Virus record (IMG/VR): IMGVR_UViG_3300006750_000018
Coordinates: 1-44,135 of that record
Strand: one strand, 5' to 3'
DNA from: a virus
DNA length: 44,135 nt
Below are positions 1-44,135 of this stretch, in pieces. How positions within the stretch are numbered: the first letter of the stretch is position 1; every line of letters begins with the position of its first letter. The notes beneath the pieces were generated by a model, which saw only the letters and a program-made list of their open reading frames with translations, made no database searches and was not told the origin of the DNA. A program made the translations under genes and the position numbers.

Positions 1-20
1 AACAAATTAATTTTGGGGGA

Positions 21-665
21 ATGGTACTTCCCGTACCTAAAGTTAAGGATTCTAGTGGTGCAGAAGCCCAAAAAGGTGGTGCAGAAGCCCAAAAAGGTGG
101 TGGAAGTTCATTTAGAAGAACTGAAGTAACCTACGCAGATGTCATATCTTGTAATGGTAAAGTAAAAAAAGGAGACGAAGGACAGGTAGTAAAAGATATT
201 CAGGTGAAATTAAATAAATCTCCTAAAGTAGACCCTAAATTAACAGAAGATGGTAAATTTGGTTCTAAAACTGAAGCAGCGATTAAACAAGCTGGGGGTA
301 CGGGAGTGTTTGATTGTAAATTAGCTAAATCTTTAGATGGTGAAAAACCTGAACCATCCGTGGCAGGGGAAGAAGTCACTAAACAAGAAGAAAATGAGTT
401 AGACAAAGTAACAATAGAAAAAGAAAAAGTAGAACCAGAGACTTTAAAAGACCAAATAGCAGATTTAGAACAAGCTATTAGTCAACAACCAACTAAAGAA
501 GCGTGTAAAACTTTAATTGCGACTGCTGCGGCAGGACTTAAGAAAGGGGTAAAATTAAACAACACTTCTTCTTTAAAACAGTGTTATAATTCTTATAACT
601 TTGGATTTGGGAAAGGTTCTCTGAAAGTTAAGAAGAGTTATGGTATAAAAGGTAAAGGAAATTAA
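21..665 (+). CDS. Peptidoglycan-binding-like protein, probably 3'-part of a larger gene
   Basis: The frame is open back to the window edge (position 3), and the G-run touching the ATG at 21 is too close to be a ribosome site, so this is probably the C-terminal part of a longer protein. After two tandem GAEAQKG repeats, residues ~42-94 look like a PG_binding_1 repeat (NGKVKKGDEG...DGKFGSKTEAAI). A charged linker follows, then a C-terminal module (~157-214) with two Cys and a basic tail ending in KKSYGIKGKGN. The same two modules end the 783-aa protein at 11561-13912. Inference: virion-associated cell-wall-binding protein. No catalytic domain is visible. Confidence 0.7.
   Translation: MVLPVPKVKDSSGAEAQKGGAEAQKGGGSSFRRTEVTYADVISCNGKVKKGDEGQVVKDIQVKLNKSPKVDPKLTEDGKFGSKTEAAIKQAGGTGVFDCKLAKSLDGEKPEPSVAGEEVTKQEENELDKVTIEKEKVEPETLKDQIADLEQAISQQPTKEACKTLIATAAAGLKKGVKLNNTSSLKQCYNSYNFGFGKGSLKVKKSYGIKGKGN
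58..99 (+). repeat. 21-bp perfect tandem duplication in coding sequence
   Basis: Units 58-78 and 79-99 are identical and encode GAEAQKG twice in a linker. The length is a multiple of three, so the frame is kept. Looks like a recent slippage duplication. Confidence 0.9.
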
Positions 666-691
666 CCATTTAAAAACTTAATGTTAAATTT

Positions 692-880
692 ATGAAAAAA
701 TTAAAAGAATTATTTACGAAGGTAGCAGGTTGGGTGGACTCTAAAAGTTTTTCCGCTCTATTATCGTTAGGTATCGGCATAGGTTTATGGACATTAGGGT
801 TTAAAATTTATGCTGGAATTGCGTTTGGAGTATTCTTAACCAGAAACTGGGATATCCTAACGGAATGGTTAAGAAAATAG
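692..880 (+). CDS. Small membrane protein
   Basis: 62-aa protein with an amphipathic basic start (MKKLKELFTKVAGW) and two closely spaced hydrophobic stretches at ~20-36 and ~38-50, so probably a membrane hairpin. It lies 26 bp after the peptidoglycan-binding gene and just before a terminator, i.e. last gene of that transcript. Size and neighbourhood would allow a holin-like role, but nothing specific proves it. Function unknown. Confidence 0.65.
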   Translation: MKKLKELFTKVAGWVDSKSFSALLSLGIGIGLWTLGFKIYAGIAFGVFLTRNWDILTEWLRK

Positions 881-947
881 TACGAATTACTTAGTTTACT
901 ACACAACAATCACTAACATATTCGATTCTTAAAATAATTTAAATATA

Positions 948-970
948 GGGACTTCGGCCCCTTTTTTTTT
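948..970 (+). terminator. Rho-independent terminator with UUCG loop
   Basis: GGGAC-TTCG-GCCCC stem with one A/C mismatch, followed by an uninterrupted run of T. Ends the transcript of 21-880. Confidence 0.8.
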
Positions 971-986
971 ATCCCGACATGTGATA

Positions 987-994
987 TATTTATA
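987..994 (+). promoter_or_regulatory. TATTTATA box, 3 nt before ATG
   Basis: TATTTATA then GGT then ATG (998). Member of the phage promoter class also seen before 3613, 26469 and 32369 at the same 3-nt spacing, implying a leaderless mRNA. Confidence 0.6.
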
Positions 995-997
995 GGT

Positions 998-2035
998 ATG
1001 ACACATATGGTTGAGACACAAGTTAAAAAACATATCTTATCTAAAAAACTCCCTGTAGATTTAGATAATAGACTTTATAGTATGATTCATTTAATAGGTG
1101 GATTAGAGTTTAAAGACATCATAAGATTTGCAAATAACGCAAGTTTTGATGAGGTAACCGACCTCCAAAACAAAGTTCAAGAGTTTCCCTCAACCGTAGA
1201 AGAAATTATGCCTTATGTGGGAGGATTTACTTATCTTAGAGACTCAAAAGAGTATAATGAAATTTTAGATATGATACGTCACCCATCACCTCAGGACCTA
1301 TATGAAGATATTGAAGTGGGGGATGATGGATTTTATACAACAGACACCCACCCTTATTTTACTAAATATATTACCCCAGAATTAAAAAAGATATTATTTA
1401 AAATGTGGGATAAGAAAGGAAAACCTAGTTATACTGATTTAAAGTTACTAGGGGTAGATTCTTCGGAACTTTTTAAAGATTCTCACTTCGCTAATGTTCC
1501 TGATATTATTATGCCTGTATTAATAATAGAATGGTTAGGTGGGGTTCAAAATACTGAGTTTGCTCAAAATAAAGAATTTCGTGAAATTACACACTCTTTT
1601 ATACCTCCTCTAAAATTTAAAGTAGAACCTATCGGATATGACTATTCCTTTGATGAACAGGAAAATTTTGGTGATGCAGGTTATTCGTGTTGGCACATAA
1701 AGATTTCCATCGATAAAAATTCTATGGTAAGTGAAGATTATATACAAAGACATAGTAATGAGGGACAACGACTCCCTTGGATAAATCATAAAATTGGTAG
1801 AAGTGGAATGTCTTCACTAACCAAAGGTGAGTTGGAACATCTAGAGGAGAATGTGTTTACACCTGCAGTAAAAATTACGGACTTATTCCCACCACCCTAC
1901 CTCAATAAAGAAACGTCATTTAGAGAATACACAGACCCCCAAATGGAATTAATAGAACATATGTGGGAAACTTATGCCGACTTAGCTTGTGAACAATTCT
2001 GTAGTTTTTGCAATGTAGAGGTTGTTTTAGTTTAA
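998..2035 (+). CDS. Phage protein of unknown function carrying the 53-bp repeat
   Basis: 345-aa soluble protein that I do not recognise. The ATG at 998 is 3 nt after a TATTTATA box; a second in-frame ATG at 1007 is an alternative start. Residues ~265-282 (KIGRSGMSSLTKGELEHL) are identical, including every DNA base, to the C-terminus of the protein encoded at 30944-32341. There the motif is in its usual C-terminal setting; here it lies 63 residues before the end and the frame continues normally through FPPPYLN to a Cys-containing tail (CEQFCSFCNVE). No other domain is visible. Confidence 0.75.
   Translation: MTHMVETQVKKHILSKKLPVDLDNRLYSMIHLIGGLEFKDIIRFANNASFDEVTDLQNKVQEFPSTVEEIMPYVGGFTYLRDSKEYNEILDMIRHPSPQDLYEDIEVGDDGFYTTDTHPYFTKYITPELKKILFKMWDKKGKPSYTDLKLLGVDSSELFKDSHFANVPDIIMPVLIIEWLGGVQNTEFAQNKEFREITHSFIPPLKFKVEPIGYDYSFDEQENFGDAGYSCWHIKISIDKNSMVSEDYIQRHSNEGQRLPWINHKIGRSGMSSLTKGELEHLEENVFTPAVKITDLFPPPYLNKETSFREYTDPQMELIEHMWETYADLACEQFCSFCNVEVVLV
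1790..1842 (+). repeat. 53-bp perfect direct repeat, copy 1 (internal in gene)
   Basis: Identical to 32267-32319. It begins AAAATTGGTAGAAG and ends TTGGAACATCT. It is in the same reading frame in both genes although 53 is not a multiple of three. Flanks are unrelated (TAAATCAT before, AGAGGAGA after). Confidence 0.95.
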
Positions 2036-2044
2036 ACCCTAAAT

Positions 2045-2200
2045 TCACTTCTCCTCCAATTCTATAGAACCACCTATAGATTCTATCAAAGTTCTTACTT
2101 TCGCACCTAAAGTGTAGTCGTTATGGTTTTCTTTTTTTAATTTTTGTAGTTTACTCACAAGTGAGTCATACTCACATACCTTTTTTACTTCTACCTTCAT
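2045..2200 (-). CDS. Small hypothetical protein
   Basis: 51 aa on the - strand, starting MKVEVKKVCEYDSLVSKLQK and ending SIGGSIELEEK, followed by TGA. Its ATG overlaps the TGA of the upstream gene (2197-2382) in an ATGA junction, typical of translational coupling. Rich in Lys and Glu with a helical N-terminal half. Not recognised; too small for a family assignment. Confidence 0.6.
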   Translation of the reverse strand: MKVEVKKVCEYDSLVSKLQKLKKENHNDYTLGAKVRTLIESIGGSIELEEK

Positions 2201-2382
2201 GTTAAATTTGTTTTAGTGAACCCACTTAGTCCTAACGAAAGTTGTTGTGGGTCGTAAATTTTATTTTTTCTAATATATGTCATCCACCCTTTTATATTTT
2301 TAATAGTCCTAGTGTGGGCCTTCACAAATGTGCCATCCTTTCTCCTATATTCCTTTATGTGAACTTCAATATATGTGCCCAT
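2197..2382 (-). CDS. Small protein with RKDGT-VKAHTR motif
   Basis: 61 aa. Contains YRRKDGTFVKAHTRTIKN, resembling the short 'RKDGTxVxxHxR' motif common in small phage and bacterial proteins of unknown function. Translationally coupled (ATGA) to the downstream 51-aa gene. A TAACTTTA box 4 nt before the ATG could be a leaderless host-type -7 element, but the -33 element is poor. Convergent relative to 998-2035 and divergent from 2439. Confidence 0.65.
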   Translation of the reverse strand: MGTYIEVHIKEYRRKDGTFVKAHTRTIKNIKGWMTYIRKNKIYDPQQLSLGLSGFTKTNLT

Positions 2383-2417
2383 GGGGTAAAGTTAAACAAT
2401 TTTCTATACTATGTAAC

Positions 2418-2425
2418 TATTTATA
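2418..2425 (+). promoter_or_regulatory. TATTTATA box, 13 nt before ATG
   Basis: TATTTATA upstream of the 2439 start; same spacing class as 11561, 18782, 36277 and 38852. Confidence 0.55.
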
Positions 2426-2438
2426 ATAAAAAAGAATT

Positions 2439-3083
2439 ATGAATTTAAATCACCCACGCTGGGAAGGCCACCAGTTTAACAACAGAAGGTCAAATCCAAT
2501 TCATTATAATAATTCTGCTGGTGAAACCCAAAGAATTAGAAGATTACATGAGGGGTGTAAGACAAATTTAAGTCTTCCCGAAGAAGAGTTAAATGAATGG
2601 GGAAGTTCTGACCAAGGGTACTTTAATAGTTATATGCACAAAGAGCTGGGTGAACCTGAGGAAATGCCAAGTCCGTTTAGTTCCGAATTAGAGGATGTTG
2701 CTGAATCCGCAGTAGACTACTACTGGGATGAGTGGGAAGAGTACCAAACAGATAGGGAGTGGTTAATTAATAAAGCTAAGAGGGGGTATTTAAGAGCTTA
2801 TTTCCAAGAAAAATTCGACAACTTAATTAGGTTGTTTGAACCAGCAGACGATAATGGTGAGGACGGTAATGACTTATTGAATGAATGGGCAACCTTAAGT
2901 TCAGATAAGGGACAATTAAATATGGAACCAGGAAACCACGCCTTATCACATGACAGACATGGTTTAGTGATTAACCACTTAAATGAAGTTAGTAAGTACA
3001 TAGACCAAGAATCATTACACGAATTTGTGGAGGAAGTTAACAAGGTTGAAGAAAGATTGGGGTACGTTAAGAAGAATCGTTAA
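2439..3083 (+). CDS. Hypothetical phage protein, acidic
   Basis: 214 aa, acidic, rich in Asn, Glu and Trp, with no signal peptide or membrane segment. Contains two LNE sites (EEELNEWG and NDLLNEWA) of the L-x-E type cut by T4-like prohead proteases, so it may be a virion or prohead component; this is inference. Not recognised as a known family. It ends tail-to-tail with 3080-3547, sharing the TTAA at 3080-3083. Confidence 0.7.
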   Translation: MNLNHPRWEGHQFNNRRSNPIHYNNSAGETQRIRRLHEGCKTNLSLPEEELNEWGSSDQGYFNSYMHKELGEPEEMPSPFSSELEDVAESAVDYYWDEWEEYQTDREWLINKAKRGYLRAYFQEKFDNLIRLFEPADDNGEDGNDLLNEWATLSSDKGQLNMEPGNHALSHDRHGLVINHLNEVSKYIDQESLHEFVEEVNKVEERLGYVKKNR

Positions 3084-3547
3084 ACTTTACCCCAAGATAT
3101 TTTTTTAATTTGAATCTCTCTTGGACCATATCTAGGAATGCCATCACAAATACCAAACAATTTTAGGTATTCAGCTATTTCTTTTTGTGAAAGATTACGA
3201 ATGTGCTCTCTAATTTTTTTGTGGTGTTCATAACCCCAAGCAGCATCCTGACGATAATAATTATTTCTACTCACTGTAGCCACCTCTTCAATAGGTTTTT
3301 GACAGGACTCACCAGCTCTCCAATTTGCTTTAGTACTTGCGGTACCAGATACGACAACATTCACATATATTTTACTCCATCTGTTGTGATTAATAGGGGT
3401 TTCTTCAGTGTACCAACCCTCTTCAATAGTTCCAATGGTTTGAATTCTGAGTGTTATGTCCACAGCCCTATCACCGTTTTCCAAACTGTTAAAAGTAAAT
3501 CTTTTTTTCTTAATAATCTGTTGAAGTTGTTTTGTTAATCTTTTCAT
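3080..3547 (-). CDS. Hypothetical protein
   Basis: 155 aa, mildly basic. The first ~20 residues (MKRLTKQLQQIIKKKRF) form a basic helix. The middle looks beta-rich (ITLRIQTIGTIEEGW, KIYVNVVVSG). The C-terminal part, QKEIAEYLKLFGICDGIPR, could be a small helical domain. Function unknown. A textbook Bacteroidota promoter (TTTG-N19-TATCTTTG) ends 4 nt before the ATG, so the mRNA is probably leaderless and made by host RNA polymerase. Confidence 0.7.
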   Translation of the reverse strand: MKRLTKQLQQIIKKKRFTFNSLENGDRAVDITLRIQTIGTIEEGWYTEETPINHNRWSKIYVNVVVSGTASTKANWRAGESCQKPIEEVATVSRNNYYRQDAAWGYEHHKKIREHIRNLSQKEIAEYLKLFGICDGIPRYGPREIQIKKISWGKV

Positions 3548-3551
3548 ACTA

Positions 3552-3582
3552 CAAAGATAATAAAAATATTCTAACCACCAAA
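3552..3582 (-). promoter_or_regulatory. Host-type promoter TTTG-N19-TATCTTTG
   Basis: On the - strand, TTTG (3582-3579), 19 nt, TATCTTTG (3559-3552), then 4 nt to the ATG at 3547. Matches the Bacteroidota -33/-7 consensus TTTG / TANNTTTG. Confidence 0.75.
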
Positions 3583-3601
3583 GAAAACCGTAACTAATTT
3601 A

Positions 3602-3609
3602 TATTTATT
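3602..3609 (+). promoter_or_regulatory. TATTTATT box, 3 nt before ATG
   Basis: TATTTATT then GGT then ATG (3613); same layout as the element at 987. Confidence 0.6.
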
Positions 3610-3612
3610 GGT

Positions 3613-3972
3613 ATGGAAATTAAATTATCTGAAGAACAGTATAAAAAATTGATGACTGAAATCGGTGGGTACGACGACCCAACTACAGGCATGAGAGACG
3701 AACAAGTGATTATGCGTAGGGTGATAGAATCTTATAAAGGTCTTACAAATGGAATGAACCTACTTAGTGACTTAATCCCTGAAATTATAGTACAAGACCG
3801 TCTAAAGAGTCAATTAATAGAAATTAGAGAATCTCTAGTTAATCCTTTAAATGGGTTTAGTCAGTTACTTAGGGATATTCACGGTCAACAAAGTGAGGGA
3901 CATAGTGAAGATTCAGATAGGGAATTAGACGAAGGTACTTTAAATAAACCTAAAAGAGGAGGGTCTAAATAA
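3613..3972 (+). CDS. Hypothetical protein with capsid-targeting-like N-terminus
   Basis: 119 aa, starting MEIKLSEEQYKKLMTEIGG. The short helix ending in an M-T-E site (residues 14-16) resembles the N-terminal helices of the proteins at 10052, 10381 and 13924. The rest is predicted helical (residues ~30-90) with an acidic/basic disordered tail. No enzyme motif. Inference: small internal head protein or structural accessory protein. Leaderless start on a TATTTATT box. Confidence 0.65.
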   Translation: MEIKLSEEQYKKLMTEIGGYDDPTTGMRDEQVIMRRVIESYKGLTNGMNLLSDLIPEIIVQDRLKSQLIEIRESLVNPLNGFSQLLRDIHGQQSEGHSEDSDRELDEGTLNKPKRGGSK

Positions 3973-3977
3973 TTTAA

Positions 3978-4009
3978 TTTGGTAGTTTAAAAAAATTTAC
4001 CTATATTTG
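3978..4009 (+). promoter_or_regulatory. Host-type promoter TTTG-N20-TATATTTG
   Basis: TTTG at 3978-3981, 20 nt, TATATTTG at 4002-4009; 26 nt before the ATG of the SAP-domain gene. Confidence 0.75.
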
Positions 4010-4035
4010 TATTGTACTAATTTAATCCAATACAG

Positions 4036-4317
4036 ATGACGATAAAAGAACTAAAAGAAAAGTGTAGAGAACAAGGTCTGAAAGTTTCAGGCACCAAAAA
4101 ACAACTAGTCGAACGGTTGGCCAACCCAGACAGTATGGACATTACAACTAACCCAGGCTCCAACAAAGTAATAATAGGTTTTGATGTGAAAGACCCAAAC
4201 AAACTAAAACTTCATCCTTTATTACTTAAAGGTTTCGCTAAGTTTATCTATTATTCTTGTGATAAATGGTATTATGAAATAGATAAAGAAAAGTGGACAG
4301 AGGTACTTAAATCGTAA
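4036..4317 (+). CDS. SAP-domain protein
   Basis: 93 aa. Residues 1-32 (MTIKELKEKCREQGLKVSG then TKKQLVERL) form a canonical SAP helix-turn-helix motif, a small DNA-binding module. The remaining 60 residues (VIIGFDVKDPNKLKLHPLLL, FIYYSCDKWYYEIDKEKW) are not recognised. It is expressed from a host-type promoter and followed by a strong terminator at 4411, so it is a single-gene unit, probably early. A DNA-binding role is inferred from the family. Confidence 0.8.
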   Translation: MTIKELKEKCREQGLKVSGTKKQLVERLANPDSMDITTNPGSNKVIIGFDVKDPNKLKLHPLLLKGFAKFIYYSCDKWYYEIDKEKWTEVLKS

Positions 4318-4410
4318 AAAAATTAAAAAAAAGTGACTTATCGTAATTTTTAACATATTTATGTTGGTATTACCTCTTAAGGTAACACTTTTACTTTCCT
4401 CATCATAATA

Positions 4411-4437
4411 AAAAAGGGACCTACAGGTCCCTTTTTT
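4411..4437. terminator. Bidirectional terminator
   Basis: A-run, GGGACC-TACA-GGTCCC, T-run. It can end the SAP gene on + and any transcript arriving on -. The 212 bp between genes (4318-4529) otherwise holds only a TATTTATG at 4356-4363 and a small TTACC/GGTAA inverted repeat. Confidence 0.9.
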
Positions 4438-4529
4438 ATTTTAGATACTTTCTCTCCTTTTAAAGTTTTAGTAATGTTTATTTAACTAGTTACAACTATA
4501 AATATCTACCAGAAAGCGTAAAAATTAAG

Positions 4530-4874
4530 CTATTTCCAAAAAACCTGTATCATTACCAGTACTACGGCTAACGTTAAAGAAACAATTGTTTTGGTGGCGA
4601 TACCCTCACCTATAAAAAACCAAGTACAACCAGCAAATATAAAAATTCCTAAACCAAACCCTAAAAGTCTTTGAGCCCAAAGAACATTGTTAAATCCCTG
4701 ATAACCTAATCTAGTTGCTATAATAAAAAAATAACTAATGGGCACTCCCATTAAAGAAAGTAATAAAGGATTTTTCTCAAACCACTTCCAAATAAACTGA
4801 CCATTTAACTGGAACCACACACAAATTTGTCCAGTCATTAAAAGGAGAACACATAATAATATATCTTTATTCAT
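4530..4874 (-). CDS. Four-helix integral membrane protein, DMT-like size
   Basis: 114 aa, very hydrophobic, four predicted membrane helices (~5-20, ~36-54, ~66-86, ~93-112). Motifs PLLLSLMGVPISYFFI and LGFGLGIFIFAG lie in the second and third helices. The size and topology resemble a half-transporter or a conserved phage inner-membrane protein. Function is unknown to me. A TATATTTA box lies just upstream of the ATG on the - strand. Confidence 0.7.
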   Translation of the reverse strand: MNKDILLCVLLLMTGQICVWFQLNGQFIWKWFEKNPLLLSLMGVPISYFFIIATRLGYQGFNNVLWAQRLLGFGLGIFIFAGCTWFFIGEGIATKTIVSLTLAVVLVMIQVFWK

Positions 4875-4912
4875 ATTTTAAATATAGTATTTTTATTTAA
4901 ACAAGTCCACGA

Positions 4913-4920
4913 TATTTATT
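4913..4920 (+). promoter_or_regulatory. TATTTATT box, 5 nt before ATG
   Basis: Same element class as 987; the spacing to the ATG at 4926 is 5 nt. Confidence 0.5.
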
Positions 4921-4925
4921 ATTAT

Positions 4926-7556
4926 ATGGAAAAATACAATCCTAAAATACAAAAAGAGTTAGTACAAATTTACCTAGAAAAATTCTGGCCTAAGTGGCGT
5001 AGAGAACTTTTTGGTGAGCTATATAGTACTTTTCATCCTAGTACTTATGAAAAGAGTTTTTCGACCCCTACAGACAACTTTGTAGACATGTTAAACATTC
5101 TAGAAGAAAATATGGTAGGAGAAGGTGTAAAATTAGGTTTAATCAACCCAGACACCTTTAATAGTTTTCCTAGATTAGATGGAGAATTAATTATAGATGA
5201 AGGAGCTAATTTAGATTGGGTACACGGCATGTTACTTTATTCAGTAATATATGATTTAGTAATGGACTTTAGATGTTACCAAGGAACAATGGGTATTGAC
5301 CCTAATTGTGAAGGAAAGTATATGAATGATTTTTATTGCCTTAAACAAGTCTATGAAAAGTTATACGATTATATGCTACAGTTAGAAGAGTTCGGGGTAC
5401 CCATTGGTGAGTTAATTGGTCAAGAAAAACTAAAAAAAATACCATTAGTGGATTTACCAGTTGAGGAAGATTGTACTGGTCACAAACATAAATGGTGGAG
5501 AAAGGATAGGGAAACTGAAGTGTGTGGTGGACGTGGAGGTTGTGGTTTAGAAAGGACTAATTCACTCGAACCTGGAGTTATGTGGAGAGGAACTGACGGC
5601 ATTAACGATGAAGAAAACGAAATTTCAGATTTATTATACGGTGTAGATAACAACCAAGGGTTTGATGAGGATGATGTAATACAAGAAGCTTTAAAAGATG
5701 ACCCAGAGGTAAAATACCTTTTAGACAACATAGATTTAGTTAAAGTTATGAAAGGGCCAGATGCGTCACTCATTTCTGATTACGTTGAGGGGTTACGTCA
5801 GTGGGGAAGGCACAATATGATTATGACAGACTTATCTCCATTTCTAACTGACCCAGAAACTGTACTTAAAGGAGAGTTATCTTCAGAAATAATACAATGG
5901 GCCACCGAAAACGAATCTTGGCCCCCAGACTACGAAGAATTCTTTAATCAACAAGACGACCCATTACCTTATTTGTGGGCTATGAGACAAAAGATTAGGG
6001 ATGCGATGACCAGGTTAACTATGAAATCCATGGAACAAAATGACGAACCAATGGAAATGGATAATGTAAATAAAATATTTAAAGAACTTGCGAGACGTAT
6101 ATATGTATTTGTATTACAAGGACCTCATCTTAAAATGGCACAGGAAAGAAAAAGAAGACTCAATGAAGCGGATGATGTTAACCCTACCGTGGTCGTTGGT
6201 GATGTGATACAGTTATTATACATGGACGACCCTTGGAGTCCCATTCCCGTCGCAACTAAAGGGATTGTGGTAGGTTTTGAACCTACGCCTTGGGAAACCA
6301 AAATACTTGTAAAATGGATTATAGACCCCGATAAACCAGAGTTTAGAAACATGCCACTATTACCAGATATTGATTTTTACAGAATTGTTAAGACTGATGA
6401 GTTACTAGAAGAATCTGCCCCATTAAATGAACAAGAAACACAAGAGATTAAATATGGGAAGGTAAACGAGCCTTGGAATAATCGTTTGGTTTATTTTAAT
6501 GACGTTAAAGATAGGCCTCTTCCTGGTACTGAAAAAATAATTTTAGTAGGTCCCACACCTAACCACCCAACAATTTCAATAGATGCTGATGAAGTAAAAT
6601 CCACACAAAGTTATGGAAAAACCCACCTCCAAGTGAATTACAATAGTAATACAAGAGGAGAGATAGACATGTTGTTAAATAGACTAAACCGAAGTCAACC
6701 ACAATCTGAAGTGCAAAGTGGAGAGGGTAAATGTGACCTGTCCAAGATTATGGATAAGAAATATTGGCAAAATACTAAATGGAGGAAAAAATTACAATTA
6801 ACAATTAGAGAAATATTAAATGAAATATATGCACAATATAAATCACCATTAGGTAAACCCACTAAATACCACATACCAAATGGATTTGTTAATGTTCCAG
6901 GTACAGAAGCTTACGGGACCACACACGGATGGTCTATATTAAATTTCTTTGAGACAAATTCTCGTGTAAGGCGTATTTTGATTAAATCTTATGAAAAACA
7001 TAAAAATGACAATAACCTAAATTGTTATTTTAACATTGATGAGTTTATGGGTTGGTTAAAACAAAATAAAAATGAACTTTTCGGCATGGGAAAACCGACA
7101 TTTAATGAGTTAGTGAAAAATAATAAAGAACAGTGGGAGGGAGGCCAAAAGACGGAAGATGATGCTGCTAAATATTTAAAGAATTTATATGGGGTTGAAT
7201 GGGAAGCTTACTATTCAGGAGAACCGGGAATATTTGATGACGCAATAAAAGGTGCAGATATAACAATGATTAAAACAGGGACCAACCAAAAACACCCCTA
7301 TCAGGTCAAACCATTTTTAGGGATAGACCAACAGGATGACCAGTGGTGGGTAGAGTCATACGACTTAAAACATTATGGGAAAGATAAGGTAAAATATTAT
7401 TTTTTTGGGCCCACCACAGAAGGACAAGGGTATATTTTTACCAATGGTGGGGAAAAACCGACTGTTGTGGACAATAAAGAGTATTATGTATTTAATTCAC
7501 CCCCATTACACCCTAAAGTTTTAAACGAATCCCTATACTCGTCTTTTTGGGCCTAG
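4926..7556 (+). CDS. Large multidomain protein with zinc-ribbon-like and nuclease-fold-like segments
   Basis: 876 aa. The N-terminal ~175 residues are helical and unrecognised. Residues ~180-210 hold a Cys/His cluster (DCTGHKHKW...EVCGGRGGCGLER), a plausible zinc ribbon. Residues ~405-410 carry RRLNE, an L-x-E site, followed by a beta-rich segment (TVVVGDVIQLLYMDDPW) like a small KOW/SH3 module. The last ~130 residues (GVEWEAYYSGEPG...GADITM...PYQVKPF) have the spacing of a PD-(D/E)XK nuclease fold: E, D, then Q-x-K. This is pattern-level evidence only. It overlaps the convergent gene at a CTAG. Confidence 0.7.
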   Translation: MEKYNPKIQKELVQIYLEKFWPKWRRELFGELYSTFHPSTYEKSFSTPTDNFVDMLNILEENMVGEGVKLGLINPDTFNSFPRLDGELIIDEGANLDWVHGMLLYSVIYDLVMDFRCYQGTMGIDPNCEGKYMNDFYCLKQVYEKLYDYMLQLEEFGVPIGELIGQEKLKKIPLVDLPVEEDCTGHKHKWWRKDRETEVCGGRGGCGLERTNSLEPGVMWRGTDGINDEENEISDLLYGVDNNQGFDEDDVIQEALKDDPEVKYLLDNIDLVKVMKGPDASLISDYVEGLRQWGRHNMIMTDLSPFLTDPETVLKGELSSEIIQWATENESWPPDYEEFFNQQDDPLPYLWAMRQKIRDAMTRLTMKSMEQNDEPMEMDNVNKIFKELARRIYVFVLQGPHLKMAQERKRRLNEADDVNPTVVVGDVIQLLYMDDPWSPIPVATKGIVVGFEPTPWETKILVKWIIDPDKPEFRNMPLLPDIDFYRIVKTDELLEESAPLNEQETQEIKYGKVNEPWNNRLVYFNDVKDRPLPGTEKIILVGPTPNHPTISIDADEVKSTQSYGKTHLQVNYNSNTRGEIDMLLNRLNRSQPQSEVQSGEGKCDLSKIMDKKYWQNTKWRKKLQLTIREILNEIYAQYKSPLGKPTKYHIPNGFVNVPGTEAYGTTHGWSILNFFETNSRVRRILIKSYEKHKNDNNLNCYFNIDEFMGWLKQNKNELFGMGKPTFNELVKNNKEQWEGGQKTEDDAAKYLKNLYGVEWEAYYSGEPGIFDDAIKGADITMIKTGTNQKHPYQVKPFLGIDQQDDQWWVESYDLKHYGKDKVKYYFFGPTTEGQGYIFTNGGEKPTVVDNKEYYVFNSPPLHPKVLNESLYSSFWA

Positions 7557-8491
7557 TCATCCAATTCTAAGTCACCACCCACTAGACTTTTCTTCATGGT
7601 TTCTACCATGTATGTGTATTTTAAAGTTTTATTGATAGCATCATCAACATCAAGTGTGGTGGTAATGCTACCTATATTTTCTATTGCCCATTGGGGGTCT
7701 GGTGCAGTTAGTGTCTCAGGACCTACCATATCTAGGTCAGTATATAGTGGAATTACTCTACCACCTCTATTTTTTAATTGTTGAGCTCTTTCTTTGTCCT
7801 TACCTTTAAAATAATGTGAGTTAGGATTTTTAGTTTCTAAAAATTCGTTTAAGACTACCTGTGTAATTTTAATTGGGACATTTAGAGTTAAGGAATCCAC
7901 TTTTCTATCTTCTACATCCCACCAACTCATCTCCACACTCTTATTTTTTTCAAAGTACCAGTGAATGCCAAATTTCTCATTAGTGCCTAATCGTATAACA
8001 TATATTAAAACACCGTCGTTAGAATAATTATAAAATTGTGTATCGTCTTCTCTACTACTGGTACACCATTTAGTACCACCGCCATACACTTTAGACGAAT
8101 CGTAACTTAAAGGTTTCAACACCAACCATTCTTCATCTTTATATAAAACCTTAATTTCTTTTTTTAAATCCTTTTTTTTAAGATTTAGTTCAACAAACAC
8201 CAACTCCTCATGTAAATCCCCAAAATTATTTATTTGTGTAACATCCTTAATGGTTGTTCTATTATTTTCTAAATGGTTATTGAAATCCTTTAACGCACGC
8301 AAATTTTCTAGTCCCATTAAATGTTCAATTTCAGACTTAATATGTTTTTTAAAGTCCGAAGATTCTTCTTTAAAGCGTTTAATTAATAATGCTAAAAATT
8401 TATTGGTCTTTGAGGGGTCTAATTCCCCCAGAATGTCGATTATGTCTACGACCAACTCCTTGTTTTGATTTTTTAAATCTTTTTTTCCCAT
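7553..8491 (-). CDS. Phage protein with TKWCT motif
   Basis: 312 aa from the ATG at 8491. I chose this start because it follows one arm of a perfect inverted repeat; the frame is open to 8560. Residues ~140-175 contain YGGGTKWCTSSREDDTQFY followed by VLIYVI, the 'GTKWCT' motif seen in many large-phage proteins of unknown function. The N-terminal half is helical and charged. Divergent from 8575-8721, with an 18-bp inverted repeat in the shared promoter region. It ends against 4926-7556 with a 4-bp overlap. Confidence 0.75.
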   Translation of the reverse strand: MGKKDLKNQNKELVVDIIDILGELDPSKTNKFLALLIKRFKEESSDFKKHIKSEIEHLMGLENLRALKDFNNHLENNRTTIKDVTQINNFGDLHEELVFVELNLKKKDLKKEIKVLYKDEEWLVLKPLSYDSSKVYGGGTKWCTSSREDDTQFYNYSNDGVLIYVIRLGTNEKFGIHWYFEKNKSVEMSWWDVEDRKVDSLTLNVPIKITQVVLNEFLETKNPNSHYFKGKDKERAQQLKNRGGRVIPLYTDLDMVGPETLTAPDPQWAIENIGSITTTLDVDDAINKTLKYTYMVETMKKSLVGGDLELDD

Positions 8492-8494
8492 ATA

Positions 8495-8576
8495 ATAATG
8501 ATATGATTTTTTTACGTAAAGGAAATGTCTTTTACTTAACTTACAAATACTTATTCTCAAAAAATCATATCATTAT
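8495..8576. promoter_or_regulatory. Divergent control region bounded by an 18-bp inverted repeat
   Basis: ATAATGATATGATTTTTT at 8495-8512 and its exact reverse complement at 8559-8576, separated by 46 bp that include TTTACGTAAA. One arm touches the ATG of 8575 and the other lies 3 bp from the ATG of 8491. It could be two copies of one promoter or an operator pair. Confidence 0.7.
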
Positions 8577-8721
8577 GGAATTATACGACATCATAGAATT
8601 ATTGCAGGAAGCCATACAAGAAAAGGATTGGGATTTAATAGTAGAATGTAAGGATAGGTTGGAAGTAGTTCATGACTTGAACGATGGGAGTCTGGACAAG
8701 TACTTCGAGTTGGAGGACTAG
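8575..8721 (+). CDS. Small acidic hypothetical protein
   Basis: 48 aa: MELYDIIELLQEAIQEKDWD at the N-terminus, KYFELED at the C-terminus. All helical and strongly acidic. The start is internal to a longer open frame; it was chosen because the inverted-repeat promoter arm abuts it. Acidic helical miniproteins of this kind can be DNA mimics or anti-defence factors, but nothing here shows that. Stop codon overlaps the convergent lipoprotein gene at a CTAG. Confidence 0.55.
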   Translation: MELYDIIELLQEAIQEKDWDLIVECKDRLEVVHDLNDGSLDKYFELED

Positions 8722-9635
8722 TTAATGCGTTCCAACCATACATTCATAGAACCTGGGGTTCCGAATATGCCATTCATAGTTAAGTTATTTAACTCCCCCA
8801 CATCTATGAAGGATAATCCAACATGTCCAGAATAGTTACCACCAAGTGTGACACATTCGTAGAGTGTTAAATTATACATATTATTGCCAACGTTGTTAGA
8901 AAAGGAATAGGTATTTGTATAATATCCGTTAATGTTATAAGTTACACCACTAATAAAATTAAGAGTGTCGTTAGGATAAACAGGAGTCAACCCGTCATCG
9001 TAACGAGTTATCACCCAAGAAGTGCCGATTAATTGTAGGTGTCCAGGAGTAGTCTCTGCTTCAAGATTAAGGATTCCCCCATACGTATAGTTTAATTCAC
9101 TTATAAACACACAAGAGGGGCAATCGTACCCCAATCTCACAAATGTTAAAATAGTGTAATAGTGATAGTTATCACCATTGTGGGATTCATTAGATTCATA
9201 AATTTTCACATGCAATACATTACTATTAAAATCTAAAATACCTAAATTTCTCGCTGAACCATATGGTGGGACCCCTATTAACGTATACTGAGTTTTACTA
9301 CCACTTCCGTGAGTATTATATTCGTAAGTGATGTTATTGTCTAAAGTAAAAATGCCGTTTTCAAAATGCCAAGTCGTGACACCCTGTTCAATGTTATCTA
9401 TGTCTGTTGACGAACCACCAAATATGTCCAGATTGGAAACCGTTTGGTTTATACTAAAGTGGTTGTAGTAGGTCAAGGCTCCACTAGTTAAATTTTCAGT
9501 GTATGCCCTACCATTAACCAATACCCATTCCGTACCTTCGATGGTGGGTATGGGGCCTACTAAGTCGAATTCATATTTTTTACAACTAGTTAAAATTAAT
9601 ATCATTAAACTGAGGTATAAAAAAAATTTATTCAT
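8718..9635 (-). CDS. Phage-encoded lipoprotein with duplicated beta domain
   Basis: 305 aa from the ATG at 9635, chosen because it gives a clean signal peptide (MNKFFLYLSLMILILTSCKK) with lipobox LTSC; the open frame extends to 9680. Two similar lipocalin-like beta domains follow, each opening with a Gly-Thr-x-Trp-Val strand (EGTEWVLVNG at ~29, IGTSWVITRY in the second half). Rich in Asn, Tyr, Thr and Gly. The host-type promoter at 9678-9709 suggests expression in the infected cell rather than in the virion. Possible surface-modification or superinfection-exclusion factor (inference). Confidence 0.8.
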   Translation of the reverse strand: MNKFFLYLSLMILILTSCKKYEFDLVGPIPTIEGTEWVLVNGRAYTENLTSGALTYYNHFSINQTVSNLDIFGGSSTDIDNIEQGVTTWHFENGIFTLDNNITYEYNTHGSGSKTQYTLIGVPPYGSARNLGILDFNSNVLHVKIYESNESHNGDNYHYYTILTFVRLGYDCPSCVFISELNYTYGGILNLEAETTPGHLQLIGTSWVITRYDDGLTPVYPNDTLNFISGVTYNINGYYTNTYSFSNNVGNNMYNLTLYECVTLGGNYSGHVGLSFIDVGELNNLTMNGIFGTPGSMNVWLERIN

Positions 9636-9677
9636 AAGTAAGTGTTTTAAAGGTGTGTATTTTATGTTGTAATACCA

Positions 9678-9709
9678 CAAAGATAACTAATTATTCTATA
9701 ATAACCAAA
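9678..9709 (-). promoter_or_regulatory. Host-type promoter TTTG-N20-TATCTTTG
   Basis: On the - strand: TTTG (9709-9706), 20 nt, TATCTTTG (9685-9678). It drives the lipoprotein gene with a ~35-nt leader. Confidence 0.75.
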
Positions 9710-9731
9710 TACTTATAATAAAAAGTATAAG

Positions 9732-10055
9732 ATGGGTAATGCCTTTAAATTAAGTGTACATCTAGAACATATTATAAAAGATATAGTTAAGAAACAAAAA
9801 GTGCATTATACTGAAGAAGGTTTAAGGGAAAATATATTTACGTTCTTAGATACTATTTATGATAATGGGGGGGAGTTTAACTTAACAGAAGCAACAAAAT
9901 TAATGAGGGGAGGATTCAAACATCAACTAATTGAGGAGGTGATGTGTCAAATGTCTGACGATGAAGACTACCTTACTTCCACTATTAATAAAAAGATTAA
10001 TACACTTTCTAAACATTATATGAGAGAGTGGACAACTAAAAAAATAAGTAAATGA
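9732..10055 (+). CDS. Hypothetical helical protein, first gene of internal-protein-like operon
   Basis: 107 aa, helical (LSVHLEHIIKDIVKKQKVHY), basic, no signal peptide. Not recognised. TACTTATA at 9710-9717, 14 nt before the ATG, is a one-mismatch version of the TATTTATA box. The stop codon is coupled to the next gene by an ATGA overlap at 10052, so it opens a four-gene operon running to 11508. Confidence 0.65.
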   Translation: MGNAFKLSVHLEHIIKDIVKKQKVHYTEEGLRENIFTFLDTIYDNGGEFNLTEATKLMRGGFKHQLIEEVMCQMSDDEDYLTSTINKKINTLSKHYMREWTTKKISK

Positions 10056-10384
10056 AAAAAGTAGTAAAACTTACGGAATCACAACTAGTTCAAATCATCG
10101 AAAACTTAACGCTAGGCCATGAACTAGAAGAAAAAAAAGAAGACTCTTCTATGGGAAATCAGATTGAGCCTAAATCTAGAGATGCTAATCCAGTAGCAAA
10201 AAAAGCCTTTAATGATATTGTAGGACATTTAGAAGCCACTAAAGGAGCTTTTAGTTTAAGAAATAAAAGTACCACAGAAAACTTAGAAGATGATAAACTT
10301 AAAAAGACCTGGAAATGGAAAACTAATGATGGAAGAGTTGATGTAGCTGTTACCGTTGATGTTAAAATGAACAATAAAAAATGA
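10052..10384 (+). CDS. Small protein with capsid-targeting-like leader
   Basis: 110 aa, starting MKKVVKLTESQLVQIIENLT, a basic then amphipathic helix like those at 10381 and 13924. A potential L-E-E site lies at 25-27. The C-terminal half (KKTWKWKTNDGRVDVAVTVD) looks like a small beta sheet. ATGA overlaps at both ends show tight coupling in the operon. Inference: packaged internal protein. No enzyme motif. Confidence 0.65.
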   Translation: MKKVVKLTESQLVQIIENLTLGHELEEKKEDSSMGNQIEPKSRDANPVAKKAFNDIVGHLEATKGAFSLRNKSTTENLEDDKLKKTWKWKTNDGRVDVAVTVDVKMNNKK

Positions 10385-11508
10385 AAAAAGTAATCGTAAC
10401 TGAAACTGAGTTAATAACTATAATTAAAACTATGGTTAATGAACAGGAAGAGGGTACTTCGGATGCTGGTGGTACTGGTGCGAAGACTTGGGAAACTGGG
10501 TTGACTAGGGGGCCGGCAAATCCCGCCGGTGGTGGTGTAAGTCACTGGGCAGACTCTTATAATATTGGTAGGGGTAAAGGAAATCCATTATGGGAGGACA
10601 GTGAGGAAGATGGACCAGTACAAATAAAGCAAGAAAAGGATAGACCTAGGGTTAGACCTAAAAAGAATCCTGAACCATTCGACTTCACAGTTAATGATGA
10701 CGGATTCACCATCGCAGATAGGGACATTAGGAGTTATTACAATGAACCTTCTTTTGATGAGATGAAAAGAAAACACTCAATAGAGTATGATACAGAATTT
10801 GGCACGGGTCCGTTGAATGAGAGTAAATGGTATAATACTTTTTTAGATTTTGTGGGCATCGTAGACCCGACAGGGATTGCCGATGGTATAAACGCGGTGT
10901 CTTACTTCAAACAAGGTGACGTTTTATATGGTATGTTAAGTTTAATATCTTTAATCCCTTATGTGGGAGACGCGGTAGCTAAACCATTTATAGCTCTGAT
11001 GAAGACAGGTAAAATTAACACAAAAGTTATTAATGCAGGGCTTAAAAGTGGAAACTCAGCAAAAGTAGCTGCAGAGATGGGTAAGACAAAAGCGGGGAAA
11101 GCCGTACTAGAGGCTATGAAAAACTCCACCACTCTGAGATTTCTAGGGAAAATAATAAGTAAGATAGGTAAATTACCTGGTTTTAGAAGTTTCGCTAAAG
11201 ATGCTCAAACATATGTTAAAGTGTTCTCTCAAGCAGCAAAACAAACAGGTAAAGTTAAAATATTCCGTAAAGGTGGTGGTGTACTAACTAGAATGCAACG
11301 AAAAGGATTACTCAATAGAACTAAACTATACGCGAAATTTATTAGTTACCTTACAGGGACAGGTGTAGGTGCAGCAGTCATAGAAGGTATGGGTGAAGGT
11401 AAGTTAAATGGTAAATTTAATGAGTTTTTAAACTCAAATGAAGGTATGGAATTCTTTAATACTTTAAATAAAGGAGACCAAGGGGATTTTGTAGACGCAC
11501 TAAAGTAA
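10381..11508 (+). CDS. Candidate internal/ejected protein with toxin-like hydrophobic core
   Basis: 375 aa. The leader MKKVIVTETELITIIKTMVNE ends in V-N-E at 19-21, a possible prohead-protease site. Residues ~25-145 are disordered and Gly/Pro/charged. Residues ~155-200 (DPTGIADGINAVSYFKQGD, LSLISLIPYVGDAVAKP) resemble the hydrophobic 'IPxxGD' segment that precedes effector domains in polymorphic toxins. The rest is basic with Gly/Ala helices and a second hydrophobic patch (YLTGTGVGAAVIEGMG). Inference: packaged protein that enters or crosses the host membrane. No nuclease motif is recognised. Confidence 0.65.
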   Translation: MKKVIVTETELITIIKTMVNEQEEGTSDAGGTGAKTWETGLTRGPANPAGGGVSHWADSYNIGRGKGNPLWEDSEEDGPVQIKQEKDRPRVRPKKNPEPFDFTVNDDGFTIADRDIRSYYNEPSFDEMKRKHSIEYDTEFGTGPLNESKWYNTFLDFVGIVDPTGIADGINAVSYFKQGDVLYGMLSLISLIPYVGDAVAKPFIALMKTGKINTKVINAGLKSGNSAKVAAEMGKTKAGKAVLEAMKNSTTLRFLGKIISKIGKLPGFRSFAKDAQTYVKVFSQAAKQTGKVKIFRKGGGVLTRMQRKGLLNRTKLYAKFISYLTGTGVGAAVIEGMGEGKLNGKFNEFLNSNEGMEFFNTLNKGDQGDFVDALK

Positions 11509-11538
11509 TAAAACAAAAAATTTTAATAGATAACTAAA

Positions 11539-11546
11539 TATTTATA
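11539..11546 (+). promoter_or_regulatory. TATTTATA box, 14 nt before ATG
   Basis: Upstream of the 11561 start. Confidence 0.55.
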
Positions 11547-11560
11547 AGAAACCCAAAAAA

Positions 11561-13912
11561 ATGAAAAGAACTAAAATGTCATTGACGGAAGAATTAAGAA
11601 AAATTGACCACGTGCATGGATACAATAAAAATTTTACGTTAGAAGAGTCAAAAAAATACAGTGAAGAAACTAAAAATCGTACTTACGATTTAAAAATATT
11701 AACAGAATCAGATATTAAATCTAAAAACCCAAAATTACTTAATGAATGGGCACCACTTATCGCAGGACTCGCAAGGATTGCACCTTTCGCGGTAAGAGGT
11801 CTTGCGACATTAGGAAGGGGAGGAGCAGGCATGGGTGCTCGAATCGGTACCCGATTACCATCTTGGGGTAAAAATTTATTAGGTCTAGGGAAGGTATCCA
11901 CTAAAGGATTAAAAACAATCACTGGTAAAAATCTAGCTAAAAGTACAGTTGGTAAAATAGCCTCTGGAAAAAATTTAGGTGCTATCAGTAAAAATATACC
12001 TGGATTAGTAAATGCACAAGCCGCTAAGGGATTGGGTTCTTTGCTTACGTGGGGAACAGGAGCTTGGTTAATTAGCTCGTTTGGTAGTGGGGGTAGTACA
12101 CCTTTACCTGGAGACGCGGTAGCAGGTCAAGAGGATTGGGCAAGTGGTGACCAACCATCAAAAGAGGATTGGTTGTCTATGTGCTTTGCCCCAGAGTACT
12201 ATGATAGTTTGGTGCAGATGGATAACGATGAGAGTAATATAACAGTAACTTTTCAACCAGAATCAGATATCACACAAATAGCAACAGCCATTTATAATGC
12301 GACAGAGGGGGGTGAAAAATACTTTGGAAAAGGTATTGTGGATGTAATATCTTTTGGAGCGACGGAATCTCTAGGGACTGATGAAGAAGGCATTTTCAAA
12401 TCTTTCCAAGCTATCAACACAGTAGGAGATTGTTCACATCTTTCTAAAATTTATCAATTAAAATACGATACTCCTTTATTTGAAGAGTTGATTGATGAAC
12501 TAGATGAATCTGACCTAAATCAAGTTTACAATATTCTTAAAGGAAAACCATTGGCCATTATTAATGGTAAAAGAATATTCACTAGTAAAGATTTAGAAGA
12601 ATTACTAGAAAAGGAAGCTAAAGACGTTATTCAAAGACCTGAAGGTTTACCAGCTTATAGGATTAAGTTTAATTCTCCGTTATTGGGTGGTGCTCTTGTA
12701 GATTTATTTGTCGGTGTAGATGATGGTGGAAACGCACAATTAGCCGCCACATTCAAATCAGGTAGTAAAGACTATCTAGGTCAATTTCAATATATAGCAA
12801 ATTCTGATGATAAGTATTACTTCCAGACTCCATCAGGTGAAATTGGTGCAGTTATAGATGAGGTGAATAAGAAAAAATTAGCCAAAGTATTTGGTAACGC
12901 AGACGATGAATCAGACGCAGAAAAAGATATATTAGTTTTAACTAAGGATATTGAAGTTGGGGGTACCATATATGATGTAGATGAGAATTTGGCAGACATA
13001 GAAGGACCAGAAGGTACTGCTGATGAATACATTGAAGATTTGGTTAGAGACAATCCTACAATAACAAAAAGAAAGCCTACAGCACTTCAAGGAGCTGCTA
13101 TTGCATTAGCGATGGGTGTTAAGGACTTTGAAGTTCTAAGGGAGTCTATTACTGGGTTAGGTGAACTATTAGGAGAAAGTAAATTAGTTGCAGAACAAAA
13201 ATATTCAGTTAGTTTTGATAGGGAAGACAACCAATATAGGGTTAGGAGGGTACGAAAAACAAGTGGAGAGTCGGAGAGTAAACCAGAAAAAGATGATGAA
13301 TCATCATACGGAGTAGCACCTACATTAACTGCAGTTGCAGCTGGTAATGGTATAATCCGAAAAGGGATGAGAGGAGACTCCGTATCCGTAATCCAAAGGA
13401 TAGTAAACGTTAACCCCATAACTGGGATTTTTGATGGTAAAACAGAACAAGGGGTAAAAACATACCAAAAAGGAAAGGGAATTAAATCAGACGGTGTTGT
13501 GGACTCTAAGACCGCTAATTCAATGATAAGTGGTATGGGTGGTGTTACACCACCCAAAACAGAAGTTAGTGGTAGTAAACCACCTAAAACAGAAGTTAGT
13601 GATGGTAAACCATCGAAAGAAACTGAAGACGCTATAAAAATGACCTCTGGAAGGTTTAGTAGTAAAAAGTCTGCTGAGGATAGTTTAGAAAATCTAGAGA
13701 AGATAAATGATACTAAAGCCACCAAAGATGAATGTGTGATGGTGATAGCGGCATCTTCCAAAGCACTACCAACAGTAGGTGGTCCTAACACTTATAAAGT
13801 ATTACAATACTGTTACGCAGCATATAACTTCACTGGTAAAGAAAGTAGACGTGTTAAAAGAAAATACGGAATTAAACATGACGGTGATTTAAGAAATAAA
13901 AGAAGAAGATAA
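11561..13912 (+). CDS. Large virion-type protein with Gly-rich hydrophobic segment and C-terminal peptidoglycan-binding module
   Basis: 783 aa. A charged N-terminus ends in LLNE at 59-62; it is followed by a Gly/Ala-rich hydrophobic segment (APLIAGLARIAPFAVRGLA) and repeated basic GK motifs to ~150, with a membrane-like stretch near 160-172. The middle ~400 residues are unrecognised mixed alpha/beta. Residues ~595-655 form a PG_binding_1-like repeat (IRKGMRGDSVSVIQRI, GIFDGKTEQGVKTYQ). A short PPKTEVS repeat links to a C-terminal Cys-containing module shared with 21-665. Inference: ejected or baseplate-associated wall-binding protein. It sits between two leader-bearing genes. Confidence 0.7.
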   Translation: MKRTKMSLTEELRKIDHVHGYNKNFTLEESKKYSEETKNRTYDLKILTESDIKSKNPKLLNEWAPLIAGLARIAPFAVRGLATLGRGGAGMGARIGTRLPSWGKNLLGLGKVSTKGLKTITGKNLAKSTVGKIASGKNLGAISKNIPGLVNAQAAKGLGSLLTWGTGAWLISSFGSGGSTPLPGDAVAGQEDWASGDQPSKEDWLSMCFAPEYYDSLVQMDNDESNITVTFQPESDITQIATAIYNATEGGEKYFGKGIVDVISFGATESLGTDEEGIFKSFQAINTVGDCSHLSKIYQLKYDTPLFEELIDELDESDLNQVYNILKGKPLAIINGKRIFTSKDLEELLEKEAKDVIQRPEGLPAYRIKFNSPLLGGALVDLFVGVDDGGNAQLAATFKSGSKDYLGQFQYIANSDDKYYFQTPSGEIGAVIDEVNKKKLAKVFGNADDESDAEKDILVLTKDIEVGGTIYDVDENLADIEGPEGTADEYIEDLVRDNPTITKRKPTALQGAAIALAMGVKDFEVLRESITGLGELLGESKLVAEQKYSVSFDREDNQYRVRRVRKTSGESESKPEKDDESSYGVAPTLTAVAAGNGIIRKGMRGDSVSVIQRIVNVNPITGIFDGKTEQGVKTYQKGKGIKSDGVVDSKTANSMISGMGGVTPPKTEVSGSKPPKTEVSDGKPSKETEDAIKMTSGRFSSKKSAEDSLENLEKINDTKATKDECVMVIAASSKALPTVGGPNTYKVLQYCYAAYNFTGKESRRVKRKYGIKHDGDLRNKRRR

Positions 13913-13923
13913 AACATTAAATA

Positions 13924-14775
13924 ATGACTAAATTACAATTTAAAGAATCAGAATTAGTATCGTTTATTGAGGATATGGTAAACGAAGAAACATTAGAACA
14001 TCACAAACCCATTCTTTCAGAATCAAAAGAAAGAAGGATAGGTATTTGGGCTGATAGATTCGAAAGAAAGAGTAGGGGGAAATCCCCAGAACTAGTATTT
14101 GAGAGTTTCTCTAAAGAAATTCACAAACTAAAGAGAAACGGCATATCTACTTCCGATTTATCTAATTACTTACAAAAAAATGAAAGGGTAATTAATGAAC
14201 AAGCTGCTTTTTCAATGTCACAAAATCAAGGTCCGGGGGGGACAGTGTGGGAAACCGTTCGTGAAGGTATATATGGGTGGATATTAAAATTCTTTGGTCT
14301 AAGTGGGGAGTTTGGGACATTTTTGTCTCAATCCCTAGCTAATATTCCTTTTTTTGAGATACCTAAATTAATGAATTGTAATTATCTGGTGCCATTTTTA
14401 ACTAAGGGCATTATAGAATACGCTGTAGGTAAATTTGCAACGACTAAATTAATGGGACAAGGGGGTTTTGAAATGTTATTCCGTAATTCTTTAACTAACT
14501 TAGGGGATAACACTCAATTTTATCAGGATTTAGAGAAAAAAGTTAGAGATACGGTATGTGGTGCGTTAGGGAAAAAGAAAAAGCAAGTGCAGGACTCCTT
14601 GAAAGACGTTGAGGAAGATAGTAAAGAAAAATTTAAAGGACAAGACCTGAGTGGCGGTGGTACTGTCCCACCAGAAACTTCTGGACAACAAAACGTGGTT
14701 TCAGATTTGGGTGATGGGTTAAGTGGGATGGCCAATAAATACTTTCAACAGTTCATGCAAAATCTAAGTAAATAA
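13924..14775 (+). CDS. Candidate internal head protein
   Basis: 283 aa. Leader MTKLQFKESELVSFIEDMVN with V-N-E at 19-21, the same position as in the 10381 protein; further L-S-E and I-N-E sites lie at ~31-33 and ~90. A hydrophobic central part (VREGIYGWILKFFGLSGEFG, IPFFEIPKLMNCNYLVPFL) suggests membrane interaction. The C-terminal third is charged and Gly/Pro-rich. Separated by 11 bp from 11561-13912, so same transcript. No known domain recognised. Confidence 0.65.
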   Translation: MTKLQFKESELVSFIEDMVNEETLEHHKPILSESKERRIGIWADRFERKSRGKSPELVFESFSKEIHKLKRNGISTSDLSNYLQKNERVINEQAAFSMSQNQGPGGTVWETVREGIYGWILKFFGLSGEFGTFLSQSLANIPFFEIPKLMNCNYLVPFLTKGIIEYAVGKFATTKLMGQGGFEMLFRNSLTNLGDNTQFYQDLEKKVRDTVCGALGKKKKQVQDSLKDVEEDSKEKFKGQDLSGGGTVPPETSGQQNVVSDLGDGLSGMANKYFQQFMQNLSK

Positions 14776-14794
14776 TTTAAATAGTATAGAAATA

Positions 14795-14843
14795 AAAAAG
14801 GTCCCAAGAGGAGGGTCTAAAGTTCCACTACGTGGAAGCTTTT
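14795..14843. terminator. Weak terminator-like hairpins between converging units
   Basis: TTCCAC-TAC-GTGGAA (14823-14837) followed by GCTTTT could end the + strand operon. On the - strand an imperfect CCC/GGG stem followed by six T (complement of 14795-14815) could end the RNA island. Both are weak. Confidence 0.35.
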
Positions 14844-14900
14844 CAGCACTATTAATGTTTTTGGTGGGTTCTATTAAATATGTAGTAAATTACGAAAGTA

Positions 14901-15012
14901 TTATCTTCTACCTTTAATCCAACTATTCTCAATATATTCGTTTAACTCTTCTTTCTTTATCTTCTTATTGGAACCATCTTTGGTTATCCAACAAGTAAGG
15001 TACAAAAGTTCA
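14901..15012 (-). pseudogene. Fragment of a NUMOD/HNH-endonuclease-associated module
   Basis: - strand reading frame ending in WITKDGSNKKIKKEELNEYI then ENSWIKGRR and TAA. The pattern W-x-T-x-G-x-N-K-x-I-K-K ... W-x-K-G-R is typical of the short C-terminal repeats found on phage homing endonucleases and related proteins. No start codon or catalytic domain is upstream; the frame runs into a degenerate tRNA. I read it as the tail of a decayed mobile endonuclease gene. Confidence 0.5.
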
Positions 15013-15013
15013 G

Positions 15014-15095
15014 GGAGACGGAGGTGGGAATCGAACCCACATTTGCAACTCCTATTACGGATATGTAGTTCGTAGCTACACTCGGTTACACCTGC
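15014..15095 (-). tRNA. Degenerate tRNA-like sequence (possible ACG anticodon)
   Basis: Good T arm (GTGGG-TTCGATT-CCCAC) and a perfect 5-bp/7-nt anticodon-like arm (TGTAG-CTACGAA-CTACA, anticodon ACG), but the D arm is missing and the acceptor stem pairs at only about 4 of 7 positions. A long variable region recalls class II tRNAs. Its 5' end overlaps the stop of 15086-15382. Probably a decayed tRNA. Confidence 0.35.
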
Positions 15096-15382
15096 ATTTT
15101 ATCGACATATTCGATATATTCGTTATATTCTTCGTCACTGGCTGGTCTTGACGTTCGCCAATGATAACCTTTGCGATACCAATCAAACCATTGTCCAATC
15201 TTTGATGATGAGCCATAGGTCTTACTTTGTAGTAAGAATACTGGCTCCAACCAGAACCACCATACCCGTTGTGAGGTATATTGATAGATTCTCATAGGTA
15301 AGAATGCGAATTTTGGTACAACCCTAAACTGCTCCCATTGTTCATACCCATTGGTAACTCTTTTCTCTTCGTGAAATCTCAT
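15086..15382 (-). CDS. Small aromatic-rich hypothetical protein
   Basis: 98 aa, rich in Trp, Tyr and Phe (YTSQRVWWFWLEPVFLLQSK, WFDWYRKGYHWRTSRP). Central hydrophobic stretch but no clean membrane helix. Not recognised. It starts 1 bp after the upstream gene stop (15384), so it is third in a - strand operon with 15709-16203 and 15384-15692. Confidence 0.6.
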   Translation of the reverse strand: MRFHEEKRVTNGYEQWEQFRVVPKFAFLPMRIYQYTSQRVWWFWLEPVFLLQSKTYGSSSKIGQWFDWYRKGYHWRTSRPASDEEYNEYIEYVDKMQV

Positions 15383-15383
15383 A

Positions 15384-15692
15384 TTACTTACCTTTTACTT
15401 CGTACTTAATGAAACATTCTTTACAATGGTCAGGACAAGCTATGTAAACTGGTGTCTTACCACATTTGCTACATACCATTTCTTCTATCTCTTCCTCATT
15501 CCTATTCCTTAGTTTCCAACCAATATAATTGACGATTGTCCCTACGAAAAGGAAAAGGTCGAATCCAAGCATTAGTTTCACGTTCTGCTCAGTGAGCATT
15601 ATAACCGAATCGAATAAGACGACCAACACAATAAGTGCTGGTATGTTTATAGTACTCTTGTACTCTCTTAAGAAGTTCTTAATTTTGCTCAT
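15384..15692 (-). CDS. Membrane-anchored zinc-knuckle-like protein
   Basis: 102 aa. Two hydrophobic helices (INIPALIVLVVLFDSVIML at ~16-34 and FDLFLFVGTIVNYIGW at ~44-60), then a short cytosolic Cys cluster CSKCGKT...CPDHCKECF that fits a treble-clef or small zinc site (C-x2-C ... C-x3-C-x2-C). Function unknown. Middle gene of a - strand operon whose host-type promoter lies at 16208. Confidence 0.65.
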   Translation of the reverse strand: MSKIKNFLREYKSTINIPALIVLVVLFDSVIMLTEQNVKLMLGFDLFLFVGTIVNYIGWKLRNRNEEEIEEMVCSKCGKTPVYIACPDHCKECFIKYEVKGK

Positions 15693-15708
15693 ACCTCACT
15701 TATACTTC

Positions 15709-16203
15709 TTACTTTAATTTTTCCATAATAGTGGAAAGGTATTCATATTTATTTTCACTAATACCTAATAAGAATCCCACCAACTCCTTTGGTGATAGTT
15801 TACTAAGGGTTCTAGTGTCGATTATATCACCTATCTTAAAGTGTGTGTCACCATCTAGTAATTCAACTTTCAAATACTCTTGTAACCCCTTATGGTATAT
15901 GTATGGTAAACCACTCTTATAATACTCAATCTCGTCAGGATGTGCATAACGTAAGCAAGATTCTTCATGACCAGACTTAGGGGAATTATGTATTCTACCC
16001 TGTGGGTGACCATTGGCGTAATATTCATAAGACCAATGCGTTATCATCCACGGCTCCCTACAAATATGTTCTGGGTATTCACCATGATTGAAACATACCC
16101 AATCACCAGTTTTAAATGTTCTCTCATTATCAACACATTCCCTTAGTTGGACTAATTCATCTTCCAACTTTGAAATTCTTTCTATGCAATCTTTCTTTTC
16201 CAT
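15709..16203 (-). CDS. Hypothetical protein with N-terminal coiled coil
   Basis: 164 aa. Residues 1-27 (MEKKDCIERISKLEDELVQL) look like a short coiled coil. The middle (TGDWVCFNHGEYPEHICREP, RIHNSPKSGHEESCLRYAHP) is rich in His, Cys and Tyr and may bind metal. The C-terminal ~45 residues look helical (LSKLSPKELVGFLLG). Not recognised. The host-type promoter ends 4 nt before the ATG, so it is leaderless and likely early. Confidence 0.65.
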   Translation of the reverse strand: MEKKDCIERISKLEDELVQLRECVDNERTFKTGDWVCFNHGEYPEHICREPWMITHWSYEYYANGHPQGRIHNSPKSGHEESCLRYAHPDEIEYYKSGLPYIYHKGLQEYLKVELLDGDTHFKIGDIIDTRTLSKLSPKELVGFLLGISENKYEYLSTIMEKLK

Positions 16204-16207
16204 ACAA

Positions 16208-16238
16208 CAAATATACTACTAATATCTGAGAATGTCAA
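16208..16238 (-). promoter_or_regulatory. Host-type promoter TTG-N20-TATATTTG, leaderless
   Basis: On the - strand: TTG, 20 nt, TATATTTG (16215-16208), 4 nt, ATG (16203). It also reads as TTGACA-N17-TATATT. Confidence 0.75.
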
Positions 16239-16262
16239 TCAATTGGCTACCAAAAGTTCCAG

Positions 16263-16668
16263 TGGAGATGGAGGGATTCGAACCCTCGTCTTGCTCATTG
16301 CCTATCGTACCTATCCTACACGCTTAGTTTATTCTTTTATTCTCGGACTTACCTTTATAGAATAAACAACCATCCAGAAGTCCTACTCATAATATTATTT
16401 AACCACCTTAATGATATTGGTGCGGTCGATTTGTCTGATGACATCTCATACACTAAAGACACAAACCTTAAATTCTTTAGGTGAGATGGAGCTTTAGTCG
16501 TAATCTAATTACGCTACCGCTACAGTTGACTCCTGACGGATAAGACCGAGAGTTGTCATGGTATCTAATACGTTGCCGATTAGAAGTGTAAACTATTTTT
16601 ACAAGGTTAGTTTATCCTCGACGTGCTGATATCAATCAAACTAATGTCAATCAATTCCAGTCATCCCC
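16263..16668 (-). ncRNA. ssrA: tmRNA (transfer-messenger RNA)
   Basis: About 406 nt on the - strand. The 5' end GGGGATG pairs fully with the 3' CATCTCC (one G-U) to form the acceptor stem; discriminator A, CCA not encoded. The T arm GAGGG-TTCGAAT-CCCTC and the conserved CTAAGCGTGTAG (compare E. coli CTAAGCATGTAG) are present. PK1 is recognisable: GAGG/CCTT and TAAACTA/TAGTTTA. Eleven nt after PK1, as in E. coli, comes the resume codon GGC, opening a tag that starts GNVLDT and ends QESTVAVA, 22 codons, then TAA. tmRNA with SmpB rescues stalled ribosomes and tags nascent proteins for Clp proteolysis. Own host-type promoter and boxA-like leader. Confidence 0.92.
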
Positions 16669-16672
16669 ATAA

Positions 16673-16683
16673 TTTCAAAGAAC
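16673..16683 (-). promoter_or_regulatory. boxA-like leader GTTCTTTGAAA of tmRNA
   Basis: Lies 4 nt upstream of the mature tmRNA 5' end. The same 11 nt occur at 44087-44097. GTTCTTTGA is the Bacteroidota rRNA boxA-type antitermination sequence. Confidence 0.6.
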
Positions 16684-16688
16684 AATTA

Positions 16689-16720
16689 TAAATATACCAA
16701 ATAAATTATAAGTAGTCAAA
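16689..16720 (-). promoter_or_regulatory. Host-type promoter TTTG-N20-TATATTTA of tmRNA
   Basis: On the - strand: TTTG (16720-16717), 20 nt, TATATTTA (16696-16689); the start would fall just before the boxA-like leader. Confidence 0.7.
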
Positions 16721-16735
16721 TTTATAAACAAATTG

Positions 16736-16800
16736 TGGACCCTATCGGAACCGAACCCTCCTCTTGTTCGACCTTAAAATTGGTATGTACCTACCTTTCG
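16736..16800 (-). tRNA. tRNA-like remnant
   Basis: On the - strand GAGGGTTCGGTTCC resembles the 5' side and loop of a T arm, and CATACC/GGTCG a distorted anticodon arm, but the T stem does not close and no acceptor stem can be paired. Best read as a decayed tRNA; may be nothing. Confidence 0.25.
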
Positions 16801-16810
16801 AAAAAATTAG

Positions 16811-16882
16811 TAGCCCCACCTAGAATCGAACTAGGAATTAAGCTTTAGAAGAGCCTTGTTATATCCGTTTAACTATGGGGCC
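16811..16882 (-). tRNA. tRNA-Arg (UCU)
   Basis: 72 nt. Acceptor GGCCCCA/TGGGGCT (first pair G-U), D stem GTTA/TAAC, anticodon stem AGGCT/AGCTT with loop CTTCTAA (anticodon TCT), T arm CCTAG-TTCGATT-CTAGG, discriminator A, CCA not encoded. Reads AGA, which dominates Arg codons in these AT-rich genes by eye. Confidence 0.93.
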
Positions 16883-16964
16883 ATGTTTGTTAGAAGTTCT
16901 CTGTCAAAAGGTTATCTATAACTTCTCTTGACTGTCTAGGGTTTTCTCATCTTCTTTGTTTTGG

Positions 16965-17047
16965 TTGGGGAGGAGGGGCTCGAACCCCCATGCCTAGTAA
17001 GGAACAGATTTACAGTCTGTCGAGCCAGCCAATTGCTCAACTCCCCA
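16965..17047 (-). tRNA. tRNA-Tyr (GUA)
   Basis: 83 nt class II tRNA. Acceptor TGGGGAG/CTCCCCA, D stem GAGC/GCTC, anticodon stem ACAGA/TCTGT with loop CTGTAAA (anticodon GTA), long variable arm TCCTTACTAGGCAT, T arm GGGGG-TTCGAGC-CCCTC. CCA not encoded. Confidence 0.93.
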
Positions 17048-17052
17048 ATATA

Positions 17053-17187
17053 TTACTTACACTTGATTGTCAATGGATTCACGGAGTCATTATCTCTAAT
17101 GGTCTCAATCAATGACCAGGCGAACCAATAAGGTACGCTAATAGGAAAAAATATAATGGATAATACTACTATCGCTATCTTAATCAT
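17053..17187 (-). CDS. Small membrane peptide
   Basis: 44 aa from the second of two adjacent ATGs (17187; the other is at 17190). MIKIAIVVLSIIFFPISVPY forms one membrane helix or uncleaved signal, followed by a short polar tail ending TIKCK and TAA. A TATTTATG box (17199-17192 on the -) sits 4 nt before this ATG, like the leaderless phage promoters. Lies between the repeat-protein gene and tRNA-Tyr. Function unknown. Confidence 0.5.
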   Translation of the reverse strand: MIKIAIVVLSIIFFPISVPYWFAWSLIETIRDNDSVNPLTIKCK

Positions 17188-17191
17188 CATA

Positions 17192-17199
17192 CATAAATA
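17192..17199 (-). promoter_or_regulatory. TATTTATG box before small membrane peptide
   Basis: Only clear - strand member of the TATTTAT class; 4 nt to the ATG at 17187. Confidence 0.4.
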
Positions 17200-17577
17200 T
17201 TATAATTCTGTTAGTTTATATTTCTTCCCATGCATCACAACCACCTTTCCTTCGCAAGATGGTTTTGGTCTGTTGCCTTCAATAACTCCATCGGAATCCT
17301 CATAATAAATTTTATTACCATCGGTATCAAATTCACTTTTATTCCAATATCCCTCGGAATTCTCATAATAGATTTGGTTTCCATTGGCATCACATTCATA
17401 TTTAGACCAATATCCAGTTGAGGACTCATGATAAATTTCATTACCATTGGAATTATATTCACTTTTATTCCAATATCCCTCGGAATCCTCAAAATAGATT
17501 CGATTTCTATTGGAATCATAAAGGTATAATGAACCTTTCTCAAAGTCATGCTTTAGTAATTGTCCTATTGTTTTCAT
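17200..17577 (-). CDS. GN-IYYE-S-GYW repeat protein
   Basis: 125 aa. Five ~22-residue repeats of the form YD-x-N/D-G-N-x-IYYE-x-S-x-GYWNK-x-E span residues ~18-100, e.g. GNQIYYENSEGYWNKSEFD. They resemble YD/MORN-like beta repeats found in Bacteroidota and phage proteins; the last repeat degenerates into a basic tail (EGKVVVMHGKKYKLTEL). No signal peptide. Inference: small beta-solenoid of unknown role. The repeats keep an alternative frame open, which is a shadow. Confidence 0.7.
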   Translation of the reverse strand: MKTIGQLLKHDFEKGSLYLYDSNRNRIYFEDSEGYWNKSEYNSNGNEIYHESSTGYWSKYECDANGNQIYYENSEGYWNKSEFDTDGNKIYYEDSDGVIEGNRPKPSCEGKVVVMHGKKYKLTEL

Positions 17578-17597
17578 ATCTCTTTTAATTTATAGTA

Positions 17598-17645
17598 CCC
17601 AGAGTGGGGGTCGAACCCACAAGGTCATTCGACCACCGATTAATG
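17598..17645 (-). tRNA. tRNA 3'-half fragment
   Basis: Perfect T arm GTGGG-TTCGACC-CCCAC followed by TCTGGGT as acceptor 3' strand, but only ~45 nt separate it from tRNA-Leu, with a GGTC-GAAT-GACC hairpin and no D arm or 5' acceptor strand. A truncated tRNA or a recombination scar. Confidence 0.35.
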
Positions 17646-17730
17646 TACACCAAGCAGGGGTCGAACCTGCACTCCCTCAATGAGAATCAGAGCTTAAATC
17701 TGACGCGTCTACCAATTCCGCCATTGGTGC
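17646..17730 (-). tRNA. tRNA-Leu (UAA)
   Basis: 85 nt class II tRNA. Acceptor GCACCAA/TTGGTGT, D arm with GGTAGACGC, anticodon stem TCAGA/TCTGA with loop TTTAAGC (anticodon TAA), long variable arm, T arm GCAGG-TTCGACC-CCTGC, discriminator A, no CCA. First RNA behind the promoter at 17737. Confidence 0.94.
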
Positions 17731-17736
17731 ATAGTA

Positions 17737-17767
17737 CAAATATACTAATTAATTTTCAATTCCCAAA
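17737..17767 (-). promoter_or_regulatory. Host-type promoter TTTG-N19-TATATTTG of tRNA-Leu
   Basis: On the - strand: TTTG (17767-17764), 19 nt, TATATTTG (17744-17737), 6 nt before the tRNA-Leu 5' end. Downstream TACTAT matches the second promoter at 17841. Confidence 0.75.
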
Positions 17768-17840
17768 TTTAAATCACTAATTAAATTATACACTCTATTA
17801 TAGTTTCCACCCGAGCATGTTTTTGTGATGAATATAGTAC

Positions 17841-17872
17841 AAATATATGGCATAATTTCAAGTGAACCAAAT
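17841..17872 (-). promoter_or_regulatory. Second host-type promoter TTTG-N20-TATATTTG
   Basis: On the - strand: TTTG (17872-17869), 20 nt, TATATTTG (17848-17841). It would add a ~105-nt leader to the tRNA transcript; no gene is visible in that leader. Confidence 0.65.
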
Positions 17873-17905
17873 TAAATTTTATTTTTTTGTTCGAAATATT
17901 ATTCG

Positions 17906-17913
17906 TATATTTG
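17906..17913 (+). promoter_or_regulatory. Host-type -7 box TATATTTG, leaderless start
   Basis: TATATTTG, then TAGG, then ATG (17918). The -33 element is a TTTT/TTTG run 16-20 nt upstream. Confidence 0.6.
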
Positions 17914-17917
17914 TAGG

Positions 17918-18739
17918 ATGAATGGAGAAACACTAAATAAATTAAAAGACTTACTTTCTGTCCCAACCCATACTTGGGAGGAGGATAGATTAATTGAACA
18001 CGTAATTAATTATATTAGTTCTCTACCTTCAGTTAGTTATTATCAGGACGAGTTGGGGAGTCTTTACATTACTAAGGGAGACTCTTCGACCTATCCTTGT
18101 TTAGTAGCTCATCTAGATAGTGTACATGAGATTACAGAAATGGTCGTTCTTGAGGAGCAATTACCTAACTCCCAAGGCGAACTTAAACTAGCGTTAAAAG
18201 CATACGATAAAGAAGAGGGGTTACCCACAGGAATAGGTGGTGATGATAAAGCTGGCGTGTTCATATGTTTACAGTTGTTGGAAAAATTAGATGTCTGTAA
18301 GGTATTTTTACCGATAGCGGAAGAAACGGGGTGTAACGGTTCTAGAGAAGCGGACCCAGAGTTCTTTAAAAATGTGGGGTACGCAATCCAATTCGATTCT
18401 ACTGAAAATGACACTATAAGTAAAAGTTTAATGGGTGTTAAACTATATGAGGAAGAAAGTAAATTTTTCAACTCCGTGAAAGATATAATTTTAGAGCATG
18501 GTTTCACCAAATGGTTAAATCACCCTTACACTGACACTATGATGTTGAAGAAAAAATTTAACTTCCCTTGTTTAAATTTCGCGGCAGGGTATTATCGTTA
18601 CCACACCAAAAACGAATATGTTGTGGTAGAAGATGTTCAGAACGCTATTAATTTAGGTTTAAAGGTGGTCCACCAACTAGGTAATGAAAAATACCAGTTT
18701 ATACATCAACAACAACCTTACCCTCCTTACCTTTTCTAA
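17918..18739 (+). CDS. M20-type metallopeptidase (tripeptidase-like)
   Basis: 273 aa. Metal-site motifs occur in the PepT/M20 order: AHLDSVH (~64-70), GIGGDDKAG (~105-113), AEETGCNG (~135-142, catalytic Glu pair), QFDST (~161-165) and YRYHTKNEYV near residue 228. It is shorter than PepT (~410 aa) and lacks room for the full dimerisation domain. Expected reaction: zinc-dependent cleavage of an amino acid from a small peptide. Leaderless host-type promoter, so likely early; it could recycle amino acids or act on wall or defence peptides (inference). Confidence 0.85.
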   Translation: MNGETLNKLKDLLSVPTHTWEEDRLIEHVINYISSLPSVSYYQDELGSLYITKGDSSTYPCLVAHLDSVHEITEMVVLEEQLPNSQGELKLALKAYDKEEGLPTGIGGDDKAGVFICLQLLEKLDVCKVFLPIAEETGCNGSREADPEFFKNVGYAIQFDSTENDTISKSLMGVKLYEEESKFFNSVKDIILEHGFTKWLNHPYTDTMMLKKKFNFPCLNFAAGYYRYHTKNEYVVVEDVQNAINLGLKVVHQLGNEKYQFIHQQQPYPPYLF

Positions 18740-18759
18740 TCTTATTTTATTCTAGGTAA

Positions 18760-18767
18760 TATTTATT
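18760..18767 (+). promoter_or_regulatory. TATTTATT box, 14 nt before ATG
   Basis: Upstream of the tail-fibre-like gene at 18782. Confidence 0.55.
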
Positions 18768-18781
18768 ATAAAACAATAGAT

Positions 18782-20461
18782 ATGCCTTTACCATTACCCT
18801 TTTATTTAAGAACGAGTCAAACCACAGCATTAACCCATGGTGAGTTGGATGGAAATCTTAGTATTTTAAGTACTAAGATAGATAACACCACCTGTGGAAA
18901 TGTGGGTACGGGCATTGGTATATTTAGGGATAAACAGGTGAATCCCAATGACGGCACCATGAATCTCTATTCTTTATCTGGAACCAACGGAGTTACTATC
19001 GGCATAAGTGGAGACTCTATAGTGATTGCGAGTACTGGTGGTGGAAGTGGTACTGATGTTTTCGTTACAGGTGGTACACATAATCCATCAACTGGGGTCA
19101 GTACCTTTACTAATAATAGTGGTGGTACTTTTGACGTGACTGGTTACCTTACTGACTCCTCACTATATTGGACATCCGGTAGTACGGGTGACTACTCAAT
19201 AAAAACAGTTAACATTAGTACGGTGGACGCTACTGGGGACTATGCTGTAGCGGAGGGTGAAGACAACCAAGCGGCAGGTAATAATTCCCACGCTGGTGGT
19301 TTCGGTGTGACTGCTAATGGCCAAACATCTTTTGTATATTCCCATAATGTAAATGGGGGTGGGCCCCCTACGGGTTATGTATCAGGTGCATGGTCAAGTA
19401 TATTAGGAGGTCAAAACCATATTATAGATACTGCGTCATCTGGTTCATCCATAACTGGTGGGTATACGAATGTAATTAATAATACAGCGGACGCTCACAT
19501 ATTAGGGCACACGTATGCTATTATTAGTGGTAGTAGTTTTGAATCATCTAGTGGAAGTGCAATTATAGGTGGTAAGTGTACTGGTAAATCGGTTGGTAAT
19601 TGTCACGCAATTTATGAGAGTGGTGGAGCAGTTCTGTTGGGTGGGTCTCGTAGTGTCGTGTCAAATAGTGACTATAGTGGGGCACTATTATCCCCCAACT
19701 CGACAATATCCAATCCTTACATGAGTTCTGGAATGATATCTCAGTTTAATACCATTGTAGGGGGATATGCTCACATCTTAGGTGGTACAGACGCGTCTTC
19801 AATAGTCGGTGGAGTCTATAACGAGGTGGACTATGGTTATAACAATACTATAATAGGTGGTAGTGGGAACACCATTTCATCTGGTTTTTCTTCCTCTATT
19901 GTGGGTGGAATAGGTAACGCATTATACCCGAACCTCACGAACCCAGTTGTAAATAACTCTGTAATTTTGGGTGGTTCAGGGTTAATTGGTGGAAGTGATA
20001 ATACAGTTTATGTCCCTTACTTAAACATAAATAACGCACCTGGTGGTACATCTATCGCAAGTTTAGGTATTACCAGTGATGGTTTAGTCATTACGGGTGA
20101 CACTAGTGGTGATTGTTGTGAAATCGATGCTTATTATTCTGGGGGTACCCCAGCAGGTAACTGGACATGGGATTTAAGTGGGCAGAGCACTAACTTTGAA
20201 ATTACTTTAGTTGCAAATGGTCAGTTAGATTTAACAAATGTAATAAATGGAGAATATGGTACTATTATAGTCCATCAGGACGCGACGGGAAACAGAACCT
20301 TGGGTCTCGGAACCATTAATGGTGGTGCAGGAACACATTATGTGGTCAATGGTGGTGGTGGTGTAGCAACTCTAACCGCTACTGCGAGTGCTACAGATAT
20401 CTTATCTTTCACCTATAATGGAACTGCAGCTTTTTGGACGGTAGGTAATGATTACACTTAA
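18782..20461 (+). CDS. Tail-fibre/adhesin-like protein with head-type repeats
   Basis: 559 aa, low Lys, rich in Gly, Ser, Thr and Asn. Residues ~150-420 carry YadA-head-like repeats of the form S-I-x-GG-x-x-N-x-I (SIVGGVYNEVDYGYNNTIIG, SSSIVGGIGNALY). The C-terminal ~115 residues (LTNVINGEYGTIIVHQDATG ... FTYNGTAAFWTVGNDYT) match the trimerisation-like end common in flavobacterial phage fibre proteins. Inference: receptor-binding or surface fibre protein. Opens a three-gene + strand unit to 22105 and precedes another repeat protein by 11 bp. Confidence 0.75.
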   Translation: MPLPLPFYLRTSQTTALTHGELDGNLSILSTKIDNTTCGNVGTGIGIFRDKQVNPNDGTMNLYSLSGTNGVTIGISGDSIVIASTGGGSGTDVFVTGGTHNPSTGVSTFTNNSGGTFDVTGYLTDSSLYWTSGSTGDYSIKTVNISTVDATGDYAVAEGEDNQAAGNNSHAGGFGVTANGQTSFVYSHNVNGGGPPTGYVSGAWSSILGGQNHIIDTASSGSSITGGYTNVINNTADAHILGHTYAIISGSSFESSSGSAIIGGKCTGKSVGNCHAIYESGGAVLLGGSRSVVSNSDYSGALLSPNSTISNPYMSSGMISQFNTIVGGYAHILGGTDASSIVGGVYNEVDYGYNNTIIGGSGNTISSGFSSSIVGGIGNALYPNLTNPVVNNSVILGGSGLIGGSDNTVYVPYLNINNAPGGTSIASLGITSDGLVITGDTSGDCCEIDAYYSGGTPAGNWTWDLSGQSTNFEITLVANGQLDLTNVINGEYGTIIVHQDATGNRTLGLGTINGGAGTHYVVNGGGGVATLTATASATDILSFTYNGTAAFWTVGNDYT

Positions 20462-20472
20462 AATTTTTAGTT

Positions 20473-21885
20473 ATGAGTAAAGGAGTATTTAGGTCTCATA
20501 GTAAGGTAGGTGAGACAATGTCAATTCAACTACTACCTGACCCCATAACACCCTTTGACCCAACAGTTAGTAAAATTAACGGAAGGGTTTCGTGGGATTT
20601 AGATGTTGGGAGTGGTTATACCGCGGGTAATTCTATTTCATATATGTTTCCTTCAGCCTCCGCCCGAACTGTAACTCTACGTACTAATCTATTATCTACA
20701 CTAACCTCTATCAATCTATTTGAAGATAATGTGGTGGGAAATGTGAATTTGAGTGGGTGGAGTAATTTATTTAAAGGTGGAGGTCAAACCCTTAATTTAA
20801 GTGGAAATGCTCTGTTAACTGGTATAACTCACACCTACACTCCTTATACAAACTTATTTTATTGGGCTTATTCATGTGATATAACTGGTGACCATGATTT
20901 AACCATGTTTCCCACATTGGGTAGTGATATTAGGTTAAATGGTAACTCTAATTTGACCAGCATTACACATACCGCTTCTACCGCTGTCATCACTTATTAT
21001 AGTGCGTCACAATGTGATTTAACAGGTAATTTAAATATGTCCATGTTCTCTAACTTGGGAGGCCTTTTTAGTGTACAAGTGAACTCTAATTTAACCTCTA
21101 TCACCCACACTACTTCACCACAAACTATCACCAACTATTCTATGAATAGTTGTGACATTACCGGAACCCATTATCTTCCTTTTAGTGAGATGGGAGGCCA
21201 ATTTTATGGCCACACTAACAGTAATTTAACCAACATAGTTCATAGTGCAACGAGTGAAGCGTTTACGGTGTATAAAGTCCACGATTGTGATTTAACAGGT
21301 GTTTTTGATTTATCTATGTTAACGGGACTCGGAGGGCAATTTGAATGTTATAATAATTCTAATTTAACCGACATTAGTCATGGGGTTAGTAGTGAAGTAT
21401 TCACCAGGTATTGGGCGGATGCCTGTAATATGGGAACAATTCTAGATGTCTCTATGTTAAGTGGATTAGGGGGGTCATTTAATGTTTCCAGTAACTCTAA
21501 CTTAAAAAACGTTGTTTTTCCCTACAGTACCCAAACCTTTGGTAATGTTATACCAGCTAACGATGCCTTTGCAATGGACGGGTGTAATTTTGCGGGGAAC
21601 CATGTAGATTTTAAACCATTATCTGGGAGTACCATGGATGTTAACAGTACTTTAGGAGCAAGTATTCGTCTATATAATAATAGTTTAACTGCCACTGACG
21701 TAAACCATCTACTAGAGGACTTTGCGGACATTGCAGGGTGGAATACTACAGGGTGGAGTGGAGTTACTTTAAATATTAGTGGAACTAATAGTGCTCCCGA
21801 TACCACATCGGGTGGATTTAATGGGATTGCCGCGATTAACACACTTACAGGTTCTCCTTATAATTGGATAATAACAACAAGTTGA
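20473..21885 (+). CDS. Leucine-rich-repeat-like surface/tail protein
   Basis: 470 aa. After an N-terminal ~95 residues (VSWDLDVGSGYTAGNSISYM) there are about six ~45-residue repeats with the core N-S-N-L-T-x-I-x-H ... Y-x-x-x-x-C-D-L/I-T-G, e.g. NSNLTSITHT and SQCDLTGNLNMSMFSNLGG. They fit an LRR-like solenoid. The end (TATDVNHLLEDFADIAGWNT, LTGSPYNWIITTS) is typical of flavobacterial LRR surface proteins. No signal peptide, consistent with a virion protein. Likely host-recognition component together with 18782-20461. Confidence 0.7.
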   Translation: MSKGVFRSHSKVGETMSIQLLPDPITPFDPTVSKINGRVSWDLDVGSGYTAGNSISYMFPSASARTVTLRTNLLSTLTSINLFEDNVVGNVNLSGWSNLFKGGGQTLNLSGNALLTGITHTYTPYTNLFYWAYSCDITGDHDLTMFPTLGSDIRLNGNSNLTSITHTASTAVITYYSASQCDLTGNLNMSMFSNLGGLFSVQVNSNLTSITHTTSPQTITNYSMNSCDITGTHYLPFSEMGGQFYGHTNSNLTNIVHSATSEAFTVYKVHDCDLTGVFDLSMLTGLGGQFECYNNSNLTDISHGVSSEVFTRYWADACNMGTILDVSMLSGLGGSFNVSSNSNLKNVVFPYSTQTFGNVIPANDAFAMDGCNFAGNHVDFKPLSGSTMDVNSTLGASIRLYNNSLTATDVNHLLEDFADIAGWNTTGWSGVTLNISGTNSAPDTTSGGFNGIAAINTLTGSPYNWIITTS

Positions 21886-21886
21886 T

Positions 21887-22105
21887 ATGTGGAGATTAAT
21901 ATATAGTGATAAAAAAATATACGATTTATTTGAGACCAGTGGGAGAACATATGCCCGTGAAAGTATTTTAAATACTTCCCACATAGAACAATGTTTTGAA
22001 AAAATTGATGAGTTAGGCGTTACTTACATGTACCCAACAGGAACTACACAAATTATTATATTTAGTGGAGGTAGTCGTTCAATTATTGAAAATCCAGATA
22101 TCTAA
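21887..22105 (+). CDS. Small hypothetical protein
   Basis: 72 aa, 1 bp after the LRR gene stop, so same operon. Sequence such as MWRLIYSDKKIYDLFETSGR and VTYMYPTGTTQIIIFSGG suggests a small alpha/beta protein. Its stop directly abuts the stop of the convergent Clp gene (22106). Function unknown; position suggests a tail-related or chaperone role. Confidence 0.6.
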   Translation: MWRLIYSDKKIYDLFETSGRTYARESILNTSHIEQCFEKIDELGVTYMYPTGTTQIIIFSGGSRSIIENPDI

Positions 22106-24145
22106 TTACTCAACTATATCCAGACTAATTACATTTTCTTTATCTACTACCATTTCATACTCTATTTCAGTCTTAACGGCACCCTTTAATATTTCTTCAG
22201 AAATAAAATCTTCCAGTTTATTTTGAATGGCTCTTTTTATTGGTCTGGCACCGAACTTTTCATCATAACCTTCTTCTACAATATATTTTACTATAGAATT
22301 ATCAAAAGAGACACTATATTTTTTTTCAGTTAATCTTTCTTGTAAGTTAGTTAATTCTAATTTAACTATTTTACTAATAGTTCTTTTTTGTAGGGGTTTA
22401 AATACCACTATCTGGTCAACCCTGTTTAAAAATTCTGGTTTAAAAGTATTTTTAAGTGCTTTTTTAATTATTTGGTCTTTAGCTTCATCTAATCTAGATT
22501 CACTATCTTTGGTAGAGAAACCTAAGGGTTTATTAAACCCACTAACTTGTTTAGCCCCCACATTAGAAGTCATTATAATTAAAGTATTTTTAAAGTTTAT
22601 CTTCCTACCTAAACTATCCGTTAAATGGCCTTCATCAAATATTTGGAGTAATAAATCATAGATATCTGAATGAGCCTTTTCAATTTCATCTAAAAGGATA
22701 ACAGCGTAGGGTTTTTTTCTTACAGCTTCCGTTAATTGACCCCCTTCATTATATCCCACATATCCTGGAGGAGAACCAATTAGTCTAGTGGAGTTAAATT
22801 TTTCTTTATATTCAGACATATCTAATCTAATTAAAGCGTCTTCACTCCCAAAAATTTCTTTAGCTATTGATTTAGCTAAATGAGTTTTACCCACACCAGT
22901 AGAACCTAAAAACATAAATGAACCAATAGGTTTTTTAACTTCACGAATCCCGACCCTATTTCTTCTAATAGATTTAGCTATTTTTTTAATAGCTTCATCT
23001 TGACCTATAACTAAACTCTGTAATAACTTTTCTAAATTTAATAGATTTTTTGTTTCGTTACTATCTAATTTAGTTAAGGGAATTTTAGTTATTTGAGACA
23101 CTACTTTATAGATGTCTTCCTCGGTAATATCTACCCTACTATGTTCCATCTCCAGTTCCCATTCTAATTTCTTATCCTCTAAAAGATTTACCACCTTCCT
23201 TTCTTCATCTCTAAGTTCCGCGGCTTTTTCATATCTCTGAGATTTTACCACATCTATCTTCTCCACTTTTAAATTAGCCAATTTATTCCTTAAGTCTTCT
23301 ATCTCTTTGGGAAAGGTGATATCTACTTGTACTTTAGCTCCTACCTCATCCATTATATCTATAGCTTTATCTGGAAATTCTCTATGGGTTATATATCGTT
23401 CAGCTAACATAACACACGTAGATAAGGTGTTTTCTGTAAACCTTACTTTGTGATGGTCTTCATACTTACCTTTTAGGTTTTTAAGTATTTGTAATGTCTC
23501 TTCCATAGTCGTAGGGTTTACCATTACTTTTTGGAATCTCCTTTCCAGTGCACCGTCCCTCTCAATATTTTCTCTAAACTCATCAATCGTGGTCGCTCCA
23601 ATACATTGGACCTCTCCCCTTGCTAGAGCAGGTTTAAATATATTGGCAGCGTCTAAAGAACCCGAAGCGTTACCTGTCCCAACTACCGTATGTATTTCGT
23701 CTATGAAGATAATGATATCATCATTATCTTTTAATTCATCAATAATAGCTTTCATTCTCTCCTCAAACTGACCACGGTACTTAGTGCCTGCTACTATAGA
23801 AGTCAAATCTAAACCTATTATTTTTTTATCTAATAGGTTACGTGGACAACGACCCTCACTGATTTTAATAGCTAACCCCTCTACCAACGCAGTTTTACCA
23901 CAACCAGGTTCACCTACTAAAACAGGATTATTCTTCTTTCTTCTAGATAATATTTGGGCAATCCTATTTATTTCTTCTTCTCTACCTACCACGGGGTCCA
24001 GTTTCCCTTCTTCAGCGTATAGTATCAAATCTCTAGAAAAATTATCTAGAACAGGTGTCCTACTTTTGATACTACTTTTCTCTTTTCTTGGTTTACTGCT
24101 AGAGTCATCGGACTCGAAGTCAGCAAAGTTTCCTTCTAATTTCAT
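22106..24145 (-). CDS. ClpC-like AAA+ unfoldase lacking the N domain
   Basis: 679 aa. Two AAA+ modules: D1 Walker A GEPGCGKT (78-85) and Walker B IIIFIDEIH; D2 Walker A GSTGVGKT and Walker B VILLDEIEKA. A UVR-like coiled middle domain (SQRYEKAAELRDEERKV) marks it as ClpC rather than ClpB. LGF after TSNVGA in D2 matches the ClpP-docking tripeptide position ([LIV]-G-[FL]). Host ClpC is ~810-850 aa; here the ~150-residue Clp_N adaptor-binding domain is replaced by a ~30-residue Ser/Lys-rich leader. Role: ATP-driven unfolding, probably feeding host ClpP; no ClpP gene is in the window. Divergent from dnaK. Confidence 0.92.
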   Translation of the reverse strand: MKLEGNFADFESDDSSSKPRKEKSSIKSRTPVLDNFSRDLILYAEEGKLDPVVGREEEINRIAQILSRRKKNNPVLVGEPGCGKTALVEGLAIKISEGRCPRNLLDKKIIGLDLTSIVAGTKYRGQFEERMKAIIDELKDNDDIIIFIDEIHTVVGTGNASGSLDAANIFKPALARGEVQCIGATTIDEFRENIERDGALERRFQKVMVNPTTMEETLQILKNLKGKYEDHHKVRFTENTLSTCVMLAERYITHREFPDKAIDIMDEVGAKVQVDITFPKEIEDLRNKLANLKVEKIDVVKSQRYEKAAELRDEERKVVNLLEDKKLEWELEMEHSRVDITEEDIYKVVSQITKIPLTKLDSNETKNLLNLEKLLQSLVIGQDEAIKKIAKSIRRNRVGIREVKKPIGSFMFLGSTGVGKTHLAKSIAKEIFGSEDALIRLDMSEYKEKFNSTRLIGSPPGYVGYNEGGQLTEAVRKKPYAVILLDEIEKAHSDIYDLLLQIFDEGHLTDSLGRKINFKNTLIIMTSNVGAKQVSGFNKPLGFSTKDSESRLDEAKDQIIKKALKNTFKPEFLNRVDQIVVFKPLQKRTISKIVKLELTNLQERLTEKKYSVSFDNSIVKYIVEEGYDEKFGARPIKRAIQNKLEDFISEEILKGAVKTEIEYEMVVDKENVISLDIVE

Positions 24146-24206
24146 GGATATATTTTTTTTTTAGTTACTTATAATTATACTGCCAATAACATTAATAATC
24201 AACCAT

Positions 24207-24240
24207 TGTCGTTATGTCATGTCTCTATGACAAAATGTCA
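24207..24240. promoter_or_regulatory. Cluster of TGTCA/TGACA half-sites
   Basis: TGTCAT-N6-ATGACA (24215-24232) overlaps TGACA-AAA-TGTCA (24228-24240), with a further TGTC at 24207. Arrayed palindromic half-sites between clpC-like and dnaK genes suggest an operator for a dimeric regulator. Confidence 0.55.
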
Positions 24241-24274
24241 GTATTGTTGTTATGGTATGTTATTTGACTACTTG

Positions 24275-24309
24275 ATTTATGGGAAACTATTATTATATTT
24301 CCCATAAAT
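24275..24309. promoter_or_regulatory. 12-bp perfect inverted repeat upstream of dnaK
   Basis: ATTTATGGGAAA, 11-nt spacer, TTTCCCATAAAT, ending 27 bp before the dnaK ATG. Could be a CIRCE-like operator in position (not in sequence) or an mRNA hairpin. Confidence 0.7.
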
Positions 24310-24336
24310 AAATAATTATAAAAAAAAATTAAACAA

Positions 24337-26193
24337 ATGGGAAAAATAATTGGTATAGATTTAGGAACGACAAATTCCTGTGTTGCTGTGATTGAAGGTA
24401 ACGAACCAAAAGTTATCGTGAATGGTGAAGGTCAAAGGACTACACCTTCTGTGGTAGCATTTAAGGATAAGGGTGAAAGAATGGTTGGTGACCCCGCGAA
24501 GAGACAAGCGGTAACGAATCCAGAAAAAACCATTTATTCAGTTAAAAGATTCATGGGTAGTACCTATTCAGAAATTAAGAAAGAGATGGCTAAGATGTCA
24601 TATAAAGTATCAAAAGTAGGTAAAAACGGTGTAGGTATTAAGATAGGTGATGTAGATTACGTCCCACAAGAAGTGTCAGCGGTCATCTTACAAAATCTTA
24701 AAAAGACAGCTGAGGAATACCTAGGAGAAACCGTAACAGACGCGGTTATCACAGTACCAGCTTATTTTAATGACTCACAAAGAAACGCCACTAAAGAGGC
24801 CGGGGAGATTGCTGGTCTTAATGTGTTGAGGATAATCAATGAACCTACCGCCGCGTCTTTAGCCTATGGATTAGATGACAATAAAGATAAAAAAGTTGCT
24901 GTATACGATTTAGGTGGTGGGACTTTTGACATTTCTATTTTAGAAATGGGTGATGGCGTTTTTGAAGTACTATCCACTAATGGAGATACTCACTTAGGGG
25001 GAGATAACTTTGATGAGGTTATTATGGACTGGTTAATTCAGGAATTTAAGAAGAGTAGTGGGATGGATGTGAGTAAAGACCCAATGGCCTTACAAAGGAT
25101 AAAAGAAGCGTCAGAAAAAGCGAAAGTAGAATTGTCTTCTTCTACAAACACCGAAATAAACTTACCTTATCTGACCGCGGATTCAAGGGGACCACAACAC
25201 CTTGCTTTAAGTTTGTCTCGTTCTAAGTTTGAGGCTATGGTTAGTGATTTGGTAAAGAGGAGCATTGCTCCGTGTGGTAAAGTACTAAAGGACGCTAAAC
25301 TAACGATTAACGATATTGATGATGTGATTCTAGTTGGTGGTTCAACTAGAATTCCAGTAATACAAGAGTCCGTTGAGAAGTTCTTTGGTAGAAAGCCTTC
25401 TAAAGGGGTTAATGCTGATGAAGTAGTCGCTATGGGAGCAGCTATCCAAGGAGGCGTCCTTTCAGGTGAAGTCAACGATGTTTTATTGTTGGATATTACC
25501 CCATTATCGTTAGGTATTGAAACCATGGGTGGAGTGATGACCAGGTTAATTGAATCTAATAGTACTATACCAACATCTAAGTCCCAAGTGTTCTCAACAG
25601 CTGTAGACAACCAACCATCAGTAGATATCCATGTCCTTCAAGGAGAAAGACCAATGTCTGTGGATAATAGAACATTAGGAAGGTTCCAACTTACAGATAT
25701 TCCACCAGCTTCTAGAGGGATTCCTCAGATTGAGGTCACTTTTGATATTGACGCTAACGGAATCATTAATGTAAGTGCGAACGACAAAGGAACGGGTAAG
25801 TCCCATAATATAATGATAGAATCTGGAAGTAGTTTATCTGATGAAGAGATTGAGAAGATGAAGATGGAAGCGGAGGAAAATCAAGCTAAAGACCAAGAGA
25901 AGAAGGAAAAAGTGGAAAAGTTAAATGAAGCTGACGCAATGATATTCCAAACCGAGAAACAAATTAAGGAGTTCGAAGAAAAATTAACTGATGGGGATAA
26001 AGACATACTAACTGAATCCCTAAACGACCTTAAAGAGTCATATAAAAATGAAGATTTAGATTCTATCGACTCTAATTTAGAAAAGTTAAACAAAAATTGG
26101 CAATCCATATCTAGTAAACTATACGAACAATCCGAGACCGAGGGAGATAAGCAAGAAGAAACTACAGATGTAGAATATGAAGAAGTAAAATAA
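24337..26193 (+). CDS. dnaK: DnaK (Hsp70) chaperone, full length
   Basis: 618 aa, close to the bacterial length (~638). The ATPase domain has [14 protein letters not shown] (4-17), [11 protein letters not shown] (~191) and LVGGSTRIP (~335). The substrate-binding domain has [19 protein letters not shown], and a helical lid follows. The C-terminus EEVK fits the EEV-type tail that contacts partners. Hsp70 binds unfolded chains in cycles driven by DnaJ and GrpE; neither partner gene is in the window, so host ones would be needed. Coupled with 1 bp spacing to a KTSC gene. Divergent from the Clp gene with shared control region. Confidence 0.96.
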
Positions 26194-26194
26194 C

Positions 26195-26440
26195 ATGGGG
26201 GTATTATCAGAAATATATAGTGGAGACAGGATTGTAAACCAATACAAGTCGTCCAACATCAAAGGGTCTATCTACAATAAAAGTACTAGAAATCTTATTA
26301 TAGAATTTAATGCTGGAAGAAGGTACGAATATGAAGACATTCCCGAGAATGTTGCGGCAGGTCTCAGAATAGCGAAAAGTCAGGGTAGTTATTTTAATAA
26401 AGAAATAGCAAAAAAATATAAATATAAATTACTTAATTAA
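26195..26440 (+). CDS. KTSC-domain protein
   Basis: 81 aa. The C-terminal ~55 residues (LIIEFNAGRRYEYEDIPENV ... KSQGSYFNKEIAKKYKYKLL) match the KTSC domain, a small module common in phages and bacteria whose role is unclear. Starts 1 bp after the dnaK stop and so is co-transcribed. The N-terminal ~25 residues have no recognised feature. Confidence 0.8.
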   Translation: MGVLSEIYSGDRIVNQYKSSNIKGSIYNKSTRNLIIEFNAGRRYEYEDIPENVAAGLRIAKSQGSYFNKEIAKKYKYKLLN

Positions 26441-26457
26441 CTTACGTTAAGATGAAC

Positions 26458-26465
26458 TATTTATA
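26458..26465 (+). promoter_or_regulatory. TATTTATA box, 3 nt before ATG
   Basis: TATTTATA, TGT, ATG (26469): the leaderless layout. Confidence 0.6.
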
Positions 26466-26468
26466 TGT

Positions 26469-27233
26469 ATGGACCTCGCAAATAGTATCTTACAAAGTTT
26501 TAATCAGAAAAAAAGTTTAAATCCCGACATCTGGACCTTAGATAAAAATAAAAATTATCGTTTAAGGAGAGAAGTTCGGGATAAACTTTTGCTGAGTGCT
26601 AATGACTTCTTGAATTTTGTAGATTTAGATAACTTAGATTGTGACATGGACACCCAACAATGTGATATTGGGGACATCACCATAACTGGAAGTATTTGTA
26701 ATTACAATTGGTCTCAGTATTCGGATATAGACCTACACATTCTTATAGATTTTGAATTAATAGATGAAAATGTTGGGCTAGTTAAAAATATCCTTAACGC
26801 AAAAAAGAATTTATGGAACGCGTCTCATGACATACAAGTAAAAGGGTATGAGGTAGAAGTGTATGCTCAGGATGTAGATGAGGTACACCATTCCAGTGGG
26901 GTATACTCCGTATTATTTGATAAATGGTTAGTATTACCTAAAAAAAATAGTGTAGATATTGACATCAATAAAGTCTTAGAGAAATCAGAGGGTTGGATGG
27001 AAATCATAGACAGTCTACAACACCAAGCATATCAAAAATCACCACAAGAGATTTTAGATTTGGTAGAAAAAATAAAAACTAAACTTAAAAAATTTAGAGC
27101 TACAGGATTAGAAAAAGGGGGTGAGTACTCCTATGAAAATTTAGCTTTTAAATTCTTAAGAAGAAGTGGATACATTAAAAAGCTCTTCGATTTAAAAAAT
27201 AAAGTATTGGATTTAAGTCTAAGTTTGGATTAG
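26469..27233 (+). CDS. Nucleotidyltransferase-fold protein
   Basis: 254 aa. ITGSICNYNWSQYSDIDLHI (~76-94) is the Pol-beta/NTP_transf_2 signature G-S-x(n)-S-D-I-D-L, with a third acidic candidate in YEVEVYAQD. The C-terminal half is helical (LVEKIKTKLKKFRATGLEKG). The family transfers NMP to nucleic acid, protein or antibiotic; the target here is unknown. Starts the structural transcript ahead of the head block, where similar genes are seen in T4-like phages (from memory). It could modify a virion or host component. Confidence 0.8.
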   Translation: MDLANSILQSFNQKKSLNPDIWTLDKNKNYRLRREVRDKLLLSANDFLNFVDLDNLDCDMDTQQCDIGDITITGSICNYNWSQYSDIDLHILIDFELIDENVGLVKNILNAKKNLWNASHDIQVKGYEVEVYAQDVDEVHHSSGVYSVLFDKWLVLPKKNSVDIDINKVLEKSEGWMEIIDSLQHQAYQKSPQEILDLVEKIKTKLKKFRATGLEKGGEYSYENLAFKFLRRSGYIKKLFDLKNKVLDLSLSLD

Positions 27234-27259
27234 AAAGGTTTTTTTTCCCTTAGAGTTAA

Positions 27260-27267
27260 TATTTATA
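27260..27267 (+). promoter_or_regulatory. TATTTATA box, 19 nt before ATG
   Basis: Upstream of 27287. Confidence 0.45.
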
Positions 27268-27286
27268 TAAAAAAATAAAACGTATT

Positions 27287-27643
27287 ATGGCAAATTATGC
27301 AGGATTATCATACGGTAATGAAATGTATTGTGGTACAAATATAGAACCACATTTAACCCCTACTGGAGAAATAACCGGGATTACTTGTTTTCAAATCCAT
27401 AATAGTGCAAACGCTCAAGCAACTATAGATGTAAATGGAGAAACAATATCCATAGGTGCTGACACTACTTTAGATATAATTATAAAAAGTATTGGAGCTT
27501 TAAATACAGACCAATGCTTAATATGTAGTTGTCATGATTGTAATAATCCAGACGGGAATGCACAAAGAGCTACATATGGTGGAAGTACAATAAACCCCTC
27601 AAGCCCATTTACTTTAATAGGTATGGGGTATTTACAAAGTTAG
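27287..27643 (+). CDS. Small Cys-containing structural-type protein
   Basis: 118 aa, low charge, rich in Gly, Thr, Ile and Asn, with a beta-rich pattern (ATIDVNGETISIGADTTLDI) and a Cys cluster (CLICSCHDC). No signal peptide. Composition fits a capsid-decoration or tail protein. The Cys spacing C-x2-C-x-C-x2-C may bind a metal. A second small Cys-rich protein is encoded at 34103. Function unknown. Confidence 0.65.
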   Translation: MANYAGLSYGNEMYCGTNIEPHLTPTGEITGITCFQIHNSANAQATIDVNGETISIGADTTLDIIIKSIGALNTDQCLICSCHDCNNPDGNAQRATYGGSTINPSSPFTLIGMGYLQS

Positions 27644-27675
27644 AATAAAAAAGAAATTAATTAAAGTAACAAGAA

Positions 27676-29121
27676 ATGGCAGATTTAAAACCAATAGGAA
27701 GTGAAAAACTTCCATTAGATAAGAAACTCCAAAGAATAATGGAGATAGCTAATTATGGTATGGTTCCTAAAATACATACACATAAAACCTCTTCGTTGGA
27801 GTATAACGTAAAAGCCGCTGACGGCAATAATTATGGTATTATCAGAGAAAATGCTAAATATATGATTCTTAAAGAAGGGAAGGACGGATATACCTATTTG
27901 GATGGACTTAAAAACAATTCTCGATATTCCTTTAATTCTTATTCAGAGGCATTTAAAAAATTAAACCTACTAATGAAACCACTTAATGAAACTTATAACG
28001 GTGGTAAACAATTTAATTTAATAGGTGAACAAGAAGAGGAGTCTGAAGATACTAAGTTTGTACTTAAACAACCTGAGGTTACAATAAAAGGAGATAACGA
28101 GAACTTAGATTTTGATGATTCAATTAGTAGTTCTTTTGATGATTCTTTTGATGATGAGGAGATTGAAGGGGATACGTCTTTAGATATTGATGATTCTTTT
28201 GATGATGAGGAGATTGAAGTGGACGTAGAAGTAACTGACGATGAAGACGCTACCAGAGCAATTCAAAAATTAACTGGTAAATTAGGTCAAAAACTTAGAG
28301 ACCTTCCCGAACCAGACATGACGGCAGACATCATTAAGTATGTTCTTAATTCTATCATTTCAGCGGTTGATTTGGAAAAATTGAGTTCTGACGATAAGGA
28401 TGAAATAGTTGAGAAGTTTGAAGATGAGGATATTGAATACACTGAAGAAGGTGAATTTAATGTAGAGTTATCTGGAGAAGAGGAGTTAGATTTAAGTGCT
28501 GATGATATGGATGCCGAAATTGAAGACCTGGGTATGGATTTAGAGTCGGAATTAGCTGAAGGAGCAGCTATGGGTGATGATGAAGAAATTGATGAAAATC
28601 TAGGAGCTTTAGCGAGAATGGCAATAGGAGCTGCCGCAACTGGTTTTGGTGAAAGAGCTGCAGATAGAGTTTTTAATGAAGAAACCCAAGAATGGGAGGA
28701 GGTTATAGAGGGCGTGGAATTAGATGAGGAAGACACATTAAATTTTGCTGGTGAACCAGAGAATACGGACGCGATTAAGGCTGTTGCAGATATTTTTAAC
28801 GAAAGTAAAGTAAATAGAACACTTTCTAAATATTTTAAGTTAACACCAGAAGAAAAGAAGAATAAAAGAATTCAAGAATTAAAAAAATTAAAGTCTTTAA
28901 AAAAGATGAATCAGAACTTTCTAAACGAAAGTGTTAAACAAATAAAATTAAAAAGACTTATAGAAACTTATTTTAGTTCTTATGAACAAGAAATAAAAAC
29001 TAAACAATTTTTAAAAGAAAACGCAACCTTTAACTTTATAGGTAAGAACAAAAGGGGAGGGTTAGTTTTTAAAGAAAATAAAAATTTAGTAGAGATAACG
29101 ACAACAGGAAAAGTAATTTAA
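27676..29121 (+). CDS. Acidic prohead/core-like protein
   Basis: 481 aa. Residues ~40-115 form an ordered N-terminal domain (SLEYNVKAADGNNYGIIREN). Residues ~120-310 are extremely acidic (Asp/Glu) and include an imperfect duplication of a 17-residue Asp-rich unit from a 33-bp DNA repeat. The C-terminal ~115 residues are basic and helical. Several L-x-E or F-N-E sites (PLNETYN, IFNESKV, FLNESVKQ) match T4-type prohead-protease sites. Acid-rich, helical, multiply cleavable: like a scaffold/core protein (inference). Confidence 0.65.
   Translation: MADLKPIGSEKLPLDKKLQRIMEIANYGMVPKIHTHKTSSLEYNVKAADGNNYGIIRENAKYMILKEGKDGYTYLDGLKNNSRYSFNSYSEAFKKLNLLMKPLNETYNGGKQFNLIGEQEEESEDTKFVLKQPEVTIKGDNENLDFDDSISSSFDDSFDDEEIEGDTSLDIDDSFDDEEIEVDVEVTDDEDATRAIQKLTGKLGQKLRDLPEPDMTADIIKYVLNSIISAVDLEKLSSDDKDEIVEKFEDEDIEYTEEGEFNVELSGEEELDLSADDMDAEIEDLGMDLESELAEGAAMGDDEEIDENLGALARMAIGAAATGFGERAADRVFNEETQEWEEVIEGVELDEEDTLNFAGEPENTDAIKAVADIFNESKVNRTLSKYFKLTPEEKKNKRIQELKKLKSLKKMNQNFLNESVKQIKLKRLIETYFSSYEQEIKTKQFLKENATFNFIGKNKRGGLVFKENKNLVEITTTGKVI
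28136..28219 (+). repeat. 33-bp direct repeat in acidic region
   Basis: 28136-28168 and 28187-28219 are identical (TTGATGATTCTTTTGATGAT...), 51-bp period, encoding DDSFDDEEIE twice. Confidence 0.9.
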
Positions 29122-29123
29122 AA

Positions 29124-29537
29124 ATGAAGTTAGTATACATCAATGGATTAGGTTCTAATTTCAGAGGTAATTACGTATACGAATTCATCTTTTCTTCTGA
29201 ACTCGTAGACATGTGGGGGCCAGACTGGGATTCAATCCCAGCACTCGGAAAACCCTTACCACCCGATATTGAGTATATAGATAAAGTGGGAACACTTTCA
29301 AAAGAAGGTCTAGAATTTGAGTTGGTCCAAAACTCAGACTACTTTTCATTTAGTGATGCTATTGATGAGGTTATTGCCTTAGGGTGGGAAAAATATAATG
29401 AAAATGAAGACGAACATATAAAAGATACTAGGTTGGTATTTAGGTTTGGAGAAACTATGGAATCTGTTACAGATAAACTATATTCAAGAGATTTAATTTT
29501 AACCTCAAATGAAACAGAAAAACATGAAAAAATTTAG
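29124..29537 (+). CDS. Conserved-looking phage protein of unknown function
   Basis: 137 aa, starting MKLVYINGLGSNFRGNYVYE. Mixed alpha/beta with conserved-looking turns (WGPDWDSIPALGKPLPPD) and an acidic helix (FSDAIDEVIALGWEKYNENE). Starts 2 bp after the upstream stop and overlaps the next gene start by 14 bp, so it is embedded in the structural operon. I do not recognise a family. Confidence 0.7.
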   Translation: MKLVYINGLGSNFRGNYVYEFIFSSELVDMWGPDWDSIPALGKPLPPDIEYIDKVGTLSKEGLEFELVQNSDYFSFSDAIDEVIALGWEKYNENEDEHIKDTRLVFRFGETMESVTDKLYSRDLILTSNETEKHEKI

Positions 29538-30954
29538 TAAAATAGATACCTTATCCAAACTAGTGAAAGAAGGTTTTAGTATTGATACACTTTTAAAGTT
29601 CAATAACAAACAACTATACGCTCTTAGAAAAAGAGTTTTAAATGAACAAACTGTAACAGATTCACGTACTTATGATTATGATTTAAACAATCCTGGACAA
29701 AAAGAATCATTTATAAATAAAGTTACAACAGATGTGGATGACGCTGAAAATGTAGATATAGACACTACTGGTGATACTGCAAAAGTAACTGAAATGAATG
29801 AGGACCAAGAATTAACACCCACCAATACACCCATTCAAAAATATAGAAAGGGAGACAAGGAGGTTGAGGTTTTAGAAAAAGAAGAGTTAGAGGAGGTAAT
29901 AATGGATATGGGAGCGGGAGATTTTGATGCTACTTCTTTTTACAATCCAGATGGTGGAGGATTCCATACGTCCCAAGGACCTATGGACTCTTATTATTCT
30001 ACAGACAATAAAGGAACATTAATTGGAACAGGTACTGACCAAGACGAAGGACAGTATAGTGGAAATGCAAAATATTTAGACACACCATCATTTCATAATC
30101 CAGACGCTGAAGGTTTTGATTCAGAGGGACCCTCAGATTCTTATAGTGGTAATGGATGGGACGAGGAAGGTTTTGCGGGTGAATTAAATGAATTTGCACC
30201 AGAACCAAACTACTCTTTTATAAATCCAGTATCTAAAGGACATCAATCAGACGGACCAAGAGGACATAGTAGTGGTTTACATGAAGATTCAGAAGATGAA
30301 TTGGTGCACGTACAAAAAGATGTTGCTGGAATGGATACAGACCAAGACGCACCACAGAAAGGACCAGATAATAGTGATAACGCAAATGATGGTATGGATA
30401 TTCCTGAAACTTACATGACAAAGAAAGAGTTAATGGAAATTGCTGTATCACAAAAACAATACAATTTTTATCAATTAGTAGACACTTGTAAGAAGAGTAA
30501 CTATAAAGATTGTGGTGATGGTAGAAACAATAATGCAGTTCTTAAAGCAGCTAAAGGTATGTCTTTAAAATCTATAAAAGATTATACTGACACACCGAAC
30601 CCAGAAAACTTACCTACAGAGAAAAAAGAAGAGAGAATGACGGAAGAATGGTTATTAGGTTTGGTAGAAAAATATGAAAGACCTTATATGACAAAAGGAC
30701 AACTTTTACAAACATTAAATGAAATTGCTGTAGAAACACAGGATGTTGAGGTTATAGATAATGATGTTGAAGATGCTAAATATGAATTACCATCTTGGTT
30801 AGACTTTGATAGTTTATTTGTTAACTCACCGTTACCAGCAACTAAACCAGCTCCGACTAAAACACCTTCACCTAGTAAACCGGGAAGAAGAAACCCATTT
30901 AAACCTAAACCAGGTCCTAAACCAAGACCAAAAGCGAGAACAGATGAAAAGTAA
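29524..30954 (+). CDS. Structural-type protein with NP..GF.S.GP repeats and Pro/Lys tail
   Basis: 476 aa from ATG 29524 (an upstream ATG at 29509 is in frame but less like its neighbours). Basic helical N-terminus (MKKFSKIDTLSKLVKEGF) ends in L-N-E at 39-41, a leader-like layout. Residues ~137-245 hold three repeats: FYNPDGGGFHTSQGPMDSYY, FHNPDAEGFDSEGPSDSY, FINPVSKGHQSDGPRGHSS. Two MTK-x-(E/Q)L helices follow, then a disordered Pro/Lys tail (TKPAPTKTPSPSKPGRRNP). Function unknown; probable head or core component. Confidence 0.65.
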   Translation: MKKFSKIDTLSKLVKEGFSIDTLLKFNNKQLYALRKRVLNEQTVTDSRTYDYDLNNPGQKESFINKVTTDVDDAENVDIDTTGDTAKVTEMNEDQELTPTNTPIQKYRKGDKEVEVLEKEELEEVIMDMGAGDFDATSFYNPDGGGFHTSQGPMDSYYSTDNKGTLIGTGTDQDEGQYSGNAKYLDTPSFHNPDAEGFDSEGPSDSYSGNGWDEEGFAGELNEFAPEPNYSFINPVSKGHQSDGPRGHSSGLHEDSEDELVHVQKDVAGMDTDQDAPQKGPDNSDNANDGMDIPETYMTKKELMEIAVSQKQYNFYQLVDTCKKSNYKDCGDGRNNNAVLKAAKGMSLKSIKDYTDTPNPENLPTEKKEERMTEEWLLGLVEKYERPYMTKGQLLQTLNEIAVETQDVEVIDNDVEDAKYELPSWLDFDSLFVNSPLPATKPAPTKTPSPSKPGRRNPFKPKPGPKPRPKARTDEK

Positions 30955-32341
30955 AAAAGTATTAAAACAATTCAACAAACAACTATTCGAAGCACCTATT
31001 GATTATGGTGATAGACCAGAGAGAATGGACCCCAGCCTACAAGGGAAGGTCGAGTCTGGAGATTTCCCAGGAGCTGGTTCAAAAGCTTACCCCTCTGTAC
31101 CACCAGAAGGGGTACCCGATAACTTTGAAGAGTTAGTAGCTTCCGAAAGATTTAAGTCGGTGGTCGATAAAGTTAAAAATTATACTGGGTTAAGGAACGT
31201 AACCCCTCAGTCGTTCATGCAATTACAACAAATGTTGATGTCGTCAACACGAAAAATATTAGAATTAGAGTCACAACACAAAGAACAGTTGGAGGAACTT
31301 GCTGTTAAAATAGTTAGGGAAGAGATGGCTATTCCACCAGACGCTTTACAATTTGACGCTAAAATTGTTGGAATGGGAGAAGTAGATATGGAAGGAATGC
31401 AGGGACAATCCCAAGAACAACAAACACCAGAACAACAAATGGACTCTGAAGAAGAGGCTATGGAGGAATTCGAAGAGTTTGACTTAGAGAAACAAAAAAG
31501 ACGATTTTTAAATCAATTAATACAAGGGGCTTCTAAAAAAGGTCATTACATGTTCCACTTAGTTGAGGAAGAACTTAACAGTATTAGTCCTGAATTAATT
31601 AATTTGTACGGTGTGATGATGTCTATTAATGATTTGGTTTATTGGATTATGCCCGACCAAACAACTATGATGATGGCACAAAGTGGGCAAAGTATGGCAG
31701 GAAAAGAAGAGATTGACCCAGATACGGACCCACCTACAGTTAAAGCGGTTGGAATTACATTTCCCGTTTTAGTTCACGAATTAATAAAAGGTGTGATGGA
31801 AGTACTAGCGACGCAAGGTTTACCTGACGACCCTGGAATGGCTCAAAGAGTTATAGATTCTGAAGATACTTTAGTAGCTGAAATTTGGGATTTGAGGTTG
31901 GGTCCAGTTATTTGGGAAAAGTTTAGAGAGTCGTACCCTCACGATTTATTGCAAGACGATAAAAGAGTGGTTCAGAATTATCTTTTCAGTGAATTTGCTA
32001 ATATGGAAGCTAAAGAACTATTCGCGTTAGCTAAAAAAATTCTAAGTGGTGGTGATAGTGGTAAAGAAGAACTAGAAAAAATAGTAAAAAACATTATATC
32101 GGATTTAAATCAAGAAGATTACGAAGATTCTATATCTGATTTTGGGAATGATGAGGATGAGGACGTAACCACAGTTACTGATTCAGACAGAGGAGACGTA
32201 CTAGGTACGTTAGACATCCCGAACCCCAATAAAGAGCAAGAGTACAATGTTGATGATATACTAGACAAAATTGGTAGAAGTGGAATGTCTTCACTAACCA
32301 AAGGTGAGTTGGAACATCTCAGAAAACAGTCTAAGTCTTAA
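30944..32341 (+). CDS. Pre-terminase structural protein with C-terminal SLTKGELEHL motif
   Basis: 465 aa. The ATG at 30944 overlaps the previous stop; the frame is open further upstream only as a shadow of that gene. N-terminal KQFNKQLFEAPIDYGDRPER, a helical middle, a Gln/Glu-rich linker (~150-180), then a conserved-looking helical domain with LVYWIMPDQTTMMMAQ. The C-terminus DDILDKIGRSGMSSLTKGEL resembles the short 'LDKI-x-x-x-G-x-x-SLT-x-x-E' tail common in Bacteroidota proteins. Its DNA is copied exactly inside the 998-2035 gene. Position just before terminase suggests a head role. Confidence 0.75.
   Translation: MKSKKVLKQFNKQLFEAPIDYGDRPERMDPSLQGKVESGDFPGAGSKAYPSVPPEGVPDNFEELVASERFKSVVDKVKNYTGLRNVTPQSFMQLQQMLMSSTRKILELESQHKEQLEELAVKIVREEMAIPPDALQFDAKIVGMGEVDMEGMQGQSQEQQTPEQQMDSEEEAMEEFEEFDLEKQKRRFLNQLIQGASKKGHYMFHLVEEELNSISPELINLYGVMMSINDLVYWIMPDQTTMMMAQSGQSMAGKEEIDPDTDPPTVKAVGITFPVLVHELIKGVMEVLATQGLPDDPGMAQRVIDSEDTLVAEIWDLRLGPVIWEKFRESYPHDLLQDDKRVVQNYLFSEFANMEAKELFALAKKILSGGDSGKEELEKIVKNIISDLNQEDYEDSISDFGNDEDEDVTTVTDSDRGDVLGTLDIPNPNKEQEYNVDDILDKIGRSGMSSLTKGELEHLRKQSKS
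32267..32319 (+). repeat. 53-bp perfect direct repeat, copy 2 (C-terminal, likely parent)
   Basis: Identical to 1790-1842. Here the encoded motif is at its natural C-terminal place after DDILD. Confidence 0.95.
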
Positions 32342-32357
32342 TAAAGACCCAATCAAC

Positions 32358-32365
32358 TATTTATC
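32358..32365 (+). promoter_or_regulatory. TATTTATC box, 3 nt before terminase ATG
   Basis: TATTTATC, AGT, ATG (32369): leaderless layout. Confidence 0.55.
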
Positions 32366-32368
32366 AGT

Positions 32369-34093
32369 ATGGGAATGACTAAACAAGAACTCATGCAAGA
32401 ATATGTTAAGTGTCATGGTGATACACCGTACGCACTTAAAACTTATTTACAAGCATACGATAATACTAAAAAAAAACACGTCCCTTTTGAATTATTTCCT
32501 GAACAAAAGGCAATGGTTAAAGATTTCGAGGACCATGACGATAATATAGTCCTCAAGTACAGACAGGCTGGAGTATCTACGGTTACTTCTGGTTGGATAT
32601 CTAAGAAACTCCAATTTGCTTCCAAAGAATCTCCTGAAAAAATTCTGATATTGGCTAATAAATTAGACACCGCGACAGAAATGGCTAATAAAATAAAGGG
32701 ATTTTTAAGACAATGGCCTGATTGGATTAATGTTGGGTTTGATAAGGATAAAAATTCACAAAAACACTATAAATTAAATAACGGGTCTGAAGTGAAAGCG
32801 GTAGCGACTTCGGTAGACGCACTAAGAGGGTACACCCCAACGATATTAGTTTTTGATGAGGCGGCTTATATTGAATCTGGTAGTAACCTATGGGCAGCTT
32901 GTATGGCATCTTTAGCCACAGGGGGCAAAGTAATAGTAATATCGACACCTAATGGGTTCGACCAAATCTATTATGAAGTGTTTGACCAATCAATTAGAGG
33001 CCTAAATAACTTTAAAGTAAGTTACTTAAGTTGGTATTACGACCCTCGTTTTACACAAGATTTAAGGTGGATAAAAACTAAAGACATTGTTCATTTTCTT
33101 TTAAATAGGGACGAATATAAACGTGAAGATATTATTTCTAACGTACCCCCAGAAGATTATCAATTATACCAAGATAAAGGATATAAACCTTTTTCGGACT
33201 GGTTTGAGTCAATGTGTAAAAAATTAAAGTTCGATAGGAGAAGAATTTCACAGGAGTTAGAGTGTGCTTTTCTCGGTTCTGGAGACAATGTCATCAATAA
33301 CGCTACCATGGACCAATTACAAGAACATGTTTGTGAACCTACTGAAAAGTGGGTGGGTAATGGTCTTTGGGTTTGGAAAGAACCAGTTCCTGGCCATAAA
33401 TATATTATGGGGGTTGATGTTTCTAGAGGAGATAGTGAAGATTCCAGTGGGTTTGTTATTGTAGATTTCGATGATAGAGAAGAAGTAGTAGAATATCTAG
33501 GTAAGATTCCGCCAGACATTGTGGCAGATTTGGCAAATAAATGGGCAAAAAAATATAATTGTTTTGTCGTTATAGACATAACGGGAGGTATGGGTGTAGC
33601 TACTTCCAGAAAAATGTTGGAGTTGGGATATAAAGATTTTTATTACGATGGCGTTAAGTCTGATGAAATGTGGAAGTTTAATCCTGATACCAAAACCCCA
33701 GGAATTAATTTTAATAGTAAAAGGTCTCAAATAGTCCAAGCTTTGGAGGAACAGGTGAGGACAGGATTTAAGATACGGTCCCAAAGATTAATGAACGAAT
33801 TAAAAACTTTTGTCTATATAAATGGGAGACCTGACCATATGAAAGGATACCATGACGACTTAATAATGTCTTTGGCTATGTCATTGTATGTCGCACAAAC
33901 TTCCTTCACCCTACTAAAGAAGAATGTCGAACAAGCAAAAGCTATGTTAGACGCATGGGTTACCGATGAACGAAAATTTAACACCACAAGAAGTGAACCT
34001 GTTTTTAAACCAGGTAGAGCGTCAAGTAACCCATTACCACCATTTTCTAATAACCCTAAGGACTATTTATGGATGTATACCGGACTAAAATAA
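32369..34093 (+). CDS. Terminase large subunit (gp17-like)
   Basis: 574 aa, close to T4 gp17 (610). ATPase domain: adenine-binding/Walker A variant KYRQAGVST (63-71), Walker B ILVFDEAAY (~156-164), coupling motif VISTPNG (~190). RNase H-fold nuclease: IMGVDVSRGDSED (~344-356), VVIDITGGMG (~400) and GYHDDLIMSLAM near the C-terminus supply the acidic triad. Packages DNA into proheads through the portal encoded just downstream. ATG is 3 nt after a TATTTATC box. Confidence 0.95.
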   Translation: MGMTKQELMQEYVKCHGDTPYALKTYLQAYDNTKKKHVPFELFPEQKAMVKDFEDHDDNIVLKYRQAGVSTVTSGWISKKLQFASKESPEKILILANKLDTATEMANKIKGFLRQWPDWINVGFDKDKNSQKHYKLNNGSEVKAVATSVDALRGYTPTILVFDEAAYIESGSNLWAACMASLATGGKVIVISTPNGFDQIYYEVFDQSIRGLNNFKVSYLSWYYDPRFTQDLRWIKTKDIVHFLLNRDEYKREDIISNVPPEDYQLYQDKGYKPFSDWFESMCKKLKFDRRRISQELECAFLGSGDNVINNATMDQLQEHVCEPTEKWVGNGLWVWKEPVPGHKYIMGVDVSRGDSEDSSGFVIVDFDDREEVVEYLGKIPPDIVADLANKWAKKYNCFVVIDITGGMGVATSRKMLELGYKDFYYDGVKSDEMWKFNPDTKTPGINFNSKRSQIVQALEEQVRTGFKIRSQRLMNELKTFVYINGRPDHMKGYHDDLIMSLAMSLYVAQTSFTLLKKNVEQAKAMLDAWVTDERKFNTTRSEPVFKPGRASSNPLPPFSNNPKDYLWMYTGLK

Positions 34094-34102
34094 AAAAATA
34101 AA

Positions 34103-34393
34103 ATGGCAATAATTAAAAAACCTGGGTTTGGTTCTATAGGGAGATATAAAAGTGGTAAACAATTAAGGCAGGTTCTTGGCACTACAGTATACTCTTGGAG
34201 TCCTACCCCACCAGACTTTATAGTTAAAAATAGTAATGTTTTATCAGTTGGACCTAAACCTGTTGAGTGCTGTGAAACTTGTGACAATTTAATAGTAGAC
34301 AATTGTGTCACATATGTTAATGGTGGTAGTTGTAAAGATAAGACCGGGGTACCTACAGTTGCTGCGTATGTAGAGTGTGATTATGTCATTTAA
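34103..34393 (+). CDS. Small Cys-rich protein between terminase and portal
   Basis: 96 aa, starting MAIIKKPGFGSIGRYKSGKQ. The N-terminal half is basic and beta-like. The C-terminal half has seven Cys (ECCETCDN, DNCVTY, GSCKDK, VECDY), which could bind metal or form disulfides in the virion. Lies 9 bp after terminase. Not recognised; a small head or tail accessory protein is plausible. Confidence 0.6.
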   Translation: MAIIKKPGFGSIGRYKSGKQLRQVLGTTVYSWSPTPPDFIVKNSNVLSVGPKPVECCETCDNLIVDNCVTYVNGGSCKDKTGVPTVAAYVECDYVI

Positions 34394-34433
34394 CTGTTTA
34401 CTAGACCAAAAATAAGTGTAAAATTATATAGCT

Positions 34434-36254
34434 ATGGCAGAACAAAATAGAATGACAATTTTTCAAAGGTTAAATAACCTTTTCGGGGCCGAAGGTCCTT
34501 CAGCACCTAAACGTACATATAGTTTTGATAAAAAGGATATATTAAAAACTACATCTAAAGTAGACTACGATAGGACAAAATTAGAATTACAACAAGGTCA
34601 ATATCTAGCGAATCAGTGGCAAAAAATAGAGTCCCAACTATACTCACAAGCGGTTTATTATGAACCAACAAGATTAGCGTCTTATTACGACTACGAATCT
34701 ATGGAGTTCACACCTGAAATATCAGCAGCGTTAGATATTGTTGCGGAAGAAGCTTGTACCATCTCAGAAAGAGGTTTTATGTTAAACATTTATTCGGAAT
34801 CAAAAAGAATAAAAGCTATACTCGGAGATTTATTCAACAATGTTTTAGATATTGAGTCTAACTTACCTATGTGGGTAAGGAATACGTGTAAATATGGTGA
34901 TAATTTTGTTTACCTCAAAATTGACCCAGAAAAAGGAATTGTAGGAGCAAGCCAGTTACCTAACATCGAAATAGAACGTATCGAGAAGGGTATGCATACT
35001 TACGAAACTAGGACTGGTGACAAAGAGGAGAGAGAAGTTAAATTCATATGGAAAAATAAGAATATGGAGTTTAACACTTGGGAAGTTGCCCATTTTAGGT
35101 TGTTAGCAGACGATAGAAGGTTACCGTACGGTACTTCTATGTTAGAGAAGTCTAGAAGAATATGGAAACAATTACTACTTGCTGAGGACGCGATGTTAAT
35201 CTACAGAACTTCTAGAGCTCCTGAACGTAGGGTGTTTAAAGTTTATGTTGGTAACATGGAAGACCAAGATGTGGAAGCTTATGTACAAAGAGTAGCTAAT
35301 AAATTTAAGAGGGACCCTATTGTAGATAAAGACACGGGTAATGTAGACTTACGTTATAATCAAATGGCTGTTGACCAAGATTTCTTTATTCCAGTTAGGG
35401 ATTTAAACGCACCAAACCCCATAGATACTTTACCTGGTGCTACTAATCTAGCAGAAATTGCGGATATTGAATATATTCAGAAGAAATTACTTGCAGCGTT
35501 ACGAATACCTAAAGCCTTTTTAGGATTTGAGGATGTGGTGGGAGAGGGTAAAAACTTAGCTATTCAAGATATTAGGTTTGCACGAATGATTAATAGAATT
35601 CAAAAGTCTATGGTTCAAGAACTTAATAAAATAGCTATTATCCATTTATACATGTTAGGGTTCGAGGAGGAGTTGGGTAACTTTACTTTAGGATTGACTA
35701 ACCCATCTACACAATCCGAACTATTAAAAATAGAACAATGGAAAGAAAAGATTACACTCTATAAAGATGCTGTTACTGACCCAGGGTCAGGAATCCAAGC
35801 GGTCTCATCTACTTGGGGTAAAAAACACATTCTTGGTTTTTCTGATGAGGAGATTAAATTAGACTTACAACAACAACGTATAGAAAAAGCCGTAGGTGAA
35901 GAGTTAAACCAAACCGCAACTATTATCAAAAATACTGGAATATTCTCTAATATAGATAAATTATATGGTGAAATGGAACCAGATGATGGAGGTGCTGAAG
36001 AAGCGGCCGCGGGTGGTGAGGTTGAGTCTCCATCTAATACGGGACTGGAGGGTGGTATGCAAGAAACTCCACCAGATAACCTAGGTGATGAAGGAACAGG
36101 TGGAGAAACATTAGAATTAGCCTCTATAGATAAATCTACATTACCTCTCATATTAGAGTCAGTTGATAATAATAATTTCGACGTTAATTTATCTCGAGGT
36201 AAAGATAAAATCGATGAGGTGACCAAAAAGGTAGATAGTTTATTGGGTGAGTAG
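34434..36254 (+). CDS. Portal protein (gp20-like)
   Basis: 606 aa, similar in size to T4 gp20 (524) with an added acidic tail. Diagnostic stretch EFTPEISAALDIVAEEACTI (~93-112), then MWVRNTCKYGDNFVYLKI, the wing region VAHFRLLADDRRLPYGTSML, and the crown/stem region KAFLGFEDVVGEGKNLAIQD. The last ~90 residues (GGAEEAAAGGEVESPSNTGL) are disordered. Twelve copies would form the DNA entry vertex and dock the terminase. T4 order terminase-portal is kept. Confidence 0.94.
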   Translation: MAEQNRMTIFQRLNNLFGAEGPSAPKRTYSFDKKDILKTTSKVDYDRTKLELQQGQYLANQWQKIESQLYSQAVYYEPTRLASYYDYESMEFTPEISAALDIVAEEACTISERGFMLNIYSESKRIKAILGDLFNNVLDIESNLPMWVRNTCKYGDNFVYLKIDPEKGIVGASQLPNIEIERIEKGMHTYETRTGDKEEREVKFIWKNKNMEFNTWEVAHFRLLADDRRLPYGTSMLEKSRRIWKQLLLAEDAMLIYRTSRAPERRVFKVYVGNMEDQDVEAYVQRVANKFKRDPIVDKDTGNVDLRYNQMAVDQDFFIPVRDLNAPNPIDTLPGATNLAEIADIEYIQKKLLAALRIPKAFLGFEDVVGEGKNLAIQDIRFARMINRIQKSMVQELNKIAIIHLYMLGFEEELGNFTLGLTNPSTQSELLKIEQWKEKITLYKDAVTDPGSGIQAVSSTWGKKHILGFSDEEIKLDLQQQRIEKAVGEELNQTATIIKNTGIFSNIDKLYGEMEPDDGGAEEAAAGGEVESPSNTGLEGGMQETPPDNLGDEGTGGETLELASIDKSTLPLILESVDNNNFDVNLSRGKDKIDEVTKKVDSLLGE

Positions 36255-36255
36255 A

Positions 36256-36263
36256 TATTTATT
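36256..36263 (+). promoter_or_regulatory. TATTTATT box, 13 nt before ATG
   Basis: Supports ATG 36277 rather than 36247 as the start of the next gene. Confidence 0.55.
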
Positions 36264-36276
36264 GTTAAATAGCACT

Positions 36277-37005
36277 ATGTTCGGAAAAACAAAAAATAGA
36301 ATAGACAGTATCTTAGTCAATACCTTCTCAAAAAAACCTAAGTTTAAGAAAGCTTTCCACGACTTAATGGAGGGGCTTAAGAATAATCAAACTAACAGAG
36401 AGTTTTTTGTTTTATACTCACAACTAGAAACCAAGTCTTTCGACACTAAAAAAGACGCTGAAGAATATCTAAACGAGTCTATCAAAACTTTACAATCCAA
36501 AAAAAGTAAGGTAAACTTAAAAACAGTTAATACTTCTATTAATGAATATAAAAGTTACGTTGGAGAAAAAACCAATCCTTTATATGAAAGTATAGACACG
36601 TTAGTTTTTAATGAAAATGCTCTAGATATTGAAAAAAGAATAGAAGCTAAAAATTTAATAGTAAAAAAATTACAGTCTAAGTCATCTACCTTCGTATGTG
36701 AAAGTAAGATACCTAATTCCTTATTGATAAATTTATCCGCTAAAAACTTTAATAAAAAGTATGGAAACCTTACAGAAGATGATAAGACTAAATTTAAAAG
36801 TCTAATGGGTACGGACACCAACAAGATAGAAAATGAAATAGATTCTCTAGTTGAGGAGGTCTCTAACAAATTAGATACTCTAATAAAGGAAACTAAAGAT
36901 AGTAATTTACTTAGTAAGCTAAAGGACACTAAAGACAAGATTGTTGAAAGTAAAAAGAATAAAGTTTCTTTATATAAAATAAAAGAGTTAAATAAGACAC
37001 TTTAA
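36277..37005 (+). CDS. Helical head-region protein, possible prohead core component
   Basis: 242 aa from ATG 36277, 13 nt after a TATTTATT box. Almost entirely helical and Lys/Glu/Asn-rich (KPKFKKAFHDLMEGLKNNQT, IKETKDSNLLSKLKDTKDK), coiled-coil-like at the C-terminus. Sits where T4 has gp67/gp68, between portal and protease, and its composition fits a prohead core protein; that is inferred from position, not from sequence match. Confidence 0.7.
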   Translation: MFGKTKNRIDSILVNTFSKKPKFKKAFHDLMEGLKNNQTNREFFVLYSQLETKSFDTKKDAEEYLNESIKTLQSKKSKVNLKTVNTSINEYKSYVGEKTNPLYESIDTLVFNENALDIEKRIEAKNLIVKKLQSKSSTFVCESKIPNSLLINLSAKNFNKKYGNLTEDDKTKFKSLMGTDTNKIENEIDSLVEEVSNKLDTLIKETKDSNLLSKLKDTKDKIVESKKNKVSLYKIKELNKTL

Positions 37006-37032
37006 AACGAATTTTATAAAAAACCAGAAATC

Positions 37033-38019
37033 ATGAAAAAGCTAATATTACTTATATCCCTCATTTTAGGGTTTGTATTACAATCTATAGCACATGGTTA
37101 CGGACATCATAGAATTAATAGTTACGCAGATGCCTTTGTGTTTGACGAAATGGGTGTTACGTTCTCAGTATATCCTGACGGAGAGTTTGATTTTTACATT
37201 AACAGTCTTAACGGCATTAATACCGTGGGTTATGGTCACACAACCTTTAATTCTGGGTATAATTATAACCCTTATGTACAGTATGATTACTTCGGGTCCG
37301 TCATCCAAGTCGAAAACGTCCCAATATATTATGATTACTATGGTCGTGTGAGTCAAATTGGTAATGTACCAATAAGTTATAGAAATCTAAGGGTGTCCCG
37401 AGTTGGTGGGTTACGAGTGTTCTACAATAGTTGGGGGTACTACGATTATCATACTGGTTTTATAAATTTCTGGAATCCATACTTCGTATATCGACCATTC
37501 TATGTCGCGTTTGCCCGCCCAACAATGTCACTTTGTTTGGTTAGTGTGGTACCATATCGACAGTTCTATAGACCAGTTCGTTACGCCTACTACAGACCTT
37601 ATGTGAGAAATTCCCGTACTTGTTACGCAAAGGTTGGTACAATATATAACCCTAACCAAGTAAGGGTTAGTGGTAGGTACGTACAATCCCCCATTAAAAA
37701 CGAACGACCAGTAATTAGGGGACAAAGAAAAATAACAACCAAAACTACTACGACCAACCCTAGAGTATCAAATAATGTGGGCACAAATAAAAAACCACCT
37801 AGTTATAATAGACCTGTCAATAGAGCCAAACCTCAAATAAGTAGACCAGTACAACGAACGAATACTCGAAATGCTAGTCCTCAGATTAGAAGTGTTAGGC
37901 CTAGAGTGAATACGTCAAACCGACCGAGCTACCGACCAAGTAATAAACCAACACAATCTCGTAGTTTAAGTACTAAACCTAGTTCTGGTAGTAGAGTTGT
38001 ACAAAACAAAAAACGTTAA
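37033..38019 (+). CDS. Secreted Tyr/Arg-rich flavobacterial-type protein
   Basis: 328 aa. Signal peptide MKKLILLISLILGFVLQSIA. Residues ~35-140 (VFDEMGVTFSVYPDGEFDFY, YDYYGRVSQIGNVPISYR) match, from memory, a family of periplasmic/secreted proteins of flavobacterial cells. The region ~150-200 is Tyr/Arg/Pro-rich, and the last ~110 residues are a basic, disordered Arg/Ser/Pro tail. Such a cell-type secreted protein inside a head operon is odd and suggests horizontal acquisition from the host. Function unknown; envelope or lysis-related is possible. Confidence 0.8.
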   Translation: MKKLILLISLILGFVLQSIAHGYGHHRINSYADAFVFDEMGVTFSVYPDGEFDFYINSLNGINTVGYGHTTFNSGYNYNPYVQYDYFGSVIQVENVPIYYDYYGRVSQIGNVPISYRNLRVSRVGGLRVFYNSWGYYDYHTGFINFWNPYFVYRPFYVAFARPTMSLCLVSVVPYRQFYRPVRYAYYRPYVRNSRTCYAKVGTIYNPNQVRVSGRYVQSPIKNERPVIRGQRKITTKTTTTNPRVSNNVGTNKKPPSYNRPVNRAKPQISRPVQRTNTRNASPQIRSVRPRVNTSNRPSYRPSNKPTQSRSLSTKPSSGSRVVQNKKR

Positions 38020-38020
38020 A

Positions 38021-38314
38021 ATGAATTTTATAAAAAACATGTTAAGTGCTGAAGGCAAAGTCTCAAGTAAGAGATTTGTAACTTTCATATGTTTATTATT
38101 CATGTTAATAGGTTATACCGCCAACCTATTTTGGGGTTTTGAAATTAAAGATTCTTTGTTCGAATCTTTACAATGGATTGTTATGGCTGGGTTAGGATTC
38201 ACCGCATCTGAAAATTTTGCGGCCAAAAAAGACCCTCCTGTTGAGGATTCCTCACTATCACATACCACAATTACTCACGAATATGAGTATGGTGATGAAG
38301 ATGAGGAACTATAA
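38021..38314 (+). CDS. Small membrane protein, holin-like layout
   Basis: 97 aa from ATG 38021, 1 bp after the previous stop (an upstream in-frame ATG lies inside that gene). Two membrane helices: FVTFICLLFMLIGYTANLFW (~23-42) and SLQWIVMAGLGFTASENFAA (~52-71), with an amphipathic SAEGKVSSKR start and an acidic C-terminal tail (EYGDEDEEL). The layout is like small phage holins of Bacteroidota phages, but the role is unproven. Expressed with the secreted protein upstream, which may mean both act on the envelope. Confidence 0.7.
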   Translation: MNFIKNMLSAEGKVSSKRFVTFICLLFMLIGYTANLFWGFEIKDSLFESLQWIVMAGLGFTASENFAAKKDPPVEDSSLSHTTITHEYEYGDEDEEL

Positions 38315-38321
38315 ACTTATC

Positions 38322-38353
38322 TTTGACAATAAAATAAAATGCTGTTATATTTA
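38322..38353 (+). promoter_or_regulatory. Host-type promoter TTTG-N20-TATATTTA
   Basis: TTTG at 38322-38325, 20 nt, TATATTTA at 38346-38353, 20 nt before the ATG of 38374. It also reads as TTGACA-N17-TATATT. Confidence 0.65.
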
Positions 38354-38373
38354 ATTATAATAATATTTTATAT

Positions 38374-38805
38374 ATGAAAACAGGAAAACAATTTAAATTA
38401 AATTTAAACAAAGACTTTACCACCTATTATGGTAGTGTAGACTATAAAAAACCTAAGTCGGTATATGTTAACATCTCCTCTTGGTTTTTACCCTTAAAGG
38501 AGTGTCCAAACTGGGACCGAGCAGTAGGTACCTTAAAAAAAAGTATCTCTTCCCACGTCAATTCTACAAACATGAATAATCTGTTCTTAAAACAGAAACA
38601 AATTGTAGATTTAGATATTAGAACTAGTGGTATAAGGTTAAATAAAAGAAGTTACATGAATTGTGAAATAACATTATTCCTTAATAAAGAAGAGGCAATT
38701 AAATCTCCTAACATTAAAAACGCGGTAGAAAACTTATTAAGTAATGTTATAACCGATAGTTTTAAACTTTCCCCCTACTTTAATTTTTACAAGACTAAAA
38801 ACTAA
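38374..38805 (+). CDS. Hypothetical protein with own host-type promoter
   Basis: 143 aa, starting MKTGKQFKLNLNKDFTTYYG; mixed alpha/beta, basic. Contains VNISSWFLPLKECPNWDRAV and a C-terminal helix (NIKNAVENLLSNVITDSFKL). Not recognised. It sits between head genes but has a consensus host promoter, so it may be expressed at a different time from them. Confidence 0.65.
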   Translation: MKTGKQFKLNLNKDFTTYYGSVDYKKPKSVYVNISSWFLPLKECPNWDRAVGTLKKSISSHVNSTNMNNLFLKQKQIVDLDIRTSGIRLNKRSYMNCEITLFLNKEEAIKSPNIKNAVENLLSNVITDSFKLSPYFNFYKTKN

Positions 38806-38830
38806 AAAACGAGTTTTATTACTACTTAAC

Positions 38831-38838
38831 TATTTATA
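38831..38838 (+). promoter_or_regulatory. TATTTATA box within a TTAACTA/TAGTTAA palindrome
   Basis: 13 nt before the protease ATG (38852). TTAACTATTTATAGTTAA forms 7-bp arms around TTTA. Confidence 0.55.
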
Positions 38839-38851
38839 GTTAAAAGTAATA

Positions 38852-39568
38852 ATGGAAATATTAAGGCCAGGGAAGGTAGGTACTGGGATACTAATAGAGT
38901 ACGACGCAGGTCACATCTCCCCCAAAAATAATAGTAACAAAAAAGTCATTAAAGAAATGACAGATAGGTCCATCCAAGAAGGGCCTATCATTTTTCATGC
39001 CATATTACAAAAAAGTGGTGTAGAAAATAGAAATGGTAGGGTGTACCCAGAAAAAATCTTAAAAAGAGAAGTGGTTAACTATCAGAAGTTAATAGAAAAA
39101 GGAAGTGCTTTATCTGAACTTAATCATCCAGAATCGTCATTAGTAGATTTAGAACGAAGCTCCCATAGGGTTTTAGAAACTTGGTGGGAAGGTAACGTAC
39201 TAATGGGTAAATTGGAAATTCTCACTTCTCCCGCATATCACAAAACCGGTGTGATATCTTGTGTGGGGGATATCGCTGCAAATTTATTAAGACACGACGT
39301 AACTTTAGGTATTTCATCTAGAGGTGTGGGTTCCCTTGAGCGAGAAGGTGGTAAAAATATGGTGCAAGATGACTTCGAATTAATATGTTTTGATTTGGTA
39401 TCCTCGCCATCAACACCTGGAGCCTACCTCTTTAAAAACGCGGAAGATAAAGAACTTTATGACGAATCTTTAAATTATGATACATCACAAGAAGAAGTGA
39501 CAAGTCAAGCACTAAGTGGGTCATTAAAATTAATGGATAAGTTAGATACCTTTTTATCGGGTTATTAA
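38852..39568 (+). CDS. Prohead maturation protease (gp21-like serine protease)
   Basis: 238 aa (T4 gp21: 212). The region GPIIFHAILQKSGVENRNGR opens the fold; the catalytic His is in ELNHPE (His92) and the catalytic Ser in LGISSRGVG (~155-156), the order of the T4 gp21/S80 herpesvirus-protease-like family. It should cleave scaffold, capsid and internal proteins after [L/I/M/V]-x-E. The capsid protein downstream has a matching LINE/A site. Transcribed from its own TATTTATA box. Confidence 0.92.
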   Translation: MEILRPGKVGTGILIEYDAGHISPKNNSNKKVIKEMTDRSIQEGPIIFHAILQKSGVENRNGRVYPEKILKREVVNYQKLIEKGSALSELNHPESSLVDLERSSHRVLETWWEGNVLMGKLEILTSPAYHKTGVISCVGDIAANLLRHDVTLGISSRGVGSLEREGGKNMVQDDFELICFDLVSSPSTPGAYLFKNAEDKELYDESLNYDTSQEEVTSQALSGSLKLMDKLDTFLSGY

Positions 39569-39587
39569 AAAAAAATATTTTATGGGT

Positions 39588-39595
39588 TATTTATA
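39588..39595 (+). promoter_or_regulatory. TATTTATA box upstream of scaffold gene (distal)
   Basis: First of two boxes in the 105-bp gap between protease and scaffold genes. TATTTATATGT is identical to the element before 26469, but no ATG follows, so an untranslated leader would result. Confidence 0.4.
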
Positions 39596-39626
39596 TGTGC
39601 ATTAGGGGTTTTTCCATTATTGCTAA

Positions 39627-39634
39627 TATTTATA
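39627..39634 (+). promoter_or_regulatory. TATTTATA box upstream of scaffold gene (proximal)
   Basis: 39 nt before the ATG at 39674. Confidence 0.45.
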
Positions 39635-39673
39635 AAACAAATAAAACTTTAAAAAGCGCTTAATAAAAAAGAT

Positions 39674-41080
39674 ATGGCAGATAATAAATCAGTCTTAGAA
39701 GAAGCCCTACTAGAGGCACAACAGTTAGAAGAAGCTGTTAAATCTAATGCAAAGGAAATACTTGCAGCAACCATGAAGCAAGAAATTGAGGAGTTAGTTA
39801 GAGAATCATTGAATGAAGAGGAAGAGGATGACTTAGTCGATACCGACGAGGAAGAGGTCTCTCTCGATTTTATAGATGATGACGATGACGAAGAATATGA
39901 AGACCAAGAAGAAGAGGAGTTTTTAGCTCCTGATGAAACAGACGCAATGGTATCCATGGGAATTGAATTGGATACGGATGGACCAGCACTCGACCTAACA
40001 CAAGCATCTGACGATGAGATATTAAAAGTTTTCAAATCCATGGGAGCTGAAGACGGAATCGTTGTTACACAAGATGGGGACACAATTGATATTGAGGACC
40101 AGGAAACTGGAACTGAGTATAAGATTGAGTTAGCAGAGAGCAAACTTAGGAATAATCTTTTAATTACAGAAGATTATGATAAAGAAGATTCGACGGACGA
40201 AAGTTACGTTGATGATGATGAATTAAAAGAAATGTCTGAATTAGACTTAGATGAACCAATGTATGAAATCTCATTAGAAGATGAAGAAGAAGTCATTGAA
40301 GAATTACAGGAAATGGATGACGACATGGAAGAAGCTCACTGGGGTGGAAACGAAGATGATTACCATAGACATCTAAATACTGCAGGTCACGACACTAAAA
40401 GTGGTGATGTAGGTGGTGGAAAATATGGAAAAGGTGGTCGTTACAAAGACTACGAACAAAAGTTCGGAGGAAATAAAGGTGACCGTTCTCACACCCATTC
40501 AGGACTAGACTATGAAACACATGAAGGTAAACACTCTGATGAAGAGATGGGTGAAGCTTCAAGAACTTATGGTTTTGGTTCAAAAAAAGGTAGGGGTCTA
40601 AGAAAAGCTATTACTAACAATAGAAATTTAGAATTCCCTATGAATGAGTCAACCCGAAACACGGTTAATAAAATCATCACTACAGCGAAAAAACTACAGA
40701 CAGAGAATAAACAATTCAGAGATAAAAATAAGGAATATAGACAAGCTCTTAAGGTATTTAGAAATAAATTAAATGAAGTAGCAGTATTTAACGCTAATTT
40801 AGCGTACTCTACTAAATTATTTACGGAACATACCACAACTAAAAAAGAGAAGGTTAACATCCTTAGACGTTTTGATGGTGTCACAACTTTGAATGAAAGT
40901 AAAAACTTGTTTAGTTCGTTAACTACAGAATTGAATTCTAAAGTTAGTAAATTAAATGAGTCGGTTCAGAAAACCATCACAAAAACACCTTCTGGTGGTT
41001 CTTCAGTCAATTTGATTGAAAACAAAACTTATGAAAGCCCTCAAATCACTAGGATGCGAGATATCATGAATAAGTTATAA
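39674..41080 (+). CDS. Prohead scaffold/core protein (gp22-like)
   Basis: 468 aa. Acidic helical N-terminus (MADNKSVLEEALLEAQQLEE) with long Asp/Glu runs to ~225; a Gly/His insert (~225-285: DDYHRHLNTAGHDTKSGDVG, GGRYKDYEQKFGG); a helical coiled C-terminal half (~310-468) ending TRMRDIMNKL. Many cleavable sites (SLNE, LAES, LITE, MNES, TLNES). Location directly before the capsid gene and after the protease is the T4 gp22 position. It is expected to be degraded during maturation. Confidence 0.85.
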   Translation: MADNKSVLEEALLEAQQLEEAVKSNAKEILAATMKQEIEELVRESLNEEEEDDLVDTDEEEVSLDFIDDDDDEEYEDQEEEEFLAPDETDAMVSMGIELDTDGPALDLTQASDDEILKVFKSMGAEDGIVVTQDGDTIDIEDQETGTEYKIELAESKLRNNLLITEDYDKEDSTDESYVDDDELKEMSELDLDEPMYEISLEDEEEVIEELQEMDDDMEEAHWGGNEDDYHRHLNTAGHDTKSGDVGGGKYGKGGRYKDYEQKFGGNKGDRSHTHSGLDYETHEGKHSDEEMGEASRTYGFGSKKGRGLRKAITNNRNLEFPMNESTRNTVNKIITTAKKLQTENKQFRDKNKEYRQALKVFRNKLNEVAVFNANLAYSTKLFTEHTTTKKEKVNILRRFDGVTTLNESKNLFSSLTTELNSKVSKLNESVQKTITKTPSGGSSVNLIENKTYESPQITRMRDIMNKL

Positions 41081-41117
41081 TAATTAAATAAACGCTAACT
41101 AAAAAAAAAATATAAAA

Positions 41118-42932
41118 ATGGGAGCATTATTAGAGTCTGGTATGGTCGGAAACATTGGGTTAAAACACCTTAAAGTTATCCGCGAAGATACTATTGGAAA
41201 ATGGAACAAGCTTGGGTTCCTTAACGGATTAAATGGGCATACAAAAGAAAACGTAGCTCAATTATACGAAAATCAAGCAACACACTTAATAAACGAGGCT
41301 ACGTCATCTGACGCTTCAGGTTCGTTCGAAACAGTTGTTTTCCCAATCATTAGGAGAGTATTCTCTAAATTATTGGCAAACGATATCGTTTCTGTACAAG
41401 CTATGAACTTACCAATTGGTAAATTGTTCTACTTTGTACCTAAAATTTCAGAAAGAAGAACTGGGCTTGTTGGGGACCCTCAATTCCCGGGTCATGGACA
41501 CTACGACCCAATCGGTGGTGGATTTACAAATACTCCAACTCAGTTTGACCCAGTAAACCTTTACGATGCATTCTATGAGAATGGTAGAGAAGGTTTGTTT
41601 GACCGTTCAAAAGGAGCTTATTCTGCTGTAACTAGAACTGCGGAACCTGTCGTGTGGAATTCTGGTGGGACCGGATTTGTATCAGGAACACCTGTAATGA
41701 CAGCATTGGTGCCTTACACAGGTTGTACTAATGGTGGTGTTAGAAGTGTAATTCTTCAAGTAAGTGGATTCAATAACGCAGGAGCTGGTAAACTAATCGG
41801 ACCTTCTGGTAACGAAATGGATACTGAAGAGTTTTTAGCATCATTTGAAATTACCTCTGATATAGCCCTCGCATGTTGTGCGGATACAGGGGCAACTCAC
41901 CTCACAACAGCCACTAAGATACCATTTAGAGTTGTTACTCAGAAATATGGTTCAGGTATTGTAGAATATGGTACAACTACTTCTACTCTGTTCCCAGGTG
42001 GTTCTTATCATGACATATGTGACTCGAATGGCAAAATTTGGGTTGAGGCAGATTTGACATGTCCAGCTTGTATCGACTGTAACTCAGTTGATGGTTATAT
42101 GGGAGCATTGATAGGTATGGGAGAGGGCGAAGGCCCAACGTTTAGTGCGAATTGGAGAATTTACCAAGACCTGGAATTCGAAACTGAACTTGCTGAAGTT
42201 TCTTTCGACCTTGAAGCCGTTACGGTTTCAGTTACTGAAAGAAAATTAAGAGCTCAGTGGTCTCCAGAATTGGCACAAGACGTTAGTGCATTCCACAACA
42301 TCGATGCTGAAGCTGAATTAACAGCTTTATTATCTGAAGAGGTTGCAGCTGAAATTGATAGAGAAATCTTGAAAGACCTTAGAAAAGGTGCAGCATGGCA
42401 ATTAAGATGGGATTACAACGGATGGAAGAGATTCTCAGCTGGTCAAGCACCATACACTCAAAAGGATTGGAATCAAACACTGATTACTGCGATTAACCAA
42501 ATCTCAGCTCAGATTCACAAATCTACATTGAGAGGTGGAGCTAACTGGATTGTATGTTCTTCTGAAGTTTCTGCAATTTTTGACGATTTAGAATACTTCC
42601 ACGTATCTAACGCGTCTCCAGAGCAAGACCAATATAACATGGGTATAGAGAAAGTAGGTACACTTTCAGGACGTTACACAATCTATAGAGACCCTTACTT
42701 CCCAGCAAACAAATGTTTGTTAGGTCACAAAGGAACATCTCTACTTGATACGGGTTATGTATACGCACCGTACGTACCACTACAACTTACACCAACTATG
42801 TATAACCCATTCAATTTCGCACCAATCAAAGGTATTATGACCCGATACGCGAAGAAGATGGTAAACAACAGATTCTATGGTCTTATCACTGTAGATGGAG
42901 TAAGAACTTTCGACATTAGAGAGTTAAGATAA
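41118..42932 (+). CDS. Major capsid protein (gp23-like)
   Basis: 604 aa (T4 gp23: 521). The N-terminal ~60 residues are a scaffold-binding delta domain ending ATHLINE at Glu60, followed by ATSSD; T4 gp23 is cut after Glu65, so maturation should occur here. Then ETVVFPIIRRVFSKLLANDI and VQAMNLPIGKLFYFVPKISE, the HK97-fold gp23 signature, an inserted domain (~190-340) with several Cys, and the C-terminal KMVNNRFYGLITVDG. Codon choice is visibly less AT-biased than in neighbours (more GAC, AAC, TTC), as expected for a highly expressed gene. Followed by a strong terminator. Confidence 0.95.
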   Translation: MGALLESGMVGNIGLKHLKVIREDTIGKWNKLGFLNGLNGHTKENVAQLYENQATHLINEATSSDASGSFETVVFPIIRRVFSKLLANDIVSVQAMNLPIGKLFYFVPKISERRTGLVGDPQFPGHGHYDPIGGGFTNTPTQFDPVNLYDAFYENGREGLFDRSKGAYSAVTRTAEPVVWNSGGTGFVSGTPVMTALVPYTGCTNGGVRSVILQVSGFNNAGAGKLIGPSGNEMDTEEFLASFEITSDIALACCADTGATHLTTATKIPFRVVTQKYGSGIVEYGTTTSTLFPGGSYHDICDSNGKIWVEADLTCPACIDCNSVDGYMGALIGMGEGEGPTFSANWRIYQDLEFETELAEVSFDLEAVTVSVTERKLRAQWSPELAQDVSAFHNIDAEAELTALLSEEVAAEIDREILKDLRKGAAWQLRWDYNGWKRFSAGQAPYTQKDWNQTLITAINQISAQIHKSTLRGGANWIVCSSEVSAIFDDLEYFHVSNASPEQDQYNMGIEKVGTLSGRYTIYRDPYFPANKCLLGHKGTSLLDTGYVYAPYVPLQLTPTMYNPFNFAPIKGIMTRYAKKMVNNRFYGLITVDGVRTFDIRELR

Positions 42933-42958
42933 TAAGTAGTCAAATACTTTATCACACT

Positions 42959-42990
42959 AAAAAACCCCTCATACGAGGGGTTTTTTTTTA
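42959..42990. terminator. Strong terminator after capsid gene
   Basis: A-run, ACCCCTC-ATAC-GAGGGGT, then nine T. It can serve both the capsid gene and the convergent CAP gene. Confidence 0.92.
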
Positions 42991-43503
42991 TTCTATAACG
43001 AAGGACTCACTATAACCTTTAAAGACTGTTAGAGTGCAAAATACCCACGCATATTCATCTATTGACCACTTATAGTTCCTCCCGATTCGACAACTTATTG
43101 CTCCCAGGTCTCCATCACGTCTAAGTAATAAATCATTATGTATTTTAGAGTCCTTCCACATACCCAATATTTTATTCGCTATCTCTTCATTGGTAAGTCC
43201 AGTCTTTAACATTGCTGCACAATTTTCACCAGAATAAACCCACGTTATGTCATAATAATTCAATCTAGACGCGGCTGTGGGTGTTATGGTGTTTTCCTTG
43301 TGTCCCATAACACCTGTTTTTGCTTGGTATTTAGAATGGTGTTCAGCGGGTACAAAAGCTTTATTAGACCACGTCCACTCCTTTATGTCGTTTTGTCTCC
43401 TATACTCATTACATTTGTCGAATAAGAGATGGTCTAATTGTGTCTGTGAGAACACAGACATAGTGAAAAATACTAGGATGGTGGACAATATAAGGTTTTT
43501 CAT
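42988..43503 (-). CDS. Secreted CAP/SCP-domain protein
   Basis: 171 aa. Signal peptide MKNLILSTILVFFTMSVFSQ typical of Bacteroidota. The CAP-domain landmarks are FVPAEHHSKYQAK (~50), SGENCA (~92) and MWKDSKIHNDLL (~114), giving the two His and Glu of the cavity. It is close to a single-domain bacterial SCP protein in size. It must act outside the cytoplasm of the infected cell. Consensus host promoter at 43529-43560. CAP proteins have diverse roles; envelope modification or competition is inference. Placement beside the capsid gene suggests an accessory 'moron' gene. Confidence 0.85.
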   Translation of the reverse strand: MKNLILSTILVFFTMSVFSQTQLDHLLFDKCNEYRRQNDIKEWTWSNKAFVPAEHHSKYQAKTGVMGHKENTITPTAASRLNYYDITWVYSGENCAAMLKTGLTNEEIANKILGMWKDSKIHNDLLLRRDGDLGAISCRIGRNYKWSIDEYAWVFCTLTVFKGYSESFVIE

Positions 43504-43528
43504 AGTCGTTGATTTTATTTATATAATG

Positions 43529-43560
43529 CAAATATAAGAAATTATTTGCAATCTACCAAA
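43529..43560 (-). promoter_or_regulatory. Host-type promoter TTTG-N20-TATATTTG
   Basis: On the - strand: TTTG (43560-43557), 20 nt, TATATTTG (43536-43529), 25 nt before the CAP gene ATG. Confidence 0.8.
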
Positions 43561-43572
43561 TGTTTTGAAATT

Positions 43573-43615
43573 AAAAAAGGGGTGACCTACTGTTGAGAAT
43601 AGTCACCCCTTTTTT
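43573..43615. terminator. Strong terminator of the large - strand RNA
   Basis: A6, GGGGTGAC, 15-nt loop, GTCACCCC, T6. Lies between the ncRNA unit and the promoter of the CAP gene. Confidence 0.92.
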
Positions 43616-44086
43616 CACGAATCTTACATAGTAGTAGCAAACTTTACTGTTTACAAGCCCATCATTAAAAGGGACTACTTTAATATACAAGTTTGCACAT
43701 CGTGTTGTCTATCTTTGATTTTATTTGAAGCCTCAAATGGTGACCGACACTCACCCAACACGCTCTCCTGTCTTTTACGTTTTTTTTAGGGAAACGAATC
43801 GTCCTTGGAACTGACCTTGCATAAAAAACCCCCACTCTCAACACTATAAAGGTAAGTAAAATAATTTACACTACCAAATGTTTTTAAAAAAAAAATAGCT
43901 TTGTTTATCTCACCCATATAAATAAAAACCATAACTTTCATCCTTTCCTAAGAAAGGAGACCAATATTTTTAGGTTATTATTTACGTTCCCAATGTCGTT
44001 TTCCTTTCGGTACTGACTATTTGTGAATGCTGGAATAACTTAGTCTGACTTCCACTTAGTGTCAGATACTATCTTAATTTCAATAC

Positions 44087-44097
44087 TTTCAAAGAAC
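44087..44097 (-). promoter_or_regulatory. boxA-like leader GTTCTTTGAAA
   Basis: Identical to the 11 nt just upstream of tmRNA (16673-16683); in Bacteroidota this sequence type marks transcripts of stable RNAs. Confidence 0.6.
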
Positions 44098-44104
44098 TAT
44101 GGTA

Positions 44105-44135
44105 CAAATATACAAAAGATATTTTAAAGTACCAA
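44105..44135 (-). promoter_or_regulatory. Host-type promoter TTG-N20-TATATTTG at window end
   Basis: On the - strand: TTG at the window edge, 20 nt, TATATTTG (44112-44105). The upstream base of the -33 element is outside the window. Confidence 0.65.

Follow-up and report, generated by a model that had tools for sequence, protein, structure and literature searches.

The 5′ part of a minus-strand unit at the right end of a 44,135-nucleotide stretch of phage DNA (the window) is almost certainly a real conserved RNA, and it is very probably absent from described families, Rfam being the set that we tested. Its helices P1, P2, P4 and P5 and a pseudoknot are established by covariation, and homology and the lack of a shared ORF are also shown computationally. 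We consider it rather likely that this conserved RNA is a stable RNA that acts in trans. An earlier note on the same DNA, which had read the whole unit as one large structured RNA of ~525 nt, saw a real, unclassified RNA gene but drew its extent too large.

The window is a 44-kb piece of a large T4-like phage, with genes for the major head protein (phrog_138), terminase (phrog_2) and portal (phrog_213), and it also encodes tRNAs and a tmRNA. As the earlier note had claimed, the flagged unit starts with a host-type promoter and the same GTTCTTTGAAA leader as the tmRNA, in exact copies at both sites, and it ends in a strong terminator hairpin (Table 1). The −33 box, TTTGG, that matches TATATTTG starts at the window edge and on the adjoining contig, G042, and the tmRNA, like many stable-RNA genes of phages, is preceded by the same promoter layout. 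The window contains two exact copies of GTTCTTTGAAA and no more, one in the flagged unit and the other as the tmRNA leader (16673–16683, −), and the adjoining 191-kb contig G042 holds only two copies, both at the flagged-RNA locus. A dedicated gene of the stable-RNA type, with a promoter and leader like those of the tmRNA, is supported.

Table 1. Features of the flagged unit and of the conserved RNA within it, in window coordinates
Feature	Position	Strand	Basis or remark
−7 promoter box TATATTTG (Bacteroidota-type)	44105..44112	−	read in sequence; precedes GTTCTTTGAAA leader
boxA-like leader GTTCTTTGAAA	44087..44097	−	exact copy, as before tmRNA
Conserved structured RNA, P1 to P1′	43892..44075	−	R1 model 146 bits (training member); covariation
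P1 5′ strand AAGATAG	44069..44075	−	pairs with 43898–43892 (CTATTTT)
Hairpin P2 (TCTGAC/GTCAGA)	44044..44066	−	80% of cells paired
Pseudoknot	44031..44054	−	P2 loop 44054–44050 (TGGAA) with 44035–44031 (TTCCA)
P3 5′ strand TCAC	44023..44026	−	proposed partner GTGA 43913–43910
Variable hairpin P4 (GTC/GAC base)	43995..44017	−	68% of cells paired; covariation in 3 pairs
Variable hairpin P5 (GTAAATAA/TTATTTAT base)	43918..43985	−	68% of cells paired; covariation in 6 of 8 pairs
Near-invariant motif ATGGGTGAGATAAACAAAGC	43898..43917	−	GGTGAGATA-CAA-GC kept in 14 of 14
T tract after P1′	43884..43895	−	possible end of the 5′ RNA; putative terminator
Second promoter-like site (TTTG ... TACCTTTA)	43838..43884	−	resembles phage intergenic DNA near tRNAs
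3′ part of flagged unit	43616..43840	−	separate stretch; neither structure nor conservation evident
Strong terminator hairpin AAAAAAGGGGTGAC/GTCACCCCTTTTTT	43573..43615	−	14-bp stem + 4 bp, T run

The conserved element accounts for only ~184 nt of the flagged unit, and it is very unlikely that the unit gives a single 525-nt GOLLD/ROOL-like structured RNA. Such a transcript would run from the strong 5′ promoter to the strong 3′ terminator, and the whole stretch does fold slightly better than its shuffles (z = −1.8). However, the unusual folding that had been attributed to all 525 nt is seen in neither portion: the 3′ part without the terminator folds at chance level (z = +0.13), and the single-sequence free energy of the 5′ part is unremarkable and not above chance (z = −0.11). 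Long-range pairing, which had also been proposed, is indeed predicted from the single sequence, but it joins the leader with the 3′ part and differs from the covarying P1 helix. What supports a structure is comparison among homologues, rather than folding energy, and this support is confined to 44075–43892. Homologues stop at P1′, and a search for homologues of the 3′ part (43840–43616) found none. Because an internal promoter-like site (43884–43838) has a long T tract just before it, two transcripts are likely, and the 3′ part probably belongs to the second. In the crAss-like phage cr111_1, intergenic DNA that lies ~100 nt ahead of a tRNA shares 83% identity with this site, which also matches DNA between tRNAs in the crAss-like phage cr116_1. 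The suggested likeness to GOLLD and ROOL gains nothing from Rfam 15, where no match was found, or from the size of the element (137–184 nt).

Thirteen other phage records contain homologues of the conserved element (44075–43892), giving 14 distinct full-length sequences plus near-duplicates, ~137–184 nt long. The 3′ probe, ATGGGTGAGATAAANAAAG, is a motif common to the window RNA and a 588-nt unit on G042 (described below), and it returned true homologues; an independent 5′-side probe, ATTCCNGCATTCACAAA, added five members, whose 3′ motifs are slightly different (AATGC, AAGGC, ATTCAAAGC). Since members were recovered via a probe from the opposite end, conservation is supported at each end. Two further scans added no members, so the set is near exhaustion for these motifs, and a scan with the leader plus GTATTG gave matches to coding sequence or other RNAs and no new members. 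The R1 model scores the members at 95–146 bits, but these are its own training set, and therefore covariation, rather than the R1 E-values, is the evidence. Weak R1 matches in L334, L340, L344 and L309 proved to be coding-type sequence caught by the search motif.

The carriers appear to be several large-phage lineages, at least some of them infecting Bacteroidota. Phages L266 and L270 have the same capsid protein at 65–66% identity and a strong match to a terminase family, to which L338/L345 and L348/L377 give only weak matches; on these weak matches, the RNA is probably spread over more than one phage lineage. R1 gave no match in 395 Bacteroidota genomes (a reduced candidate list, searched without a positive control), blastn of two members found none against named phages, and no homologue of the RNA was found around 80 homologous major-capsid loci. 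In the closest relative, L004 (85% capsid identity), only 57 nt lie between the genes that flank the RNA site, and a scan with neighboring proteins found no relative. Two related contigs (L426 and L427; contigs G071 and G057) both carry a terminase-like frame with one internal TGA.

Covariation among the homologues of the 5′ part was evident in both alignments made. An unfitted MAFFT alignment had 76% of pair cells standard (60 ± 2 shuffled) and a covariation score of 0.415 vs 0.166 shuffled. The model-fitted alignment, which leans towards structure and has 15 rows including a partial copy of the window sequence, had 86% of pair cells paired (63 ± 2 shuffled) and a score of 0.531 vs 0.157 shuffled, which fell to 0.07–0.13 when the partners were slid. 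P1 was paired in 99% of cells, with six of its seven pairs covarying and changing on both sides, and all six pairs of P2 vary on both sides. The P2 loop has the consensus AAGNGGWA, in which NGGWA pairs with a downstream UWCCN to form the pseudoknot; this was paired in 100% of cells, and two of its five pairs covary (A-U/U-A/G-C and A-U/U-A). After the pseudoknot come GCauUCACAAA, P4, a GGGAA-type joint, P5 and the near-invariant 3′ motif AUGGGUGAGAUAAACAAAGC. P3 (UCAC/GUGA) can always pair and never varies, and it is unproven by covariation.

The RNA does not appear to be coding. No sense ORF is common to the homologues, and the longest sense frames of the flagged stretch, 51 and 54 aa, are not credible, in keeping with what the earlier note had seen. 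It is extremely improbable that the conserved motif marks a short translated ORF, whether MGEINKA (ATG GGT GAG ATA AAC AAA GC) or the 51-aa frame. Although the motif starts with ATG in 13 of the 14 members, L338 has ATA for ATG, and several frames stop early, for example at GCT TAA in L269 and L271. The third positions of GGT, GAG and ATA are invariant and so without synonymous variation, and the distances that separate the two conserved motifs are not divisible by three. Codon-level conservation was looked for and not found.

Nor did the RNA match any family tested. With all of Rfam 15, cmscan gave no match at the flagged locus, either at gathering score or at E up to 10, and neither the tmRNA and tRNA covariance models nor ARAGORN matched the conserved RNA. 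The group I intron (Rfam Intron_gpI) was not found at the RNA; such introns lie elsewhere in L268 and L269. On the T4 stable-RNA region, with filters off, R1 gave chance-level scores and nothing above 9.5 bits, and our searches of the published literature turned up no account of such an RNA. The RNA family is very probably new, being related to no family tested; its broad kind, phage stable RNAs of unassigned function, is already known. The earlier suggestion of a possible new RNA class is thus strengthened for the 5′ part, which is absent from Rfam 15 and covaries in 14 distinct sequences.

The genomic context of the members is varied. In L253 the RNA gene stands alone, with a promoter 12 nt upstream and a U-tract, and the next gene is convergent. 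A tmRNA stands directly before the RNA in L271 and a tRNA-Gln directly after it in L357, the RNA of L261 is 1 kb from a tmRNA, and the window copy has another promoter-like site and the strong terminator downstream. A nearby promoter was found in 3 of the 14 members and the boxA-like leader only in the window copy, and for about half of the members the next ORF downstream is within 90 nt; these points, together with the invariance of P3 and the chance-level fold of the single sequence, weaken the trans reading. In phages with the RNA just before an ORF, it may have a cis role. As a general account, a riboswitch-like or other cis-regulatory element for the next gene seems unlikely. Like riboswitch aptamers, the RNA combines a pseudoknot and near-invariant junctions with a P1 of variable sequence, and approximately half of the members end no more than 90 nt before a downstream start codon. 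Unlike riboswitch aptamers, it has no consistent downstream gene: only in L338/L343 are the first downstream genes related, so that consistent linkage to a regulated gene was not found, and in three members what follows is a convergent gene (L253), a tRNA (L357) or the intervening promoter-like site and terminator (the window).

We also considered a self-cleaving or catalytic RNA, for example one processing phage transcripts between genes or beside tRNAs, and judge it improbable. The architecture is ribozyme-like (a pseudoknot, a branched core and near-invariant strands), and the RNA is intergenic, on its neighbors’ strand in many members and flush with a tmRNA (L271) or tRNA (L357). However, no Rfam ribozyme matched, the RNA is longer than the known small self-cleaving classes, and the copies in the window and L253 have their own promoter and no neighbor to process.

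Among these readings, we lean slightly towards the 5′ part being the gene for a conserved pseudoknotted phage RNA, ~140–200 nt long, that acts in trans on a conserved host partner. In the window phage, transcription would start at the host-type promoter, and the gene would have a boxA-like leader such as those at untranslated stable RNAs (tmRNA, tRNA). The RNA would fold so that P1, P2 with its pseudoknot, and P3 form a compact core, P4 and P5 being enclosed by P3, and the near-invariant strands UUCCNGCauUCACAAA and AUGGGUGAGAUAAACAAAGC would be presented in trans to the host partner. The likeliest partner may be the translation apparatus or RNA polymerase, a guess based on the tmRNA/tRNA-type leader and on direct adjacency to such genes in some phages. 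We give even odds to the reading that several large-phage lineages share a new class of stable, pseudoknotted RNA, which either targets the host translation or transcription machinery in trans or is a new ribozyme, and that some of these phages express it in the manner of an rRNA or tmRNA gene. Near-invariant strands and a covarying pseudoknot across phage lineages mean that the RNA must have a specific role, and if its target is the host ribosome, RNA polymerase or a defense system, it would represent a new phage route to cell takeover. Its small size should make transcription, probing and structure solution easy.

Several known phage RNAs invite comparison. T4 rnaC (139 nt) and rnaD (119 nt; AF158101) lie beside the T4 tRNA cluster and are annotated without function. 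Like them, the conserved RNA is a small, putatively stable RNA of a T4-like phage, of similar size and encoded with tRNAs; unlike them, it belongs to a family whose R1 model matches neither, and no motif is known in common. GOLLD and ROOL are also phage- or prophage-encoded structured RNAs of unassigned function, often near tRNA genes, but they are several times longer (659 nt for ROOL env-120 and more than 800 nt for many GOLLD RNAs) (PMC12286853), and the conserved RNA is Rfam-negative. With the tmRNA of the same phage (RF00023, window 16260–16668), it shares the promoter type and the GTTCTTTGAAA leader, but the fold differs and there is no tmRNA match at the conserved-RNA locus.

Viral contigs were scanned for TATATTTG-N4-9-GTTCTTTGAAA, with counts that come from simple rules and are rough. 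Among at least 128 promoter-leader sites, at least 69 precede a tmRNA-type 5′ end and at least 16 precede a tRNA within 40 nt, and others lie ahead of tRNA-Leu-like genes with an interruption, a CRISPR-like array, several unclassified RNAs and some stretches that appear to be coding. The E. coli boxA is TGCTCTTTAACA, and the kinds of genes that the sites precede fit GTTCTTTGAAA being a boxA-like antitermination leader. The GTTCTTTGAAA motif was not found in the 243 nt upstream of 16S in the single 16S contig. The promoter plus GTTCTTTGAAA is a practical tag for untranslated phage RNA genes; it retrieved tmRNAs, tRNA clusters, the CRISPR-like array and several further unclassified RNAs.

Contig G042 (190,908 bp) starts with 123 bases identical to window 44013–44135, and its next genes are homologues of the capsid-gene neighbors in L004. 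From this overlap and the L004-like gene order, the window and G042 very likely adjoin in one phage. The upstream unit on G042, ~588 nt (L225:130–717, −), has the same promoter and leader as the window RNA, no Rfam match, a long-range helix of ~15 bp (UGAUAAGACUACCAA/UUGGUAGUUUUAUCA) and a fold z of −2.16; it is the larger RNA candidate of the locus and lies outside the window. Its last 49 nt share 92% identity with the window RNA across the 3′ motif, T tract and promoter element, and because of this likeness the locus looks like a tandem of RNA units.

Other leader-borne sequences were also observed. L107, L189 (near 9637, +), L198 and L211 share another unclassified RNA, roughly at least 200 nt long, with a closing helix (e.g. 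AACUACUUG/CAAGUAGUU), motifs of the ACAAAUA and GUAAGAUA types, and AUUCCG...CGGACAG ahead of the 3′ strand; it matched neither Rfam nor R1, and a tRNA follows it in at least two. Long non-coding-looking, Rfam-negative stretches follow the promoter and leader in L110/L186, L122/L126, L183, L191, L193 and L128. In L194 (7851–8253, +), and also in L197, the promoter and GTTCTTTGAAA stand before a CRISPR-like array in a viral contig, that of L194 having six repeats of ~37 nt spaced 71–76 nt. In L138, L139, L145, L147 and L153, the leader is followed by a tRNA-Leu-like 5′ half with an intron-like interruption, which in several of them is an ORF. The window itself has tRNA 3′-half-like fragments with TTCGA-type arms that form no complete tRNA, beside intact tRNA genes, at 17600–17650 and 16725–16810 (−).
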